Of a DNA stretch of 64,000 nt, positions 1 through 64,000 are shown piece by piece. Numbering within the stretch: the stretch's first letter is position 1; each line of letters begins with the position of its first letter. Under the pieces are notes generated by a model. That model did not search any database and had not been told where the DNA came from. It saw only the letters and a list, made by a program, of their open reading frames with translations. The translations under genes were made by a program, and so were the position numbers. This stretch comes from Pseudomonas entomophila (lineage in GTDB: Bacteria; Pseudomonadota; Gammaproteobacteria; Pseudomonadales; Pseudomonadaceae), in assembly GCF_023277925.1 (NCBI RefSeq), contig NZ_CP063832.1:1645001-1709000 (forward strand), read 5' to 3'.

Positions 1-94
1 CAGGCGGCAAGCGGCGCCAAATAAAATGTACTAACTTGTTAATTAGCTTGCTAAGGGCATACACTGCGCCGTATTCCACCTGCGAGATCCCTGC

Positions 95-2491
95 ATGAAA
101 GACACACCGCGCGCCTCAACCCTCATCCTGGTCGGCCTGGGCGTGGTCATCGCCCTGCTCGGCCTGTTACTGGCCGCCGGCGGCATGAAACTGGCCGGCC
201 TGGGCGGCTCCTGGTACTTCCTCATCGGCGGCCTGGCCATGGCTATCGCCGGTGTGCTCATCGCCCGCCGCAAGCCGGTCGGTGCCTGGCTGTACGCCGT
301 GTTCCTGACCGGCACCGCGCTCTGGGCGGTGAGCGACGCCGGCCTGGTGTTCTGGCCGCTGTTCTCACGCCTGTTCATGTTCGCCGCGATCGGCCTGGTG
401 GTGGCGCTGGCCTACCCGCAACTGGTGCGGCGCAAGGCCCGTGGCGCCTATTATGTGGCCGGTGTGCTGGCCGTGCTGCTGGCCATCGCCGCGGGCAACC
501 TGTTCGTCGCCCACCCCAGCGTCGCCCCCACCGGCAAGGGCCCGGGCCTGACCCCGGTCGAGGCCGGCCACCAGCAGAAAGACTGGGCCCACTACGGCAA
601 TACCGAGGGCGGCAGCCGCTTCGCCGCGCTGGACCAGATCAACCGCGGCAACGTCGACCAGCTCAAGGTGGCCTGGACCTACCACACCGGCGACGTGGCC
701 ATCAGCGATGGCAATGGCGCGGAAGACCAGCTGACCCCGCTGCAGGTCGGCGACAAGGTGTTCATCTGCACCCCGCACAACAACCTGATCGCCCTCGATG
801 CCGATACCGGCAAGGAACTGTGGAAGAACGCGATCAACGCCCAGTCCAAGGTCTGGCAACGTTGCCGCGGCATGGCCTATTTCGACGCCAGCGCCCCCAT
901 CGCCCAGCCCACTCAACCGAACAGCTCGCCAATCACCACCGCCAGCGTACCGGCCGGCGCCAACTGCCAGCGTCGCCTACTGACCAACACCATCGACGGC
1001 CGCCTGATCGCCGTCGACGCCGACACCGGTGCGTTCTGCCAGGGCTTCGGCGATAACGGCCAGGTCGACCTCAAGGCGGGCCTGGGTGACGTGCCCGATG
1101 CTTACTACCAACTGTCTTCGGCGCCGCTGATGGCTGGCACCACCGTGGTGGTGGGCGGCCGTATCGCCGACAACGTGCAGACTGACATGCCCGGCGGCGT
1201 GATTCGTGGCTTTGATGTGATCACCGGCGCCATGCGCTGGGCCTTCGACCCCGGCAACCCGTTGGACCGCAATGCCCCGGCCAAAGGCAAGAGCTACGTG
1301 CGCAGCACCCCCAACAGCTGGGCACCGATGTCCTACGACCCGGCAATGAACACGCTGTTCCTGCCGATGGGCTCCTCCTCCACCGACATCTACGGGGTCG
1401 AACGCAGCCAGCTGGACCACAGGTACGGCGCCTCGGTGCTGGCCCTGGACGCCACCACCGGCAACGAAAAGTGGGTGTACCAGACGGTGCACAACGACCT
1501 GTGGGATTTCGACCTGCCGATGCAACCAAGCCTGGTCGACTTCACCCGAGACGACGGCCAGACCGTGCCTACCGTGGTGATCGGCACCAAGGCTGGGCAG
1601 ATCTATGTACTCGACCGCGCCACCGGCAAGCCGCTGACCCAAGTCGATGAGGTGCCGGTCAAGCCCGGCAACATTCCCAACGAGCCGTATTCCCCGACCC
1701 AGCCGAAGTCCGTCGGCATGCCGCAAATCGGCGCACAGACACTAACCGAGTCGGACATGTGGGGCGCCACCCCCTATGACCAACTGCTGTGCCGCATCGA
1801 CTTCAAGACGATGCGCTACGACGGCCTGTACACCGCGCCCGGCACCGACCTGTCGCTGAGCTTCCCAGGCTCGCTGGGTGGCATGAACTGGGGCAGCATT
1901 TCCACCGACCCGGTGCACGGTTTCATCTTCGTCAACGACATGCGCCTGGGCCTGTGGATCCAGATGCTCCCGTCGCAGAACCAGGGCTCGGCGGCCTCCG
2001 GTGGCGAGGCACTGAACACCGGTATGGGTGCGGTGCCGCTCAAGGGCACCCCTTACGCGGTGAACAAGAACCGCTTCCTGTCGGTGGCCGGCATCCCCTG
2101 CCAGGCCCCGCCGTTCGGTACCCTGACCGCCATCGACATGAACACCCGGCAGATCGCCTGGCAGGTGCCGGTTGGCACCGTCGAGGACACCGGCCCGCTG
2201 GGGATCCGTATGCACCTGCCGATCAAGATCGGCCTGCCGACGCTGGGTGGCACCCTGGCGACCCAAGGTGGCCTGGTGTTCATCGCCGGCACCCAGGACT
2301 TCTACTTGCGCGCCTACGACAGCGGCAATGGCAACGAGATCTGGAAGGCTCGCCTGCCGGTCGGCAGCCAGGGTGGCCCGATGACCTATGTGTCGCCCAA
2401 GTCCGGCAAGCAGTACGTGGTGGTCACCGCTGGCGGCGCGCGCCAATCGACCGACCGTGGCGACTATGTGATGGCCTACGCATTGCCATAG
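95..2491 (+). CDS. gcd: Membrane-bound PQQ-dependent glucose dehydrogenase
   Basis: This 798-residue quinoprotein oxidises periplasmic glucose to glucono-lactone and passes the electrons to ubiquinone, the first step of the direct oxidative glucose pathway of pseudomonads. The first ~140 residues hold about five hydrophobic helices that anchor it in the inner membrane. The rest is a PQQ beta-propeller with repeated motifs such as WTYHTGD, DTGKELWK, SSPITT and GGMNWGS. Length and architecture match Gcd of the P. putida group (about 800 residues). The start is the ATG at 95, which directly precedes the first membrane helix; the Shine-Dalgarno is weak. It appears monocistronic and is followed by a REP element. 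Identification is by family features. Confidence 0.95.
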   Translation: MKDTPRASTLILVGLGVVIALLGLLLAAGGMKLAGLGGSWYFLIGGLAMAIAGVLIARRKPVGAWLYAVFLTGTALWAVSDAGLVFWPLFSRLFMFAAIGLVVALAYPQLVRRKARGAYYVAGVLAVLLAIAAGNLFVAHPSVAPTGKGPGLTPVEAGHQQKDWAHYGNTEGGSRFAALDQINRGNVDQLKVAWTYHTGDVAISDGNGAEDQLTPLQVGDKVFICTPHNNLIALDADTGKELWKNAINAQSKVWQRCRGMAYFDASAPIAQPTQPNSSPITTASVPAGANCQRRLLTNTIDGRLIAVDADTGAFCQGFGDNGQVDLKAGLGDVPDAYYQLSSAPLMAGTTVVVGGRIADNVQTDMPGGVIRGFDVITGAMRWAFDPGNPLDRNAPAKGKSYVRSTPNSWAPMSYDPAMNTLFLPMGSSSTDIYGVERSQLDHRYGASVLALDATTGNEKWVYQTVHNDLWDFDLPMQPSLVDFTRDDGQTVPTVVIGTKAGQIYVLDRATGKPLTQVDEVPVKPGNIPNEPYSPTQPKSVGMPQIGAQTLTESDMWGATPYDQLLCRIDFKTMRYDGLYTAPGTDLSLSFPGSLGGMNWGSISTDPVHGFIFVNDMRLGLWIQMLPSQNQGSAASGGEALNTGMGAVPLKGTPYAVNKNRFLSVAGIPCQAPPFGTLTAIDMNTRQIAWQVPVGTVEDTGPLGIRMHLPIKIGLPTLGGTLATQGGLVFIAGTQDFYLRAYDSGNGNEIWKARLPVGSQGGPMTYVSPKSGKQYVVVTAGGARQSTDRGDYVMAYALP

Positions 2492-2562
2492 ACCGCGTCG
2501 TCCCCGTTCGCCGGCAAAGCCCGTGTAGGTGGGGCTGCAGGTCAAGGCGACCTTCTGGCGCC

Positions 2563-2638
2563 CTGTAGCAGCCCGCCTTGGTGGCGAATTTCAGAACCGG
2601 GGCTGCCCCCGGTTCGCCAGCAAGGCTGGCTCCTACAG
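2563..2638. repeat. REP-type inverted repeat pair
   Basis: A CTGTAGCAGC copy is followed by an inverted copy ending GGCTGGCTCCTACAG, with an inner GGGGGCAGCCCC-like palindrome between. This is the P. putida-type extragenic palindrome. It lies between gcd and the APC permease and may protect mRNA ends or stop transcription. Confidence 0.6.
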
Positions 2639-2749
2639 CGTTGCGCCAGCTTTTTGCTCTGCATCGACCACATTTTTACTAATTTCCCCACCCCGGCCCC
2701 TGTTCCACTATCTGGCGCAACTACAACAACAACGAGCGGGGAAACTCTC

Positions 2750-4141
2750 ATGAGTGCAAGTGCATCCGTGCCTGCCAGCGTGCAGCACGATCAAGCCGGT
2801 TTTCGCCGGGTCCTGGGGCTGGGGTCGCTGCTGGCGGTGGCGGTCGGCCTGGTGGTATCGCAAGGGGTGATGGTGATGATGCTCCAGGGCGTCGGCGCCG
2901 CTGGCCTGGGCTTCATCGTACCGTTGGGGCTGGCCTACCTGCTGGCCCTGAGCTACGCCTGCTCCTTCTCCGAACTGGCCCTGCTGGTGCCGCGCGCCGG
3001 CAGCCTGTCGAGCTACACCGAGGTCGCCCTCGGGCACTTCCCAGCCATCCTCGCCACCTTCTCCGGCTACGTGGTGGTGGCGATGTTCGCCCTCTCGGCC
3101 GAACTGCTGCTCCTGGACCTTATCATCGGCAAGGTCTACCCCGGCGTGTTCCCCCAGTACAGCGTGGCATTTGGCGTACTGGCCGTGTTCACCCTGCTCA
3201 ACCTCATGGGCATCGACATCTTCGCCAAGTTGCAGAGCGCCATGGCGGTGGTGATGGTCGTGGTGCTGTTGATCCTCGGCGTCGCCGCGATCAGTAAAGG
3301 CCATGCCGAGGGCGCCACCACCACGCTGCTGCACGTTGACTGGAACCCCATGGGCGCGGGCGTGCTGGCCTTGACCGCCATGGCCGTGTGGGGGTTCGTC
3401 GGCGCCGAGTTCGTCTGCTCGCTGGTGGAAGAAACCCGCAAGCCCGAGCGCAATATCCCGCGCTCGATGATGATCGGCCTGACCGTGATCTTCGCCACCA
3501 TCGGCCTGTACGGCTTGGGCGCGCTGTTCCTGGTGCCACGCGAGGCCTTGGCCAGCGATGCGCTGCCGCATTACCTGTTCGCCACTACCGTGTTCGGCAA
3601 GACCGGCGAGATGTTCCTGGTGATCGCCGCAGTGACCGCCACCTGCAGCACCCTGAATACCTCCCTGGCCGCCATTCCGAGGATGCTCTACGGCATGGCC
3701 TGCAATGGCCAGGCATTCCCGCAGTTCAAACGGCTCAGCCCGCGTGCGCGCACACCGTGGGTGGCGGTGCTGTTCGTCGCGGCGATCACCGGCCTGCCGA
3801 TCCTGCTGATGGGCCAGGACGCCGCGGCGATCAACCTGTTGCTACTGGCGGCTGCGCTGGCCTGGTTGCTGGCCTACATCATCGTCCATCTCGATGTCAT
3901 CGCCCTGCGCCATCGCTACCCGCACCTGACGCGGCCTTTCCGTACGCCGTTCTATCCGCTGCCGCAGTTGTTCGGTATCGGCGGCATGCTGTATGCGATC
4001 TGGAACGCCTCGCCCAGTCCGGACATGAGCCTGAAGATCTTTGGTACGGCGGGCGTGGTGCTGGCGGTGGTATCGCTGATCGCACTGGTGTGGATCAAAG
4101 TGGTGATGAAAAAACCGCTGCTGCGGCCTGAACCACTCTAA
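2750..4141 (+). CDS. APC-family amino acid permease
   Basis: A 463-residue polytopic inner-membrane protein with about 12 hydrophobic segments. It belongs to the amino acid-polyamine-organocation superfamily. The first helix carries the glycine-rich substrate-binding stretch typical of the family (LGLGSLLAVAVGLVVSQG), and the motif WGFVGAEFVCSLVEETRKPERNIPR corresponds to the conserved helix 6 - loop region. The start is the ATG at 2750 behind GGGGAAACTC; a longer in-frame extension from 2654 would add only non-hydrophobic sequence overlapping the REP region. Substrate cannot be told from sequence; amino acids or polyamines are the usual ones. It stands alone and is convergent with the methyltransferase that follows. 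Confidence 0.85.
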   Translation: MSASASVPASVQHDQAGFRRVLGLGSLLAVAVGLVVSQGVMVMMLQGVGAAGLGFIVPLGLAYLLALSYACSFSELALLVPRAGSLSSYTEVALGHFPAILATFSGYVVVAMFALSAELLLLDLIIGKVYPGVFPQYSVAFGVLAVFTLLNLMGIDIFAKLQSAMAVVMVVVLLILGVAAISKGHAEGATTTLLHVDWNPMGAGVLALTAMAVWGFVGAEFVCSLVEETRKPERNIPRSMMIGLTVIFATIGLYGLGALFLVPREALASDALPHYLFATTVFGKTGEMFLVIAAVTATCSTLNTSLAAIPRMLYGMACNGQAFPQFKRLSPRARTPWVAVLFVAAITGLPILLMGQDAAAINLLLLAAALAWLLAYIIVHLDVIALRHRYPHLTRPFRTPFYPLPQLFGIGGMLYAIWNASPSPDMSLKIFGTAGVVLAVVSLIALVWIKVVMKKPLLRPEPL

Positions 4142-4145
4142 AGCG

Positions 4146-4191
4146 GACGTGGCGTTCAGCGCTTGCGCCCGATCACGCCGAACGCCACGTC
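4146..4191. terminator. Inverted repeat between convergent genes
   Basis: GACGTGGCGTTC (4146-4157) and GAACGCCACGTC (4180-4191) are a perfect 12-bp inverted repeat with a 22-nt loop, just after the permease stop and covering the last codons of the minus-strand methyltransferase. There is no clear T run. It is a plausible bidirectional transcription stop. Confidence 0.4.
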
Positions 4192-4908
4192 ACCGATGTA
4201 GATGGCCGATGTCGCCCGGCGCTCGGCGTCCAGGCGGGCCTGCAAAGTCTCGATGCCGACCTGCCTCGCCGTCGCCACGCCCAGGGCGACGATCCGTGGC
4301 AGGCAGGCGCGGACGATATCGCCCAAGGCGTAGGGCTGATCGGGTGCCTGTACCAGCAACTCGGCGCGCAGATCCTCGACGGCGAGCCCCGCTTCACTGA
4401 AGAGGCGCTGCAGGTTGAAACCGATGTGCAAGTCCGCCCCTTCGAGGGCGATCATGCGCTGCAGCCAAAGTTGAACCTTGCGGTGCAGCGGGAACGGTTC
4501 GAGGCTGGCCGGCACCAGGGTCGTGTCATGCTCTTGAAACACCATCACCCCGCCAGGTAACAGATGCCGAGCCAGCGTGCGCAAGGCCTTCACCCCATCC
4601 GCCTGGTACATCAGGACCCGACGACCAACGATGGCGTCGAACCACCCGAGGCTATCCGGCAGCGCGTACAGATCACACGGGATGAACATCGGTGTCGCAG
4701 CGCCTGCAGGCGCTTCGCGTTGGCCTGCGCACGCGAGCGCCTCGACCTGCTGGTCGACGCCGACCACCGCGCCGTCTCGCCCCACGAGCCTGGCCAGCAG
4801 CCAGGTCACATCGCCCTTGCCACAGCCCACGTCGAGTACCCGCATGCCAGGGCCGATCTCGGCATCGAGCAGCAGCCGGGTGGTGAAATCCGTTGTCGAA
4901 AGTGCCAT
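4156..4908 (-). CDS. Class I SAM-dependent methyltransferase
   Basis: A 250-residue protein with the class I methyltransferase fold. Motif I is RVLDVGCGKGDVTWLLA (S-adenosylmethionine-binding glycine loop), followed by the acidic residue of motif II in VVGVDQQ, and a motif IV/V region around LPDSLGWFDAIVGRRVLMY. This arrangement resembles the UbiE/COQ5-like Methyltransf_11/31 group, acting on a small molecule of unknown identity. The ATG at 4908 was chosen because GGAG stands six bases upstream and the SAM domain begins shortly after; an 18-residue upstream extension is possible but lacks a better ribosome site. It is divergent from a second, unrelated methyltransferase at 5014, so the two may share a promoter region. 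Confidence 0.75.
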   Translation of the reverse strand: MALSTTDFTTRLLLDAEIGPGMRVLDVGCGKGDVTWLLARLVGRDGAVVGVDQQVEALACAGQREAPAGAATPMFIPCDLYALPDSLGWFDAIVGRRVLMYQADGVKALRTLARHLLPGGVMVFQEHDTTLVPASLEPFPLHRKVQLWLQRMIALEGADLHIGFNLQRLFSEAGLAVEDLRAELLVQAPDQPYALGDIVRACLPRIVALGVATARQVGIETLQARLDAERRATSAIYIGDVAFGVIGRKR

Positions 4909-5013
4909 GCGCCGCTCCTTCGCGAAGGAGCGCCAGTGTGCCGAGCAAAGGCTCACAGGCACAAGGGCGAATCTGCTCTATCCTCACTCCACCCCTGCCT
5001 GGCGAACCCGACC

Positions 5014-5682
5014 ATGACCACCCCCGACAACGCCCTGCTGCCCAGCTGGCAACACAATGCACCCGCCTGGATCGATGCCGTGCGCTCCGGCGCCATCGAA
5101 TCACGCCGTCAGGTCACCGACCAGGCAATCCTCGTTGCGCTGCTGGGGCGCCAGCCTGAGCGTGCCCTCGACCTGGGCTGTGGCGAAGGCTGGTTGCTGC
5201 GGGCCCTGGCTGATCGCGGGGTGCAAGCTGTCGGGGTGGATGGCGAAGCGACACTCGTCGACGCCGCACGGGCAGCGGGCTCGCCAAGCGTGTACCTGGC
5301 CAGCTACGCGCAACTGGCGGCAGGCGAAGTGGAGATTGGCCGCGACTATGACCTGATCTGTGCCAACTTCGCCCTGTTGCAGCAAGACATCATTCCCCTG
5401 CTCACGGCGATGCATGGCTTGCTCAAGCCCGGTGGCAGCCTGCTGATCCAGACCCTTCACCCCTGGACCGTGGCGGGCGGAGATTACCAGGATGGCTGGC
5501 GGGAGGAATCGTTTACCGGCCTTGCGGGTGATTGGCGACCGATGCCCTGGTATTTCCGCACGCTGTCCAGCTGGTTGAAGGCGGTGGAAATGGCAGGTTT
5601 CAGCCTCGTCGAGCTACAGGAGCCACAGCATCCGCAAAGCCCGGTACCACAGTCGCTGTTACTTGCTTGCCAACGCGCATAA
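5014..5682 (+). CDS. Class I SAM-dependent methyltransferase
   Basis: A 222-residue methyltransferase with motif I RALDLGCGEGWLLRALA, motif II VGVDGE, and a post-motif region CANFALLQQDIIPLLTAMHGLLKPGGSLLIQTLHP typical of the Methyltransf_11/23 families. The start is the ATG at 5014; a long open extension upstream is antisense to the neighbouring methyltransferase and has no coding support. The substrate is unknown. It is divergently oriented to the gene at 4156-4908 and about 45 bases before the end of the minus-strand SMP-30-like gene. Confidence 0.8.
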   Translation: MTTPDNALLPSWQHNAPAWIDAVRSGAIESRRQVTDQAILVALLGRQPERALDLGCGEGWLLRALADRGVQAVGVDGEATLVDAARAAGSPSVYLASYAQLAAGEVEIGRDYDLICANFALLQQDIIPLLTAMHGLLKPGGSLLIQTLHPWTVAGGDYQDGWREESFTGLAGDWRPMPWYFRTLSSWLKAVEMAGFSLVELQEPQHPQSPVPQSLLLACQRA

Positions 5683-5727
5683 CCCCGTAGGCGCCAGCCT
5701 TGCTGACGAACCGCCCCATCGCCAGGC

Positions 5728-6636
5728 TCAGGCCTCGGGCTCACCGTGGCCACTTTCAACCTCAGCCGTACTTTGCGAAACGGGCGGGCTCAAGCGCAAC
5801 ACACGATCACGACCGCCCTCTGCCAGCAGGTAACCGCCATGCCCGTCAGGCACGATGGCCTGGGGCGCCTTCAGGTAGCTCAACACGACATGCCGCGAAC
5901 CATCGCCATCGATGCGCAACAGGCGGGCACGGTGGGTGGAGTCCTCGCTGATCCACAGGCCACGCTGGTCGCAGAGCAGGAAGGTGGGGTTGCGCAAACC
6001 CTCGACCACCACCGGATCGTCGCCGTCCGCGTGGAGCGCACGGATCTTGCCAGTGGCCTTCTCGGTGTACAGCAGGCGCCCGTCGGCGCAGCGTGTCAGG
6101 CCTTCGGTCTCGGTCAGGCCAGCGCGCAGGACCTCAAGCTGCCCGTTGCGCCAGTCGTAACGCATCAACCGCCCGTCACCCTTGCGGTCTTCGATTGCAT
6201 AGAGATGATCGCCATCGTTGTACAGCCCCTGGACGTTGTTACCCTCGAACAGCACCGTGACCTGACCATTGCGCGACAGGCTGACCGGCGCCCCGCCCAC
6301 TTCCTGGCTGAACGCCCAGCCACCATCGACCGCCACCATGCCATCCGGCTTGGACAGGCCCTCGAGGACCACCACACGCTCACCGCTGGCGCTGATCTGC
6401 AGGATACTGCCCTTGCCGCCATTGAGCTCACGGCTGACCAGCAGGCTGCCATCGGCCTGGGGTAACAATGAGGCGGCGCGAGTCACCGAGTTGTGCAGCA
6501 CCTGCACCTCCCAGCCGTCGGCTGCCTGTACCGGGTAGAAGCTCTGCCAGGCAAAGAAGCCCAGGGTGCCGGCCACAAGGCCAGCCGTGGAGGCCAGGGC
6601 CAGGCGGACAGCTCGCCTGCGCAGGATTTGCGTCAT
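5728..6636 (-). CDS. Membrane-anchored SMP-30/gluconolactonase-like beta-propeller protein
   Basis: A 302-residue protein with one N-terminal hydrophobic helix (about residues 9-30, LALASTAGLVAGTLGFFAW) and a periplasmic part made of short repeated blades (GSLLVSREL, DGMVAVDGGWAFSQE, CADGRLLYTEKATGKI, LRNPTFLLCDQRGLWISED). This pattern fits the SMP-30/strictosidine-synthase-like six-bladed propellers, which include lactonases and sugar-binding proteins. No catalytic residue set is clear enough to assign an activity. The start is supported by AAGGAG seven bases upstream. It is divergent from the ureidoglycine aminohydrolase gene. Confidence 0.6.
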   Translation of the reverse strand: MTQILRRRAVRLALASTAGLVAGTLGFFAWQSFYPVQAADGWEVQVLHNSVTRAASLLPQADGSLLVSRELNGGKGSILQISASGERVVVLEGLSKPDGMVAVDGGWAFSQEVGGAPVSLSRNGQVTVLFEGNNVQGLYNDGDHLYAIEDRKGDGRLMRYDWRNGQLEVLRAGLTETEGLTRCADGRLLYTEKATGKIRALHADGDDPVVVEGLRNPTFLLCDQRGLWISEDSTHRARLLRIDGDGSRHVVLSYLKAPQAIVPDGHGGYLLAEGGRDRVLRLSPPVSQSTAEVESGHGEPEA

Positions 6637-6850
6637 CGAATCGGCTCCTTGGAAGAGCGCGTGATCCTAGCAAGGTGATGTGAAAAATTTGTCGAAGAGG
6701 AACAGTGTCATGACCCGGCAATAGTGGACAGCCTTGTTCCCCCGGCAGGTCATTTCCTGCAGCGGTATCTTCCTGTCTCGCTCAACGCCGGCGCTGCTCT
6801 GCACCCCAGGGAAACCTTGCCCTGGCAGCGAACCTGGAAATTCAAAAATC

Positions 6851-6865
6851 AAATACCGGGTATTT
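6851..6865. promoter_or_regulatory. Perfect 7-1-7 palindrome (candidate operator)
   Basis: AAATACC-G-GGTATTT is an exact inverted repeat with a one-base centre. It ends 11 bases upstream of a candidate -35 element at 6877, the usual place for a regulator binding site. The regulator is not identified in this window. Confidence 0.5.
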
Positions 6866-6876
6866 CAACATTTAAT

Positions 6877-6905
6877 TTGTGGATGCCACGAGCAGGCTCT
6901 TATGC
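6877..6905 (+). promoter_or_regulatory. Candidate sigma70 promoter
   Basis: TTGTGG (6877-6882), a 17-base spacer, and TTATGC (6900-6905) resemble a -35/-10 pair. It is 75 bases upstream of the aminohydrolase start at 6981. Assigned by eye. Confidence 0.4.
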
Positions 6906-6980
6906 TGTCCCTGCATCCCCTGCACGCACCGGCCGGTGTGGAGAAAGGCACGGGGAGAGAACAACAAGTCGAGACCGTTC

Positions 6981-7817
6981 ATGTCGAAACCTTCCTACTT
7001 CGCCCCCCACGGTGGGCACCCGGCTCAGACCGAGCTGCTGACTGACCGTGCCATGTTCACCGAAGCCTATGCCGTCATCCCCAAGGGCGTGATGCGTGAC
7101 ATCGTCACCAGCCACCTGCCGTTCTGGGACAAGATGCGCATGTGGGTCATCGCCCGCCCGCTGACCGGTTTCGCCGAGACCTTCTCCCAGTACATCGTCG
7201 AAGTCGCCCCCGAAGGCGGCAGCGAGCGCCCTGAGCTGGACCCGAACGCCGAAGCGGTGCTGTTCTTGGTCGAAGGCCAGATCGACATCACCGTCGAAGG
7301 CAAGCACCACACCCTGGTACCGGGCGGCTACGCCTTCCTCGCGCCAGGCGCCGAGTGGAGCCTGCGCAACAACAGCAAGGCCAACGTCACCTTCCACTGG
7401 CTGCGCAAGCACTACCAGAAAGTCGAGGGCCTGCCGGTTCCCGAGTCGTTCGTCACCCACCGTGACAACGCCACCGTCATCGAGATGCCGGGCACCGAAG
7501 GTGCGTGGAAGACCACCCGCTTCGTCGACATGGCCGACATGCGCCACGACATGCACGTCAACATCGTGACCTTCCAGCCGGGCGGCGTGATTCCGTTCGC
7601 CGAAACCCACGTCATGGAACACGGCCTGTACGTGCTCGAAGGCAAGGCGGTGTACCGCCTGAACCAGGACTGGGTCGAGGTCGAGGCCGGTGACTTCATG
7701 TGGCTGCGCGCCTTCTGCCCGCAGGCCTGCTATTCCGGCGGCCCTGGCCCGTTCAGCTACCTGCTGTACAAGGACGTCAACCGCCACGTGCACCTGACGC
7801 TCAACCCGCAGCGCTGA
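6981..7817 (+). CDS. allE: (S)-ureidoglycine aminohydrolase (bicupin)
   Basis: A 278-residue bicupin that hydrolyses (S)-ureidoglycine to (S)-ureidoglycolate and ammonia in allantoin (purine) breakdown, by analogy with E. coli AllE/YlbA. Two cupin halves are visible: the first around EAVLFLVEGQIDITVEGKHH, the second around IPFAETHVMEHGLYVLEGKAVY. The second half supplies the metal ligands of the family (E, H, H/Q pattern in FAETHVMEHG). Length agrees with the family (about 260-280). The ATG at 6981 was chosen because the conserved N-terminus (SYFAPHGGHPAQTELLTDRA) starts there, although the Shine-Dalgarno is indistinct. No other allantoin genes are adjacent, so it stands alone here. A hairpin terminator follows. 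Confidence 0.88.
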   Translation: MSKPSYFAPHGGHPAQTELLTDRAMFTEAYAVIPKGVMRDIVTSHLPFWDKMRMWVIARPLTGFAETFSQYIVEVAPEGGSERPELDPNAEAVLFLVEGQIDITVEGKHHTLVPGGYAFLAPGAEWSLRNNSKANVTFHWLRKHYQKVEGLPVPESFVTHRDNATVIEMPGTEGAWKTTRFVDMADMRHDMHVNIVTFQPGGVIPFAETHVMEHGLYVLEGKAVYRLNQDWVEVEAGDFMWLRAFCPQACYSGGPGPFSYLLYKDVNRHVHLTLNPQR

Positions 7818-7823
7818 TCGCCC

Positions 7824-7873
7824 TTCGCCGGCAAGCCGTCTCCCGCAGGGGCTGGCTTGCCGGCGAATTTCTT
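7824..7873 (+). terminator. Stem-loop with T-rich tail after allE
   Basis: TTCGCCGGCAAGCC (7824-7837) pairs with GGCTTGCCGGCGAA (7853-7866), followed by TTTCTTT. The 14-bp stem is REP-derived in sequence and works as a likely Rho-independent terminator. Confidence 0.65.
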
Positions 7874-7939
7874 TCCGTGGCAACCCCTCCGTTTGCCGCG
7901 CATACTGGCCACTCGTCCCCTGTGCGCGCGGTACCGGCC

Positions 7940-8539
7940 ATGAACCGCTACCCCCTGTTCGCCGCCTTGCTGTTGTCAGCCACCGCCCTGGCCGCCGGCG
8001 CCTGGAACCTGGCTTATGACCGCGAAGGCATCCGTGTCTATCTAAGCGCCGTCGCCGAGTCGCCTTACCAGCAATTCCGCGGCGTGAGCACCATGAAAGC
8101 CAGCGTACGCACCCTCACCGACTTGCAGGAAAACCTGCGAGTGGCCTGCAAATGGTTGTATGCCTGCGATCAGATGCGCCTTCTGGAGGTCGATGGCGAC
8201 AGCACCTGGGTGTACCTGACCACCAATCTACCCTGGCCCACCCTGCCTCGGGATATCGTGCTGAAGGTGCGCACCGAGCGTCTGGACGATGGCTCGCTGG
8301 TACGCCACCTGAGTGCAGAACCGAGCAAACTGCCCGAGCAGCCGGGGCTGATCCGTGTGCGCCACCTGCGGGGCGAATGGGTCATGAAGCCGTTGGGCGA
8401 ACGGCTGACCGAGGTCACCTACCAATTGCAGGCCGATCCGGCTGGTGATGTCCCAGGCTGGCTGGCCAACCGGTTCGTGGTCGACGCCCCGGTCGTTACG
8501 CTCAGAACGCTCAGGGCCGTTGCCGAACGGCAACACTGA
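7940..8539 (+). CDS. Secreted START-domain (lipid-binding-like) protein
   Basis: A 199-residue protein with a cleavable signal peptide (MNRYPLFAALLLSATALAAG) and one START/polyketide-cyclase-like domain. Recognisable family stretches are WNLAYDREGIRVYLS at the start, then YQQFRGVSTMKASVRTL, and a C-terminal half with GEWVMKPLGERLTEVTYQLQADPAGDVPGWLAN, where the PGWLxN motif is typical of bacterial START proteins. Such domains bind lipids or other hydrophobic ligands; the ligand here is unknown. The ATG at 7940 is set by the signal peptide. It is followed by a REP array. Confidence 0.75.
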   Translation: MNRYPLFAALLLSATALAAGAWNLAYDREGIRVYLSAVAESPYQQFRGVSTMKASVRTLTDLQENLRVACKWLYACDQMRLLEVDGDSTWVYLTTNLPWPTLPRDIVLKVRTERLDDGSLVRHLSAEPSKLPEQPGLIRVRHLRGEWVMKPLGERLTEVTYQLQADPAGDVPGWLANRFVVDAPVVTLRTLRAVAERQH

Positions 8540-8564
8540 CATCTCCTCCTTGACTGGCGCGGCC

Positions 8565-8656
8565 CTTGTAGGGGTCGGCTGTGCCAGCGAAGCAAGCGGC
8601 GCGGTGGATGGCACCGGCTACACCGGTGTTCGCCAGCAAAGCTGGCTCCTACAGGG
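8565..8656. repeat. Composite REP array
   Basis: CTTGTAGGGGTCGGCTGTGCCAGCG is followed by GCACCGGCTACACCGGTG and an inverted GCCAGCAAAGCTGGCTCCTACAG. This is a pair of opposed REP units with a palindromic centre between the START and MFS genes. Confidence 0.6.
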
Positions 8657-8754
8657 GTCAAGTGCTGCGCGAATTATTCGTTAGCCTGCTTCCTTTTTTG
8701 CCACGCAGCGCCCATCATGACGCCACGCCCCACCGCCTGCCCGCGAACGAGCCC

Positions 8755-9936
8755 ATGACCGCGCAACAGCCTGCCCCCGGCAATACCTCCGGCATCACGC
8801 TGCAGATCCTCTCCATCGTCTTCTATACCTTCATTGCCTTCCTCTGCATCGGCCTGCCGATCGCGGTGCTGCCTGGCCATGTACATGACCAACTGGGCTT
8901 CGGCGCGGTCATCGCCGGGTTGACCATCGGCCTGCAATACCTCGCCACCTTGGTCAGCCGCCCATTCGCCGGCCAAGTCGCCGACACCCTGGGCGGCAAA
9001 CGCGCCATTCGCTATGGGCTGTATGGCATCGCCGGCTGCGGCGTACTGACGCTGCTCTCGGCATGGGCCCTTGCATTGCCCTGGCTGAGCCTGGCGCTGT
9101 TGTTGGGCGGCCGCTTGCTGCTGGGTATCGCCCAAGGGCTGATCGGCGTCGCGACCTTGAGCTGGGGAATCGGCCAGGTGGGGCCTGAACACACCGCACG
9201 GGTGATCTCATGGAACGGTATCGCCTCGTATGGCGCCATTGCCATTGGCGCACCGGCGGGCGTACTGCTGGTGGGCAGCCTGGGTTTCGTGGTGCTGGGG
9301 CCTGTCCTGCTGACGCTGGCAATAATAGCCCTGCTGGTGCTTCGCACTCGCCCTGAGGTGCAGGTGGTACGCGGTGAGCGCCTGCCGTTCTGGTCGGCGT
9401 TCGGCCGGGTCGCACCTTGCGGTTTGGGGTTGACCCTGGCATCGATTGGCTACGGCACCCTGACCACCTTCGTCACGCTCTACTATCTTGAACGCGGCTG
9501 GGTCGGCGCAGCCTGGTGCCTCAGCGCGTTTGGCCTGTGCTTCATCCTGTCGCGGCTGCTGTTCGTCAATGCGGTCAACCGCTTCGGTGGCTACAACGTA
9601 GCGGTCACCTGCATGGCCACAGAAGTACTGGGGTTGACGTTGCTGTGGTTGGCGCCTTCACCACTGTGGGCGATGCTGGGCGCCGGGCTGACCGGATTCG
9701 GCCTGTCGCTGGTGTACCCCGCCCTGGGTGTGGAGGCGATCCGCAAGGTCCCCAGCAGCAGCCGTGGGGCGGGGCTGGGCGCCTATGCGGTGTTCTTCGA
9801 CCTGGCCCTGGCAATCGCCGGGCCATTGATGGGCGCGGTGGCCGTACAGCGGGGGTACGCCTCGATCTTCGCAATTGCCGCCCTGCTGGCGCTGTCAGGG
9901 GTGGCCTTGACCCTGCTGCTGGCTCGCCGCGGCTGA
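8755..9936 (+). CDS. MFS transporter, YhhS/YfcJ-like (UPF0226)
   Basis: A 393-residue major facilitator protein with about 12 hydrophobic helices. The cytoplasmic loop between helices 2 and 3 carries the MFS signature as SRPFAGQVADTLGGKRA, and the first helix region LQILSIVFYTFIAFLCIGLPIAVLP resembles E. coli YhhS/YfcJ, exporters of unknown natural substrate. The ATG at 8755 was chosen; upstream in-frame sequence runs through the REP array and is not coding-like. Its 3' end overlaps the convergent hydrolase gene by 42 bases, so both proteins use the same DNA for their last codons. Confidence 0.82.
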   Translation: MTAQQPAPGNTSGITLQILSIVFYTFIAFLCIGLPIAVLPGHVHDQLGFGAVIAGLTIGLQYLATLVSRPFAGQVADTLGGKRAIRYGLYGIAGCGVLTLLSAWALALPWLSLALLLGGRLLLGIAQGLIGVATLSWGIGQVGPEHTARVISWNGIASYGAIAIGAPAGVLLVGSLGFVVLGPVLLTLAIIALLVLRTRPEVQVVRGERLPFWSAFGRVAPCGLGLTLASIGYGTLTTFVTLYYLERGWVGAAWCLSAFGLCFILSRLLFVNAVNRFGGYNVAVTCMATEVLGLTLLWLAPSPLWAMLGAGLTGFGLSLVYPALGVEAIRKVPSSSRGAGLGAYAVFFDLALAIAGPLMGAVAVQRGYASIFAIAALLALSGVALTLLLARRG

Positions 9937-10944
9937 GCGCTCGGCCGGCTCCGGCGCACCCAGCGCCTGGCTGAAGAACGCCGTGGTCTCGCTGCGCAGC
10001 GAACGGTGGATATGGCGACGGTCGACGCCGTCGGCATCCTTGCACAGCACGGGCATGCGCAGGTGTTGCTCATCATCGCAGGGGGCCATGAACACGAAGT
10101 GCCCGGCCCCAGAGAGCAAACGGTAGTCTGGCGAGACCGGTAACTTGCGCGCCAGTGCATCGGCATTATGCTCGAGGGCCAGCAACTGGTCGTTGTCACC
10201 GCTGTAGATCAGCGCGGGCACGTGTACGCCCGCCAAGGCGTGACGACCGAACATCAGGCTCAACGGTGCCATCAACATCACCGCCCCTACGCGTGAGTCC
10301 GCTCGTGGAGCCAGCTCGCTGTGGTCGGCGATCAGCACGCCGTGGGTCTTGCAGGCATCGGCGTCCGTGGGGCGTACCTGGCAGTAGCGGCGCAGGCGCT
10401 CGAGGTCGGGCCGGGCGCCCGACAGGATCAAGGCGGTCTCACCGCCCGCGGAATAACCGATCACGCCAACCTTGCCATCGTTCAGATAAGGTGCCAGCAG
10501 CTTGTCTGCGCGCACCGCCGTGATGGCAGCACTGATCTGCAAGGGGCGGCCGTAGAGATTGCTGAGGGTACCCAGCCGGCTGTGATCCCTGCCGTTATCA
10601 CCGGGATGGATCACCGCCACCACCACGAACCCTTGCCGCGCCAGGCCATTGGCCAAGTCATGCAGGGCCATCGGGCTGCCCGCGTTGCCGTGGGAGATGA
10701 CCAGCAAGGGAAAGTGCCCCATGGCCACCGGTGCATCTTCAGCGACCCGGGTCTGATAGCCTTCGATGCGCACTGGGCGCGCCTCGCCGCTGGAGGGATA
10801 GAACACCAACGCCTGCATGGGCCGGGCATCCACCGGGTCAGTCAAGGTGAGCCGATGCAACCCAGCTACCCACGACGCCGCGTCGGCCTGGGCCATCAGG
10901 CTGCCGAGCAGCACACAGGTGATCAAGGTGAGGAATCTGTTCAT
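9895..10944 (-). CDS. Secreted alpha/beta hydrolase (dienelactone hydrolase/PAF-acetylhydrolase-like)
   Basis: A 349-residue protein with an N-terminal signal peptide (MNRFLTLITCVLLGSLMAQADA) and an alpha/beta hydrolase domain. The oxyanion-hole region is LLVISHGNAGSPMALHDLA and the nucleophile elbow is GVIGYSAGGETALIL (Ser in G-Y-S-A-G). The histidine is probably the one in LSGAGHFVFMAPC. The domain resembles predicted dienelactone hydrolases and platelet-activating-factor acetylhydrolase-like enzymes; the substrate is unknown. The ATG at 10944 starts the signal peptide. The C-terminal ~14 residues overlap the convergent MFS gene. Confidence 0.72.
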   Translation of the reverse strand: MNRFLTLITCVLLGSLMAQADAASWVAGLHRLTLTDPVDARPMQALVFYPSSGEARPVRIEGYQTRVAEDAPVAMGHFPLLVISHGNAGSPMALHDLANGLARQGFVVVAVIHPGDNGRDHSRLGTLSNLYGRPLQISAAITAVRADKLLAPYLNDGKVGVIGYSAGGETALILSGARPDLERLRRYCQVRPTDADACKTHGVLIADHSELAPRADSRVGAVMLMAPLSLMFGRHALAGVHVPALIYSGDNDQLLALEHNADALARKLPVSPDYRLLSGAGHFVFMAPCDDEQHLRMPVLCKDADGVDRRHIHRSLRSETTAFFSQALGAPEPAERSAAASQQQGQGHP

Positions 10945-11026
10945 GCGCAGGTGCTCCCACGCCCGCATGGCGGACGTACTCGCCAGCTTAGAACCGGTTT
11001 CACTCGCCCAACATGAAAAAAGCATG

Positions 11027-11069
11027 AAAAAAAGCCGACTGGCGCCCTGGGCGACGGTCGGCTTTTTTA
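11027..11069 (-). terminator. Rho-independent terminator after azoR
   Basis: AAAAAAAGCCGAC (11027-11039) and GTCGGCTTTTTTA (11057-11069) form a stem with A/T tails on both sides, so it can act in both directions. It lies 12 bases past the azoR stop. Confidence 0.85.
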
Positions 11070-11081
11070 TAGCTTGGTGGA

Positions 11082-11693
11082 TCAGGCTGCGGCGAACAGC
11101 TCACTGGCGATCTGCGCCTGGGCGGCGTCGATGGCCTTGGCGCGGTGCTCCGGGCCATAGGCCAGGCCGTGCGCGCGGACGATTTCCAGGTCGGTGACAC
11201 CGATGAAGCCAAGGAACACTTTCAGGAAGTCTTCGTGGCCCACGCCGGTTGGCTGGCCGTGGTGCAGGCCACCGGCAGTGGAGACCAGGATCACCTTCTT
11301 GTCACCGCACAACCCTTCAGGGCCGGCTTCAGTGTAGCGGAAGGTCTTGCCGGCGACGGCGACGCGGTCGATCCAGGCCTTGAGCTGGGTCGGCACGGTA
11401 AAGTTGTACATCGGCGCACCGATTACCACCGCGTCGGCGGCGAGGAACTCTTCCAGGGTTTCGGCGCTGAGCTTGGCTTCATGGGCCTGGGCGGCATCGC
11501 GTACTTCCTCGGGGGTACCGGCGGCCACCAGGGTGGCGGCGGAGAAGTGGCTGATGGCGTCGGCGGCCAGGTCACGGTAGACCACTTCGATGCCTGGCTC
11601 GGCGGCTTTCCAGGCCTCGACCACTTCGCGGCTCAGTTGGCGTGAGGCGGAATTGTCGCCCAGGATGCTCGAATCGATATGCAACAGTTTCAT
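11082..11693 (-). CDS. azoR: FMN-dependent NADH-azoreductase
   Basis: A 203-residue flavodoxin-like oxidoreductase that reduces azo compounds and quinones with NADH through bound FMN. The N-terminus [20 protein letters not shown] forms the FMN phosphate loop. The stretch [19 protein letters not shown] is the AzoR signature that contacts the flavin and dimer partner, and [12 protein letters not shown] supplies a second flavin-binding loop. Length matches the family (about 200). The start ATG at 11693 follows AGGAGAGTCCC. It is divergent from a LysR-type gene, a common arrangement in which the regulator controls the reductase, and a perfect palindrome lies between them. A strong terminator follows. 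Confidence 0.93.
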
Positions 11694-11794
11694 GGGACTC
11701 TCCTGTGAAAGAAGACCGCGGCGGTGGGCGATCACGATGGAGAGAATCCTATCGATACAGCGAATGGCTGATAAGCCAGCAAAAATGCGTTAGT

Positions 11795-11814
11795 TTGTTC
11801 CACTGATGGAACAA
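11795..11814. promoter_or_regulatory. Perfect 8-4-8 palindrome, candidate LysR operator
   Basis: TTGTTCCA-CTGA-TGGAACAA is an exact inverted repeat with a 4-bp centre. It ends 12 bases before the LysR start codon in the azoR/lysR divergent region. It fits a T-N11-A-type LysR site (the T and A of the arms) and probably serves autoregulation and azoR control. Confidence 0.6.
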
Positions 11815-11826
11815 TGAGACGGCCAA

Positions 11827-12729
11827 ATGCAAGACCTCAACGACCTCTTCTACTTCGCCCGGGTGGTCGAAGCCGGTGGTTTCGCCGCCGCCGGGCGCCA
11901 GCTGGGCATCCCCAAGTCACGCCTGTCACGGCGCATCGCCGAGCTGGAGGAGCGCCTGGGCACGCGCCTTCTGCAACGCACTACCCGGCAACTCAAGCTC
12001 ACAGCGGTGGGCGAACGTTACCTGCACCATTGCCAGGCCATGTTGCTGGAAGCGGAAATGGCCGATGAAGTAGTGGCCAGCATGTCCAGCGAGCCCCGTG
12101 GCCGGTTGCGGGTGTCTTGCCCGGTGGCCCTGGCCCATGCCTTCCTGCCGGATGTGATCAGCCGCTTTCTCGCCCAGTACCCGCTGGTACAGCTGGACAT
12201 GGTGCTGCTCAATCGTCGAGTGGACCTGATTTCGGAAGGCATCGACGTCGCGCTGCGGGTGCGTGACCTGGGCGATGAAGACCCGGCCCTGGTGACCCGC
12301 CGCCTGCGCCAGGCGCAGATGCAGTTGGTGGCCGCGCCGGGCTTCGCCGATCACATTCGCGAACCCTCCGAGTTAGCTACGCTACCCGTGCTGGGCGCGG
12401 CCGAGGCCGACCGCCTGGTGCATTTTCGCCTGTTCGGCCCCAACGGGCGCCAGGAGGATGTCGCCCTGGAGCCGCGCCTGGCCATCGACGACTTTGTCGT
12501 GCGTAACGCAGCGGTGCGCGCGGGCCTGGGTTTCACCGCACTACCCAGCATGTTCTGCGAGCAAGAGCTGGCACGTGGCGAGTTGGTTCGCCTGTTGCCA
12601 GACTGGTCGCTGCCGGGCGGCTATCTACAAGCGGTCTACCCGCACCGGCGCGGGTTGCTGCCTGCGGTCAGGGTGTGGATCGACCACCTGGCCGCCTCGT
12701 TCGAAGCCTGTGGAGAACGTTATGTCTGA
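11827..12729 (+). CDS. LysR-family transcriptional regulator
   Basis: A 300-residue LysR regulator. The helix-turn-helix occupies residues 1-60 (FARVVEAGGFAAAGRQLGIPKSRLSRRIAELEERLGTRLLQRTTR), followed by the linker helix and an effector-binding domain with the inter-lobe features RLRVSCPVALA, EGIDVALRVRDLGD and NAAVRAGLGFTALPS. The sequence is of the CrgA/DhcR/AaeR-like subgroup often linked to aromatic or quinone stress genes. It is transcribed divergently from azoR and probably regulates it. Its last 8 bases overlap the next gene, suggesting co-transcription. Confidence 0.9.
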   Translation: MQDLNDLFYFARVVEAGGFAAAGRQLGIPKSRLSRRIAELEERLGTRLLQRTTRQLKLTAVGERYLHHCQAMLLEAEMADEVVASMSSEPRGRLRVSCPVALAHAFLPDVISRFLAQYPLVQLDMVLLNRRVDLISEGIDVALRVRDLGDEDPALVTRRLRQAQMQLVAAPGFADHIREPSELATLPVLGAAEADRLVHFRLFGPNGRQEDVALEPRLAIDDFVVRNAAVRAGLGFTALPSMFCEQELARGELVRLLPDWSLPGGYLQAVYPHRRGLLPAVRVWIDHLAASFEACGERYV

Positions 12730-13102
12730 GCAAAGGATGACCGAAGCGCAGGTTGCGGCGTATTGCCTGGGCCTGCCTGGAGCACGGGAAGATCACAAGT
12801 GGGGCGGGGTCCGGGTGTTCTCGGTGGCGGGCAACAAGATGTTCGCGATACAGAGGCTCAACGGTGATGGATTGGCGTTCAAGGTTGCCGACGAGCTATT
12901 CCTGGGTTACTGCGATCGCCCGGGTATCCGCCCGGCGCCCTATCTGGCCAGGGCCAAGTGGATCAGCATGGAGCAACCCTACCCCATGGGCCGCGACGAG
13001 CTCAGCGACCTGCTGCGCCGCTCGCACCAACTGGTGGTGCGGCGGCTGCCCAAGCGCTTGCAGGTGGGGATGTTGCTTACGGGGGCGGACGCGCCGTTGT
13101 AG
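12722..13102 (+). CDS. MmcQ/YjbR family protein
   Basis: A 126-residue single-domain protein of the MmcQ/YjbR family, which has a double-wing DNA-binding-like fold but no firmly known function. Family features are the opening LPGAREDHKWGGVRVFSVAGNKMFA and the middle AFKVADELFLGYCDRPGIRPAPYLARAKWI. Length matches (about 120). The ATG at 12722 overlaps the LysR stop by 8 bases, so translation is probably coupled to the regulator. Confidence 0.85.
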   Translation: MSEQRMTEAQVAAYCLGLPGAREDHKWGGVRVFSVAGNKMFAIQRLNGDGLAFKVADELFLGYCDRPGIRPAPYLARAKWISMEQPYPMGRDELSDLLRRSHQLVVRRLPKRLQVGMLLTGADAPL

Positions 13103-13123
13103 GGGCCGCGCCAAACCTGGGCA

Positions 13124-13525
13124 TTACACCAGCCGACCCAACCAGCGCCCACCCAGCAGCAGGTGGTCGGCCCAGAACACCTGGTGCAACAGCACGATGC
13201 CCCAGAACATGGCCTGATACGACACCTTGCGGGTCTTGTGCCGGAACAACTGCTGCGCCAGGAGCGCCCCCGGCCAGCCACCCAGCAGCTCACTCGCGTG
13301 CAGCACCTTTTCCGGGGTTCGCCAGGCCTGGGTACGCGCCTGCTGCTTGTCCTGCCAGTACAGCAGCAGGCTGACCAGGCTCACCGTCGGATACAACGCC
13401 AAAGGCACCCAGGACTGGCCATTCAACCCCATCTGGAGGCCGCCCAGCACCGGCAACAGGCATAACCCGGCCAGTACCAGAAGCTTCAGGCGTGCGTTGC
13501 GCACGCTTTCCTGCCCACGCGCCAT
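13124..13525 (-). CDS. DUF1294 membrane protein
   Basis: A 133-residue protein with about three to four hydrophobic segments and the DUF1294 hallmark region SLLLYWQDKQQARTQAWRTPEKVLHASELLGGWPGALLAQQLFRHKTRKVSYQ, where DK-x2-A, RTPE and LLGGWPGA are diagnostic. DUF1294 proteins have no known role. The ATG at 13525 overlaps the uppP stop by one base (TGATG), so it is likely translated with uppP from one mRNA. Confidence 0.8.
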   Translation of the reverse strand: MARGQESVRNARLKLLVLAGLCLLPVLGGLQMGLNGQSWVPLALYPTVSLVSLLLYWQDKQQARTQAWRTPEKVLHASELLGGWPGALLAQQLFRHKTRKVSYQAMFWGIVLLHQVFWADHLLLGGRWLGRLV

Positions 13526-14358
13526 CAGCCGTGCGCCGTCGACCAGTCGACCCAACCGAACTCCCAGGTCGCCAGGATCAGCAAGCCGAAGGCGATGCGG
13601 TACCAGGCGAACACCGCATAGCTGTGGTTGGCAATGAATTTGAGCAACCCACGCACGGCGATCATGGCGAAGATGAACGACACCACGAAGCCCAGGGCGA
13701 ACACCGGCAAGTCGCCTGGCTGGAACAGTTCGCGGTACTTGTAGCCCGAATAAACCGCCGCCCCGACCATGGTCGGCATGGCCAGGAAGAACGAAAACTC
13801 GGTGGCGGCCTTGCGTGACAGGCCGAACAGCAGGCCACCAATGATGGTCGAGCCGGAACGCGAGGTCCCTGGGATCATCGCCAGGCACTGGACGAAACCG
13901 ATCTTCAACGCGTGGTGCCAACTCATCTCGTCGACATGGTCAACCTCGATGCGGTGCTGGCGACGCTCCGCCCAGAGCATGATCACCCCGCCGACCACCA
14001 GCGCCGCAGCCACGGTGATGGGGTTGAACAGGTATTCATGGATCAGGTCGGCGAACAGCACCCCCAGCACCACTGCCGGGAAGAAGGCGATCAGCAGGTT
14101 AATGGTGAACCGCCGGGCAGGTGCTTGGGTGGGTAGCCCCAGCACCACATCGAAGATCTTGCGGCGGAACTCCCACACCACGGCGAGGATGGCACCGAGC
14201 TGAATGATGATGTTGAACGCCATGGCGCGCTCACCACCAAAGTTGATCAAGTCAGCGACGATGATCTGGTGCCCGGTACTTGAAATCGGCAGGAACTCCG
14301 TCAGGCCCTCGACCACGCCCAAGATAATTGCCTGCAAGGCACTCCAAAAATCCATCAT
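13525..14358 (-). CDS. uppP: Undecaprenyl-diphosphatase
   Basis: A 277-residue inner-membrane enzyme that dephosphorylates undecaprenyl pyrophosphate so that the lipid carrier can be reused for peptidoglycan and polysaccharide synthesis; overproduction gives bacitracin resistance (BacA family). The two conserved active-site regions are visible: [16 protein letters not shown] near the N-terminus and [22 protein letters not shown] in the middle. About eight hydrophobic helices are present and the length is normal. Start at ATG 14358 behind GGGGGAA. It is translationally coupled to the DUF1294 gene. Confidence 0.95.
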
Positions 14359-14482
14359 TCCCCCAGTGAAACGCTGCCGGTGGCAGGCCCCTTGTTTTTG
14401 ATTTGCATGTTCGTGCCTATGGAAGGCGAGGCTGTTTTACAGCGACAGTTGGTCGCAAAGCCAGCTGAACCGTTCAGTGGAC

Positions 14483-14510
14483 TAAAGGTTTCATCTGGCG
14501 CGGCCGAAAT
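14483..14510 (+). promoter_or_regulatory. Candidate FliA (sigma28) promoter of the chemoreceptor gene
   Basis: TAAA (14483-14486), 16 bases, then GCCGAAAT (14503-14510) is close to the flagellar/chemotaxis consensus TAAA-N15-GCCGATAA. It is 145 bases upstream of the chemoreceptor start, and many chemoreceptor genes are FliA-dependent. Confidence 0.45.
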
Positions 14511-14654
14511 CCTAGCAGAGCGCCCCTTTGAAGGCTTGCATTACCTGCAACACGGATTGTCTCGGCGGGCACTTAGCCGTTGGTCGAGTAGGGACTGCCG
14601 GCAAAGCATGCTTGGATGCCTTGGATAAAAAGAAAAACTCCGGAGTAATGCATC

Positions 14655-16289
14655 ATGAAGACCCTGAGGTCGATGTCGATCAGCCGCCGCCTGTGGCTGA
14701 TTTTGCTGGTCGCCGTGGCCATGCTGGTGGTACTGGGGCTTTTGATGCTGCGCCAGATCCATGGCGACCTGTATCAGGCCAAGGCCGAGAAGACCCGTCA
14801 CGTGGTGCAGACCGCCGCCGGCGTGCTGGCCTATTACCAAGGCCTGGAAGCGGCCGGCACGCTCAGCCGCGAGGCCGCGCAGCAACAGGCGCTGACCATT
14901 GTGCGTGGCCTGCGCTACGACCAGAACGATTATTTCTGGATCAACGACCTGACCCCGCGGATGGTCATGCACCCGGCCAACCCCAAGCTCGATGGCCAGG
15001 ACCTCTCCGCCATCCGCGACCCCGACGGCTTCGCCGTGTTCAACGAGATGGTCGCCCTCGCCCGCAGCCAGGGCGCCGGGCCGGTCGATTACCGCTGGCC
15101 CAAGCCCGGGGCCAGCGACCCCGTGGCCAAGACTTCTTACATACAGCTGTTCAAGCCCTGGGGCTGGATCATCGGCTCGGGCGTCTATGTCGACGATGTG
15201 CAGGCTGAATTCGCTCGCCAGCTACGCGACGCCTCGCTGCTGGGCCTGGGCATCGCCCTGTTGATGACCCTGCTGGTGGTGCTCATCGCCCGCAGCATTG
15301 CCCAACCGCTGCAGGAGGCAGTACAGGCCATGGGTAATATCGCCAGTGGCGAAAGCGACCTGACCCGCCGCCTGGATACCCATGGCCGTGACGAAATCAC
15401 CCACCTGGGTGAGCACTTCAATCGCTTCAACGGCAAGTTGCAAGGCGTGATCGGCCAACTGCAAGGCGCCGCCCACGCCCTGGCCGAATCGGCCAGCCAC
15501 GTCGGCGACAACGCAGGTTCCGCCCAGGCCCGCAGTGCCCAGCAGTCGTTGCAGATGGACCAGGTGGCCACGGCGGTCAACGAGGTCACCTACGCCGTGC
15601 ACGATGTGGCCAAGCATGCCGAGCAGGCCGCCAGCGAGATGCGCAATGCCCAGCAGCAGGTCGGCCACGGCCAGCAGGCGATCCACGGCAGCCTTCAGCA
15701 GATCGACCGGCTCTCGGCGACCATCGACCAGGCCGTCAAGGTCATCCGCGAACTGGCCAGCCACAGCACGAAAATCGGTGGTGTGCTCGAAGTGATCCGC
15801 TCGATCGCCGAACAGACCAACCTGCTCGCCCTCAACGCGGCCATCGAGGCGGCCCGGGCCGGTGAACAAGGGCGCGGCTTCGCCGTGGTCGCCGACGAGG
15901 TGCGCCTGCTGGCCCAGCGTACCGCGCAGTCGACCGCCGAGATCCAGACCATGATCGAGCACCTGCAGGGCCAGTCCGAAGCGGCGGTGAAGGCCATCGA
16001 CACCAGCAGCGAAGCCTCGCGCCAGACGGTCGAGCAGGCTCGCGAAGCGGGCACCAGCCTCGACGCCATCAGCCAGGCCCTGGGCAACCTGGGCGCGCTG
16101 AACGCTTCGATCGCCAGCGCCACCCTGCAGCAATCGCACGTGGTGGAGGAGATCAATCGCAACGTGACCGAGACCGCCGATCTTTCGCAGCAGACCGCCG
16201 AGGCGGCGCGCCAGTCCAGCGATGCGGGTGCTGCACTGGCGCGCTTGAGCGAGGAGCTGGAGCAATTGTTGCGTCAATTCAGGGTTTAG
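14655..16289 (+). CDS. mcpP: Methyl-accepting chemotaxis protein with single Cache domain (McpP-like)
   Basis: A 544-residue chemoreceptor. Residues ~10-32 are the first membrane helix and ~190-212 the second. Between them is a single-Cache (sCache_2) sensor with [20 protein letters not shown] and [15 protein letters not shown], the ligand-binding hallmark. A HAMP domain and then the signalling domain follow, with the hairpin tip [33 protein letters not shown]. putida McpP has this architecture and responds to acetate, pyruvate, propionate and lactate; the same ligands are likely but not proven here. Start ATG 14655 with CCGGAG ten bases upstream. No C-terminal CheR-tethering pentapeptide is present. 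Confidence 0.85.
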
Positions 16290-16318
16290 ATCGGCAAGAC
16301 CGCAGACCGCGAAGCGGG

Positions 16319-16361
16319 CACCGGCCTTGCCGGTGTTCGCCGGCAAGGCCGGTGCCTACAG
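16319..16361. repeat. REP-type palindrome
   Basis: CACCGGCCTTGCCGGTGTTCGCCGGCAAGGCCGGTGCCTACAG contains nested inverted repeats of the P. putida REP class, between the chemoreceptor gene and pnuC. Confidence 0.6.
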
Positions 16362-16489
16362 TGATCGCGCAAGGCTTGGGACTGGCGCGGCCTGGGTGGG
16401 GCGAAGAACTTGCCACCGACGCTTGTGGCTTGAAGCGTGTGGCGTGAAGCTTGTAGCATCCCGCCCTCTCCTCTCTCCAAGGAACGCCG

Positions 16490-17056
16490 ATGTCCGGCCT
16501 CGAACTCTTCGCCGCCGCGCTTGGCGTCATCGCCGTCTGGCTCACGGTCAAGCAAAACCCCTGGTGCTGGCCGATCGGCCTGGTGATGGTGGTGCTCTAC
16601 AGCTGGATCTTCTATGAGGAGAAGTTGTACTCGAACATGCTCCTGCAGTTGGTCTTCGCGGTGCTGCAACTCTATGGCTGGAGGCAATGGACCCGCTCCG
16701 ACCACGTCGAAGATGCCCGCCAGGTTTCCAGCCTCGGCCTCTCACAGGTCGTCGGCGGTCTGGGCGTGGGTCTGTTGGGCAGCCTTTTGCTTGGCGCGGC
16801 CATGGCCCATTGGACCAATGCCACGCAACCCTGGCTGGATGCCGCGCTGACCGGTTTCAGCCTGGTGGCGCAGCTGTGGATGGCGCAGAAGCGCCTGCAA
16901 TGCTGGGCACTGTGGGTGGTGGTGGATGTGATCTTTGTCGGCCTGTTCCTGTACCAGGGCCTGTACCTCACCGCAGCCTTGTATGCCCTGTTCACCCTGA
17001 TCGCCGTACGCGGCTGGCTGGAGTGGCGCCGTGACCCAGCGCTGGCCGGCGCATGA
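16490..17056 (+). CDS. pnuC: Nicotinamide riboside transporter PnuC
   Basis: A 188-residue inner-membrane protein with about seven hydrophobic segments of the PnuC family. The N-terminus LELFAAALGVIAVWLTVKQNPWCWPIGLVMVVLYSWIFYEEKLYSNMLLQLVF contains the family pattern W-P-x-G-x(n)-Y-x(n)-K-LYSxxxLQ, and QLYGWRQW is the conserved helix end. PnuC proteins move nicotinamide riboside (or, in PnuT relatives, thiamine) by facilitated diffusion with trapping by a kinase. The overlapping downstream kinase points to nicotinamide riboside rather than thiamine. Start ATG 16490 follows CAAGGAACGCCG. The TGA overlaps the next ATG. Confidence 0.85.
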   Translation: MSGLELFAAALGVIAVWLTVKQNPWCWPIGLVMVVLYSWIFYEEKLYSNMLLQLVFAVLQLYGWRQWTRSDHVEDARQVSSLGLSQVVGGLGVGLLGSLLLGAAMAHWTNATQPWLDAALTGFSLVAQLWMAQKRLQCWALWVVVDVIFVGLFLYQGLYLTAALYALFTLIAVRGWLEWRRDPALAGA

Positions 17057-17604
17057 AAGTCCTGGTGCTGTGTGGTCCTGAGTCCAGCGGCAAGAGCTGG
17101 CTCAGTGGCCAGATCCAGGCGCACTTCGGCGGCGAACTGGTCGGCGAATACGTTCGTCACTTCATCGACGAGCAAGGCCGCGATACCTGTTACGCCGACA
17201 TCCCCGCCATCGCCCACGGCCAGCTGGCCTGGGAAGACAACGCCCGCGCCCGCCGGCCAGAGCTGTTGATTCTCGATACTCACCTGCTGAGCAACCTGCT
17301 GTGGAGCCGGGCGCTGTTCGGCGACTGTCCGGCCTGGATCGAGCAGGCACTGCTCGAGCGCCGATATGACCTGCACCTGCTGCTCGACCCGATGGGCGTC
17401 GACTGGGTGGGCGATGGCCAGCGTTGTCAGCCCGAGTTGAGCCAGCGCCAGGCGTTTTTCGACGACAGCCTTCAATGGTTGCAACACCACCAGCAACCGC
17501 TTCAGGTCGTGGGCGGAGATTGGCCACGACGCAGTGCAGCGGCCTTGAACGCCGTGCAACGTCTGCTCGACGGGAAAACTCCGGTTTGCGCCACCGAGTG
17601 TTAA
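17053..17604 (+). CDS. NadR-type ribosylnicotinamide kinase (kinase domain only)
   Basis: A 183-residue P-loop ATPase of the AAA_28/NadR C-terminal family. The Walker A motif is LCGPESSGKSWLS near the N-terminus, VGEYVRHFIDEQG is the family switch-like region, and ELLILDTHLLSNLLW is the Walker B region. NadR normally joins an NMN adenylyltransferase to this kinase; here only the kinase domain is present. It would phosphorylate nicotinamide riboside entering through PnuC to give NMN. Its ATG overlaps the pnuC stop by four bases, so the pair is translated together. Confidence 0.78.
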   Translation: MKVLVLCGPESSGKSWLSGQIQAHFGGELVGEYVRHFIDEQGRDTCYADIPAIAHGQLAWEDNARARRPELLILDTHLLSNLLWSRALFGDCPAWIEQALLERRYDLHLLLDPMGVDWVGDGQRCQPELSQRQAFFDDSLQWLQHHQQPLQVVGGDWPRRSAAALNAVQRLLDGKTPVCATEC

Positions 17605-17827
17605 GTCGCTGACACACCCCATGCACCTAAGTGCCCGTCACTGGGCGGCGCCCGCCCGCCCGGGGTCGGAGTGTCACGCCGGTGAAACAGCCCCGCAAGC
17701 CCGTTCGAGGGGATAAACACTCCTACAGGCTCGAATCGCCCGAGCGTTTGTCTCAACGCTGATACAGCGGCTTCCTGGCGCCCTCACCTTTCCAACGCAA
17801 CCCATTGATTCTCAAGAATTAACAAAA

Positions 17828-17846
17828 ACCGGCACACCTTCTGCTT
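17828..17846 (+). promoter_or_regulatory. Candidate sigma54 (-24/-12) promoter of the fap operon
   Basis: CCGGCACACCTTCTGCT contains GG (17831-17832) and GC (17843-17844) separated by ten bases, with GGCAC at -24 and TGC at -12 as in TGGCAC-N5-TTGC. It is about 53 bases upstream of the fapA GTG. Assigned by eye, with mismatches at the first T of each element. Confidence 0.4.
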
Positions 17847-17898
17847 TCTTCCCGGCAACGCTGAGCAGGGCCAGCGACCTGAAGAAGGAATTGCCATC

Positions 17899-18339
17899 GT
17901 GAGGACACCGAAAAAAGGCATCAATAGCCTCCTGCTGGTCGGTTGCGCACTGGCCTGCGGCGTGAGCGTGCCCGTGTACGCCGACAACGGCATCATCGTC
18001 ATCACCCGCGATGTACAACCGCGCATCGCCACGACCCGCCCCCTTGCCCCCGACCCCTACCCGACCACCGCCAATGCCAACCCGTCGGCGCATATCCTCA
18101 CCCAGACCAACGAGTTGAGTGATGGTGACTTCGCCGGCATCAGCAGCGGTTCGGGCATCAGCACCCTGATCACCCAGCAGACCAACAACATGGGCGCCAA
18201 CATCAGCACCCAGAACCAGTTGCCGAACCTGGCCGGGGGGCGCGGTGCCGGGTCCGGCGGCAATGGCATCTCCAACATGGTCAACTCCGGCGTGCAAAAG
18301 GGCATGGGCGCGCTGAATATCCTGACCGGAGGCCAGTAA
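17899..18339 (+). CDS. fapA: Fap amyloid operon protein FapA
   Basis: A 146-residue secreted protein, first gene of the Fap amyloid operon. A signal peptide covers residues 1-29 (LLLVGCALACGVSVPVYA), followed by a low-complexity mature part rich in Asn, Gln, Gly, Ser and Thr (ILTQTNELSDGDFAGISSGSG, TLITQQTNNMGANISTQNQ). FapA is thought to act as a periplasmic chaperone-like factor that affects the proportion of FapB and FapC in fibrils. Assignment rests mainly on position before fapB-fapF and on composition. The start is GTG at 17899 with GAAGAAGGAA eight bases upstream. It is followed one base later by fapB. Confidence 0.82.
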   Translation: MRTPKKGINSLLLVGCALACGVSVPVYADNGIIVITRDVQPRIATTRPLAPDPYPTTANANPSAHILTQTNELSDGDFAGISSGSGISTLITQQTNNMGANISTQNQLPNLAGGRGAGSGGNGISNMVNSGVQKGMGALNILTGGQ

Positions 18340-18340
18340 C

Positions 18341-18913
18341 ATGAAACACACCGTGTTGATTCTGGCCGCGCTGTGCAGTGCGTCGGCGTTTGCCCAGGGC
18401 CCAGTGGTCAACAACGCTGACATCGACAACTCCGGGGCCCAGTACCTGGGCAACGTCGGTGTCAACCAGGCCGCTGGCGACCAACAGCAACAGGCCAATG
18501 CCCGGGCCTTCGCCATTGGCCATGACGCCAATGCCAGCACCCAGATCCGCCAGCGGCTGCGCAGCCAGGTCGACCCCACAGTCGACGCCCAAGCCAATAT
18601 CAAGGGTGATTCGTTCAGCCACGGCAGTGGCGCACTGGGTGTCAACCAGAGCGCCGGTGCCGCCAACCAGCAAGCCAATGCACTGCGCATCAGCATCAGT
18701 GCCCAGCCGCAAAGCATCGACGACAGCGTCCTTCTGCAACAGAACGTGGCGCTGATCAACAGCTCCGATCCGACTGATCTCGCACCCGGCCATCGCCAGG
18801 TCACCACCAGTGACCAGGCATTCACCGGTAGCCGTGGGGTGGTTCAGTTGAATCAGAGCGCCGGGGTGGGGAACCAGACGGCTAACACCCTGAGCGTACG
18901 GGTCGCCAATTGA
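18341..18913 (+). CDS. fapB: Minor amyloid subunit / nucleator FapB
   Basis: A 190-residue secreted protein with signal peptide 1-18 and three imperfect amyloid repeats. The cores are GNVGVNQAAGDQQQQANARA (residues ~38-57), GALGVNQSAGAANQQANALR (~97-116) and GVVQLNQSAGVGNQTANTLS (~166-185), the G-V-N-Q-(A/S)-A-G-x2-N-Q-Q-A-N pattern of Fap subunits. FapB is considered the nucleator on which the main subunit FapC polymerises. The first linker (~30 residues) and the second (~45) are short. There is no cysteine in the mature protein. Ribosome site CGGAGG lies inside the end of fapA, so translation is probably coupled. Confidence 0.88.
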   Translation: MKHTVLILAALCSASAFAQGPVVNNADIDNSGAQYLGNVGVNQAAGDQQQQANARAFAIGHDANASTQIRQRLRSQVDPTVDAQANIKGDSFSHGSGALGVNQSAGAANQQANALRISISAQPQSIDDSVLLQQNVALINSSDPTDLAPGHRQVTTSDQAFTGSRGVVQLNQSAGVGNQTANTLSVRVAN

Positions 18914-18965
18914 CCCAAACAGGTAAGAACAACACTTAACCTAAAATAAAGTACGGAGAATCACC

Positions 18966-20450
18966 ATGAAACCCTCGATGGCACTCAAGCCTCTGGTTTT
19001 CGCAATTGCTGCGGTCATGGCTGTTGCTGTACAAGCTGGGCAGAATGATCGGCGTGGCCACCACCACGGTCACTATGACCCACCTCCAACCAAGGTGAGC
19101 GTCACCGCCACGGCCAAGGCGACTGACGTGCAAAGAAGTACCAACAACAAGATCAAGAACGAAGGCACTATCAACAATGCCGAGATGAGCAGCTCCGCCG
19201 CAGGCGCAAGCGGCAACGTCGGTGTCAACGTGGCGGCCGGTAACGGCAACCAACAAGACAACGCCGCCGCCATCGCCAACGCCGGCTCCGATCTCGGTGA
19301 CCGTGACAACGCCTTCGTCTTCGGCAATGCCACTGCAACCGCCAAGGTCGACCAGACCAGCAGCAACAACAAGGTCTACAACTGGTCGACCCAGAACTCC
19401 GCCGTCATGAGTGGTTCGGGTGATGGCAGCAGCGGCAACGTGGGCATCAACATTGCCGGTGGTGATCTCAACCAGCAGAAAAACACCATGGCCATTGCCA
19501 ACAGCAATGCACCACTGGGTAATGCCACCGCCACTGCCTCCGCCAACCAGAATGGCCCTGGCCTGACAGTGGAAAACAACGCCGACCGCACCTACCGTGT
19601 GGACACGCTGACCTTCACCACCACGAAGAGCGGTTCGTCCTCGCGTAGCGGTTCGTTCGACGCCAGTGTCGACAAGAGCTCCAGCTCCAGCTTCAGCGTA
19701 GCGGGCAACAGCAGCAGCAGCGCCAGTGGCTCCCACAACAGCAGCTCTAGCGGTTCGAGCAGCAGCAACGCCAGCGGCTCCAGCAGCAGCAGCGCCAGTG
19801 GCTCCAACAACTGGGACGCCAATGGCTCCAGCAGCTGGAATGCCAGTGGCTCGGCCAGCCGCGACCACAGCTCGTCGTCGAGTGCTTCGCTGAACGCTTC
19901 GCTTGATGCCAGTGCTTCGGGCAGTGCTTCTTCGTCTGAAACCGCCGGCCGCTTCACCCGCTCTCGCAGCGCCGAGTTCGACGCCTCGCTCAACGCCTCG
20001 CTTGACGCGTCGATCGACAAGTCGCACCAATCGTCGAGCAACTCGTCCTATGACAAGTCCCGTGACTCGTCGTTCGACAAGTCGTTCAGCTCTTCGTATG
20101 ACCGCAGCCGTGACTCGTCGTATGACAAGTCTCGCGATTCTTCGTACGAAAAAGCACACGAATCGGCATGGGAAAAAGCCAGCGCTTCGGCCTTCGAGAA
20201 ATCCGGCGAGAAAGCCTCGCAGTCTTCGGACAGCATTTCGAAGAGCTACAACGAAGCTAGCGATTTCTCGCTTAGCAACTCCGTCTCGTTCCAAGTGCTG
20301 ACCCCGACCGGCTGGGCCAACCCTGTGACCAACACTGCAACCCTGAGCGGTTCGGTTAATGGTGGCAGCGGCAACCTGGGCGTCAACGTGGCAGCCGGTG
20401 TGGGCAACCAGCAAAGCAACTCGCTGGCCATCTCCAACACCTCGATGTAA
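18966..20450 (+). CDS. fapC: Major amyloid fibril subunit FapC with very long serine-rich linker
   Basis: A 494-residue secreted protein with signal peptide 1-24, a His-rich start (GHHHGHY), and three Fap repeats: GNVGVNVAAGNGNQQDNAAA (~83-102), GNVGINIAGGDLNQQKNTMA (~157-176) and GNLGVNVAAGVGNQQSNSLA (~469-488). These repeats form the cross-beta core of the fibril. Linker 1 is about 50 residues; linker 2 is about 270 residues, extremely Ser-rich, with an Asn/Gly/Ser part and an octapeptide-like part (SSYDKSRD, SSYEKAHE, SAWEKASA). There is no cysteine and the protein ends ISNTSM, so the C-terminal CxxC reported for other FapC proteins is absent. RBS CGGAG before ATG 18966. A UUCG hairpin follows the stop. 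Confidence 0.92.
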   Translation: MKPSMALKPLVFAIAAVMAVAVQAGQNDRRGHHHGHYDPPPTKVSVTATAKATDVQRSTNNKIKNEGTINNAEMSSSAAGASGNVGVNVAAGNGNQQDNAAAIANAGSDLGDRDNAFVFGNATATAKVDQTSSNNKVYNWSTQNSAVMSGSGDGSSGNVGINIAGGDLNQQKNTMAIANSNAPLGNATATASANQNGPGLTVENNADRTYRVDTLTFTTTKSGSSSRSGSFDASVDKSSSSSFSVAGNSSSSASGSHNSSSSGSSSSNASGSSSSSASGSNNWDANGSSSWNASGSASRDHSSSSSASLNASLDASASGSASSSETAGRFTRSRSAEFDASLNASLDASIDKSHQSSSNSSYDKSRDSSFDKSFSSSYDRSRDSSYDKSRDSSYEKAHESAWEKASASAFEKSGEKASQSSDSISKSYNEASDFSLSNSVSFQVLTPTGWANPVTNTATLSGSVNGGSGNLGVNVAAGVGNQQSNSLAISNTSM

Positions 20451-20464
20451 CAGCCGTGGCCTGG

Positions 20465-20488
20465 AGGCCCCCTTCGGGGGGCCTTCTT
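20465..20488 (+). terminator. UUCG-loop hairpin between fapC and fapD (attenuator)
   Basis: AGGCCCCC (20465-20472), TTCG loop, GGGGGCCT (20477-20484), then TCTTC. The stem is GC-rich with a stable UUCG tetraloop. The weak T tail suggests a partial terminator or mRNA-stabilising structure that would leave fapABC more abundant than fapDEF. Confidence 0.65.
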
Positions 20489-20516
20489 CACGAGCGAACC
20501 AGGGGGGACAGGGAAA

Positions 20517-21197
20517 ATGCGCATTATCGCCTTGGTATTTTTGCTGTGCGTGGCCAGTGTGAGCGAGGCCGCCCAGATGCCGCTGTCCGTACTGCCGGGT
20601 GGCGCAATGATCTACAAACCCGTGCAAAGCATCCGCGAGCGTAAATTCGTCGACCTGGTCCAGCAGAAGACCGACTTCAGCTGCGGCGCCGCGGCGCTGG
20701 CGACCATCCTGCGCCAGGCCTACTGGCTCGATGTCGATGAAGAACACATCATCAAGGGCATGCTCGAGCATTCAGACCAGGACCTGGTGCGAGTCCAGGG
20801 CTTTTCCATGCTCGACATGAAGCGCTACGTGGAAAGTCTCGGCATGCGTGCCCGCGGTTACCGGGTGGCCCCCGAGACCTTGAACAGCATCCGCATTCCC
20901 GTGGTGGTCCTGATGGACATCCGCGGCTACAAGCACTTCGTGGTCATGCAGCGGGTCGACAAAGGCTGGGTCTATATCGGTGACCCGGTGCTCGGCCACA
21001 AACGTTTCACGGTCGACGACTTCGTCAAGGGCTGGAACGGCATCATCTTCGCCGTCATCGGCCAGGGCTACGACAAGAGCAATGCCTTGCTCGACCCACC
21101 ACTGCCGCTGTCCGCCAAGAACCGCATCAATAACTTCACCCCGGTGCAAGACGCTGAGCTGATCGATTTCGGCTTCATCCGCAGCGACTTCTTCTAA
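20517..21197 (+). CDS. fapD: Fap operon C39-family cysteine protease FapD
   Basis: A 226-residue protein with a signal peptide (MRIIALVFLLCVASVSEA) and a papain-like C39 peptidase domain. The catalytic Cys56 is in TDFSCGAAALATIL with the oxyanion Gln a few residues before, His140 is in IRGYKHFVVMQ and Asp156 in YIGDPVLG, so the full triad is present. FapD is required for Fap secretion or processing in the periplasm and works with FapF. Unlike bacteriocin C39 proteins it has no ABC transporter part. Start ATG 20517 after AGGGGGGACAGGG. Its stop TAA overlaps an alternative start of fapE. Confidence 0.9.
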   Translation: MRIIALVFLLCVASVSEAAQMPLSVLPGGAMIYKPVQSIRERKFVDLVQQKTDFSCGAAALATILRQAYWLDVDEEHIIKGMLEHSDQDLVRVQGFSMLDMKRYVESLGMRARGYRVAPETLNSIRIPVVVLMDIRGYKHFVVMQRVDKGWVYIGDPVLGHKRFTVDDFVKGWNGIIFAVIGQGYDKSNALLDPPLPLSAKNRINNFTPVQDAELIDFGFIRSDFF

Positions 21198-21229
21198 TGA
21201 AAAGGAGCACCACGCTCCGGGAGCATCCC

Positions 21230-21976
21230 ATGAACACACGCATTTGGCTGGCACTGGCGTGCCTGGCAGCCAGCCTGTCGACGCAGGCAGAGACCTTCAA
21301 GCCCATCGAGCTCAAGGACCAGGAGCTGGCCAACCTGCGCGGCCGCTACGTCCTGCCTGGGCGGATCGTCAGCTTTGGTATCGTCATGACCAGTACCTGG
21401 CAGAATGCCAACGGTGAAGTGATCGGCGCGACGTCCTCGATGCAGATCCAGCATTCGACCATCACGCCGCAGTTCTATGTGTCGATGATCAATGAAAACG
21501 GCAATGGCTCCTCTTCATCGCAAAGCAGCGGGACTGGCAGCGTAACCGGTGGCAGTGGCCTGAACACCACCCAGGGCGTCACCCAGGTCGTGCGCGCCGC
21601 CGGCGACTTCAACGCGGCGCAGAACAATGTCGATATCAATGTCACCAAGGGCAACGAAGCACCCACGACGCAGCCCCAGGGGCAAGTCCTGGCAGCAGGC
21701 TCGACGGTGATGGGCAGCAACGGCGCAGGCACATTGAGCGTTTCCGCCAGCAATTCAGGGCTGCAGCTCAATATCGACGCCGGCAACAACCAGGGCAGCA
21801 GCCTTCAGCGCCTGGCCCAGGGCGGGCTGATGCAGAACACCACCTTGCTGGGTTCCGGCAACCGGGTGAACAACCTCACCTCGCTGAATATCGTGTTGCG
21901 CGACGGTGCGGCGGCAGCCGGATCGGTCGGTACCAACCTTGACCAGCTCAAAGGCCTACGCACTTCCGGATACTGA
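21230..21976 (+). CDS. fapE: Fap amyloid accessory/minor component FapE
   Basis: A 248-residue secreted protein with signal peptide MNTRIWLALACLAASLSTQA and a mature part opening with FKPIELKDQELANLRGRYVLPG, the conserved FapE N-terminus also seen in GspH-like and other amyloid-associated proteins. The rest is rich in Gly, Ser, Asn and Thr. FapE is a minor fibre component or export factor. The ATG at 21230 was preferred since it directly begins the signal peptide and has GGGAGC upstream; an in-frame ATG at 21197 that overlaps the fapD stop would add 11 residues and is possible. Confidence 0.82.
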   Translation: MNTRIWLALACLAASLSTQAETFKPIELKDQELANLRGRYVLPGRIVSFGIVMTSTWQNANGEVIGATSSMQIQHSTITPQFYVSMINENGNGSSSSQSSGTGSVTGGSGLNTTQGVTQVVRAAGDFNAAQNNVDINVTKGNEAPTTQPQGQVLAAGSTVMGSNGAGTLSVSASNSGLQLNIDAGNNQGSSLQRLAQGGLMQNTTLLGSGNRVNNLTSLNIVLRDGAAAAGSVGTNLDQLKGLRTSGY

Positions 21977-22022
21977 TCTACGCTCAGTCTCATCTTTTGT
22001 AGTCAGAAGGGACGGCTAACTC

Positions 22023-23306
22023 ATGCACCGATTGTCAGCACTCAGAGCTATTGTCTGTTTGAGTACCCTGGCTCCGGCCAGTTTGCTGCACGCGGCAACG
22101 GACCCGCAGGTCGAAGCGCTGAAACAGGAACTCATCCAGTTGAAGCAGCGCTACGAGGCACAACAGAACGCGCTGATGGTGTTGGAGCAACGGCTTCGCC
22201 AGGTGGAGGAAACACCAGCGGCCGCGCCACCCAAGCGCCTGGTGCGGTCCCCTGCGGAGAAGGCCAAGGGCGCGCAGACCGTGGCTTCGGGGGCACCGGG
22301 CGCCTCCGGCAGCTCGTATGGCCAGTCGCTCCAGGACGATTCGCAGCCCGCGCAGAGCGTGTCCAACCTGTATGACGAAGCCAGCGGCTTCTTCGGCGGC
22401 GGCAAGTTCAGCGTCGAAACCGGGCTAACCTACTCGCGCTACGACACCCAGGCGCTGGTGCTCAACGGTTTCCTGGCGCTGGATTCGATCTTCCTCGGCA
22501 ACATCAACATCGACCGCATCAAGGCGGATGTCTGGACGCTGGACCTGACCGCACGCTACAACGTCGACCAGCGCTGGCAATTCGACGTCAACGTTCCAAT
22601 CGTCTATCGCGAGTCCACCTATTCTTCCGGCGGTGTGCAAGGCTCCGGCAAGAACGCCTCCGACGCCAGTGTCACCCGCGACCCCGAGATCGGCGATGTC
22701 AACTTCGGTGTCGCCTACAAGTTCATCGATGAATCGGAAAACTGGCCCGACGCCGTCGCGACGCTGCGCGTGAAGGCCCCGACCGGCAAGGACCCCTACG
22801 GCATCAAGCTGGTCCAGGCCGACCCTTCCAACGACAACCTGTTCGTGCCCGAAAGCCTGCCCACCGGCAACGGCGTCTGGGCGATCACGCCAGGCATCTC
22901 GCTGGTCAAGACCTTCGACCCGGCCGTGCTGTTCGGTAGCCTGTCCTACACCTACAACATGCAGGACTCGTTCAGCGACATCAGCCCCACGGTCAACACC
23001 AAAGTCGGGGGTGATGTAAAACTCGGCGATTCGTGGCAGGTCGGCGGCGGTATCGCATTTGCCCTGAACGAGAAGATGAGCATGTCGTTCTCGGTCACCG
23101 ACCAGTTCGCCCGCAAGAGCAAGATCAAGCAGGACGGCGGCGACTGGCAGTCGATCACCAACAGCGACTACAACGCGGCGAACTTCAACGTCGGCCTGAC
23201 TTTCGCCGCCTCCAACAACCTGACCATCGTGCCCAACCTGTCCATCGGCCTGACCGAAGACGCGCCGGACTTCACCTTCAGCCTGAAATTCCCCTACTAC
23301 TTCTGA
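22023..23306 (+). CDS. fapF: Fap outer-membrane secretion channel FapF
   Basis: A 427-residue outer-membrane protein that forms the trimeric pore through which Fap subunits leave the cell. Residues 1-27 are a signal peptide (…LLHA), residues ~28-65 form a strongly heptad-patterned coiled coil ([20 protein letters not shown]…[10 protein letters not shown]), then a Ser/Pro/Gly linker that acts as plug region, and from about residue 130 a 12-strand-like beta-barrel with alternating hydrophobic residues, ending FSLKFPYYF with a C-terminal aromatic residue as required for Bam assembly. Start ATG 22023 with AGAAGGGA upstream. A hairpin follows the stop. Confidence 0.9.
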
Positions 23307-23322
23307 CCTTGCCAGTTGAATG

Positions 23323-23341
23323 GGCCTGCCGTGCGGGCCCG
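23323..23341 (+). terminator. Hairpin after fapF
   Basis: GGGCCTGC (23323-23330), CGT loop, GCGGGCCC (23334-23341): an 8-bp stem with one G-U pair. The T-tail is poor (GTCATTTGG). Probable end of the fap operon. Confidence 0.5.
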
Positions 23342-23442
23342 TCATTTGGTAACCAACCTTGTCCTACAGACGCTGCGTATGCGTGGCCTGATATCATTCG
23401 GCACATTTATGTGACGATTTGATGGCAAGAAGGAACGCTTAC

Positions 23443-25641
23443 GTGAGAAACATGCTTGGCCACCCACATGCCCGGTTGATCACCCTGGGCACGCTGGTAC
23501 TGGCCATTCCCCTGGCTGCGCGCGCCCTACTGGGCTGGTCCGACCCGCTGGGGTACCTGTCCGACCTGGCGATCGGTAGCCTGCTGGTGCTGCTGTTGCA
23601 GCGTGCGCCGCTGTGGCTGGCGCTGCCCGTGGTACTGGCCTGGGCCGGCCTGCTGATCGCCTCTGCCGAACTGGTCAGCGCGGTCGGGCGCCTGCCCAAC
23701 CAGGCGGACCTGACCTACCTGTTCGATCCACAGTTCATGGAGAACTCCACCGGCGGCGCCCTGGCCAGGCCTTGGTTGCCTTGGCTGCTGTCGGGCGCCC
23801 TGCTCGCCTGGCTGGCGACCGCCTGCTTCGGCACGCGTCGAGGCGCTGCCCTGCCGCGCAAGGCCTGGGCCGTGCCGGCGGTGTTGCTGGCGATGCATTG
23901 GGGCAGCCAGCAGCTCGCGCCGTCGGAGGCCGATCAGTGGCGTCAATACAACCTGCCACACCAGCTGCTCTCGGCGGCGGCAGGGCAGTTGCAGCAGCAG
24001 GCCCAGGTGCTGGTCATGGGGGAAACACCTGTCATGCCACTGCCCATTGCCGGCCTCACCCAGGCCGACCTGCACGGCCAGCGGCTGTTCGACGGCCCGG
24101 GCTCGGCGCGCAACCTGCTGATCATCACCGTCGAAGGGATCCCCGGCACCTATATTCGAGCCAACCGCCAGGCCGTAGGCAGCCGGTTCGACGAAGAGCT
24201 CATGCCCAATCTCAGCCGCTGGGCCGAACGCGGCATGAACACCCCCGACTACGTACTGCATACCCACCAGACCATTCGTGGCCTGTACGCCATGCTCTGC
24301 GGCGACTACGACAAGCTGGCCAACGGCACCCCGAAAGGCGTCGAACTGCTGACCCAGGACGTGCGCAACCAGGCCTGCCTGCCCGCACAACTGCGCCAGG
24401 CCGGCTTCAGCACCCACTACCTGCAAGGTGCCGGGCTGCGCTTCATGGCCAAGGACCGGATCATGCCGCACATCGGTTTCGACCAGGTGCACGGCCTGGA
24501 GTGGTTCAACAACGCGAACTACCTGGAGTTCCCCTGGGGCAAAGACGACCGTGCGTTCTTCGAAGGTGCCCTGGACTACGTGGGCAAACTGCGCAAGCAG
24601 CCACAACCCTGGATGCTCACCCTGCTGACCGTGGGCACCCACCAGCCCTACTCCGCCCCCGACGACTACTTGCAGCGCCATGCCACCGCCAAGCAGGCCG
24701 CGGTCGCCTACCTCGACGACGCCCTGGGCGGTTTTCTCGACGCCCTCGAACGCCAGGGTGTACTGGAGGACACCCTGGTGGTCGTCACCTCGGACGAGTC
24801 CCACGGCATCGATGGCGTGCGGCTGGCGTCGTCATGGGGGTTCAACCTTACCCTGGCGCCTGAACAACTCCAGTTGCCCAGGCTCAACCGAGGCACCTAT
24901 GGCCATGTCGACCTGACCGCTTCGCTGCTCGACTACTTCAGTCTGCCGATCCCGGCCGCGCTGGCGGGGCGATCGTTGTACCGCGACTACGACAGCGGCC
25001 GTGAAATGATCGCCTACACCAATGGCGTGCTGCGCTACCACGATGGCCAGGGCACCTTTAGCGAATGCGACTTCCAGCAGCGCTGCCGGCGCTATGCCAG
25101 CGAAGGTTTCATTACCGAGCAGGCTCGCTTCGTGGGCCACGGCGAACACACCCTCGGCCCACAGATCAGCTTGCTGGCCACCACCCTCGACCAGTCGCTG
25201 CTCAACACCCCGCTCAACCTGCGCTACCAGTTCGGCGGCCCCGCGCCCATCGCGCTGCAGGACCGCATCCGTGACGACTGGGCGGACAACCTCATCGGTG
25301 CGCAATACCTGGAAATGCCCGAGGGCTCGCGCACCCGGGTACGCATCAAGATCCGGGCGCTCGACCCGAAACATGAAGCCTATATCCAGCTGAAGGCCAA
25401 GGAGCGTGAGCAGGATGTGGCGCTGGGGCTGCCCGAGGAAGTGCGGGTAACGGCCGACCAGCCATTGGAAATAGAGTTCGGTTTCGACAACCCCATCGAG
25501 CGCAAGGCGTTCTCCTTCCACCTGCTGGGCTACGGCGGCGGAGAGGTCGAGGTCAGTGATTTCAGCGTGATCACCGCGCTGCCAGGCGAGGAAGAAACCC
25601 TGGAGGAGCGCGTGGACGGGCATATCGCCCAGTCCACCTGA
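23443..25641 (+). CDS. LtaS-like membrane sulfatase-fold phosphoglycerol/phosphoethanolamine transferase
   Basis: A ~732-residue inner-membrane protein. The N-terminal ~170 residues hold about five hydrophobic helices; the periplasmic part has the alkaline-phosphatase/sulfatase fold of the LTA synthase and OpgB families. The candidate nucleophile is Thr277 in HTHQTIRGLYAML, with metal-site sequence around VVVTSDESHGIDG and IITVEGIPGT at the start of the domain. A ~150-residue C-terminal extension follows. These enzymes transfer phosphoglycerol or phosphoethanolamine from lipids to periplasmic glucans or other glycans; the acceptor is unknown. GTG 23443 is preferred as start because AAGAAGGA stands eight bases upstream; ATG 23422 is the alternative. 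Confidence 0.7.
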   Translation: MRNMLGHPHARLITLGTLVLAIPLAARALLGWSDPLGYLSDLAIGSLLVLLLQRAPLWLALPVVLAWAGLLIASAELVSAVGRLPNQADLTYLFDPQFMENSTGGALARPWLPWLLSGALLAWLATACFGTRRGAALPRKAWAVPAVLLAMHWGSQQLAPSEADQWRQYNLPHQLLSAAAGQLQQQAQVLVMGETPVMPLPIAGLTQADLHGQRLFDGPGSARNLLIITVEGIPGTYIRANRQAVGSRFDEELMPNLSRWAERGMNTPDYVLHTHQTIRGLYAMLCGDYDKLANGTPKGVELLTQDVRNQACLPAQLRQAGFSTHYLQGAGLRFMAKDRIMPHIGFDQVHGLEWFNNANYLEFPWGKDDRAFFEGALDYVGKLRKQPQPWMLTLLTVGTHQPYSAPDDYLQRHATAKQAAVAYLDDALGGFLDALERQGVLEDTLVVVTSDESHGIDGVRLASSWGFNLTLAPEQLQLPRLNRGTYGHVDLTASLLDYFSLPIPAALAGRSLYRDYDSGREMIAYTNGVLRYHDGQGTFSECDFQQRCRRYASEGFITEQARFVGHGEHTLGPQISLLATTLDQSLLNTPLNLRYQFGGPAPIALQDRIRDDWADNLIGAQYLEMPEGSRTRVRIKIRALDPKHEAYIQLKAKEREQDVALGLPEEVRVTADQPLEIEFGFDNPIERKAFSFHLLGYGGGEVEVSDFSVITALPGEEETLEERVDGHIAQST

Positions 25642-25652
25642 CGGCGATATCT

Positions 25653-25677
25653 TTGTAAGAGCGGCTTTAACCGCGAT
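25653..25677 (+). repeat. REP unit
   Basis: TTGTAAGAGCGGCTTTAACCGCGAT is a single P. putida REP unit, followed by GCCGCGCGAGCGGCG, located between the convergent transferase and EPS kinase genes. Confidence 0.6.
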
Positions 25678-25754
25678 GCGCCGCGCGAGCGGCGCTCGAT
25701 CTCATAAACTCCACAACAACACCGACCAACACGTTGATGGGCTGGCCGTGCACG

Positions 25755-26561
25755 TCAATAGTAGGAACGCTTCTGCGGCTCCGCCTTGTTCAATACCGCA
25801 CCGATCAGGTTGGCCGTGGCCAGGTGATACAGGCAGTCCTCGATCTCCTTCTTGCTGTTCACGCCGTTGGCGACCACCAGCAACACACAGTCGAACTTGG
25901 GCAACACGGTGATCGCATCGTCGGAACTGAGCAGCGGTGGCAAGTCGAAGATGCAGATACGCGACTCGTAACGTTCGCGCAGGTCGCTGATCAGGTTGCT
26001 CACCTTTGGCGAAGACAACATTTCAGTGGACAACGGTATCGGTTCACGGGTTGGCAACACCACGAAACGCGGCAAGGTCGGGTTGACCATCACCTCTTCG
26101 AGCCCCGACTTGCCGGCCAGCAGCTCGTTGAGCGCCTTGTCCATCGGCAGCCCGAGGGCACTGCCGACTCTCGGGCGACGCAGGTCGAAGTCAACCAGCA
26201 ACGCCGTCTTGGTCGTGTGGTGAGCGATGCTCATGGCCAGGTTGATCGACAGCACCGTCTTGCCGGCTTCGGGCGTCGGCGATGTGATTGCCAGGGTGCG
26301 CCACCCCTTCTCTTCCATGGTCTGCAGGATCTGCGTGCGCAGCAGGTCGAACGCCCAGCTCATGTTCGAGTTCTTGTTGTAGGCCACGATTCGATTGCGC
26401 TCCAGATGCTCCGCACGCAGTGGCACGACCTTGGTCTGAACATAATCGAAGGGGCCCAGCAGTTCATGCTGCTCCACCAGTGGCACGGGCTGCGGTGTCT
26501 CCGAGGCACCCGGTGAAACCTGATGAAGGTTCTTTCCAACAACCGGCGTAATCCTGTCCAT
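25755..26561 (-). CDS. EPS-locus CpsD/Wzc-type tyrosine autokinase
   Basis: A 268-residue soluble ParA/MinD-like bacterial tyrosine kinase. Walker A is SPTPEAGKTVLSINLAM, Walker A' is ALLVDFDLRRPRV and Walker B is ICIFDLPPLLSSDD, the BY-kinase set. The C-terminus ends RSYY, a very short tyrosine cluster. Such kinases regulate EPS chain length and export by autophosphorylation against the Wzz-like partner, here the separate protein encoded 11 bases upstream. A stand-alone kinase beside a kinase-less Wzz is the layout of PEP-CTERM-type EPS loci. Start ATG 26561 has GGAAGG upstream. Last gene of the minus-strand EPS unit. Confidence 0.82.
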   Translation of the reverse strand: MDRITPVVGKNLHQVSPGASETPQPVPLVEQHELLGPFDYVQTKVVPLRAEHLERNRIVAYNKNSNMSWAFDLLRTQILQTMEEKGWRTLAITSPTPEAGKTVLSINLAMSIAHHTTKTALLVDFDLRRPRVGSALGLPMDKALNELLAGKSGLEEVMVNPTLPRFVVLPTREPIPLSTEMLSSPKVSNLISDLRERYESRICIFDLPPLLSSDDAITVLPKFDCVLLVVANGVNSKKEIEDCLYHLATANLIGAVLNKAEPQKRSYY

Positions 26562-26572
26562 CGTGACCTTCC

Positions 26573-28141
26573 CTATGCAAACCGAGCCATGACTTTGAAC
26601 AGCAGAACATCCAGCGGCATATAGAACAGGTGGATGACCACCAGCAGAACAGCCGCCAGCAGAATACCCACGCTGACCAGCATCACCCGCCATTTCCTGC
26701 GCCGAGCCAGATCCGCCTGGGTAGAGATGTAGGGCACGGCGACCAGCACACGTTTACCCAGGACGCTTTCCAAGGCCCCCACGCCGCGTATGCGCTGGTT
26801 CAGCAACTCCAGCAGCATGACCAATGCACCGCCACCGGCCGGTGCCAGCACCAGGCCAAGGGCGACGATTTTCTTGCGATTGGGCTTGACCGGTTTCTCG
26901 GGCATCAGCGGGGGTTCGAGCAGTACGAAACGTTCAGCCTTGTTTTCCTGCTCCAGGCTCTCGGTGATCTTGGCGCCCATTTCCTTGGCGCGGATCTCCT
27001 CGTACTTCTTGCGTGCGTTGTCATGATCGCGCATCAAGGTGACCAAGCCACGCTCGACCTGTGGCGCTTCGAGAATCTGCGCCTCGTAGCTCTCCATCTT
27101 CTTGGTCAGCTCGCGCTTCTGCTGGGCCAACGAAGCGATCGTGTCCTGCGCCGCGACAATCTTGGCCCGGGCTCGGGCCACATCAAGACTGACCGATACC
27201 GCCGCCAGGCCCTTGCCGTCGGTGGCGCCCTCAAGCGCCTGGATCTTGCGTTTAATCGCGATCACGTCGGGGTGTGCCGGGGTGTACTTGGTCAGCAACC
27301 TGGTGTATTCGGCCTTGAGGCTGCCCAGGTCCTGCGGCTGCTCGGCGGCAGAGGGGCGAGTGCCGTCGGGGCGAGTGGCCAAGCCGGCGTTCGCCGCCGA
27401 CAGTTCGAGCTCCAGGTAGCGCAGCTCTTCCTGGGCATTCTTGTAGTCGCGGTCCACTTCCCGGAATTCCAGCTCCGAGCGTGACAACATGCTCATGCGC
27501 AGCGACTGGTTCTCGGGTAAGGCGTTGGCGTGGGCCTGTTTGAAGTCCGCCAGCTGGTTTTCCAGCGTGGCCAGCTCGGTACCCAGCTTGTCGGCTTCCT
27601 GGGTCAGGAATTCGGTGGTTTCACTGGCGCGCTCGGTACGTTGCTTCATGTTCTCGTTGAGAAACAGCGTCACCAGTTCGTTGGCCACTTCCTTGGCGAC
27701 TTCCGGGCGCTTGTGCTCGAACGACACGCTGAACGCCACGGTGGTCTCGCCCCGCCCTTTGACGAAAGTGCTGAGGGTGGTCACGACGATGGCGTTGCGC
27801 ATCTGGTCGATCTTGTCGGCTTCGCTGAACTGTCGGCCCTTGTCAGCGAACAGGTTGTACTTGTCGATGATCTGCAACAGGTTCTCGCGGGTCATGACCC
27901 GTTGGCGGATGACCTCGATACGCTCATCGGCGAAGCTGTTGTTGTTGTTGGACACCAGTTCCGGCGAAATCTGTTGCGACTCGACCAGAATGGTGCCGGT
28001 CGACTGATAGACCGGCGGCACCGAAACCGCCACCCCCACTGTCGCCGCCAGGATGACCACCGCCGTCACCCCCAGCAGCAGGGCGCGGTCCTTGATGATA
28101 GCGATGTAGTCTTTCAGGGACAGCTCGTATTCAGATTTCAT
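26573..28141 (-). CDS. EPS-locus chain-length determinant (Wzz/GumC-like, no kinase domain)
   Basis: A ~522-residue inner-membrane protein with a Wzz domain. Two membrane helices flank the periplasmic part: residues ~20-45 (VTAVVILAATVGVAVSV) and ~495-520 (MLVSVGILLAAVLLVVIHLF), with a second hydrophobic piece around KIVALGLVLAPAGGGALVMLLELL (the GNVR/G-rich region). The middle is long coiled coil (~170-380). It controls polymer length and couples polymerase to export. The domain lacks a C-terminal kinase; that role is on the next gene. The start is ATG 28141; an in-frame GTG nine bases upstream is possible, and neither has a strong Shine-Dalgarno. Confidence 0.82.
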   Translation of the reverse strand: MKSEYELSLKDYIAIIKDRALLLGVTAVVILAATVGVAVSVPPVYQSTGTILVESQQISPELVSNNNNSFADERIEVIRQRVMTRENLLQIIDKYNLFADKGRQFSEADKIDQMRNAIVVTTLSTFVKGRGETTVAFSVSFEHKRPEVAKEVANELVTLFLNENMKQRTERASETTEFLTQEADKLGTELATLENQLADFKQAHANALPENQSLRMSMLSRSELEFREVDRDYKNAQEELRYLELELSAANAGLATRPDGTRPSAAEQPQDLGSLKAEYTRLLTKYTPAHPDVIAIKRKIQALEGATDGKGLAAVSVSLDVARARAKIVAAQDTIASLAQQKRELTKKMESYEAQILEAPQVERGLVTLMRDHDNARKKYEEIRAKEMGAKITESLEQENKAERFVLLEPPLMPEKPVKPNRKKIVALGLVLAPAGGGALVMLLELLNQRIRGVGALESVLGKRVLVAVPYISTQADLARRRKWRVMLVSVGILLAAVLLVVIHLFYMPLDVLLFKVMARFA

Positions 28142-28162
28142 GGCGGCCACCCAACTGAGGAT

Positions 28163-29278
28163 TCAGAGGTCGGGAAATCTATAAGTCAGCGTAAGTCCAG
28201 CGATTGTAGCTTCGGCATCGGGCGAGCCATTTTGTTGGCGCTCCTTGTACATCAACGATAGGCGCAGATCCCAAAAAGGCGAGAATTGCCGACTGCCCCA
28301 GATGCTGTAGGTCTGCAGCGTGTTCGGCGTCTGCCCCTTGCTGTCCTGCCAGGCCGCGTCGACACCCACACGGTTGAGCTCGCTGAGCGCATAGCTCCAG
28401 CTACCGCGGATCATATCGAGTTCAGCGAAACCACCCTCGGCGCTGGCGACGGTGCTGCGCTCGGCACTGAGGCTGGCATCGGTGCGCAGGCCCCGGTAAT
28501 TGAGCAATACGCCGCCTTCTCCGCGGCGCTGGCCTGAGCCGGACACCTGGCTGACGCCAAGATGCACGACGCTCTCCAGTTGATCGGAAAACTGGTACTT
28601 CATACCGATGGTCGGCGTGTAGCTGTTGGTGGCGACAGCCCCCGCGCTGGTCTGCTCAGGCTCATACCGCCGCACCCGCACGCTGCTGAAGACATCAGTG
28701 CGCTCGCTCCAGGCGTAGGTGTACTTGAGCGTGTTCGCGTACTCGTCGAAACCGGTCAGTGAGGTGATGTCATAACGCGCGTGGTTGTAGGTGGTTTCGT
28801 TGTCCAGAGTGCCCCGCTCGCTGAGCGCATAGCTCCAGTTCGCGGTCAGCGTGCTCAGTTTCTGCGTGCCGTCGGTGGTGACCACGCCGGTATCCAGCAC
28901 GGTGCCGGAGAGTGTCGAGCTTTCGATGTACTGCCCACTCAAGCCGAAATGCCCGCGCTCGGTTTCCCGCCGCCAGCCCAGGCTGAGGTCGGGGTCCTCG
29001 CGATTGCCCAGCACACTGGTGTCGGAGGAATGCAGCACGTGCGCCCCCAGCCCCAGCCGCCACTCATCGCGGTCGAAAGTGCCGACTAGGCTGTAGCGTG
29101 GCTCGATCATCGTTCGCATCACACCCTTCTCGTCCGAGGTCAGGAGCAATGGGTTGCTGTCGTACTCGACGGTCGTGGGTACCACGACCGAGGATTGCCA
29201 GATGGACGCTTGGGCCAGGCCCGTGTACGGCAACATCAGTAACGCTGTTGCAACACTTGTTGTTCGAATAATAGGCAC
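28163..29278 (-). CDS. EPS-locus outer-membrane beta-barrel protein (EpsL-like)
   Basis: A 371-residue protein with a signal peptide (residues 1-24, LLMLPYTGLAQA) and a repeated alternating pattern of aromatic and polar residues characteristic of an outer-membrane beta-barrel, such as GLSGQYIESSTLSG, TANWSYALSERG, NTLKYTYAWSERT, SLSAERSTVAS and LTLTYRFPDL at the C-terminus. Beta-barrels of this kind sit next to Wza and Wzz genes in PEP-CTERM/XrtA-type EPS loci (EpsL/TIGR03014-like), where they are assumed to aid EPS passage through the outer membrane. The start is GTG 29278 with only a weak RBS, so the exact start is uncertain. Confidence 0.68.
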   Translation of the reverse strand: MPIIRTTSVATALLMLPYTGLAQASIWQSSVVVPTTVEYDSNPLLLTSDEKGVMRTMIEPRYSLVGTFDRDEWRLGLGAHVLHSSDTSVLGNREDPDLSLGWRRETERGHFGLSGQYIESSTLSGTVLDTGVVTTDGTQKLSTLTANWSYALSERGTLDNETTYNHARYDITSLTGFDEYANTLKYTYAWSERTDVFSSVRVRRYEPEQTSAGAVATNSYTPTIGMKYQFSDQLESVVHLGVSQVSGSGQRRGEGGVLLNYRGLRTDASLSAERSTVASAEGGFAELDMIRGSWSYALSELNRVGVDAAWQDSKGQTPNTLQTYSIWGSRQFSPFWDLRLSLMYKERQQNGSPDAEATIAGLTLTYRFPDL

Positions 29279-29306
29279 TATGAATTCTTAATTAAGTCGA
29301 GCAGGC

Positions 29307-29861
29307 TCACGGGACGACCAAGGTGTCGCCCGCCTGGAGTTGGAAGTTTGTCGAAAGATCGCGGCCGGAAACCAAATCCTTGTAACGTACCGGCAGCACT
29401 TTTTGTGAACTGCCCTGGCCGCGGATCACCTTGATGTCGCTTACGTCCGCAAATTTGTCCAGTCCACCAGACATGCTCAGTGCTTGAAGCACTGCAGTAG
29501 GGCCGGCCATCGACACTGGTCCGGACTTCACTACTTTACCCTGGACATACACAACGTTGCCGGCGGGGTTGATTACCACCACGCTGACATTGGGTTCGGC
29601 AAGATACTCTTTAAGCTTGACGCCGATTCTCTGCGCCGCGCCGGTGGCATCCAGCCCAACCACGTCTACGCGGCCCACCAACGGAAACGTGATGCTGCCA
29701 TCAGGCAGAACAGTGGTTTCCTGGCGCAGAGTATCTTCCTGCCAGACAGAGATCATCACTCTGTCACCAGGGCTCAACAGGTAGGGAGTTGGTTCATTGG
29801 CGCCAGATGCACCGGACCACAGCATCAGCACGCCCAACAGGGGAAGCAGCAAACGCACCAT
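29307..29861 (-). CDS. Polysaccharide export protein (short Wza-like, Poly_export/SLBB)
   Basis: A 184-residue protein with signal peptide (MVRLLLPLLGVLMLWSGASG), a Poly_export domain (YLLSPGDRVMISVWQEDTLRQ, PDGSITFPLVGRVDVVGL) and one SLBB domain (NVVYVQGKVVKSGPV, LQALSMSGGLDKFADVSDIKVIRG). Wza-family proteins form the outer-membrane EPS export channel. No lipobox cysteine is present and the protein is about half of Wza length, as in PEP-CTERM-linked export proteins. The ATG at 29861 has a strong GGAGGG; a 49-residue upstream extension lacks a signal-peptide-like start. It heads the compact four-gene export group 29861-25755. Confidence 0.82.
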   Translation of the reverse strand: MVRLLLPLLGVLMLWSGASGANEPTPYLLSPGDRVMISVWQEDTLRQETTVLPDGSITFPLVGRVDVVGLDATGAAQRIGVKLKEYLAEPNVSVVVINPAGNVVYVQGKVVKSGPVSMAGPTAVLQALSMSGGLDKFADVSDIKVIRGQGSSQKVLPVRYKDLVSGRDLSTNFQLQAGDTLVVP

Positions 29862-30175
29862 GAGGGGTCCCTCCGGCCAACGGGTGGCCATGCAAAAGAG
29901 CACTGAACGAGAACAGCACACTACCTCTTCGCTCCGCTTCGCAGCCACACGGCTCGCTGCGGCGACCCCGATCTTCCTGGAGGTCCGCTTCACCAGCGCT
30001 GCCATCACCGATAAGTTATGGTGCTGGCTGCTGATACTGGCTAGTGGAATATAGCAATCGCCGGGGAATTCTCAAGCGGTTGACAGTATTGTCGATCGCC
30101 ATTGCCGTCGATTGGCTGACGCAGACCTTGAAAGAAGCTTGGATCGGGTCAAGCTCAAGCCTTCCAGGCAGGCCG

Positions 30176-30352
30176 TCAGATCCGTTTTCTGTTCGCAACC
30201 GCGACAAAACCGATGACGGCAAAGCCAAACAGCCAACCTGCCGTCGCCAACGGAATGACACTTGACTGATTGATATAAGAATCGGCCGCTCGCGCTGCGC
30301 CACTAATAAGCACCAACAGGAAAATCGACTTGATGAACAGTGTCGAGCGCAT
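30176..30352 (-). CDS. Mini-protein with signal peptide and PEP-CTERM/VPLPA-like C-terminal anchor
   Basis: A 58-residue protein found within the EPS unit. Residues 1-22 are a signal peptide (FIKSIFLLVLISGAARA), residues 23-32 a ten-residue mature stretch, and residues 33-58 a C-terminal anchor. The tail pattern, IPLATAGWLFGFAVIGF then AVANRKRI, matches the PEP-CTERM/VPLPA layout of a Pro motif, hydrophobic helix with WLFG, and a basic end, as in many exosortase substrates. AGGAGGGG sits directly upstream of the ATG at 30352, a strong argument that it is real. The second Pro of VPLPA is absent. No exosortase gene lies in this window. It could alternatively be a small bitopic membrane protein. 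Confidence 0.6.
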   Translation of the reverse strand: MRSTLFIKSIFLLVLISGAARAADSYINQSSVIPLATAGWLFGFAVIGFVAVANRKRI

Positions 30353-30784
30353 ATTCCCCTCCTGGAAAGAGGACAACCGTTGTAGGTGAGCGGTAGTTTC
30401 CATCGCCCGTAAAATGAGCTTATGGGCACAATGACATTACGTCAACGATCCGGCACCATGATAAAAATCAATCGGGCATCATTACGCTCGTCAAAATTCC
30501 GCCAACAAATAATGCAACTGTCTTTCCCTACACTCAGCGCATGATTTTTTTGCTAAACACCAAAGCAATCAAGTATTCAAACACTTTTGCGCAACAGTCC
30601 TGTCAACGGTACGTCGTTATCATCCCTGTTTGACGGCGGACAGAGAACAACACTGTGTTTCATCCGCGAACATCAAGCGAGAATGATTGTGCTTTTCGAT
30701 CATTATTTGACACGGTGGCGCCAACCTTGAAACCGTTGCAATAGTCCGGCCTATGCCACTCCATGCACGACCCACGCAAGCATC
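30353..30784. other. 432-bp AT-rich gap within the EPS unit
   Basis: No gene is seen in this stretch between the GT61 gene and the mini-protein gene, both on the minus strand. It is AT-richer than the flanks (for example around 30480-30560) and probably holds the promoter of the mini-protein and export genes. On the minus strand AGGCCGGACTATTGC (about 30742-30756) has GG-N10-GC spacing like a sigma54 element, but it is ~390 bases from the mini-protein start and is only suggestive. Confidence 0.5.
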
Positions 30785-31903
30785 TCAGGATGGCAACAGG
30801 TCCAACGTGCGTTCGACCTCGTCGATATCGATCCTGAAACCTTCGCCCTCCGGCACGCCTACCACGAAGGCATAGTGCTGCTGGTCCCGGTCGGTCAGGT
30901 ACTTGTAGTAGCTGACAAAACGGTTCGGTGGCTGCAACGCCAGCAAGGTGCTGCCTGCCTGCATGACATTGACACCATGAACCAACTGGCTCCCCTCGAC
31001 GCCAATCACCACCCGCGCCCCCGCGCAGGCCGCAATGATGGTCGGGACATCGTTTTTCATCGGGTCGATGACCCGAAAGCCACGGTGCTGGCGCAGGTGC
31101 TCGGCGATCTCGAGCTCATTGCGCAGCAAACGCAGGTCACCATCGCTACCCCGCAGGATGAATACGCCGGGGTGCGGTGCATGTTGCACATGCGACAGCA
31201 GTTTGTCGCCCATCGCCCGGTAGCGCAGGTGCCGATTGCGGTTGTTGCTCAGGTCGTCGAACAACACCAGTTCGCGGATGAACGCACCGCGTAAGCGCAG
31301 GGGCTGCATCCCCAGCCAGTCTTCGTAGGCCGGCCCTTGAGTGAACAGAGGGAATCGCGCGGATGGCGCGGTGGTGATCGGAATGCCCTCCTCGCATGCA
31401 AGGGCGTAGGTCGGGCAGTCTTCCATCAGCCAGGTGCCGAACCAGGTATTGCCGTTCTGCGTGCAATAGGCCGCCGCGCGTTCAAGCTCATGCTCGACGA
31501 TAATCCGCGGGAAGGTGCAAGGTTTCAGCGACAGCCAGTGGCTGGCGTCACCTTTGTACAGGGCGCCGTCGACCAACCAGACATCCTTTATCAGGTAGCC
31601 CCGTGTCGGGCCTTGCTCCGTGGTGATGCCGCCCTCCATGGTGCGCCCAGGATGCACGTAGGGGTAGAAGCGCTTGCCTTCCCAGCCGGTCACCCGCTCC
31701 ATCTGGTTGGGCAGGTAGATCGCCGGAGGCGAGAGCGTGGTTTCGCCCGGGGCGATATCCCAGCTTTTCGCCGCCACACGCTTGATGTCCAGGTCCGCCT
31801 TGCGCGCAAGGCGCTTCCTCGCCATGTACTTGTAGGCAGCGAGGGTCCAGGTATGCCGACTGGCTACGGCCACTTCGCTGAGCTTCGAAATATCGCTTTC
31901 CAT
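30785..31903 (-). CDS. Glycosyltransferase family 61 (DUF563) protein
   Basis: A 372-residue cytoplasmic protein with the GT61/DUF563 architecture. Family features are the middle region DDLSNNRNRHLRYRAMGDKLLSHVQ, the nucleotide-sugar-like stretch HPGVFILRGSDGDLRLLRNELEIAEHLRQHRGFRVIDPMKND, and the C-terminal AGARVVIGVEGSQLVHGVNVMQAGSTLLALQPPNRF, where the G-x-E-G-S-x-L-x-H-G motif is typical. GT61 enzymes transfer sugars such as xylose or GlcNAc; the donor here is unknown. GGAGGA precedes the ATG at 31903. It lies 45 bases downstream of the FemAB/GNAT-like gene and is presumably co-transcribed with it. Confidence 0.78.
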   Translation of the reverse strand: MESDISKLSEVAVASRHTWTLAAYKYMARKRLARKADLDIKRVAAKSWDIAPGETTLSPPAIYLPNQMERVTGWEGKRFYPYVHPGRTMEGGITTEQGPTRGYLIKDVWLVDGALYKGDASHWLSLKPCTFPRIIVEHELERAAAYCTQNGNTWFGTWLMEDCPTYALACEEGIPITTAPSARFPLFTQGPAYEDWLGMQPLRLRGAFIRELVLFDDLSNNRNRHLRYRAMGDKLLSHVQHAPHPGVFILRGSDGDLRLLRNELEIAEHLRQHRGFRVIDPMKNDVPTIIAACAGARVVIGVEGSQLVHGVNVMQAGSTLLALQPPNRFVSYYKYLTDRDQQHYAFVVGVPEGEGFRIDIDEVERTLDLLPS

Positions 31904-31948
31904 GAGGCGTCCTCCCTTGAGGATGGCGGCGGTGAGCCGGCACTGGGC

Positions 31949-33103
31949 TCAATTGGAAAAGATGCGCTCCATCGAGGGGGGCGTCTGCAAACTGGCGTAG
32001 CGCGTGCGCAGGGTCTCGAGGAACTGCTCGCCAGCGCGACCGGCGCCGTAGAGATAAATCTTGTGCAGGCCGCCAAAGACCATTTCGTGATAACGGTCGG
32101 CGACTTCCTCATCACTGGCGTCATCCGGCAAGCCCAGGTGCAGCGTCAACTTGCTACCTTCCACGGCGAACAGTGGCGTATCCCAGAGGAACTGCGCCAC
32201 ACCCGCCTTGGGCAGGCGCACGAACATGTAGGCATGATTGCCCAGTGAATCGATATCGCCACCACGCCTTCTCTTCCACTTCAACAATCCGTCATCCGGG
32301 CGGGCCAGGCACAGGCCAATGTCGTAGTAGTCGAAACCGTGCTCCAATGCCCATTCCAGTGCCATGAACGTGGTGATGGAGTTGACCTCGCGCAGGCGCT
32401 TGGGGTCCGAAAACACCGCTTCGCAATAGCCGAAGCGCAAGGTGCTCCAGTACCGTTTGCCGCCCCGGGTGATCTCGCAGCCCAGGTGGCAGGCCACCAC
32501 CTCTCCATCGAAGGTGATCAGGTCGAGCCGCCCCACCCCCTTGGCCAGGCGAAACACATCGTCGGTGGGAAACTGCGCCGCATGGATACCCTGGCGCGCT
32601 GTGGCATAAGGCCGTAGCAGTTCCCTGTCGGCCATGGCGATCTCTTCATCGTCAAGGGTCTGGCGCATCTGGTACAGGGGCCGGTGCTTGCGAATGCTGC
32701 GACGCAGTTCACTGTCGTAGCGGGCGGTTATCTCATCGAGGGAACGCCCCAGGGGCACCACGGCACTCAAATAATGAGGCACATTCAACGCCCCTGACGT
32801 GGGCATTTCGCTGACCACGACCACATGACCGGATGCGCTCGAGCGTTTTTCGCCTTCCACGACCGGCACATCCCCATGGGATTTGCCGCCGATCAGCAAC
32901 TTGGCCATGGCCCTTTGCTGTTTTCTACCGATGTAGAGGATCTCGTACGGGCTCTCCTGCTGTAACTTGAACCTGGCGACTTCCCAACGCCAGAAGCAGG
33001 CGCGACTGAGCAGATCACGCAGTTTGTTAGAAGTATTTCTTATTTCGTAGCGCAGGGAAGGTGATAGGAGTGTCCGGGCAATGGCCGCCAAGTGCGCTTT
33101 CAT
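31949..33103 (-). CDS. FemAB/GNAT-like acyltransferase, PEP-CTERM EPS-locus type
   Basis: A 384-residue cytoplasmic protein with a GNAT-fold domain of the Acetyltransf_6/FemAB-related type. The region ELRRSIRKHRPLYQMRQTLDD is the conserved helix after the first half, GVGRLDLITFDGEVVACHLGCEI is the acceptor-strand region, and NSITTFMALEWALEHGFDYYDIGLC matches the FemAB motif. FemAB-related genes are a regular member of PEP-CTERM-type EPS loci; the product may acylate the sugar unit or a peptide. The ATG at 33103 follows GGAGAAG; an upstream extension with a Cys-rich start is unlikely. First gene of the minus-strand EPS unit. Confidence 0.68.
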   Translation of the reverse strand: MKAHLAAIARTLLSPSLRYEIRNTSNKLRDLLSRACFWRWEVARFKLQQESPYEILYIGRKQQRAMAKLLIGGKSHGDVPVVEGEKRSSASGHVVVVSEMPTSGALNVPHYLSAVVPLGRSLDEITARYDSELRRSIRKHRPLYQMRQTLDDEEIAMADRELLRPYATARQGIHAAQFPTDDVFRLAKGVGRLDLITFDGEVVACHLGCEITRGGKRYWSTLRFGYCEAVFSDPKRLREVNSITTFMALEWALEHGFDYYDIGLCLARPDDGLLKWKRRRGGDIDSLGNHAYMFVRLPKAGVAQFLWDTPLFAVEGSKLTLHLGLPDDASDEEVADRYHEMVFGGLHKIYLYGAGRAGEQFLETLRTRYASLQTPPSMERIFSN

Positions 33104-33450
33104 GTCTTCTCCGATGTCCATGCATGCTGCCGGTGGGGGCAGATCAGAAAAATTGGCTTGCCCTTTAATATCGCGCGTAATTACTTGACAAACATGACAA
33201 ACACTTCGCAAGCAACTCATATTCAGTAACAAGTAAAGATGCGCGACCCAACCTTGGCAAGCGGCCAATTGACATCAATGCTGCATTTTAAATGACGTCA
33301 ATTTTTCTATCAGACCGTTCGCGCTTGTAAAACCACCGTTTATAGCTATTGCTTCGGTATAACTAACGTCTTCCTTATCCCTTCGATATTGAAAGCGCCC
33401 AGCGCCATGTGCCGCGGCGCCCTGTCAGGGCGTTGCTCAACCTCTGCCCC
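33104..33450. other. Intergenic region between FemAB-like gene and GGDEF-EAL gene
   Basis: No gene is seen in these 347 bases. The part 33150-33390 is AT-rich and upstream of the EPS unit, so it probably carries its promoter. A small perfect inverted repeat, CGCCCTG-T-CAGGGCG (33418-33432), lies just past the GGDEF-EAL stop and could end that transcript, but it has no T run. Confidence 0.5.
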
Positions 33451-35685
33451 TCATGCACCACGGCGGCGGCTTTCATTGGCCGCCAGCCATCGCGCCAGGT
33501 CGGCGGCGGGCATCGGCCGCCCGAACAGGAAGCCTTGGCCCTGATCGCACCCGGCGTTACGCAGGAAGTCGAACTGGGCCTGGGTTTCGATGCCCTCGGC
33601 GGTAATCCTGAAACCCAGGGCATGCCCCAGGTCGATGATTGCCCTGGCCACGGCCACGGCGTCGTCGTCCTCGGGCAGGTCCTTGATGAAGGCCCGGTCG
33701 ATCTTCAGATGGTCGATGGGCAGTGCCCGCAGGTAGGCCAGCGACGAATAACCGGTGCCGAAGTCGTCCACCGCCGTGGCCACGCCCATGGCCTGCAACT
33801 GGGCCAGCACCGCGCAGGCTTGCTGCTGGCTTTCCATCAGCAGGCTTTCGGTGATCTCCACCTCCAGCAGGTTCGCCGGCAAGCCGTGGCGCTCCAGCGC
33901 CGACGCCAGGCTGGTGACGTAGTCGCTGCGCTCGATTTGCAAGGCCGCCACGTTGATCGCCATGGGCCCAGGCAAGCCATCGCCGGCACGCCAGGCGGCC
34001 AGTTGGGCGCAGGCCAGCTCCAACACCCGTTCGCCCAACGGAATGATCAGGCCGGTGCGTTCGGCCAACGGAATGAATTCGGCCGGAGACACCAGGCCAT
34101 GGTGCGGATCGCGCCAGCGCAGCAGTGCCTCGACACCTTCCAGCTGCCCACTGAACAGGTCGACCTTGGGCTGATACCACAGCTCGAATTCGTTGTGCTC
34201 CAACGCCCTGCGCAGGTTGCGCTCCAGCTCCAGGCGTTGCTGCAGGCGCTCGGTCATGTCTGGGTGGTATGGGCGCCAGGCGTTGCGCCCGCTCTCCTTG
34301 GCCGCGTACATGGCGGTGTCGGCGTGGCGCAGCAGGCTGTCGGCGTCCTCGCCGTGCTGCGGGCTCCAGGCCAGGCCGATACTGCCAGTGACCAGGGTGG
34401 CATTGCCGTTGAGGTCGAATGGCCGCTGCAGGCAACGCAGCAAGGCACGGATCTGGTGTTGCACCTGGCCCTGGGCGCCCTGCAGCATGAACACGAACTC
34501 ATCGCCGCCCAGGCGGCACACCCGATCCTGGCTGTGCAGCTCCTGCAGGAAGCGTGCTGTGGCCTGCTGCAGCAGCAGGTCGCCCATGGGGTGGCCGAGG
34601 CTGTCGTTGACCTGCTTGAAGCCGTCGATATCGAGCATCAGCACCGCCAGGCCATGGTCCTGCAGGATGGCCTCGGTCAGTTGCTGCTGGAACAGCACCC
34701 GGTTGGGCAACCCGGTGATGGTGTCGTAATGGGCCAGGCGCTCCAGCTGGGCCTGGTACTGGCGCAGCACCCGGTTGCGTTGTTCGAGCAGTCGCTGCTT
34801 GCGATTGAGCTGGGCGACAAACAGGCTGAACAAAGCGGTGCAGCTCAAGGCGAACAGGAACAGCGGCGAGGCGAACAGGTCCAGCCCTGCCGCGCTTGCC
34901 CGGGGCGCGGCCACCAACTGCCAGACACCGCCAGGCACATCGACGCTCATCTTCACCTGGGATTCGTCGAACAACCGGGGGTCGCCCCAGATCAGCGCAC
35001 CCTCCGCCCCCTTGCCGTCGACACCGCGCACGGCCAATTCGAACTCGGTATCCGGACGCAACCCAGCGGTGAGCAGCAGCCGGTCGATATCGGCCACGAT
35101 CGACACATTGCCCCAATAGAACTGCACGCCACGCTTACCCGTGATGAACACCGGGCGTCGATAGATCAGCGCCCTGCCGCCCTGATACAACTGCAAGGGG
35201 CCCGCCAGCACGGGACGCGCCTGGTCGCGGGCCGACTGCAGCAGCGGGAACTGGTCGGGCAACTGGCGATAGTCCAGCCCGATCAAGCGTTCATTGCCCC
35301 GCATCGGATAGACATCGACGATCACATCCCCCGGCGCCAGCGCGATATGGCGCATGTAGGGGACCGACTGCAAGGCGTCGCGGGCCATGCCATGGAAGTG
35401 CGCCGGGCTGATACCGCCATCGGCGGCAATCAACTGGGCGATGCCTTCGGCCTCACCAAACGCAGCACCCAGTTGTGCCTCCAGCGCCCCGCGCATTCCG
35501 GCCAGGCGCGCGGCAAGATTACCCAACTGCTCGTTGCGTTCGCGCTGCGCATCGAGGTAGCCGAGGGCGACCGACAGGCCGATACCGACCACAGCGAAGC
35601 CGACCGGCAACAGACGATTCAGCGTTTGGCGCAGCGTGCTCGGATTGGGCGGAAGCGCTTCATGGGGGAACTGGGAGAGGGTCAT
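33451..35685 (-). CDS. CHASE-GGDEF-EAL membrane c-di-GMP enzyme
   Basis: A 744-residue inner-membrane protein. A membrane helix near residues 22-45 precedes a periplasmic CHASE-type sensor (about 45-260), a second helix (~262-285), then GGDEF and EAL domains. The GGDEF motif is intact (CRLGGDEFVFML) but the RxxD inhibitory site is replaced by HSQD. The EAL domain carries the catalytic motifs GVEALLRW, VEITESLLME, DDFGTGYSSLAYLRALPIDHLKIDR and AEGIETQ, so phosphodiesterase activity is likely; the net activity cannot be told. The ATG at 35685 was chosen; sequence further upstream overlaps the neighbouring toxin gene. It is divergent from the LRR protein. Confidence 0.85.
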   Translation of the reverse strand: MTLSQFPHEALPPNPSTLRQTLNRLLPVGFAVVGIGLSVALGYLDAQRERNEQLGNLAARLAGMRGALEAQLGAAFGEAEGIAQLIAADGGISPAHFHGMARDALQSVPYMRHIALAPGDVIVDVYPMRGNERLIGLDYRQLPDQFPLLQSARDQARPVLAGPLQLYQGGRALIYRRPVFITGKRGVQFYWGNVSIVADIDRLLLTAGLRPDTEFELAVRGVDGKGAEGALIWGDPRLFDESQVKMSVDVPGGVWQLVAAPRASAAGLDLFASPLFLFALSCTALFSLFVAQLNRKQRLLEQRNRVLRQYQAQLERLAHYDTITGLPNRVLFQQQLTEAILQDHGLAVLMLDIDGFKQVNDSLGHPMGDLLLQQATARFLQELHSQDRVCRLGGDEFVFMLQGAQGQVQHQIRALLRCLQRPFDLNGNATLVTGSIGLAWSPQHGEDADSLLRHADTAMYAAKESGRNAWRPYHPDMTERLQQRLELERNLRRALEHNEFELWYQPKVDLFSGQLEGVEALLRWRDPHHGLVSPAEFIPLAERTGLIIPLGERVLELACAQLAAWRAGDGLPGPMAINVAALQIERSDYVTSLASALERHGLPANLLEVEITESLLMESQQQACAVLAQLQAMGVATAVDDFGTGYSSLAYLRALPIDHLKIDRAFIKDLPEDDDAVAVARAIIDLGHALGFRITAEGIETQAQFDFLRNAGCDQGQGFLFGRPMPAADLARWLAANESRRRGA

Positions 35686-35832
35686 AGGCAGGCGACGAAT
35701 GGGTATTGAGCAGTTATCGGCGCGGGGCGAGTGAAATTGAGGCTTCTTTTGCCGCTCGACCAGCGCCAGACCTATATACGACCCGTGGCCCCGCCAGGAC
35801 GGGTCTGATGGGCCTTTTGCAAGGAACCGCAC

Positions 35833-38800
35833 ATGGACTCGAACACCCCCAACCCACACCAGGCCCTCCTCGAACGCCAGTTGCCCGCCTGGGCCCGTGA
35901 CGCCGCCCCTGAACACTGGCAACGGTTGGGCGAGGGTATCGTGCCGGCACAGGGCCTGCCCGGCGCCGAGGCCGACTGGTTCGCCAATGCCGCGCCCCAC
36001 CTGCGCGAGGCCGCGCAAGCCAGCCAGGCACGCTTGATGGCCTCGCAACGTTCGTTGGCCGCGCAACTACGCGGGCTGAAGAACATCACCGAGTTCGCCG
36101 AGCCCCTGCTTGCCGAACGCCTGCGCAACACATACGAATTCAACGCCCCGCTCCGTACAGCCGGGCTGGTGTGGCTACGGCACTTGTTTACCTTCCAGGT
36201 GTATGTCACCCACCACGAACACCGCACGCTGCTCGAAGCGGCCCTGCAGAACTTCGGCGACCCCATCACCTTCAGCAAGGACAGCGCCCTTGCCCTGGAC
36301 GGTGACTGGACAGTGCGCGAGACCACGGTGACCGGCAGGACGACCCTGGGCGACAGCGAAACGATGGTGGACATCACCCTGCCTTCCGAGCAGGTGACCA
36401 TCAAGCCGCTGGCGCTCTCGCCCGCCGACTTCGCCAGGGCTTGCCGCGAGCTGGACCTTGGCCAACGCTACCAGACGCACCTCGATACCCTGTTCGCCCC
36501 CTCTGCCGTTCGCCAGGCCGCGGTCCGTGTCCATCAGGACAGCCTGCGCCTGGCGAGCGACCTGGCCAGGGTGCGCCATCAACTGAGCGGCGCAGGCCGG
36601 GATGCCGTGCAATCGATGCTGGCTGACGGCTGCGCGTATACCTGCAAACAGATGTGCCTGTTCGGCGTTACCCTGCACGAAGCCGTCATTATCGACACAG
36701 GCGCGACCGGCCTGCTGCTCTATCTGCCAGGGCACCAAGAGGCACTCCGCGCGTTCGACAACCTCGATGCCCTGCACCAGCGGTTATGCCAGGATCTGTT
36801 GGCCGCAGCGTTCCGCCAGCGCTTCATGGACTACGTGCCGAGATCGCAAATTGCCCTGTTTTCCAGCCGGCTCCAGCAGAACCTCGACGCCAGGGGGAAC
36901 ACGCCCGCAGATCAGCGCTGGGCACTACGTGATGGCGCCGACCTGCACCTGGCAACGTCACCGATCACAGGTGATCTGTACGATTTCCTGCACGATGACC
37001 ACCTGGCGCGTCTCAAGCGCGAGGCCAGGCAAGTGGCCGTGCCAACCGCCGATGCCGACGAGCTGGTGTACAAGGCCCGCAAGGCCCTGTGGGACAGCGT
37101 TGGGCTCAATGCGCTCATGATCGGCGCCCTGTTCGTGCCGGCATTGGGCACGCTCATGACCGCCGTCATTGCCTACCAACTGCTGGATGAAGCCTACGAA
37201 GGCTATGAAGCCTGGCAGGTCGGCGACCGCAAGCAAGCCATGCAGCATCTCAAATCAATCGCGATCAACCTCGCCGTGATAGGCGGCTCGCACCTTGCCG
37301 GAAAAGCCGTGAAAGCGCTTGGCTCGAGCGAGTTGATGGAAAGTCTCGAGCCCGTGACCTTCGACGACGGTAGCCAGCGCCTGTGGCGGCCGGTACCAGG
37401 GCGCCTGCTGCAGGACTACCCGCGCTTGACAGCGCCAATGGTCAGGCGCATGCAGGTCGAGGGGCAACTTCCATCGCAAGCCCTTTCCTCCGTGCAAGAC
37501 GACTCGGCCCAGCAGTTCCTGAACAGTGCGCTGGAAGGTCTTTACCTGCCAGAGCAAGCCAGCGCCGATAGCGAACGGCTGATCATCAATGCCCTGCCCC
37601 AGCTCCCCGGATGGCCAGCGCAATTGCGCCTGGAGCTGCGTGCGGGCTCTCCGCGAGGCGCGTTGCTGATGGCCTCGGGCGCCGAGCAGGGCAGCCGCAC
37701 ATGCATCGTGATCAAGTCCGCCGAGGGCTACGAAGCCTACCTCGGGGAACGGCCAACACCGCTGCCTCGGGATCACGACCTCGGTAGGGCTGTCCTCCAG
37801 GCACTGTCCCAGGGCGATCGCCAAGCTCTGGGGCTGGCACACGATGATATCGGCAGTCTGCGCAGTGCGATCCACCGCCTGGTGGCGTCTGATAACACCC
37901 GCGCCATGCGCCTGCTCGAACCCTCTGCGATGGGCTGGGGATCGGGCGGCGGGCTGTCGGGCGGCATGGAAGCGCCGGCCCCGGATATGGATATCGGCGC
38001 GGCGTTTCGACGCTACCGACAACTCTATCCCGAGGTCGCTGACGTCCAGGTCAACCAACAACTGACACAATGGAGGGAAGCTGGCCTGGACCCTGCGCAA
38101 CAAATAGCCGACCTGGAACGCCAGCTCATGGACTTTCGCGAGGCGCTGCGGACCTGGGCCGGCAACCATCCGTTGCGCCATGCCACCGCCCGCAGGCTGG
38201 TGAGCAACTGGCAATGCATTTCGGAATACGCCGAAGAGGAAGGGGAGGCAGTACACCAGCTCAACCTGACCGACCTCGCGTTGACCGATGAGGACCTGGC
38301 CGCCCTGGCGTTACCGGACCGCTTCCAACATATCCAGCGGGTTGAACTGAGCGGCAATCGCGACCTGACCGAGCTGCCCGCGGAGTTCCTCGAACGATTC
38401 CCCCGCTTGGAGCGCTTGCACCTGATGAACTGCGGGCTGACGCAGATCCCCAACATCGCGGTGCCGGAGTCCCTGCAATGGCTCGACATGCAAGGCAATC
38501 GAATCGTCTGGAGCGACGCCAACCAAGCGGCACTCGACCGTCTGAGCGACTTGCGCATGCTGGACCTGTCGCACAACCCTCTGGCCCGAAGCCCCGACCT
38601 CGGCCAATTGGACGACCTCGACCTGCTCAACCTCAACCACTGTGAGCTAACAGAATGGCCTACGGGTATGCGCACTGATGACGACTGGCGCCCGACGGTG
38701 TTCGACCTGCGCGACAACCGCTTCGCGAGCCTGCCGCAAGACTTGCAACTGTCGCGGGTTGCCGCCCAGAACCTGTGGCTGGAGAGCGAAGAGCTGAGCG

Positions 38801-39105
38801 AGCAAGTCAACCAGCAGATCCAGGCCTACTACGATCAGCACGGCATCGACCTGCTGGTCGCCGATATCGACTATGAGGACATACTCGAAAACACCGACGT
38901 CACGGACAGGACAATCTGGAACGACCTGCCGCTGGCCTATCGCCGTGAGCTCCGCGGGCTGCAGGATTTGCCCGACTACAGCCAGCCGCAGTTGTGGCAG
39001 CGGCTGCGCACCTTCACCGATCCTCGGGTGAAGGACTACGCCTTGTCGATTGGCGCAATGAGGTTGCTGGACGGCGAGGTATTCCCCCCACCTTTCGAGG
39101 AATGA
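35833..39105 (+). CDS. LRR protein of the dermonecrotic-toxin-like/NEL effector family, lacking the NEL domain
   Basis: A 1090-residue protein. Residues ~1-420 resemble the N-terminal part of Pseudomonas 'dermonecrotic toxin'-like LRR-NEL proteins (DUF6543: PAWARDAAPEHW, ADWFANAAPHLREA, MDYVPRSQIALFS). Residues ~423-460 and ~477-498 are hydrophobic segments that may insert in membranes. Residues ~808-945 hold about five leucine-rich repeats (VELSGNRDLTELPAEFLERF, RLHLMNCGLTQIPNI, MLDLSHNPLARSPDL). In relatives a Cys-dependent NEL ubiquitin-ligase domain follows; here only a ~145-residue tail without cysteine is present. Start ATG 35833 after AAGGA. There is no signal peptide. Host target and secretion route are unknown. 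Confidence 0.7.
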   Translation: MDSNTPNPHQALLERQLPAWARDAAPEHWQRLGEGIVPAQGLPGAEADWFANAAPHLREAAQASQARLMASQRSLAAQLRGLKNITEFAEPLLAERLRNTYEFNAPLRTAGLVWLRHLFTFQVYVTHHEHRTLLEAALQNFGDPITFSKDSALALDGDWTVRETTVTGRTTLGDSETMVDITLPSEQVTIKPLALSPADFARACRELDLGQRYQTHLDTLFAPSAVRQAAVRVHQDSLRLASDLARVRHQLSGAGRDAVQSMLADGCAYTCKQMCLFGVTLHEAVIIDTGATGLLLYLPGHQEALRAFDNLDALHQRLCQDLLAAAFRQRFMDYVPRSQIALFSSRLQQNLDARGNTPADQRWALRDGADLHLATSPITGDLYDFLHDDHLARLKREARQVAVPTADADELVYKARKALWDSVGLNALMIGALFVPALGTLMTAVIAYQLLDEAYEGYEAWQVGDRKQAMQHLKSIAINLAVIGGSHLAGKAVKALGSSELMESLEPVTFDDGSQRLWRPVPGRLLQDYPRLTAPMVRRMQVEGQLPSQALSSVQDDSAQQFLNSALEGLYLPEQASADSERLIINALPQLPGWPAQLRLELRAGSPRGALLMASGAEQGSRTCIVIKSAEGYEAYLGERPTPLPRDHDLGRAVLQALSQGDRQALGLAHDDIGSLRSAIHRLVASDNTRAMRLLEPSAMGWGSGGGLSGGMEAPAPDMDIGAAFRRYRQLYPEVADVQVNQQLTQWREAGLDPAQQIADLERQLMDFREALRTWAGNHPLRHATARRLVSNWQCISEYAEEEGEAVHQLNLTDLALTDEDLAALALPDRFQHIQRVELSGNRDLTELPAEFLERFPRLERLHLMNCGLTQIPNIAVPESLQWLDMQGNRIVWSDANQAALDRLSDLRMLDLSHNPLARSPDLGQLDDLDLLNLNHCELTEWPTGMRTDDDWRPTVFDLRDNRFASLPQDLQLSRVAAQNLWLESEELSEQVNQQIQAYYDQHGIDLLVADIDYEDILENTDVTDRTIWNDLPLAYRRELRGLQDLPDYSQPQLWQRLRTFTDPRVKDYALSIGAMRLLDGEVFPPPFEE

Positions 39106-39220
39106 TGCCTGGGCGGATGGTTCATTTCGCCTCCTGAGCCAGACTGGTGTTTTTCAGCCGATGAGCGCATGCTCGTCGGCTGAAGCGTTTCATCATCTGA
39201 ATTAGAGAGGTGCAGTGCCC

Positions 39221-40840
39221 ATGGACCGTCTGCTCGATTCGCTGTTTCCCACCCCCGAGGACATTCCCGAAGCCTGGCGCCTGGGTGAGCCCCTGGAACA
39301 ACGTGATTACCTGGTCGCCGGTGAACTCAGGCGCTGGGACGGGCCACTGGCCACGGTGCGCAGCCCAGTCTGGCTGAAGGATGGCGACGGCGAACGCCAG
39401 GTTACCCTCGGCAGCGCTCCACTGCTGGACGCCGACACCGCGCTCACCGCCCTCGACGCCGCCGTCGCCGCCTATGACAAAGGCCGTGGCGCCTGGCCCA
39501 ACATGCGTGTGGCCGAACGCATCCAGCATGTCGAGGCGTTCCTCGCGCGCATGCGTGAACAGCGCACGGCCGTGGTCAAGCTGCTGATGTGGGAGATCGG
39601 CAAGAACCTCAAGGATTCGGAAAAGGAATTCGACCGCACCTGCGACTACATCGTCGACACCATCAACGCCCTCAAGGACCTGGACCGCCGCTCCAGCCGC
39701 TTCGAACTGGAACAGGGCACCCTCGGCCAGATCCGCCGTGCGCCATTGGGCGTGGCATTGTGCATGGGCCCCTACAACTACCCGCTGAACGAGACCTTCA
39801 CCACGCTGATCCCGGCGCTGATCATGGGCAACACCGTGGTCTTCAAGCCGGCCAAGTTCGGTGTGCTGCTGATCCGCCCGCTGCTCGAGGCATTCCGTGA
39901 CAGCTTCCCGGCCGGGGTGATCAACGTCATCTACGGCCGTGGCCGCGAGACGGTGAGCGCCCTGATGGCCAGCGGCAAGGTCGACGTGTTCGCCTTCATC
40001 GGTACCCATAAAGCCGCCAGCGACCTGAAGAAACTGCACCCGCGCCCGCACCGCCTGCGCGCGGCCTTGGGCCTGGACGCCAAGAATCCCGGTATCGTGC
40101 TGCCCCAGGTCGACCTGGACAACGCCGTGGACGAGGCCGTCACCGGCGCGCTGTCGTTCAACGGCCAGCGCTGCACCGCGTTGAAGATCCTCTTCGTGCA
40201 CGAGGATGTGGTCGATGCGTTCCTCGACAAGTTCCAGCGCAAGCTGGCGGCGCTCAAGCCCGGCATGCCCTGGGAGCCGGGCGTGGCCCTGACGCCGCTG
40301 CCGGAGCCTGGCAAGGTCGACTACCTCGATGCGCTGGTGGCCGACGCCACAAGCAAAGGTGCCAAGGTACTCAATGAAGGCGGTGGCCAGAGCCGCGGTT
40401 CGTTCTTCTACCCCGCCCTGCTCTATCCGGTCAGCCGCGACATGCGGGTGTACCACGAGGAACAGTTCGGCCCACTGGTGCCGGTGGTGCCCTACCGTGA
40501 TCTGCAGACCGTCGTCGACTATGTGCTCGACTCCGACTACGGCCAGCAATTGAGCCTGTTCGGAAACGACCCCGAGACCATCGGTGCACTGGTCGACATC
40601 TTCGCCAACCAGGTGGGGCGCATCAACCTCAATGCCCAGTGCCAACGTGGCCCGGACACTTACCCGTTCAACGGCCGCAAGAACAGCGCCGAGGGCACGC
40701 TGTCGGTGCACGACGCACTGCGGGTGTTCTCCATTCGCACCCTGGTGGCAACCAAGTTCCAGGATGCAAACAAGCAACTGATCAGCGAGATCATCCGCAA
40801 CCGCCAGTCGAGTTTCCTGTCCACCGACTACATCTTCTGA
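39221..40840 (+). CDS. NADP-type aldehyde dehydrogenase (GapN-like), atypical general-base site
   Basis: A 539-residue aldehyde dehydrogenase superfamily protein. The catalytic cysteine is in FNGQRCTALKILFVHEDV and the cofactor pocket includes CMGPYNYPLNETFTTLIPAL and GNTVVFKPAKFG. The sequence most resembles non-phosphorylating NADP-dependent glyceraldehyde-3-phosphate dehydrogenases of the extended GapN group. The usual general-base segment LELGGKNP is here LGLDAKNP, so the canonical Glu is a Gly. The ATG at 39221 has AGAGAGG at good distance; a GTG at 39215 is too close to it. It stands alone and ends in a terminator hairpin. Substrate is unproven. Confidence 0.78.
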   Translation: MDRLLDSLFPTPEDIPEAWRLGEPLEQRDYLVAGELRRWDGPLATVRSPVWLKDGDGERQVTLGSAPLLDADTALTALDAAVAAYDKGRGAWPNMRVAERIQHVEAFLARMREQRTAVVKLLMWEIGKNLKDSEKEFDRTCDYIVDTINALKDLDRRSSRFELEQGTLGQIRRAPLGVALCMGPYNYPLNETFTTLIPALIMGNTVVFKPAKFGVLLIRPLLEAFRDSFPAGVINVIYGRGRETVSALMASGKVDVFAFIGTHKAASDLKKLHPRPHRLRAALGLDAKNPGIVLPQVDLDNAVDEAVTGALSFNGQRCTALKILFVHEDVVDAFLDKFQRKLAALKPGMPWEPGVALTPLPEPGKVDYLDALVADATSKGAKVLNEGGGQSRGSFFYPALLYPVSRDMRVYHEEQFGPLVPVVPYRDLQTVVDYVLDSDYGQQLSLFGNDPETIGALVDIFANQVGRINLNAQCQRGPDTYPFNGRKNSAEGTLSVHDALRVFSIRTLVATKFQDANKQLISEIIRNRQSSFLSTDYIF

Positions 40841-40846
40841 CATCCC

Positions 40847-40875
40847 GTTCGCCGGTTTGCCGGCGAACCGTTTTT
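40847..40875 (+). terminator. Rho-independent terminator after aldehyde dehydrogenase
   Basis: GTTCGCCGG (40847-40855), TTTG loop, CCGGCGAAC (40860-40868), then CGTTTTT. A strong stem with a T run. Confidence 0.85.
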
Positions 40876-40975
40876 CATAGGAAAACGATCTAAGGCGATT
40901 GTCGATTTTCCAGCCGTTTGAACGACTCTAATCACCCAGGTATTGCAACCCACCCACGTGAAAGGAGTTACGACA

Positions 40976-41443
40976 ATGGCAGTCAAACCCATCCCCGAAG
41001 GCCAGCACAGCATCACCCCCTACCTCGGTATCGAGGGTGCCGCCAAGGCCATCGAGTTCTACAAGAAGGCCTTCAACGCCGTCGAGATGTTCCGCCTGGA
41101 AGGCCCGGATGGCCGGATCGGCCACGCGGAACTGAAAATCGGCGACTCTTCGCTGATGCTCGCCGACCCTTGCAACATGCCAGACAGCCTCAAAGCCACC
41201 CAGAGCATCAAGGATCCGGCTGTCGGCCTGCATCTCTATGTCAAAGACTGCGACAAGATCTATGCCCAGGCCATCGCCGCCGGCGCCAAGCAGGTCACGG
41301 AATTGAAGGATCAGTTCTACGGTGATCGCAGCGGCGCCCTGAAGGACCCGTTCGGCAACGTCTGGTTCGTCTCCACCCACAAGGAAGACCTCAGCGTCGA
41401 GGAGATCCGCGCCCGCGCCGCGAAAATGTTCGCTGGCCAGTAA
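40976..41443 (+). CDS. VOC/glyoxalase-fold protein (PhnB-like)
   Basis: A 155-residue protein of the vicinal-oxygen-chelate superfamily, PhnB-like branch. The features ITPYLGIEGAAKAIEFYKKAFNAVEMFRLEGPDGRIGHAELKIGDSSLMLAD and DPFGNVWFVSTH correspond to the two beta-alpha-beta-beta-beta halves; the HAEL and FGDRSGxLxDPFGNxW-like segments (YGDRSGALKDPFGNVW) are family signatures. Roles are diverse (isomerases, resistance proteins, demethylases) and the metal ligands are not complete enough to name a reaction. AAAGGAG stands nine bases before the ATG at 40976. Confidence 0.85.
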   Translation: MAVKPIPEGQHSITPYLGIEGAAKAIEFYKKAFNAVEMFRLEGPDGRIGHAELKIGDSSLMLADPCNMPDSLKATQSIKDPAVGLHLYVKDCDKIYAQAIAAGAKQVTELKDQFYGDRSGALKDPFGNVWFVSTHKEDLSVEEIRARAAKMFAGQ

Positions 41444-41453
41444 GCCCCAGGCC

Positions 41454-41525
41454 GCGAGCCTCAAGCCAGAGTTGAAAGCATCGCCGCTTTGCTTGAAGCT
41501 TGAGGCTCGTAGCTTGGAGCTGCTT
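41454..41525. repeat. Short imperfect GCTTGAAGCT-like repeats
   Basis: The stretch contains repeated AGCTTGAAGCTTGAGG / GCTTGGAGCTGC modules directly before the next gene. A similar series (GCTTGTGGCTTGAAGCGTGTGGCGTGAAGCTTGTAGC) precedes pnuC at about 16418-16457. The function is unknown; it is a dispersed Pseudomonas intergenic motif. Confidence 0.45.
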
Positions 41526-41529
41526 CTTA

Positions 41530-42723
41530 ATGCGTATCATCGAAAAATCCGGCGCGCAGGTGCGCAGCCTGACCCTGGCCGAAGAGGAACTGCTGGCCGG
41601 TTTCGCCACCGGCACCCTGTCCGGCCCCCGCCTGCTTCAGGCCAATCAACTGCTCATGAAGGTACGTGGCGCCAACCAGTGGCTGGCCTGCGACTGCCGC
41701 AAGGATGCCCTGCCGGTGCTCAACGTCAGCCTCAACGGCAATACCGGCACGCTGTTCCTGCGCAACAACCCCGACACCCCCGAGCACAGCACAGGCTGCC
41801 CATTCACCAAGGATCCACGGGAAGCCGGCGAGCACGGCGAAGAAATCACCCAGCCCGCCGCCTGGCTGGCACCGGATACGCCCTTGCGCCTGCTTGGCGA
41901 CTATCGCCGCACCCATGACAGCGAAACAACCGTTACCCCTCGCGAACCGGGTGAGCGCCGTGAGCAGCAACGCCTGTTGTCGTTGCTGCTGACCTGGATC
42001 GAAGCCAGTGGCCTCAACGTCTACGCCACCCATTTGAAGAAAGACCTCACCGCGCAGTTCGCCGAACTGCGTGGCGTCGCCAGCCGCTACCCGCTGCTGG
42101 AACGGGTACCGGCCAGCAACTACCTGGAAACCCGCCTGGACATGAAGCACATGATGATGCTCAAGGCCCGGCTGCGTGAAGCCACGGTATTCGGTAACCA
42201 CCGCCGCCATGGCTTGCTGCTCGATTGTGTCGAACAGGTCAAGGGGCGCAAGGTCGTCACGGCTCGCAGCGAAGACGGCTTCGACTTCCAGGGCCATCAC
42301 CAGTACTGGGGCGGCAGCCGTGCGGCCGGCCCGTTGCTGGCGCTGGCGCTTTATTCGCCCGCCACCGCGGGCAGCCACTTCTACGAACTGATTCATGTGA
42401 CCAGCGTCCCCGTGTTGTCACGGGCGCATCTGTTCCCGGTCTACCGCGACGAAGAACGCGAGCCACTCAAGGCGCTGGTGTCGCTGATCGACTGGATGGC
42501 AGGCAAAGGGGTGAAGGTGTTGATGCGCCGGCCGGTGATCGGCGGCCAGGTGATGGACGAACTGGTGCTGACCTCGGACCAGGACCGTGTGCTGTCAGTG
42601 TCGTTGCTGGAGCAGCCGCTGGGGCCGGAGCCGGACACCGAGAACTTCAAGCGCTATGCCGACTTCAAGAGCCTGGAGACCTTCCGCAAGTATGTGGCGG
42701 GGTTCTTCATGCGCGAGCGTTAG
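41530..42723 (+). CDS. Uncharacterised protein with N-terminal Cys cluster
   Basis: A 397-residue protein that I do not recognise. The N-terminal third carries WLACDCRKDALPVLNV followed ~40 residues later by HSTGCPFTKDPREAG, a C-x-C...C pattern that could bind a metal or zinc. A long alpha-helical middle follows (REQQRLLSLLLTWIEASGLNVYATHLKKDL), then a beta-rich half with HHQYWGGSRAAGPLLALALY. There is no signal peptide and no membrane helix. Start ATG 41530; the ribosome site GAGCTGCTTCTTA is weak. Genes of similar make-up occur on Pseudomonas chromosomes and mobile elements, but I cannot give a function. Confidence 0.6.
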   Translation: MRIIEKSGAQVRSLTLAEEELLAGFATGTLSGPRLLQANQLLMKVRGANQWLACDCRKDALPVLNVSLNGNTGTLFLRNNPDTPEHSTGCPFTKDPREAGEHGEEITQPAAWLAPDTPLRLLGDYRRTHDSETTVTPREPGERREQQRLLSLLLTWIEASGLNVYATHLKKDLTAQFAELRGVASRYPLLERVPASNYLETRLDMKHMMMLKARLREATVFGNHRRHGLLLDCVEQVKGRKVVTARSEDGFDFQGHHQYWGGSRAAGPLLALALYSPATAGSHFYELIHVTSVPVLSRAHLFPVYRDEEREPLKALVSLIDWMAGKGVKVLMRRPVIGGQVMDELVLTSDQDRVLSVSLLEQPLGPEPDTENFKRYADFKSLETFRKYVAGFFMRER

Positions 42724-42752
42724 GTGCGCCACCCCTAAGCCTTGCGCGCCCC

Positions 42753-42836
42753 CTGTAGGAGCGGCTTTAGCCGCGATCACCCGCGAAGCGGGTGCTGGAC
42801 ACCGCAGCGCCTGCATCGCGGCTAAAGCGCCTACAG
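42753..42836. repeat. Opposed REP pair
   Basis: CTGTAGGAGCGGCTTTAGCCGCGAT (42753-42777) and its inverted copy ATCGCGGCTAAAGCGCCTACAG (42815-42836) flank a CCCGCGAAGCGGG hairpin. It lies between convergent genes and can fold into a large stem ending both transcripts. Confidence 0.75.
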
Positions 42837-42837
42837 G

Positions 42838-43986
42838 CTAGAACGCCGCCTTGAAGATCGCTTCGATCTCCACCTGGCTCGCCACCCGCGGGTTGGTCAA
42901 CCCGCAGGCATCCTTCAGTGCATTGGCCGCCAGCACCGGTACATCCTCAACCTTCGCTCCCAGCTCTGCCAGCCCGGCCGGAATACCGATCGCCACAGCC
43001 AGGTGCTCGATGGCCGAGATCGCCGCGCCGGCGCCCTGCTGCGCATCAAGACCGCACACCTTCACGCCCATGGCCTTGGCCACGTCGCGCAGGCGCGCCG
43101 CGCTGACCTTGGCATTGAAGCGCTGCACATGGGGCAGCAGCACGGCGTTGCACACGCCATGGGGCAGGTCGTAATAACCGCCCAACTGGTGCGCCATGGC
43201 ATGCACATAACCCAGCGAGGCATTGTTGAATGCCATGCCCGCCAGGAACTGCGCATAGGCCATGTTCTCCCGCGCCCGCAGGTCGTTGCCGTCAGCCACC
43301 GCCTGGCGCAGGTTGTCGCTGATCAGGCTGATGGCCTTGAGCGCGCAGGCGTCGGTGATCGGCGTGGCCGCCGTCGAAACATACGCCTCGATGGCGTGGG
43401 TCAGGGCATCCATGCCGGTGGCGGCGGTCAGCCCCTTGGGCATGCCGACCATCAGCGCCGGGTCGTTGACCGAAAGGATCGGGGTGACGTTACGGTCGAC
43501 GATGGCCATTTTCACGTGGCGTGCCTCGTCGGTGATGATGCAGAAGCGCGTCATCTCGCTGGCCGTGCCAGCGGTGGTGTTGATGGCGATCAGCGGCAAT
43601 TGCGGCTTCGCCGAGCGGTCCACACCTTCATAGTCACTGATATGGCCACCGTTGGTGGCGCACAGGGCGATGCCCTTGGCGCAATCGTGGGGCGAGCCGC
43701 CGCCCAGCGAAACCACGCAGTCACAGCGCGATTGGCGCAACAGCGCCAGGCCCGCCTCGACGTTGGCAATGCTTGGGTTGGGCTTGGCGCCGTCGAACAC
43801 CACCGAGTCGATGTCACGCATGGCCAGCATGCCCGCAATACGTTCGGCCACCCCGGCCTTGGCCAGGCCCTGATCAGTGACGATCAGGGCCTTGCGCAGG
43901 CCGTAGCCGGCGATGGCGGTCATCGCCTCGTCCAGGCAGTCGATGCCCATGATGTTCACGGCGGGAATGAAGAAGGTGCTGCTCAT
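42838..43986 (-). CDS. Iron-containing alcohol dehydrogenase (YiaY-like)
   Basis: A 382-residue group III, Fe-dependent, NAD(P)-linked alcohol dehydrogenase. The NAD-binding region is [17 protein letters not shown]; the iron site is spread over [15 protein letters not shown] (Asp, His) and [27 protein letters not shown] (two His), all present. Length (382) and sequence resemble E. coli YiaY and Pseudomonas ErcA-type enzymes. The alcohol substrate is not inferable. The ATG at 43986 has AGAGGA upstream; an in-frame TTG two codons earlier is a worse start. It is convergent with the gene at 41530. Confidence 0.88.
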
Positions 43987-44116
43987 GGCCAAGTCCTCTC
44001 ACGCTGACGGTTTGCCTTGAGCATCCCCCTGAACGACAGCGGGCATCTTGACCCAGGGCAATGTGCCGCGCACCTCCACAGCAGAAGCCGGCGTGCCGGC
44101 GAACCGCCGCTTGACC

Positions 44117-45679
44117 TTACCCCAGGAACAGCCGATATGCCGGGTTCTGCGTTTCATCCCAGTATCGATAGCCCATTTCATCCAACGCTTGGGGCAACCC
44201 AGCCAGCTCGTCATCCGGCACCTCCAGCGCAGCGAACACCCGTGCCTCCGCCGCGCCGTGGTTGCGGTAATGAAACAGACTGATGTTCCACCGCTTGCCC
44301 AGGCGCTCGAGGAAACCGAGCAATGCGCCCGGTCGCTCCGGAAACTCGAAACGCAGTACCCGTTCATTGACGCCTGGCGCCGCATGCCCGCCCACCGTGT
44401 GGCGCACGTGCAGCTTGGCCAGCTCATTGTCGGTCAGATCAAGCACCTGGTACCCCTGCTCACCCAAGCTGGCCAGCAACTGCTGGCGCGGATCGTGCTG
44501 CGGATGGGTCTGCACCCCGACGAACAATCGCGCTTCCTTGTCCGGGTAATAGCGGTAGTTGAACTCGGTGATCTGGCGCTTGCCCAGGGCCTGGCAGAAA
44601 GCGCGGAAGCTACCGGGCTGTTCAGGGATGGTCACGGCGATCACCGCTTCACGCTGCTCGCCCAGCTCGGCGCGCTCGGCCACATGGCGCAAGCGATCGA
44701 AGTTGACGTTGGCACCGGAGTCGATGGCCACCAGCGCCTGCCCCTGCACCCCCTCACGGGCCACGTACTTCTTGATACCCGCCACCGCCAGGGCACCGGA
44801 CGGCTCGGTGATCGAGCGGGTATCGTCGTAGATGTCCTTGATCGCCGCGCACAGCTCATCACTGCTGACCGTCACCACCTCGTCGACGAAGTGGCGGCAC
44901 AGCTCGAAGCAATGGGCGCCGATCTGGGCCACCGCCACACCGTCGGCGAAAGTGCCGACCTGCGGCAGGATTACCCGTTCACCGGCAGCCAAGGCCGCCT
45001 GCAGGCAGTTGGAGTCTTCCGGCTCGACACCGATCACCCTCACTTCAGGGCGCAGGTACTTGACGTAGGCGGCGATGCCGGCGATCAGCCCGCCGCCACC
45101 GACCGGCACGAAGATCGCGTGCAGCGCGCCGGGGTGCTGGCGCAGGATCTCCATGGCCACAGTGCCTTGGCCGGCGATTACGTCCGGGTCGTCGAACGGC
45201 GGCACGAAGGTCGCGCCGTCGCTGTCGGCCAACGCCAGCGCGTGGGCCAGGGCATGGGGGAAACTCTCGCCATGCAGCACCACGTGCCCGCCACGGGAGC
45301 GAACACCCTCGACCTTGAGCGATGGCGTGGTGGTAGGCATGACGATGGTGGCCTTGATGCCCAGGTGCGCAGCCGCCAGTGCCACACCCTGGGCGTGGTT
45401 GCCGGCCGACGCGGTGATGACCCCGCGCTCGCGCTGGGCGGGCGTCAGGCGTGACAGCCGAGTGTAGGCGCCACGGATCTTGAAGGAGAACGTCGGTTGC
45501 AAGTCTTCGCGCTTGAGCAGCACCCGGTTACCGAGCGCCGCGGACAGCGCGGGCGCCACTTGCAGGGGGGTCTCGATGGCCAGGTCGTACACGGGCGCGC
45601 CAAGAATGCGGCGCACCTGCTCGGACAGCAGCTGCTGGGGTGCTGCGGGGGTACGGGGGCTGACGTTCAGATTGGTCAT
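44117..45679 (-). CDS. ilvA: Biosynthetic threonine ammonia-lyase
   Basis: A 520-residue PLP enzyme that deaminates threonine to 2-oxobutanoate, the first committed step to isoleucine. The PLP lysine is in KREDLQPTFSFKIRGAY, the phosphate-binding glycine loop in SAGNHAQGVALAA, and GGGGLIAG is the second PLP glycine motif. The C-terminal ~190 residues hold two ACT-like regulatory domains (around EQPGSFRAFCQALGKRQITEFNYR and ERPGALLGFLERLGKRWNISLFHYR) that bind isoleucine and valine, marking this as the biosynthetic, feedback-regulated type. AGGAG precedes the ATG at 45679. Transcription is probably controlled by the leader-peptide attenuator upstream. Confidence 0.93.
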   Translation of the reverse strand: MTNLNVSPRTPAAPQQLLSEQVRRILGAPVYDLAIETPLQVAPALSAALGNRVLLKREDLQPTFSFKIRGAYTRLSRLTPAQRERGVITASAGNHAQGVALAAAHLGIKATIVMPTTTPSLKVEGVRSRGGHVVLHGESFPHALAHALALADSDGATFVPPFDDPDVIAGQGTVAMEILRQHPGALHAIFVPVGGGGLIAGIAAYVKYLRPEVRVIGVEPEDSNCLQAALAAGERVILPQVGTFADGVAVAQIGAHCFELCRHFVDEVVTVSSDELCAAIKDIYDDTRSITEPSGALAVAGIKKYVAREGVQGQALVAIDSGANVNFDRLRHVAERAELGEQREAVIAVTIPEQPGSFRAFCQALGKRQITEFNYRYYPDKEARLFVGVQTHPQHDPRQQLLASLGEQGYQVLDLTDNELAKLHVRHTVGGHAAPGVNERVLRFEFPERPGALLGFLERLGKRWNISLFHYRNHGAAEARVFAALEVPDDELAGLPQALDEMGYRYWDETQNPAYRLFLG

Positions 45680-45718
45680 CGATGGCTCCTGGTTCTTGTT
45701 TGAAATGCCCAGGAGTCA

Positions 45719-45748
45719 GAGAGAAGAAACCCGCCTCCAGGGCGGGTT
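45719..45748 (-). terminator. ilvA attenuator terminator
   Basis: On the minus strand, AACCCGCC, a CTGGA loop, GGCGGGTT, then TTCTTCTC form an intrinsic terminator (stems 45728-45735 and 45741-45748 on the plus strand, T tract 45719-45727). Its first arm can pair instead with GGCGGG in the leader-peptide end (45766-45773), giving an antiterminator. Confidence 0.7.
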
Positions 45749-45763
45749 CGGTGCACGTACGCG

Positions 45764-45832
45764 CTAGCCCGCCAAACCGATAATGGCGGTAATAATAATG
45801 CTGGCGGCGAAGGGGTGCGGGAATGTGTTCAT
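45764..45832 (-). CDS. Isoleucine-rich leader peptide of ilvA
   Basis: A 22-residue peptide, MNTFPHPFAASIIITAIIGLAG then TAG, ending 84 bases upstream of ilvA. Five of seven residues 12-18 are isoleucine (SIIITAII), with a threonine and then a leucine among them. The codons ATT-ATT-ATT-ACC-GCC-ATT-ATC make translation sensitive to charged tRNA-Ile. When isoleucine is scarce the ribosome stalls there, leaving GGCGGG at the peptide end free to pair with the terminator arm; when isoleucine is plentiful the ribosome covers it and the terminator forms. The Shine-Dalgarno is weak, so the start is inferred from the codon pattern. Confidence 0.72.
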   Translation of the reverse strand: MNTFPHPFAASIIITAIIGLAG

Positions 45833-45866
45833 GGGTCGGGAACTTAGCGCGGGCGAAGCCGGCGCG

Positions 45867-46304
45867 TCAACACCCTTTCGCCACTTCCTGCGCCGAAACC
45901 GGCACGTCGAACACTTTGTCGAAGCCCCACTGGAACACGAATGCATAGACGAAGAAGAACACGAACAACGCCAGGTTGGTCACCAGTGCCGCCCACAGGC
46001 TGATATCCAGCCAGTAGGCCACCAGCGGCAGCAGGATCAGCACCAGCCCACCCTCGAAACCCAAGGCATGCAGCAGGCGGCGCATGAAGGTACGGCTGCG
46101 CTTGTGCTGGCGCGCTTCCCAACGCTCGAACAGCCAGTTGTAGGCCATGTTCCAGCTCATGGCGATGGCCGACATGAGGATCGACAGCACCGTCGACTGG
46201 GCCATACCGGCACCGAACACCAGCTCCAGCGCCGGTGCCACGCAAGCCACGGCGATGGCTTCGTAGAGGATGGCCTGGACGATCTTGCGTGCCTTGCCTT
46301 GCAT
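45867..46304 (-). CDS. PACE-family multidrug/biocide efflux protein
   Basis: A 145-residue inner-membrane protein with four hydrophobic helices arranged as two bacterial-transmembrane-pair repeats. The start KARKIVQAILYEAIAVACVAPALELVFG and the second-repeat LLHALGFEGGLVLILLPLVAYWLDISLW carry the two conserved motifs of the proteobacterial antimicrobial compound efflux (AceI) family, including the helix-1 Glu. These proton-coupled transporters expel chlorhexidine and other cations; polyamines are thought to be native substrates. GGAG precedes ATG 46304. It is divergent from wecB and is usually regulated by a LysR gene, which is not adjacent here. Confidence 0.82.
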   Translation of the reverse strand: MQGKARKIVQAILYEAIAVACVAPALELVFGAGMAQSTVLSILMSAIAMSWNMAYNWLFERWEARQHKRSRTFMRRLLHALGFEGGLVLILLPLVAYWLDISLWAALVTNLALFVFFFVYAFVFQWGFDKVFDVPVSAQEVAKGC

Positions 46305-46621
46305 GTGCGACTCCCTGAAGAAAAGACCTACAAAGTTACTCGAAGCAGCCTGTAGGAAAAAGCCTGAAATACATTGTTAACTGATCATTCAGTCAAGATT
46401 CGCTAGCATAAACGTTTCAGCATCACCCTTCTCCCTGGCACACGAACAGTCGCCGGGCTTCTTCAGCCCTGGCCTTCAGACACGTTCGGCACTGGCCTGT
46501 CGCCACAATTCGCGACAGCCTCCCCATTGGACAACCCGATATCCGGCTGCTTGTATCTATGACTTGCAAGCAGCGGCAAGTCCTACCACTTCGTCCAGGG
46601 AATCGTACGAGGATTGAGACG
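46305..46621. other. Divergent intergenic region upstream of the wecB-nfr operon
   Basis: No gene is seen in these 317 bases. The section around 46370-46410 is AT-rich and likely contains promoters for both the efflux gene and the wecB operon, but no convincing -35/-10 pair or palindrome was found. Confidence 0.5.
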
Positions 46622-47776
46622 ATGGATCACACCGTCATGATGGTATTCGGTACCCGCCCTGAAGCAATCAAGATGGCCCCGCTGGCCCGCGTGCTGCGCA
46701 CCTGGCCCGGGATCGACCTGCATATCTGCTCCACCGGCCAGCACCGGGAAATGCTCGAACAGGTCCTCACTGCGTTTGGCCTGAAGGTCGACCAGGACCT
46801 GCAGGTGATGACCCAGAATCAGACCCTCAACGGCCTGTCCCGCGACCTGCTGGACAAGCTCGACCAGGCTTACGAGCAGGTCAAGCCCGAGATCGTGCTG
46901 GTCCACGGCGATACCACCACCAGCTTCGTCGCCTCGCTGGCCGCCTTCCAGCGGCACATCCCCATCGGCCATGTCGAAGCCGGCCTGCGCACTGGCAACC
47001 TGCAACAACCCTGGCCCGAGGAGGCCAATCGGCGCCTGACTGGGGTGCTCGCCGACCTGCACTTCACACCCACCCGCGACTCCGACGCTAACCTGATCCG
47101 CGAAGGCGTACCCCCCGAGCACATCGAGGTCACCGGCAACACGGTGATCGATGCCCTGCTGTGGATGCGCGACAAACTCAAGCACAACCATTGGCGCCCG
47201 GCCGCCGACTCGCCACTCAATGTGCTACGCGACGACCAGCGCATGGTGCTGATCACCGGCCATCGCCGCGAAAACTTCGGCAGTGGCTTCGAGCGTATCT
47301 GCCTGGCCCTGGCCGAGCTGGCCCTACGTTACCCTGACGTGCAGTTCCTCTACCCCGTGCACCTCAACCCGCAGGTGCAGCATGCCGTGTACAGCGTGCT
47401 TTCCGGGCGCGCGAACATTCACCTGGTGGACCCCCAGGACTACCCGCATTTCGTCTGGCTGATGAACCGCGCCCACGTGATTCTCACCGACTCCGGCGGC
47501 GTGCAGGAAGAAGCGCCCGCGCTGGGCAAGCCAGTACTGGTACTGCGCAAGGTCACCGAGCGGCCCGCCGTGCTCAAAGGCGGCACGGTCAAGCTGGTCG
47601 GCACCCTGACCGAGCGCATTGTCCAAGAAACCAGCCAGTTGCTCGACGACCCGGCCGCCTATGAACGCATGGCACGGGTCTTCACCCCATTCGGTGACGG
47701 CCACGCCAGCGAGCGCATCGCCGAGCGCCTGACCCACTGGTTCGCCGAACAATCCGCCGCACGGGACAACGCATGA
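46622..47776 (+). CDS. wecB: UDP-N-acetylglucosamine 2-epimerase (non-hydrolysing)
   Basis: A 384-residue cytoplasmic enzyme that converts UDP-GlcNAc to UDP-ManNAc. Family motifs in order are GTRPEAIKMAPL near the N-terminus, LVHGDTTTSFV, IGHVEAGLRTGN, PWPEEANRR, ITGHRREN, and NRAHVILTDSGGVQEEAPALG, all intact, and the length fits non-hydrolysing WecB (about 376). Here it is the first gene of an operon with nfrB and nfrA, overlapping nfrB by four bases, so its product probably supplies UDP-ManNAc to that glycosyltransferase instead of to an enterobacterial common antigen pathway. The ATG at 46622 directly precedes the conserved start. Confidence 0.93.
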   Translation: MDHTVMMVFGTRPEAIKMAPLARVLRTWPGIDLHICSTGQHREMLEQVLTAFGLKVDQDLQVMTQNQTLNGLSRDLLDKLDQAYEQVKPEIVLVHGDTTTSFVASLAAFQRHIPIGHVEAGLRTGNLQQPWPEEANRRLTGVLADLHFTPTRDSDANLIREGVPPEHIEVTGNTVIDALLWMRDKLKHNHWRPAADSPLNVLRDDQRMVLITGHRRENFGSGFERICLALAELALRYPDVQFLYPVHLNPQVQHAVYSVLSGRANIHLVDPQDYPHFVWLMNRAHVILTDSGGVQEEAPALGKPVLVLRKVTERPAVLKGGTVKLVGTLTERIVQETSQLLDDPAAYERMARVFTPFGDGHASERIAERLTHWFAEQSAARDNA

Positions 47777-49947
47777 GCCTGGCTTTCATCGATTTCCTCA
47801 CCTATGTCCTGTTCGGCCTGAAGATCCTCGCCATCATCCTGGCCACGCTGATGTTCGTGCTGGGCCTGGACGACCTGTTCATCGACCTGTGCTACTGGGG
47901 CCGCAAGCTGATCCGGCGTTTCCGCATCTATGACAAGTTCGAGAAAGCCGACGAGAAACGCCTGTTCGAGGTGCCGGAAAAACCCCTGGCGATCATGGTC
48001 CCGGCCTGGAACGAAGTGGGCGTGGTCGGCGAGATGGCGCGCCTGGCGGCCTCGACCATCGACTACGAGAACTACCAGATCTTCGTGGGTACCTACCCCA
48101 ACGACCCACAGACCCAAGCCGACGTAGACGCGGTATGCCTGCACTACCCCAACGTGCACAAGGTGGTCTGCGCCCGCCCCGGCCCCACCAGCAAGGCTGA
48201 CTGCCTGAACAACATCATCGACGCCATCCTGCGCTTCCAGCAGGACGCACGCATCGAGTTCGCCGGGTTCATCCTGCATGACGCCGAAGACGTCATCTCG
48301 CCCATGGAACTGCGCCTGTTCAACTACCTGCTGCCGAACAAGGACATGATCCAGATCCCGGTGTACCCCTACGCGCCGGAGTGGAAGGGCTTCACCGCCG
48401 GCCACTACGTCGACGAGTTCGCCGAGAACCACGGCAAGGACGTCATCGTGCGCGAGGCGCTCACCGGCCAGGTGCCCAGCGCCGGGGTCGGCACCTGCTT
48501 CAGCCGCCGGGCGATCAGCGCGCTGCTCGAGGATGGCGACGGCATCGCTTTCGACGTGCAGAGCCTGACCGAGGACTACGACATCGGTTTTCGCCTGAAG
48601 CAGAAGGGCATGAAGTGCATCTTCGCCCGCTACTCGATCACCGACCCAGCGCTTGCCCTCAAGCAGGACTGGCGCCCCGGCATGAGCCGTGAGTTCTCCC
48701 AGGTGATCTGCGTGCGCGAGCACTTCCCGCGCGACTGGCAACACGCCATTCGGCAAAAATCGCGATGGATCGTTGGTATCGTCTTCCAGGGCACCAGCAA
48801 CCTCGGCTGGAGCCGCAAGGGCGCGCTCAACTACTTCCTCTGGCGCGACCGCCGCGGGCTGTTCGCCTACCTGCTGAGTTTCCTGGTCAACTTGTTGTTG
48901 CTGGTGCTGCTGGCCATGTGGCTGGTCACGGTGATCGCGCCGGAGTCGTGGCGCTTCATGTCGATCCTCGGCGACAGCAAGCTGCTCTCCACCCTGCTCT
49001 GGCTCAACGGCTTGCTGCTGGTCAACCGCCTGTTCCAGCGCGGCTGGTTCGTCACCCGCTATTACGGCATCTTCGAGGGGCTGCTGTCGGCGCCACGGAT
49101 GATGTGGAGCAACTTCGTCAACTTCTTCGCCAACCTGCGCGCCCTGCGCCAGGTCATGGAGATGGGCGACTCGCGCCGAGTGGCCTGGGACAAGACCACC
49201 CACGAGTTCCCTGCCCTCGCCTCGCCTGCGCGCACACCCCTGGGCCAGCGCCTGGTGGAGAAAGGCCTGATCAGCGAGGAGCAACTGCACCAGGCGATCA
49301 CCAGCCCGGTGCGCCGGCGCCTGGGCCGCGAGCTGCTGCTGCGCGGCTGGCTTGACAGCGAACAACTGGCCGAAGCCCTGGCCGAGCAACTGGACCTGCC
49401 GTGGGCGCCACTCAACCCGTTCAAGATCGCCCCCGCGCTGATTGCCAAGCTGCCGCGCAAGCTCGCCACCCATTACGGCGTGCTGCCAGTGGACGAAGAC
49501 GGCGAGACCCTGGTGCTGGCCAGCGAGAGCCCGGTCAGCCAAGTATCGCTGGGGGTCATCAGCCGCCAGCTCAAGCGCCCGGTACGCGCCCGCCTGGCCC
49601 CCCAGGGCCGGGTAACGCTCGGCCTGCGCTACCACTACCCAAGCGAATGGCAAAAACCCGAGACTCGCGAGATGCTCGCTGTGCTCGAGCGCCACCAGGA
49701 CGATGCCAGGTTGCTGGAAGAGGTCAGCACCCACCAGGTCATGCTCGGCACCCTGTTGCAGGTTCGCGGCATGGTTCCGGCGACCCTGTTCAACCAGGCG
49801 CTGATCGACTTCGACCCCGAACAGCAGAGCCTGGGCGAGCACCTGATCAGCCGCGGCATCATCACCGAAGAGGTCCTGCAGCAGGCCCTCGCCGAACAGG
49901 CCAGCGAGCAGCAGGCCGCCTTTGACCTGACCCGGGAGGTGGCATGA
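47773..49947 (+). CDS. nfrB: NfrB: c-di-GMP-regulated membrane glycosyltransferase with MshEN repeats
   Basis: A 724-residue inner-membrane protein. A helix pair at residues ~8-35 leads to a GT2 family domain (about 70-370) with acceptor and metal motifs DAEDV, SLTEDYDIGF and QKSRW (Q/RxxRW). Further helices follow (~375-450). From about residue 487 to the end there are MshEN-type repeats (PLGQRLVEKGLISEEQLHQA, RLGRELLLRGWLDSEQLAEA, SLGEHLISRGIITEEVLQQA), the c-di-GMP binding fold. In E. coli NfrB with NfrA and WecB makes and exports a ManNAc-containing glycan used as receptor by phage N4, and c-di-GMP activates it. The ATG overlaps the wecB stop by four bases and the stop overlaps nfrA. Confidence 0.88.
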   Translation: MSLAFIDFLTYVLFGLKILAIILATLMFVLGLDDLFIDLCYWGRKLIRRFRIYDKFEKADEKRLFEVPEKPLAIMVPAWNEVGVVGEMARLAASTIDYENYQIFVGTYPNDPQTQADVDAVCLHYPNVHKVVCARPGPTSKADCLNNIIDAILRFQQDARIEFAGFILHDAEDVISPMELRLFNYLLPNKDMIQIPVYPYAPEWKGFTAGHYVDEFAENHGKDVIVREALTGQVPSAGVGTCFSRRAISALLEDGDGIAFDVQSLTEDYDIGFRLKQKGMKCIFARYSITDPALALKQDWRPGMSREFSQVICVREHFPRDWQHAIRQKSRWIVGIVFQGTSNLGWSRKGALNYFLWRDRRGLFAYLLSFLVNLLLLVLLAMWLVTVIAPESWRFMSILGDSKLLSTLLWLNGLLLVNRLFQRGWFVTRYYGIFEGLLSAPRMMWSNFVNFFANLRALRQVMEMGDSRRVAWDKTTHEFPALASPARTPLGQRLVEKGLISEEQLHQAITSPVRRRLGRELLLRGWLDSEQLAEALAEQLDLPWAPLNPFKIAPALIAKLPRKLATHYGVLPVDEDGETLVLASESPVSQVSLGVISRQLKRPVRARLAPQGRVTLGLRYHYPSEWQKPETREMLAVLERHQDDARLLEEVSTHQVMLGTLLQVRGMVPATLFNQALIDFDPEQQSLGEHLISRGIITEEVLQQALAEQASEQQAAFDLTREVA

Positions 49948-52946
49948 AGCCCCGTCTTTCCCTGTCGTTCGCCAGCCTGCTGCTGTGTGCTTGCGCCCTC
50001 GCCGCGCCGACGGCACCGATGACCGACTTCCAGCGTTTCACCAGTTTCCCGTTCATGGAGCGCGGCTACCGTGAAGCGCAGAAAGACAACTGGCCCGAGG
50101 TCGAGCGCCTAGCCCGCCATGTGCTCAAGCGCGTGCCCAACAACAACGAGGCCCGTGCCCTGCTGGCCGAGGCCCTCGCCCACCAGCGCCGCTACAAGGA
50201 GGCCGAGGCGATCGCCGAGGTTCTCGACGACAACCCCGAGCACGCCGATGCCCTGCTTGAGCTACGCCTGACCTGGATCGAGCAGGACCCACCGCCCGCC
50301 AGCCAGGTCGAAGGCTGGATCGCCAGCAGCAACAGCAATCAACGTATCCGCCTGTGGCAGGCCTACAGCCTGAGCCTGGCCAAGTTCGGCGGCGCACACC
50401 GAGCCCTGGACTGGCTCAACCACTTGCCGCCGCGCGACGACGGCAGGGTGCTGCGCCTGGCCCGGGGCAACTTCTCCGAACAGTTGCGCAACTGGGGCGA
50501 AACCATCGATCAGCTGCAACCGCTGGCCGACAAGGGGCAACTGCCACCAGAGGACTGGCAGCGCCTGGCCAATGCCTATATCCAACGGGTCGACGAAAAA
50601 GGCCTGAACACACTCCTGGCCAGTGCACCCTCGCAAGCAGCTGCCACCCGTGCCCGGCTGGCCATGGCCGAGCGCGCCATCGCCATGGGCCACAACCAGC
50701 AGGCCGAGCGCTGGCTGCACAGCCTGCCGGCCGATCAACTGCAACAGCCTGAACAACGCCGGCAGCTGTGGGCGCTCGCTCGCGAGGGTGACGACGCACC
50801 GCTGGTGCAGCACTTGAGCAATGAACTGCAGCGCCCCTGCCTGGAAACCGTCGACTGGCTGTCACGCAAGGACCTGGCCTTGGCCCGCGAACAGCTCAAG
50901 GGCTGCCAGGCCAGCGACGATCCTCGCGCCTACGCCATCCTCAAGCAGCGCCTATATGGCGACCCGCCTCAACCTGCGCAACCACGCACGGCGGCGCAGT
51001 GGGAGCAGCGCTACCGCCAGACCGGCGACCTCGCCGCCTTGGAGCAAGCCAGCTTCATGCTGCTCGACCAAGGCCACGCCGAGCGCGCCCGACAACTGCT
51101 GGATCAAGCCTACGACCGCCACCAGGGGCGCCTGGCGCCCTCGCTGTTGCAACGCCTGGGCACCCTCTACGCGCGCAACGACAGCCCGCTGGACACCCGA
51201 CGCATGCTTGCCCTGCTGCCCCAGGTCGATGCCACCACCCGTGGCCTGCTGCTTGCCCGCCTGGCCGAGGCCGGCCAGTGCGAGGCGGTGCGCGGCGCGA
51301 TACCGGCCAACCCGAGCGAAACCGGACAGTACCGAGCCCTGGGCCGCTGCGCGATGCCCGACCAGCCCGGTGAAGCAGTGGTTTACTACCAGGCCGCCGA
51401 ACGCCTGGGCGACTCGGGCAGCCGCCTGCCCCTGGCTTACGCCCTGGAGGCCTCCGGCGACTCGCAGGCAGCCCTGCCGATCTGGAACAGCCTGCCCGCC
51501 AGCGCCTGGACCGACAACGCACGCCTGACCGCGGCGCGTGGCGCGCTGAACACTGGCGACGCCAGCAGCGCCCGGCGTCATTGGGACGCCGCCGCACACG
51601 CCAGCGCCGACGACTGGGCGTTGGGCGCGGCCATCGCCCAACGCCAGGGCGACCTGCCACAGGCGCTTGCTTACCAGCGCGAGGCCCTGCGCCATGCCCC
51701 GCGCGCCGAGCACTACTACGCCGCCGCAGGTACTGCCCACCAAGCCGGCGATACGGCCCAGAGCACCGCCTGGCTGGCCGAGGCCGTGCGCCTGGCCCCG
51801 GACCAGCCGCGCTACCGCGCCGACTATGGCATGCGCCTGGCCGCCGCCGAGGACAAGGTCCAACGCCGCCAGTCGATCCCCTACCTGGAGCAGGCCACCC
51901 GCGACTTCCCCGAAGACTACCGCCTTGGCGAAACCCTCGCCCTGCGCTACGACGAAGTCGAAAACAGCGCCGCGGCCCGCCGTGAGTTGCGCCGGGTACT
52001 GGATGTGGAGCAGAACCTGGTCGACGGCGATGACCAGTACGGCAGCCTGGAAGCACGCAAGTACCGCCAGCGCCGCGCCCATGAAACCCTGTCGCGGCGC
52101 GACAGCGTCACCCTGGCCAGCACCTGGTCACCCGCCGGCACCTCCACCAACGACCGCTTCCTCGACAACGGCACCCGCAGCGGCAGTTCGCGCAAGGCGC
52201 AATCGCAGAACGTGCAGCTGGCGCTGTGGGACCACGCCCTGGGCGAGGAGCCCAGCCGCAACGGCAGCACCCTGTCGGTGTATGGTCGGGTACTGTTCGG
52301 CGGCCAGAGCCGCACCGACTACGCGCAGAGCATGGGTACCGGTGTAGGCCTGCGCTACAAGCCGCTTGGCCAGGCCAACCTCAACCTGTATGCCGAGCTG
52401 TACCACCAACGTCAGATCGACAGCGCGCACTACGGCGGCCTGAGCCTGGGCGAGCTGCTCAGCCCGACCAAGGTCGGCAGCAACTGGGGCGACCTGCGTC
52501 ACAACGCCGAATCGAGCAACGACCTGCTGCTGCGCGCCACCGCTTCGTTCCTGGATCAGGGTAAGTACCGCAACGACTGGCGTATCGACGAGGACGCCTG
52601 GGACGAGCGTTTCCTCTACCTCGACGCCGCCTGGTGGACCCGTGCCGGCGACCATGCGTGGCTGTCGCGCTTCCAGCAGGGCCATGCGTGGAAGCTGCCC
52701 AGCCAGTCGCCGCAGACGATCATGCCCTACGGTTTCCTCGAGTTCTCCAGCCAGGACCCGAGCAACGACTGGCGCCAGGACGCCCGTGCCGGGGTTGGTG
52801 TGCGCTGGCAATGGTGGTTCGACGATGACCGCTACAACGCCTACCGCGGCTCGCTGAAAGTGCGTGCCGAGTACCAGCAGGCGTTGGGCGGCAACCTCTA
52901 CGAACGCGCCAACGGCGTACTGCTGGGTGTGGAGATGAACTTCTGA
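49944..52946 (+). CDS. nfrA: NfrA: TPR-rich outer-membrane export protein
   Basis: A 1000-residue protein with a signal peptide (MKPRLSLSFASLLLCACALA), a long TPR-like alpha-helical region (about 45-690; for example EVERLARHVLKRVPNNNEAR, EAIAEVLDDNPEHADALLELRLTWIE, LARGNFSEQLRNWGETIDQL) and a C-terminal NfrA_C domain of about 280 residues with beta-barrel patterning (LALWDHALGEEPSRNGSTLSVY, NLYAELYHQRQIDS) that ends ANGVLLGVEMNF. It corresponds to E. coli NfrA, an outer-membrane protein for export of the N4-receptor glycan. It overlaps nfrB at the front and the DUF4434 gene by one base at the end, showing one operon. Confidence 0.88.
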   Translation: MKPRLSLSFASLLLCACALAAPTAPMTDFQRFTSFPFMERGYREAQKDNWPEVERLARHVLKRVPNNNEARALLAEALAHQRRYKEAEAIAEVLDDNPEHADALLELRLTWIEQDPPPASQVEGWIASSNSNQRIRLWQAYSLSLAKFGGAHRALDWLNHLPPRDDGRVLRLARGNFSEQLRNWGETIDQLQPLADKGQLPPEDWQRLANAYIQRVDEKGLNTLLASAPSQAAATRARLAMAERAIAMGHNQQAERWLHSLPADQLQQPEQRRQLWALAREGDDAPLVQHLSNELQRPCLETVDWLSRKDLALAREQLKGCQASDDPRAYAILKQRLYGDPPQPAQPRTAAQWEQRYRQTGDLAALEQASFMLLDQGHAERARQLLDQAYDRHQGRLAPSLLQRLGTLYARNDSPLDTRRMLALLPQVDATTRGLLLARLAEAGQCEAVRGAIPANPSETGQYRALGRCAMPDQPGEAVVYYQAAERLGDSGSRLPLAYALEASGDSQAALPIWNSLPASAWTDNARLTAARGALNTGDASSARRHWDAAAHASADDWALGAAIAQRQGDLPQALAYQREALRHAPRAEHYYAAAGTAHQAGDTAQSTAWLAEAVRLAPDQPRYRADYGMRLAAAEDKVQRRQSIPYLEQATRDFPEDYRLGETLALRYDEVENSAAARRELRRVLDVEQNLVDGDDQYGSLEARKYRQRRAHETLSRRDSVTLASTWSPAGTSTNDRFLDNGTRSGSSRKAQSQNVQLALWDHALGEEPSRNGSTLSVYGRVLFGGQSRTDYAQSMGTGVGLRYKPLGQANLNLYAELYHQRQIDSAHYGGLSLGELLSPTKVGSNWGDLRHNAESSNDLLLRATASFLDQGKYRNDWRIDEDAWDERFLYLDAAWWTRAGDHAWLSRFQQGHAWKLPSQSPQTIMPYGFLEFSSQDPSNDWRQDARAGVGVRWQWWFDDDRYNAYRGSLKVRAEYQQALGGNLYERANGVLLGVEMNF

Positions 52947-53785
52947 TGCGTACCTTCCTGGCTGCCTGCCTGCTCGCCCTGTGCCTGCCCGTCCAGGCCG
53001 ACCAACGTCTGTTCTATCAACCACTCAACCGCGACGCGAACGTCACCTCAGCGCAATGGCAACACCTGTGGCGCGCCACCGTCGCCCAAGGCGGCAAGAC
53101 CCTGATCGTGCAGTGGAGCGTCTATGGCGACAGCGACTTCGGCGGTGCCCGGGGCTGGCTGGCCAACAGCCTGCGCCAAGCCCGTGCCCAGGGCCTGGAA
53201 CTGGTGCTCGGGCTGTACATGGACCCGGCCTACTACCAGCGCCTGGAAGCACTCGATGGCGAAGGCCTGACCGGCTACTTCAAGGCCCAACTGGGCCGTT
53301 CGCTCAGCCAGTACCAGCAACTGCGCGCCAGCTGGGAGCTGCCGGTCAGCGGCTGGTACCTGCCGCTGGAGCTGGACGACCTGCACTTTCGCGACCCCAC
53401 CCGGCGCGATGCGCTGTACACCCAGTTGCAGGCCTTCAACCGCCAGCTGGACAAGCCCCTGCACATCAGTGCCTTCAGCGCCGGCCAGCTGTCGCCACGG
53501 GTCACCGGCGCGTGGCTCGACCAACTGGCGAGCCTTGGCCTGAATGTCTGGTGGCAGGATGGCGCGGGGACCGGGCGCTTGGCACCGCTGGTGCGCGAAG
53601 GCTATGAACAGGCGCTGCCCTGCCGTGTGGGAATAGTGCGCGAGGCATTCCGCCAAATCAGCCCGCCCGCCCACCCCTTCCGCGCGGAACCGGCACAACC
53701 GTCACTGCGTGGCGGCTGTCACGCCGAAGCGGTATTCGCCCTCAGGTATCGGCCCTGGGCCAAGGGCGTACTTTCCCAAGATTGA
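52946..53785 (+). CDS. Secreted DUF4434 (glycosidase-like) protein of the nfr operon
   Basis: A 279-residue periplasmic protein with signal peptide MRTFLAACLLALCLPVQA. The rest fits DUF4434, a TIM-barrel glycoside-hydrolase-like family: the strand LIVQWSVYGDS, the substrate-side segment ELVLGLYMDPAYYQRLEAL, and WYLPLELDDLHFRDPTRRDALY with acidic residues that could be catalytic (ELDD). It is a likely glycan-processing or export-aid protein, as PelA- or PgaB-like enzymes are in other EPS systems. The ATG overlaps the nfrA stop (TGATG). E. coli ybcH beside nfrAB appears to be its counterpart. Confidence 0.7.
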   Translation: MRTFLAACLLALCLPVQADQRLFYQPLNRDANVTSAQWQHLWRATVAQGGKTLIVQWSVYGDSDFGGARGWLANSLRQARAQGLELVLGLYMDPAYYQRLEALDGEGLTGYFKAQLGRSLSQYQQLRASWELPVSGWYLPLELDDLHFRDPTRRDALYTQLQAFNRQLDKPLHISAFSAGQLSPRVTGAWLDQLASLGLNVWWQDGAGTGRLAPLVREGYEQALPCRVGIVREAFRQISPPAHPFRAEPAQPSLRGGCHAEAVFALRYRPWAKGVLSQD

Positions 53786-53812
53786 GTACTACCCCCTGGA
53801 TCAACACTGTAT

Positions 53813-53840
53813 CTGTAGGAGCCGGCTTTGCCGGCGAAGA
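53813..53840 (+). repeat. REP unit
   Basis: CTGTAGGAGCCGGCTTTGCCGGCGAAGA is a REP unit between the DUF4434 and diguanylate cyclase genes. Confidence 0.6.
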
Positions 53841-53913
53841 GGCCAGAGCAGCCACCCCTGCACAGACCTTGAAACGACCAGCCAACAAATCTGAAGGACC
53901 TCGCCGGCCTGCC

Positions 53914-55002
53914 ATGTACAAGACCCTCGAAGCCCACGTCCGCCAGCAGGTCGCCCCCGCTGCCCTGCGTGCCGAATTCCGCCAGCACGAATTCGAGGCC
54001 ATGCGCCGCTTCTGCCAACTGATCTTCTGTATCGGCATCGCCATCTGGCTGGTCTTCGACCTGATCGTCAGCTACCTGGGCGGCCAGGGCTTCACCTGGC
54101 TGTCGGGCCTGTTCGTCGCCCTGCTGTGCAGCCTCACCGTGGTCCTGGGCTTCACCCGCAAGAGCCAGCACTTCGACGTGCTCAACCTCGTGTTCGTGGC
54201 GGTGATCACCCTGGCCATGCGCCTGGTGATCGAGGGCATCCCCATCGCCCTGCGCCCGGTGTGGCTGGTGCTGGGGGTATCGACCGTGCTGTACACCGTG
54301 TCGGTGCTGCCGGTGCGGCGCTGGTCGTTCTTCTGCGCCATGGGCATCACCTGGATCATGCTCAATCCTTTCTTCCACACCCGCATCGAAGCCTTGGAGC
54401 TCGAAGGCGCGATGCTGATCAGCTACGCGGTGTTCCTCAGCGGCCTGGTGATCTACAGCTACCTGCGCATCCGCCAGGCCAAACTGCACAACTTCTACCT
54501 GACCAAGGTGCTGCTGGAGCAAGCCTACATCGACGCCCTGACCGAGATCCCCAACCGCCGTTCGTTCATGGCCAAGGCCGAGAAGCAGCTGCAACTGACC
54601 GGCCCTGGGCAGTTCCTGGCGATGATCGATATCGACAATTTCAAAAAGGTCAACGACCGCTTCGGCCACGACATCGGCGACGTGGTGCTCAAACGCGTGG
54701 CGGGGCACATCAAGGCGGCGATGGTCGGCTTCGAAATCGCACGGTTGGGCGGCGAGGAGTTCGCGATCTTCTTTCAAGGGCTGGACGAGCAAGGCGCCGA
54801 GCAGCAGGTCGAGGCCTTGTGTCGGCGGGTGCGCGAAGACGCTGCGGAGCACCCGGTGACCATCAGCATCGGGCTGACCCGGGTCGATAGCGGGGACACC
54901 CTGACCCTAGCGCTGATTCGCGCGGACCAGGCGTTGTATGCGGCCAAGCACACAGGCAAGGACCGGTTCGTGGTGTGGGACCACCGTCTTGTGAATGCCT
55001 GA
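53914..55002 (+). CDS. Membrane diguanylate cyclase downstream of the nfr operon
   Basis: A 362-residue inner-membrane protein with about six hydrophobic helices in residues ~28-190 (FCQLIFCIGIAIWLVFDLIV, WLSGLFVALLCSLTVVLGF, LVFVAVITLAMRLVI, LVLGVSTVLYTVSVL) and a GGDEF domain (~195-355). The active-site motif is GGEEF (residues 279-283) with LGGEEFAIFF, and DALTEIPNRR starts the domain. The inhibitory RxxD site is replaced by MVGF, so product inhibition is unlikely. It lies 129 bases after the DUF4434 gene in the same direction and probably makes the c-di-GMP that NfrB binds, like DgcJ in E. coli. The ATG at 53914 was chosen with GAAGGACC upstream. Confidence 0.85.
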   Translation: MYKTLEAHVRQQVAPAALRAEFRQHEFEAMRRFCQLIFCIGIAIWLVFDLIVSYLGGQGFTWLSGLFVALLCSLTVVLGFTRKSQHFDVLNLVFVAVITLAMRLVIEGIPIALRPVWLVLGVSTVLYTVSVLPVRRWSFFCAMGITWIMLNPFFHTRIEALELEGAMLISYAVFLSGLVIYSYLRIRQAKLHNFYLTKVLLEQAYIDALTEIPNRRSFMAKAEKQLQLTGPGQFLAMIDIDNFKKVNDRFGHDIGDVVLKRVAGHIKAAMVGFEIARLGGEEFAIFFQGLDEQGAEQQVEALCRRVREDAAEHPVTISIGLTRVDSGDTLTLALIRADQALYAAKHTGKDRFVVWDHRLVNA

Positions 55003-55010
55003 AGTGCGCT

Positions 55011-55037
55011 GTTCGCTAGTAAGGCTGGCCCCTACAG
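55011..55037 (-). repeat. Degenerate REP unit
   Basis: GTTCGCTAGTAAGGCTGGCCCCTACAG is an inverted, decayed REP unit between the cyclase and the convergent histidine kinase. Confidence 0.5.
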
Positions 55038-55048
55038 GCTAACCGGTG

Positions 55049-56347
55049 CTAGCCGGCCGGCAATCGAATCCTGAACTGTGCGCCCCCCAATGCCGACTGC
55101 GCCACGGTCAGTGTCCCGCCCTGCCCCTCGATGGCCCGCCGACTGATCGCCAACCCCAACCCGAACCCACCGGTATTGCGATCACGGCTGCGGTCCAAGC
55201 GGTAGAACGGCTGGAAAATCCGCTCGCGCTCCTCGCTCGGGATACCAATGCCATCGTCCTCCACCGTCAGCAGGCAGGTGCCATCCTCATCGAGGTGCAA
55301 GCGCAGCAACAGGCTTTCGTCGCAATAGCGCATGGCGTTGCGCACCAGGTTCTGCACGGCGCGCGCGGTCAGCCGTGGATCAAGCACGAAGCGCGGCAGG
55401 TTCGCGTCGGCGCGCACCTCCCACTGGATGCCACGGCTGTCGAGCTCCTCGGCGAACCCCCCCAGCACACTGTCCACCAGCTCCAGCAACGACACCTCGA
55501 CCCGCTCGCGGGCCTGATCGAGGCTTTCCATGCGGCTGTACGAAAGGAGCTCAAGCACCAGCTCATCCAGCTCCCGCACGTGACCAACCAGTTCCAGCAG
55601 GCGCTTGCGGCTGGGCTGCGGCACCTCGTCGAACAACAGCACCAGGCCGAAGTCCAGGCGGGTCAATGGGGTGCGCAGCTCGTGGGACACCGCATTGAGC
55701 AGTTCACGCTGTTGATTCACATGACGTTCCAGATCGCTGGCCATGGTGTCGAACACCCCGGCCAACTCGCCGATATTCGAGCGTGGCGAGATGTGCGTGC
55801 GCTCGGACATCTCGCCATGGCCCAGGCGTCGGGCGGTATCCTTCAAGCGCTCCAGGTCGCGCCAGTGCGGCCACACCCACAGTAGCAGGCAGCCAAGCAT
55901 GGCCGCGCCGATCAGCACGGTCACGCCCCACGACAACACGTTGATGTCCAGCGGGTCGTCCGGCGCATGCAGGCGTACCATCCACTCCCCGTCCAGCGGC
56001 GCCAACGCCGTTTCGTAGTAGCCCCAGTCGGCCAGCCGCACCACGAACAGGCCACGCTCGAGCCGGGCTTTCTCCTCGGTGCTCAGGTCGGCGTCGGCGA
56101 TGCGCTGCAAGCGCACCTCCAGCGGCTTGAACGCTGTGGCCAGGTCCTTTTCCACCGCCGGCCACTGTTCCTGCGGCGCCTGCTGGAACTGGCGCACGAT
56201 CAGGGTCTGCACACCCTTGGCCTGTTCAAGGTTGTAGGCCAGGAAGCGCTCATGGAACAGCCCGACGATGGTGTCGGGAATCAACGCGATCGCGCCGGCA
56301 TAGGCGACGATGATCACCAGGTACAGCCGCACCAGGATCTTGAGCAT
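55049..56347 (-). CDS. Two-component sensor histidine kinase (RstB-like)
   Basis: A 432-residue membrane kinase. Helix 1 (residues ~5-25) and helix 2 (~138-160) flank a periplasmic domain; a HAMP domain follows, then the H-box NAVSHELRTPLTRLDFG with the phospho-acceptor His, the N-box AVQNLVRNAMRYCDESL, and the G1/G2 motifs VEDDGIGIPSEER and TGGFGLGLAISRRA. The layout and the SHELRTPLTRL sequence resemble RstB. Its ATG lies seven bases after the response-regulator stop, so they form an operon. The signal is unknown; the divergent RND pump is a likely target of the pair. Confidence 0.85.
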   Translation of the reverse strand: MLKILVRLYLVIIVAYAGAIALIPDTIVGLFHERFLAYNLEQAKGVQTLIVRQFQQAPQEQWPAVEKDLATAFKPLEVRLQRIADADLSTEEKARLERGLFVVRLADWGYYETALAPLDGEWMVRLHAPDDPLDINVLSWGVTVLIGAAMLGCLLLWVWPHWRDLERLKDTARRLGHGEMSERTHISPRSNIGELAGVFDTMASDLERHVNQQRELLNAVSHELRTPLTRLDFGLVLLFDEVPQPSRKRLLELVGHVRELDELVLELLSYSRMESLDQARERVEVSLLELVDSVLGGFAEELDSRGIQWEVRADANLPRFVLDPRLTARAVQNLVRNAMRYCDESLLLRLHLDEDGTCLLTVEDDGIGIPSEERERIFQPFYRLDRSRDRNTGGFGLGLAISRRAIEGQGGTLTVAQSALGGAQFRIRLPAG

Positions 56348-56353
56348 GGCCTG

Positions 56354-57055
56354 TCAGTACTCCCACTCGACCCGGCTGAACAGGTAGCCCTTGCCCCACA
56401 CGGTCTTGATCTTGCGCGCCTCGCCGGCGTTATCGTCGAAGCGCCGGCGCAGCTTGGAGATGGCCACGTCCACCGAACGGTCGGTGCCGTTGAACTCGAT
56501 GCCGCGCAATTGCTGGAGAATGCGGTCGCGGCTCATCACCTCACCGGCATTGCGCGCCAGCACCACCAGCAGGTTGTACTCACCGCTGGACAGTTCCACC
56601 TCCTCACCGCGCCAGCTCACGCTGCGCTCGGCCAGGTCGATGCATAGGCCGCCGACCTGGATCAGGTCGCTGTCCAGGCGCGGCTCGTTGACGCTGCTGC
56701 GGCGCAGCAAGGTGCGCACACGGGCCAGCAGCACCCGGGGCTCGCAGGGTTTGGTGACGTAGTCGTCGGCCCCCATTTCCAGGCCCAGCACCTGGTCGTG
56801 GCTGTCGTCGCGGGCGGTCAGCATCAGGATCGGCAGGCATTGCGTCTCCTGGCGCAGCAGGCGGCATACCTGCAGGCCATCCAGGCCGGGAAGCATGAGA
56901 TCGAGGATCACCAGGTCCGGTTTCTGCCGGCGAAACTCGTCCAGCACATGGTCGCCCCGGGCAATCACCCGGACATGGAAATCGTTGCGTTGCAGGTAGC
57001 TGGCGATCAGCTCGGACAGCGCGCTGTCGTCTTCGACCAGGAGAATGTTGGGCAT
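56354..57055 (-). CDS. OmpR-family response regulator (RstA-like)
   Basis: A 233-residue response regulator. The receiver domain has ILLVEDDSALSELIASYL (acidic pocket), the phospho-acceptor Asp in LVILDLMLPGLDGL, Thr in LMLTARDDSHDQVLGLEMGADDYVTKPCEP (with Lys). The C-terminal winged helix (~130-230) is OmpR/PhoB type with ELSSGEYNLLVVLARNAGEVMSRDRIL and SVDVAISKLRRRFDDNAGEARKIKTVWGKGYLFS. ATG 57055 was chosen; a longer upstream reading frame lacks the receiver start. It is divergent from the RND genes, with a candidate direct-repeat site between. Confidence 0.9.
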   Translation of the reverse strand: MPNILLVEDDSALSELIASYLQRNDFHVRVIARGDHVLDEFRRQKPDLVILDLMLPGLDGLQVCRLLRQETQCLPILMLTARDDSHDQVLGLEMGADDYVTKPCEPRVLLARVRTLLRRSSVNEPRLDSDLIQVGGLCIDLAERSVSWRGEEVELSSGEYNLLVVLARNAGEVMSRDRILQQLRGIEFNGTDRSVDVAISKLRRRFDDNAGEARKIKTVWGKGYLFSRVEWEY

Positions 57056-57121
57056 AAGTGAATTTGACGAAAGATTGAAGTTAGGCAGGATATAGAATCC
57101 TGCGCCAGGCACCGCCAACGC

Positions 57122-57138
57122 TTCACACTTTTTCACAT
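57122..57138. promoter_or_regulatory. Candidate OmpR-type direct repeat
   Basis: TTCACA occurs at 57122-57127 and 57132-57137, ten bases apart (TTCACACTTTTTCACAT). Ten-base phased direct repeats are the binding form of OmpR-family regulators. It lies between the response regulator and the RND adaptor gene. Confidence 0.45.
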
Positions 57139-57213
57139 ACCGCCTACACAGCTTAACAGCGGCCACGCGAACGGCTGCCTTAACATACGCTCGATCAATT
57201 CCGGAAGATCTGT

Positions 57214-58389
57214 ATGTCCACTCCACGCTCCCTGCGCCTGCGCCCCTTGGCGTTGCTGGCGCTGATGACCCTTTCCCTGGCCGGCTGCAATGACGCCACC
57301 GACCAGGAAGAACAGGCCCCTGCCCCCCAGGTCCGGGTCGAAACTCTCGCCGTCCAGCCGCTGGCCATCAGCACCGAGCTCAGCGGCCGCATCCTCGCGC
57401 CACGCACCGCCGAGGTCCGCGCCCGGGTGGCCGGCGTGGTGCTCAAGCGGGTGTACCGCGAAGGCAGCGACGTCAAGCAGGGCGATGTGCTGTTCCTGAT
57501 CGACCCGGCACCGTTCAAGGCCGACTTCGATAGCGCCCGCGCAACGTTGGCCAAGGCCGAGGCAACCGTGTACCAGGCGCGCCTGCAGGAGCAGCGCTAC
57601 CGCGAACTGGTCGACGACAAGGCGGTCAGCCGCCAGGAATACGACAACGCCCGCGCCGCCTTCCTCCAGGCCGATGCCGCGGTCGCCGAGTCCAAGGCAG
57701 CCTTGGAGCGCGCGCGTCTGAACCTCGGCTATGCCACCGTGACCGCACCGATTTCCGGGCGCATCGGCCGCGCCCTGGTCACCGAGGGCGCGCTGGTCGG
57801 TCAAAGCGAGACCACGCCGCTGGCCACCATCCAGCAGTTGAACCCGATCCACGCCGACGTCAGCCAGTCGACCCGCGAGCTCAACGCCCTGCGCCGCGCC
57901 TTGCGTGCCGGCGAGCTGCAACAGGTCGGCCAGGACCAGGTCAAGGCCACCTTGGTGCAGGATGACGGCAGCGCCTACCCGCTGCCGGGCAAGCTGCTGT
58001 TCTCCGACATCAGCGTCGACCCAAGCACCAACCAGATCACCCTGCGCAGCGAGTTCCCCAACCCCGACCTCGACCTGCTGCCCGGCAGCTACGTACGCGT
58101 GCGCCTGGAGCAGGCCGTGCAACCTCAAGGTATCAGCGTGCCGCAGCGGGCCATCCTGCGTGACAGCGCCGGCGTGCCCAAGGTGCTGGTGGTCGATCAC
58201 CAGGACCGTGTCAGCGAGCGCCCGGTCACCCTCGGCAGCGCCCAGGGCGACCGCTGGATCGTCAGCGAAGGCCTGGCCCCAGGCGATCGCGTAGTGGTCG
58301 AGGGCCTGCAACACGTCAAGGCCGGCGACCAGGTGCAGGTCGACGAGCAACCGGGCGCCACCGCCGTCGCCCAACACAACGGCCAATGA
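57214..58389 (+). CDS. RND efflux periplasmic adaptor (lipoprotein)
   Basis: A 391-residue membrane-fusion protein. The signal peptide ends in a lipobox LSLAGC (Cys25 or so), so the protein is anchored in the inner membrane. The order is barrel-sandwich hybrid (TELSGRILAPRTAEVRARVAG), coiled-coil hairpin (~95-175), a second lipoyl half (LNLGYATVTAPISGRIGRALVTEGALVGQ), beta-barrel and membrane-proximal domain. It is AcrA/MexA type. It is followed 11 bases later by the permease gene. Together with the RstAB-like genes the layout recalls P. aeruginosa mexMN. No outer-membrane channel gene is adjacent, so an OprM-like partner elsewhere is implied. Confidence 0.9.
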   Translation: MSTPRSLRLRPLALLALMTLSLAGCNDATDQEEQAPAPQVRVETLAVQPLAISTELSGRILAPRTAEVRARVAGVVLKRVYREGSDVKQGDVLFLIDPAPFKADFDSARATLAKAEATVYQARLQEQRYRELVDDKAVSRQEYDNARAAFLQADAAVAESKAALERARLNLGYATVTAPISGRIGRALVTEGALVGQSETTPLATIQQLNPIHADVSQSTRELNALRRALRAGELQQVGQDQVKATLVQDDGSAYPLPGKLLFSDISVDPSTNQITLRSEFPNPDLDLLPGSYVRVRLEQAVQPQGISVPQRAILRDSAGVPKVLVVDHQDRVSERPVTLGSAQGDRWIVSEGLAPGDRVVVEGLQHVKAGDQVQVDEQPGATAVAQHNGQ

Positions 58390-58400
58390 GGGCCTGATCC

Positions 58401-61400
58401 ATGCCGCAGTTCTTCATCGACCGCCCGGTGTTCGCCTGGGTGGTCGCCTTGTTCATTCTCCTGGTCGGCGCCCTGGCCATCCCGCAGCTGCCGGTGGCCC
58501 AGTACCCCGACGTGGCACCGCCACAGGTGGAAATCTACGCCGTGTACCCGGGCGCCTCGGCGGCGACCATGGACGAAAGCGTGGTCAGCATCATCGAGCA
58601 GGAGCTCAACGGTGCCGACAACCTGCTCTACTTCGAGTCGCAGAGCAGCCTGGGCAATGCCACCATCACCGCCAGCTTCCAGCCTGGCACCAACCCGGAC
58701 ATGGCCCAGGTGGACGTGCAGAATCGCCTGAAGGTGATCGAGTCGCGCCTGCCACGCCCGGTGACGCAACAAGGCCTGCAGGTGGAGAAGGTGTCCACCG
58801 GCTTCCTGCTGCTGGCCACCCTCACCTCCGAGGACGGCAACCTGGATGAAATTGCCCTGTCGGACATCCTCGCGCGCAACGTGATGAATGAGATCCGCCG
58901 CATCAAGGGCGTCGGCAAGGCGCAGCTGTATGGTTCGGAACGGGCCATGCGCATCTGGATCGACCCGGCGAAGCTGGTCGGTTTCAAGCTCACTCCCAAC
59001 GACGTGGCCGAAGCCATCGCCGCGCAAAACGCCCAGGTCGCCCCCGGCAGCATCGGCGACCTGCCCAGCCGCCCGACCCAGGAAATCACCGCCAACGTGG
59101 TGGTCAAGGGCCAGTTGAGCACGCCTGAAGCGTTCGCCGCGATCGTGCTGCGCGCCAATGCTGACGGCTCGACAGTTACCGTCGGCGATGTCGCCCGGGT
59201 CGAGATCGGCGCCCAGGAATACCAGTACGGCACCCGCCTCAACGGCAAGGCCACCAGCGCTTTCAGCGTCAAGCTGTCGCCCGGCGCCAACGCCATGGAG
59301 ACCGCGGCCCTGGTCAAGCAGAAGCTCGACGAGCTGTCGCGCTACTTCCCGGCCGGCGTGAAGTACGACATCCCCTACGACACCTCGCCGTTCGTCAAAG
59401 TGTCGATCAAGCAGGTGATCAGTACCCTGGTCGAGGCCATGGTGCTGGTGTTCGCCGTGATGTTCCTGTTCCTGCAGAACCTGCGTTACACCCTGATCCC
59501 GACCCTGGTGGTGCCGGTGGCGCTGATGGGCACCTTCGCGGTGATGAACGCGCTGGGCTTCTCGATCAACGTGCTGACACTGTTCGGCATGGTGCTGGCC
59601 ATCGGCATCCTGGTGGACGACGCCATCGTGGTGGTGGAAAACGTCGAGCGGATCATGGCCGAGGAAGGCCTGCCGCCGAAGGAGGCCACGCGCAAGGCCA
59701 TGGGCCAGATCAGCGGGGCCATCGTCGGCATCACCCTGGTGCTGGTGGCGGTGTTCCTGCCGATGGCCTTCATGCAGGGCTCGGTGGGGGTGATCTACCA
59801 GCAGTTCTCGGTGTCGATGGCGGTATCGATCCTGTTCTCGGCGTTCCTCGCCCTGAGCCTCACGCCAGCCCTGTGCGCCACCCTGCTCAAGCCACTGGAA
59901 AAAGGCGAGCACCACGAGCGCAAAGGCTTCTTTGGCTGGTTCAACCGCCGCTTCGAGGGCATGAGCAACGGCTACCAGCGCTGGGTGACCCACGCGTTGG
60001 CCCGCAGCGGTCGCTACCTGCTGGTCTACGCCGCATTGGTGGCAGTGCTGGGCTACGGCTTCAGCCAGCTGCCCACCGCCTTCCTGCCCACCGAGGACCA
60101 GGGCTACACCATCACCGACATCCAGTTGCCGCCAGGCGCCAGCCAGGCACGGACCATCGAGGTAGCGCAGCAGATCGAAGCGCACAACGCGGAAGAGCCG
60201 GGCGTGGCCAACACCACACTGATCCTCGGCTTCAGCTTCTCCGGCAGCGGGCAGAACGCGGCCCTGGCCTTCACCACGCTCAAGGACTGGTCCGAGCGGG
60301 GTGGTGACGACAGCGCCCAGTCCATCGCCGACCGTGCAACCATGGCATTCACCCAGTTGAAGGACGCCATCGCCTATGCGGTGCTGCCACCGCCGGTGGA
60401 CGGTCTGGGCGAGTCGACCGGTTTCGAATTCCGCCTGCAAGACCGCGGCGGCATGGGCCACACGGCGCTGATGGCCGCCCGCGACCAACTGCTGGAACAG
60501 GCGCGCAAGAGCAAGGTACTGGTCAATGTGCGCGAAGCCTCGCTGGCGGAAAGCCCGCAGGTGGAACTGGAGATCGACCGTCGCCAGGCCAATGCGCTGG
60601 GGGTGTCGTTCGCCGACATCGGCGCGGTACTCGACACCGCGGTGGGCTCCAACTACGTCAACGACTTCCCCAACCAGGGCCGCATGCAGCGGGTGGTGGT
60701 GCAGGCCGAGGGCGACCAGCGCAGCCAGGTCGAGGATCTGTTGAGAATCCACGTGCGCAACAGCAGCGGCAAGATGGTCCCGCTCGGCGCCTTCGTCAGC
60801 GCCCACTGGCGTAGCGGCCCGGTGCAGTTGACCCGCTACAACGGCTACCCGGCGGTGTCCATCTCCGGCGAGCCGGCGGCGGGCCACAGTTCGGGCGAGG
60901 CGATGGCCGAGATCGAACGCCTGGTGGCACAGTTGCCGGCAGGCTCCGGCCTGGAATGGACCGGCCTGTCGTTGCAGGAGCGCCTGTCCGGTAGCCAGGC
61001 GCCGCTGCTGATGGCCTTGTCGCTGCTGGTGGTGTTCCTGTGCCTGGCGGCGCTGTACGAGAGTTGGTCGATCCCCACCGCGGTGCTGCTGGTGGTGCCA
61101 TTGGGGGTGCTCGGCGCGGTGCTGGCGGTGACCCTGCGCGGCCTGCCCAACGACGTGTTCTTCAAGGTCGGCCTGATCACCTTGATCGGGTTGTCGGCGA
61201 AGAACGCCATCCTGATCATCGAGTTCGCCAAGGACCTGGTGGACCAAGGCCACAACGCAGCGGACGCGGCGATACAGGCGGCGCGCCTGCGCCTGCGCCC
61301 CATCGTCATGACCTCGCTGGCGTTCATCCTCGGCGTGGTGCCCCTGGCCATCGCCAGCGGCGCCAGTTCGGCGAGCCAGCAGGCGATCGGCACCGGGGTG

Positions 61401-61523
61401 ATCGGCGGCATGCTCAGTGCCACGTTTGCCGTGGTGTTCGTGCCGGTGTTCTTCGTGGTGGTGATGCGGTTGGCGGGGCGCAAGCCCGTTAAAGCCGGAG
61501 TGGCCACCGCTCGCGAAGCCTGA
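58401..61523 (+). CDS. RND efflux inner-membrane permease (HAE-1, AcrB/MexB-like)
   Basis: A 1040-residue permease that exports hydrophobic drugs by proton exchange. The N-terminus MPQFFIDRPVFAWVVALFILLVGALAI is the standard HAE-1 opening. The proton-relay aspartates are in LAIGILVDDAIVVVENVERIM, and the C-terminal half has VGLITLIGLSAKNAILIIEFAKD with the relay Lys. Two ~12-helix sets and large periplasmic loops (~30-330 and ~560-860) are present, and length is normal. No frameshift is seen. It is the second gene of the adaptor-permease operon. Confidence 0.93.
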   Translation: MPQFFIDRPVFAWVVALFILLVGALAIPQLPVAQYPDVAPPQVEIYAVYPGASAATMDESVVSIIEQELNGADNLLYFESQSSLGNATITASFQPGTNPDMAQVDVQNRLKVIESRLPRPVTQQGLQVEKVSTGFLLLATLTSEDGNLDEIALSDILARNVMNEIRRIKGVGKAQLYGSERAMRIWIDPAKLVGFKLTPNDVAEAIAAQNAQVAPGSIGDLPSRPTQEITANVVVKGQLSTPEAFAAIVLRANADGSTVTVGDVARVEIGAQEYQYGTRLNGKATSAFSVKLSPGANAMETAALVKQKLDELSRYFPAGVKYDIPYDTSPFVKVSIKQVISTLVEAMVLVFAVMFLFLQNLRYTLIPTLVVPVALMGTFAVMNALGFSINVLTLFGMVLAIGILVDDAIVVVENVERIMAEEGLPPKEATRKAMGQISGAIVGITLVLVAVFLPMAFMQGSVGVIYQQFSVSMAVSILFSAFLALSLTPALCATLLKPLEKGEHHERKGFFGWFNRRFEGMSNGYQRWVTHALARSGRYLLVYAALVAVLGYGFSQLPTAFLPTEDQGYTITDIQLPPGASQARTIEVAQQIEAHNAEEPGVANTTLILGFSFSGSGQNAALAFTTLKDWSERGGDDSAQSIADRATMAFTQLKDAIAYAVLPPPVDGLGESTGFEFRLQDRGGMGHTALMAARDQLLEQARKSKVLVNVREASLAESPQVELEIDRRQANALGVSFADIGAVLDTAVGSNYVNDFPNQGRMQRVVVQAEGDQRSQVEDLLRIHVRNSSGKMVPLGAFVSAHWRSGPVQLTRYNGYPAVSISGEPAAGHSSGEAMAEIERLVAQLPAGSGLEWTGLSLQERLSGSQAPLLMALSLLVVFLCLAALYESWSIPTAVLLVVPLGVLGAVLAVTLRGLPNDVFFKVGLITLIGLSAKNAILIIEFAKDLVDQGHNAADAAIQAARLRLRPIVMTSLAFILGVVPLAIASGASSASQQAIGTGVIGGMLSATFAVVFVPVFFVVVMRLAGRKPVKAGVATAREA

Positions 61524-61548
61524 CTGGACAGGCGCCCCGTTGAATGAG

Positions 61549-61583
61549 AGGGTTCCCGGCATCGACTGCCCGGAACCCTTTTT
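61549..61583 (+). terminator. Terminator hairpin abutting the mobA start
   Basis: GGGTTCCCGG and CCCGGAACCC with a short loop, then TTTTT, form an intrinsic terminator that ends two bases before the mobA ATG (61585). It ends the RND operon and leaves almost no space for a mobA ribosome site. Confidence 0.7.
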
Positions 61584-61584
61584 C

Positions 61585-62160
61585 ATGTCCACTACCCTGC
61601 CCCCCTGCTCCATCCTCATCCTCGCCGGTGGCCGTGGCCAGCGCATGGGCGGCCGCGACAAGGGCCTGATGCCCTGGCATGGCGAACCGCTGGTGGCCCA
61701 TGTGCAACATGTGGTGCGCGAGTTCTCCGACGACGTGGTGATTTCCTGCAACCGCAACCAGGACCGTTACGCCCTCTACGCAGACCAGTTGGTGTCGGAT
61801 TTCGAGGCAGACTTCCCCGGGCCGCTGGCCGGGGTGATCGCGGGGCTCGGGGTGGCACGTCATGATTGGGTGGTGATGCTGGCGTGCGATGCGCCGCTGA
61901 TTGACCAGGCGTTGGTCGAGGGGCTGTTGAGGTTGGCTGTCGAGCATGACAGCGCAGCCATGGTGCGCCAGGGTGGGTACTGGCAGCCGATGTTCAGCGT
62001 GCTGCCGCGCCGGGTGCTGCCGATGCTGGAGCAAGCCTGGGCATCCGGTGAACGCAGCCTGCAGAAAGCCTTGTTGGGGGTGGTGCCGGTACAGGCGCTG
62101 GAATGCATGGACAATGACCAACGCCTGAGCAACTTCAACAGCCCGGAGCTCCTGCGGTGA
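61585..62160 (+). CDS. mobA: Molybdenum cofactor guanylyltransferase
   Basis: A 191-residue enzyme that transfers GMP from GTP to molybdopterin, giving the bis-MGD cofactor of nitrate reductase and related enzymes. The nucleotide-binding signature LILAGGRGQRMGGRDKGLM is at the N-terminus, and PGPLAGVIAGL and VMLACDAPLID are the metal/GTP-side motifs. Length fits MobA (about 190-200). The ATG at 61585 has no clear Shine-Dalgarno because the terminator hairpin is directly upstream; an in-frame start at 61540 would add 15 residues overlapping that hairpin and is less natural. There are no other moa/mob genes nearby. Confidence 0.9.
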   Translation: MSTTLPPCSILILAGGRGQRMGGRDKGLMPWHGEPLVAHVQHVVREFSDDVVISCNRNQDRYALYADQLVSDFEADFPGPLAGVIAGLGVARHDWVVMLACDAPLIDQALVEGLLRLAVEHDSAAMVRQGGYWQPMFSVLPRRVLPMLEQAWASGERSLQKALLGVVPVQALECMDNDQRLSNFNSPELLR

Positions 62161-62184
62161 TCACCGCTGTGGTCGACGCAACCC

Positions 62185-62268
62185 GGTAGGAGCCGGCTTG
62201 CCGGCGAACACGCCATGACATGTCAGTTGCCCGTCACGGCCCTTTCGCCGGCAAGCCGGCTCCTACCG
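62185..62268. repeat. Opposed REP pair
   Basis: GGTAGGAGCCGGCTTGCCGGCGAAC (62185-62209) and inverted TTCGCCGGCAAGCCGGCTCCTACC (62244-62267) flank a short spacer containing CATGACATG. It lies between convergent mobA and the acyl-CoA synthetase. Confidence 0.75.
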
Positions 62269-62292
62269 GATCGTACCGACCAGGACGCTGCG

Positions 62293-63963
62293 TCAACGCG
62301 CAAGCTCCTCGATGCTGATCTCGCGCATCCTGAATTTCTGCACCTTCCCCGTCACCGTCATCGGGAACTCATCGACGAAGCGGAAATGGCGCGGCACCTT
62401 GAAGTGCGCGATCCGCGCTTTCGCCCACTCGCGCAGCTCATCCTCGCTGGCGGCATGCCCGGGGTGCAGGCGCACCCAGGCGACGATCTCCTCGCCGTAC
62501 TTGCTGCACGGAACGCCGATCACCTGCACGTCGGCCACCGCCGGGTGGGTGAAGAAAAATTCCTCCAGCTCACGCGGGTAGATGTTCTCCCCGCCGCGGA
62601 TGATCATATCCTTGCTGCGCCCGACGATACGCACATAGCCCTGCTCGTCCATCACCGCCAGGTCGCCGGTGTGCATCCAACCGTCGCCGTCGATGCTCTC
62701 GGCCGTGGCCTTGGGGTTGTTCCAGTAGCCGATCATCACGCTGTAACCACGGGTGCACAGTTCACCGACTTCGCCGCGCGGCAGCGTGGCGCCCTCGCTG
62801 TCGATGACCTTGGTTTCCAGGCGCGGCTGGGTGCGGCCAACGCGGGTCACGCGGCACTCGAGATCATCGGCGGCGCCTGTTTGCAGTGACACCGGGCTGG
62901 TCTCGGTCATGCCATAGGCGATCTGCACCTCTCTCATGTGCATCTCGTCGATCACCCGGCGCATCACCTCGATCGGGCAGGTGGCACCGGCCATGATCCC
63001 AGTGCGCAGGCTGGACAGGTCGAATTCGCCCCGCCGCGGGTGGTCCAGTTCGGCGATGAACATGGTCGGCACGCCGTACAGCGCGGTGGCGCGCTCCTCG
63101 GCAACCGCCTGTAGCGTGAGTAGCGGGTCGAAGGCGTCACTGGGGTAGATCAGGGTGCTGCCATGGGTCATGCAACCGAGGTTGGCCATGACCATGCCGA
63201 AGCAGTGGTACAGCGGCACCGGCACCACCAGCCGGTCGTGCTCGGTGAGGCCTAGGCTCTCACCGACCATATAGCCGTTGTTGAGGATGTTGTGGTGGCT
63301 CAGCATCGCGCCCTTGGGGAAGCCGGTGGTGCCGGAGGTGTACTGGATGTTGATCGGTTCGTGGCGGTGCAGGCTGGCCTGGCGCGCGGCCAGTGCCTGT
63401 GGGGTGACCTCATCGGCCCGCGCCTGAAGAGCGTGCCATGTCAAGAAGCCCTTGGGCGGCTCGGCGGCCAGGCTCACCACCCCGCGCAACTCGGGAAGAC
63501 GCTCGCAGACGAGCTCGCCACAGCGACTTTCGCCAAGAGCGGGCGCCAGCCCCAGCACCATGGCGTGGTAGTCGGAGGTTTTGAACGCGTCGGCACAGAT
63601 CAGCCACTTGCAGCCAGACTGGCTCAAAGCGTATTCCAGTTCGCTGGTGCGGTAGGCCGGGTTGATATTGACCAGGATCGCGCCGACCTTGGCGCTGGCG
63701 AACTGGGTAATGCACCATTCGGCGCAGTTCGGCGCCCAGATCCCCAGGCGGTCGCCGGCTTGTACACCCAAGGCCATCAGGGCACGGGCATGGCGATCGA
63801 CGGCCTCGGCCAGTTGCCGCCAGGTGAAGCGCAGGTGCTGATGGCGAACCACCAGTGCCTCGCGGTCGGGGAAGCGAGCAACGGTGGTATCGAAAGCGTC
63901 GCCGATGCACTGGGTCAGCAGCGGTTTGTCCGGGTTGCCCTGGGTGTGGCTTGGCTGGGTCAT
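62293..63963 (-). CDS. AMP-binding acyl-CoA synthetase (FadD-like)
   Basis: A 556-residue ANL-superfamily enzyme that activates a carboxylic acid with ATP and CoA. The adenylate P-loop is [16 protein letters not shown], the aromatic/A5 motif [13 protein letters not shown]7 [31 protein letters not shown], and the A10 lysine in [13 protein letters not shown], all intact. Length matches the medium- to long-chain group (about 550). In P. putida relatives of this kind sit next to the isovalerate (liu) genes or the citronellol (atu) genes, but those are outside the window. The ATG at 63963 is the natural start. There is no signal peptide. Confidence 0.85.
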
Positions 63964-64000
63964 GGGGTGCTCTTGTTATTGTGGTGAGTGTTCAGGCCCT

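Follow-up and report, generated by a model that had tools for sequence, protein, structure and literature searches.

Exosortase tails are usually treated as cleavable address labels, and sigma-54 promoters are known for PEP-CTERM genes. PEP-CTERM proteins have been described as fast evolving in general, and where the enzyme is present it is normal for the tail to be conserved while the passenger evolves fast (PMC1569441). PepA, a flocculation-associated PEP-CTERM protein, is described as working in the binding of EPS to cells (PMC9850573). A much smaller protein, EppA ('EPS-associated small membrane protein'), is already named as an NCBIfam family but is uncharacterised. Among the matches listed by our literature search, with subscription papers outside its scope, none dealt with EppA, with XrtD of Pseudomonas or with PEP-CTERM tails lacking an exosortase, and the papers in which 'EppA' or 'xrtd' was mentioned concerned, by their titles, other subjects or fields.

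Here we analyse eppA in a window of Pseudomonas entomophila DNA, the window being the whole stretch of 64,000 nucleotides. A sequence-only reading had described the gene product as a signal peptide joined to little more than an exosortase-type tail, and had proposed a marker, a small anchor or a regulator of EPS export. What the present analysis adds, and what the papers searched did not contain, is where EppA came from (an XrtD substrate), the scars left by the exosortase gene, the exact tie of eppA to one operon and the selection on the orphaned tail.

Results

The eppA gene and its product

The gene and its parts are as follows.

30176..30352, minus strand: eppA, 58 codons plus stop (NF046088 130.5 bits; 50 homologues; dN/dS 0.088)
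30287..30352, minus strand: signal peptide, residues 1-22, with an A-x-A end and predicted cleavage (sequence and conservation in 52 sequences; helix in the model)
30254..30286, minus strand: linker, residues 23-33 (ADSYINQSSVI), resembling what precedes the tail of the long forms (alignment)
30179..30253, minus strand: exosortase-type tail, residues 34-58, with Pro, Trp, a hydrophobic helix and ANRKRI (alignment to VPLPA tails; helix 35-53)
30358..30363, minus strand: ribosome site AGGAGG, 5 nt before the ATG (sequence)

Translation of the interval gives an open reading frame that runs on the minus strand from 30352 to 30176, stop included, and encodes MRSTLFIKSIFLLVLISGAARAADSYINQSSVIPLATAGWLFGFAVIGFVAVANRKRI; the plus-strand reading of the same interval is broken by an internal stop. 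Directly 5' of eppA lies AGGAGGGG, and the AGGAGG within it (30358-30363, 5 nt ahead of the ATG) makes a good ribosome site, where a strong one had been claimed. The protein matches the NCBIfam model NF046088 (EppA) over its full length (model positions 1-58, 130.5 bits, E 2e-38, cut-off 90), this model, itself built from such proteins, being our test of membership. A Pfam search of the protein gave no match. At E<=0.01 the protein database holds 50 homologues, 48 of them exactly 58 residues long, and those that are named come from Pseudomonas except for one strain labelled Pantoea. The named species genomes that we scanned contributed 51 eppA loci, mostly from the P. putida group, with one from P. 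citronellolis and two labelled Pantoea. The latter two (L094 and L104, Pantoea Ap-967 and Cy-639) bear an EppA and an operon of the P. putida-group kind and are probably mislabelled Pseudomonas.

Together with the window these 51 loci make up a set of 52 sequences, all of 58 codons. Across this set the A-x-A of signal-peptidase type before residue 23 is almost invariant (A20 in 52/52, A22 in 51/52), as are Pro34 (51/52) and Trp40 (52/52). By its sequence the signal peptide has a basic start, a hydrophobic core and the A-x-A, and after it come about 11 linker residues and then a hydrophobic stretch with a basic end; the anatomy given in the sequence-only reading was thus right. An AF2 model places helices at residues 2-28 and 35-53 with a mean pLDDT of 80.9.

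Short eppA genes are under strong purifying selection, since 17 disjoint pairs contain 207.5 silent and 66.5 amino-acid changes, against about 616 of the latter expected without selection. The resulting dN/dS of 0.088 is spread evenly over signal peptide (0.09), linker (0.10) and tail (0.08). The NF046088 match, the constant length of the homologues and this ratio confirm that eppA is a real coding gene and not a chance open reading frame.

Measured against what defines a PEP-CTERM or VPLPA protein, EppA has the N-terminal signal peptide, as judged from sequence, and the C-terminal membrane helix with basic residues, the helix (35-53) being modelled. What it lacks is the Pro-motif (PEP or VPLP) before the helix, because the second Pro of VPLPA, at residue 36, is missing from 52/52 sequences. 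The proposed succession of Pro-motif, helix and basic tail therefore holds for the first Pro, Trp40, the helix and the basic end, and fails for the second Pro. Neither PF07589 nor TIGR03370 (VPLPA-CTERM) matches the protein, so the model search that the earlier reading had recommended came out negative. Scanning the protein's own genome with the EppA model returned, besides eppA, only a stretch at chance level (E 2.07), and scanning it with PF07589 returned nothing.

The EPS export operon and its linkage to eppA

On the same strand and 3' of eppA stand genes for a Wza-type export protein, a barrel-type protein, a Wzz and a tyrosine autokinase, in keeping with the earlier placement of the gene upstream of export genes.

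29307..29861, minus strand: wza-type polysaccharide export protein (PF02563; TIGR03027 117.7 bits, below the cut-off of 180)
28163..29278, minus strand: outer-membrane barrel-type protein, start uncertain (Porin_4 23.8 bits, below 27; TIGR03016 weak, 22.7 bits, below 90.85)
26573..28150, minus strand: wzz chain-length determinant (PF02706; TIGR03007 245 bits, below the cut-off of 278.85)
25755..26606, minus strand: tyrosine autokinase, start uncertain (TIGR03018 145.7 bits, below the cut-off of 230.65)
30785..31903, minus strand: glycosyltransferase family 61 (GT61; PF04577), 5' of eppA in 32/51 named loci
31949..33268, minus strand: GNAT-type protein, start uncertain (PF13480 16.7 bits, below 22), 5' of eppA in 32/51 named loci

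Order and strand of eppA, wza, barrel and wzz are constant in all 51 named loci, with the kinase next in 50 of them and the Wza match always 203-428 nt from eppA; this is conservation beside EPS loci of the kind that the earlier reading had proposed to look for in other pseudomonads. PrsT, the ATPase and the UndP-glycosyltransferase were not found within the window. Elsewhere in the window two plus-strand regions were examined with Pfam. At 18966-23306 a serine-rich protein in which GVNVAAG-NQQ stretches recur is followed by a peptidase of C39 type (PF03412) and by two further proteins, one secreted and one barrel-like, a row that we take to be reminiscent of a Fap-type functional amyloid set; at 35833-39105 is a 1090-residue protein with an N-terminal ToxA_N domain (PF20178) and leucine-rich repeats.

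The linkage extends to whole genomes. Among 298 Pseudomonas genomes the Wzz of the operon is present in 50 (E<=1e-60), and a comparison of the lists by script showed that these are exactly the genomes with EppA (32) or with a long form of it (18). The exosortase family PF09721 occurs in none of the 50. One further genome with a relative of EppA, G240, falls outside the Wzz set because its contig ends before wzz.

Long forms and the XrtD locus

The EppA model matches 52 of the 298 genomes, 32 of them above the cut-off. The remaining 20 comprise G061, G240, in which the match lies beside exosortases, and the 18 long forms. The G061 match (E 0.006) was considered as a long form and left out of the count, as it is an unrelated 193-residue open reading frame. 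The long forms, all from genomes without an exosortase, are 114-205 residues long and have a similar signal peptide and a VPLPA-type tail such as AVPLPAAAWLFSSALFGFIVVANRRKV. That same set of wza, barrel, wzz and kinase directly follows the gene in 16/18; the other two, G228 and G079, have the operon's Wzz at a distance of 14-17 kb on the contig that carries the long form. In the alignment, long and short forms resemble each other over about ten residues N-terminal of the tail, and the second VPLPA Pro is present in 9/19 when G240 is added to the long set. The AF2 model of a 218-residue relative was useless (mean pLDDT 39.9).

In two genomes the same kind of protein stands beside its enzyme. 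G447, a complete genome of the same genus, has in order XrtD, PrsT, an ATPase, an undecaprenyl-phosphate glycosyltransferase, a long PEP-CTERM gene, a second PEP-CTERM gene, wza, barrel, wzz and kinase, and G240, a 77% complete assembly, has the same order as far as wza, where the contig ends. Both enzymes pass the XrtD cut-off of 400 bits (563.4 in G447 and 556.7 in G240). With the VPLPA-CTERM model (TIGR03370) the G240 tail scores 25.0 bits, just short of the 25.35 required, and the G447 tail (VPLS) goes unreported. Since G447 reads VPLS and yet has XrtD, we dropped the loss of the second Pro as a strict sign of exosortase loss. The second PEP-CTERM protein of G447 (L082), encoded between the long PEP-CTERM gene and wza, ends in the tail AVPLPGAALLFGSALLGAGMMRRRK; in the exosortase-less loci examined nothing corresponds to it ahead of wza. 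G240 (L042, 5387-7871) has a second exosortase, of XrtB type (375.1 bits against a cut-off of 275); together with EpsI and a gene resembling peptidyl-prolyl isomerases it stands back to back with the XrtD locus.

Absence and loss of the exosortase

The search for an exosortase in the EppA genome, which the sequence-only reading had called for, was negative: PF09721, TIGR04178 and the XrtD protein of G240 all found no match in it (G000), so a cognate enzyme is lacking there. The kinship with exosortase substrates that this reading had claimed stands by descent, through the long forms and the XrtD loci, and is not supported as a statement about a present-day substrate. More widely, PF09721 occurs in only 6/298 Pseudomonas genomes. 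In a second sample 6/248 genomes of the family, in 2/19 genera, gave a match, and the four genomes that were new comprise G447 with an exosortase, G411 with a match below the cut-off (16.6 bits), and G455 and G458 with none. TIGR04178 was found only in G447 and G240 among 55 genomes. Five Pseudomonas genomes (G013, G054, G166, G180 and G148; loci L033, L034, L035, L037 and L036) have a different exosortase, in a frame of about 470-570 residues. In four of these five a PEP-CTERM tail ends a frame of about 680-700 residues that lies 50-100 nt from the exosortase, which looks like a dedicated enzyme-substrate pair.

Remnants of xrtD are still visible in two of the 50 exosortase-less genomes. In G079 the last 29-30 codons remain (76-77% identity, no start region) just 5' of the UndP-glycosyltransferase gene; L050 and L072 carry this same scar, which we counted once. 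In G204 about 20 codons remain (65-70%), with an internal stop, just 5' of prsT, which is the position of xrtD in G447 and G240. These were the sole forward matches at E<=1 in 74 loci (1.09 Mb), and the reversed-sequence control gave nothing below E 0.08. No such scar was found in the window and its genome or in the other 47 of these genomes, whether of long or of short form. The scars show that xrtD was lost, and not gained, in at least the G079 and G204 lineages.

The relatives form a size series of 218, 205, about 165, 141, 114 and 58 residues, from which, together with the shared position, we infer that a long form was shortened by deletion to 58 residues. A Wza tree of 51 rows (L043 and L050 have no Wza in the fetched stretch) places the long forms on one side of a branch with support of 96/93, and the XrtD pair among the short forms with weak support (82/65). 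Because of this placement the best tree requires two changes to account for the short forms, which may nevertheless have a single origin, and the tree neither contradicts nor proves descent by deletion and leaves its direction unfixed. Homology and synteny with the gene beside XrtD were found, as was a trace of the enzyme, and we regard it as very probable that EppA descends from an XrtD substrate and that the enzyme was lost.

Selection on the orphaned tail

Four disjoint pairs of long forms, of equal lengths and from four close clusters, contain 22 silent and no amino-acid changes in the 25-codon tail, against 81 silent and 115 amino-acid changes in the ectodomain (dN/dS 0.40; tail versus ectodomain, p 1.8e-8). 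Their signal peptides contain 8.8 silent and 17.2 amino-acid changes (dN/dS 0.65). Over the six choices of pairs that we tried, the tail shows 0-1 amino-acid and 22-25 silent changes, and the ectodomain 98-115 and 79-85, with p from 2e-6 to 5e-9. One tail amino-acid change appears in 3/8 long-form pairs, all involving L051, and enters three of the six choices.

The contrast of tail and passenger is in itself ordinary; its persistence without an exosortase is not. The sorting tag has outlived its enzyme and its passenger and is still under selection, and a leftover so strictly preserved probably has a job of its own.

The upstream region

Three further elements precede the gene.

30417..30445, minus strand: putative promoter TTGACG-N17-TAAGCT (pattern recurs in 50/52 upstream regions; absent from the promoter-scan list)
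30441..30454, minus strand: conserved box 2 (GCCGGATCGTTGAC), FleQ-like, overlapping the putative -35 (box pair conservation)
30490..30503, minus strand: conserved box 1 (GGCGGAATTTTGAC), FleQ-like (box pair conservation)

A pair of GTC-N6-TTGAC boxes exactly 49 nt apart, with at most one mismatch per box, precedes the short form in 52/52 upstream regions; the boxes of the window have one mismatch each. The pair is 51-52 nt apart in 17/18 long forms and absent upstream of the two XrtD loci (G447 and G240). The FleQ consensus has been given as GTCaNTAAAtTGAC, with a strong FleQ ChIP-seq peak upstream of PP_3126, by authors who warn that the motif is unreliable genome-wide (PMC6120874). Going by its description, PP_3126 would be the wza of the eppA operon. 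The FleQ-like boxes before eppA suggest that these EPS genes may be under c-di-GMP control.

A promoter and terminator scan reported other sites, among them a promoter-like site at 30075-30048 between eppA and wza, for which reason co-transcription of the two genes is an assumption only. A sigma-54 promoter upstream of eppA was considered and rejected, as the best scores average 16.05 against 15.38 for shuffles (46 upstream regions). Rfam gave nothing over the eppA region up to E 0.1.

Discussion

Our data point to a history in which the ancestor of EppA was a VPLPA-type PEP-CTERM protein, the substrate of an XrtD encoded in the same EPS locus. The enzyme gene would then have been deleted, and the extracellular passenger would have been eroded and, in the P. 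putida group, removed altogether, which would leave a signal peptide, a short linker and a sorting tail. As no exosortase is there to cut it, the tail would stay in place as a membrane helix, and signal peptidase, cutting presumably after ARA, would release residues 23-58 as an inner-membrane peptide of about 36 residues with a periplasmic N-terminus and a cytoplasmic ANRKR. Its membrane helix would hold such a peptide to the Wza-Wzz-kinase export machine, where it could serve as a small docking or accessory subunit. We think it probable that EppA is an uncleaved accessory peptide of EPS export of this size in the inner membrane, with its topology, signal-peptide cleavage, partner and phenotype all predicted. 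That it occurs strictly with one EPS export operon, and that its helix is constrained, suggests binding to a part of the export machine. Of the roles offered by the sequence-only reading, the small anchor or accessory fits best, and nothing was found for a regulator.

A more far-reaching idea, which we put forward tentatively and hold to be possible but doubtful, is that the PEP-CTERM tail has a second role that is independent of the enzyme, its helix and ANRRK end being recognised by the Wza-barrel-Wzz-kinase machine, and that EppA is the isolated docking module. If this were true, the tail would dock XrtD substrates to the exporter before cleavage, and after the loss of XrtD docking alone would have kept the tail alive while all else was dispensable.

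Several other explanations can be set against an uncleaved accessory peptide. An unrelated membrane protease might have taken over the cutting of the tail, so that EppA, or the peptide without its tail, would be a product; the tail is as constrained as before, and the absence of PF09721 and TIGR04178 leaves room for an enzyme of another kind. We nevertheless judge this unlikely, as the second Pro, the most enzyme-like feature, is gone from every sequence of the set, the neighbours that we examined included no recognisable candidate protease gene, and cleavage would release only about 11 residues. The position of eppA, behind a strongly conserved promoter region and at a short distance (203-428 nt in 51/51) before the Wza match, would also suit a leader open reading frame that tunes the downstream EPS genes by ribosome arrest or coupling and is not a working protein. 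This is improbable given that amino-acid selection extends over the whole length (dN/dS 0.08-0.10 in all three parts), that the gene is homologous to proteins of 114-218 residues and that Rfam has no match.

That EppA is simply the dead relic of a lost exosortase system would agree with the descent by loss to which scars and size series point, but 66.5 amino-acid changes where 616 are expected (17 pairs) already contradict it, and eppA and the operon occur together in 32/32 short-form genomes, which makes a relic very improbable indeed. Hardly credible, finally, is an ordinary small membrane protein with a chance likeness to exosortase tails: although EppA on its own matches no PEP-CTERM model, relatives that bridge the gap share position, signal peptide, linker and tail with the proteins beside XrtD, and this already contradicts a chance likeness.

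EppA is thus a label that has lost its reading enzyme and its cargo and yet persists, with hardly any change, in front of the EPS genes to which it belongs. What a PEP-CTERM tail binds becomes a testable question in a laboratory pseudomonad without an exosortase. There is a warning here as well, against deducing a working exosortase from the presence of a PEP-CTERM-like tail in a genome.

Among the known systems, PepA (NF033554) is matched only weakly by the long forms, at best with 24.0 bits over ectodomain and tail against a cut-off of 80; unlike EppA, PepA carries a passenger, and its gene has a sigma-54 promoter, whereas upstream of eppA no sigma-54 site rises above shuffles. The EPS export families of the XrtA/PEP-CTERM type (TIGR03027, TIGR03007 and TIGR03018) are the best NCBIfam matches of the window's Wza, Wzz and kinase, but these proteins all score below the cut-offs and no exosortase stands alongside. 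With the VPLPA-CTERM/XrtD system (TIGR03370, TIGR04152) EppA shares the tail, each residue of which has its homologue in the tails that G240 and G447 encode beside XrtD; EppA differs in having neither the second Pro nor a passenger domain, and its genome is without the enzyme. The EppA family itself (NF046088) has the same length, the same EPS neighbourhood and a full-length match to the window protein, and for this named family the present analysis supplies an origin.
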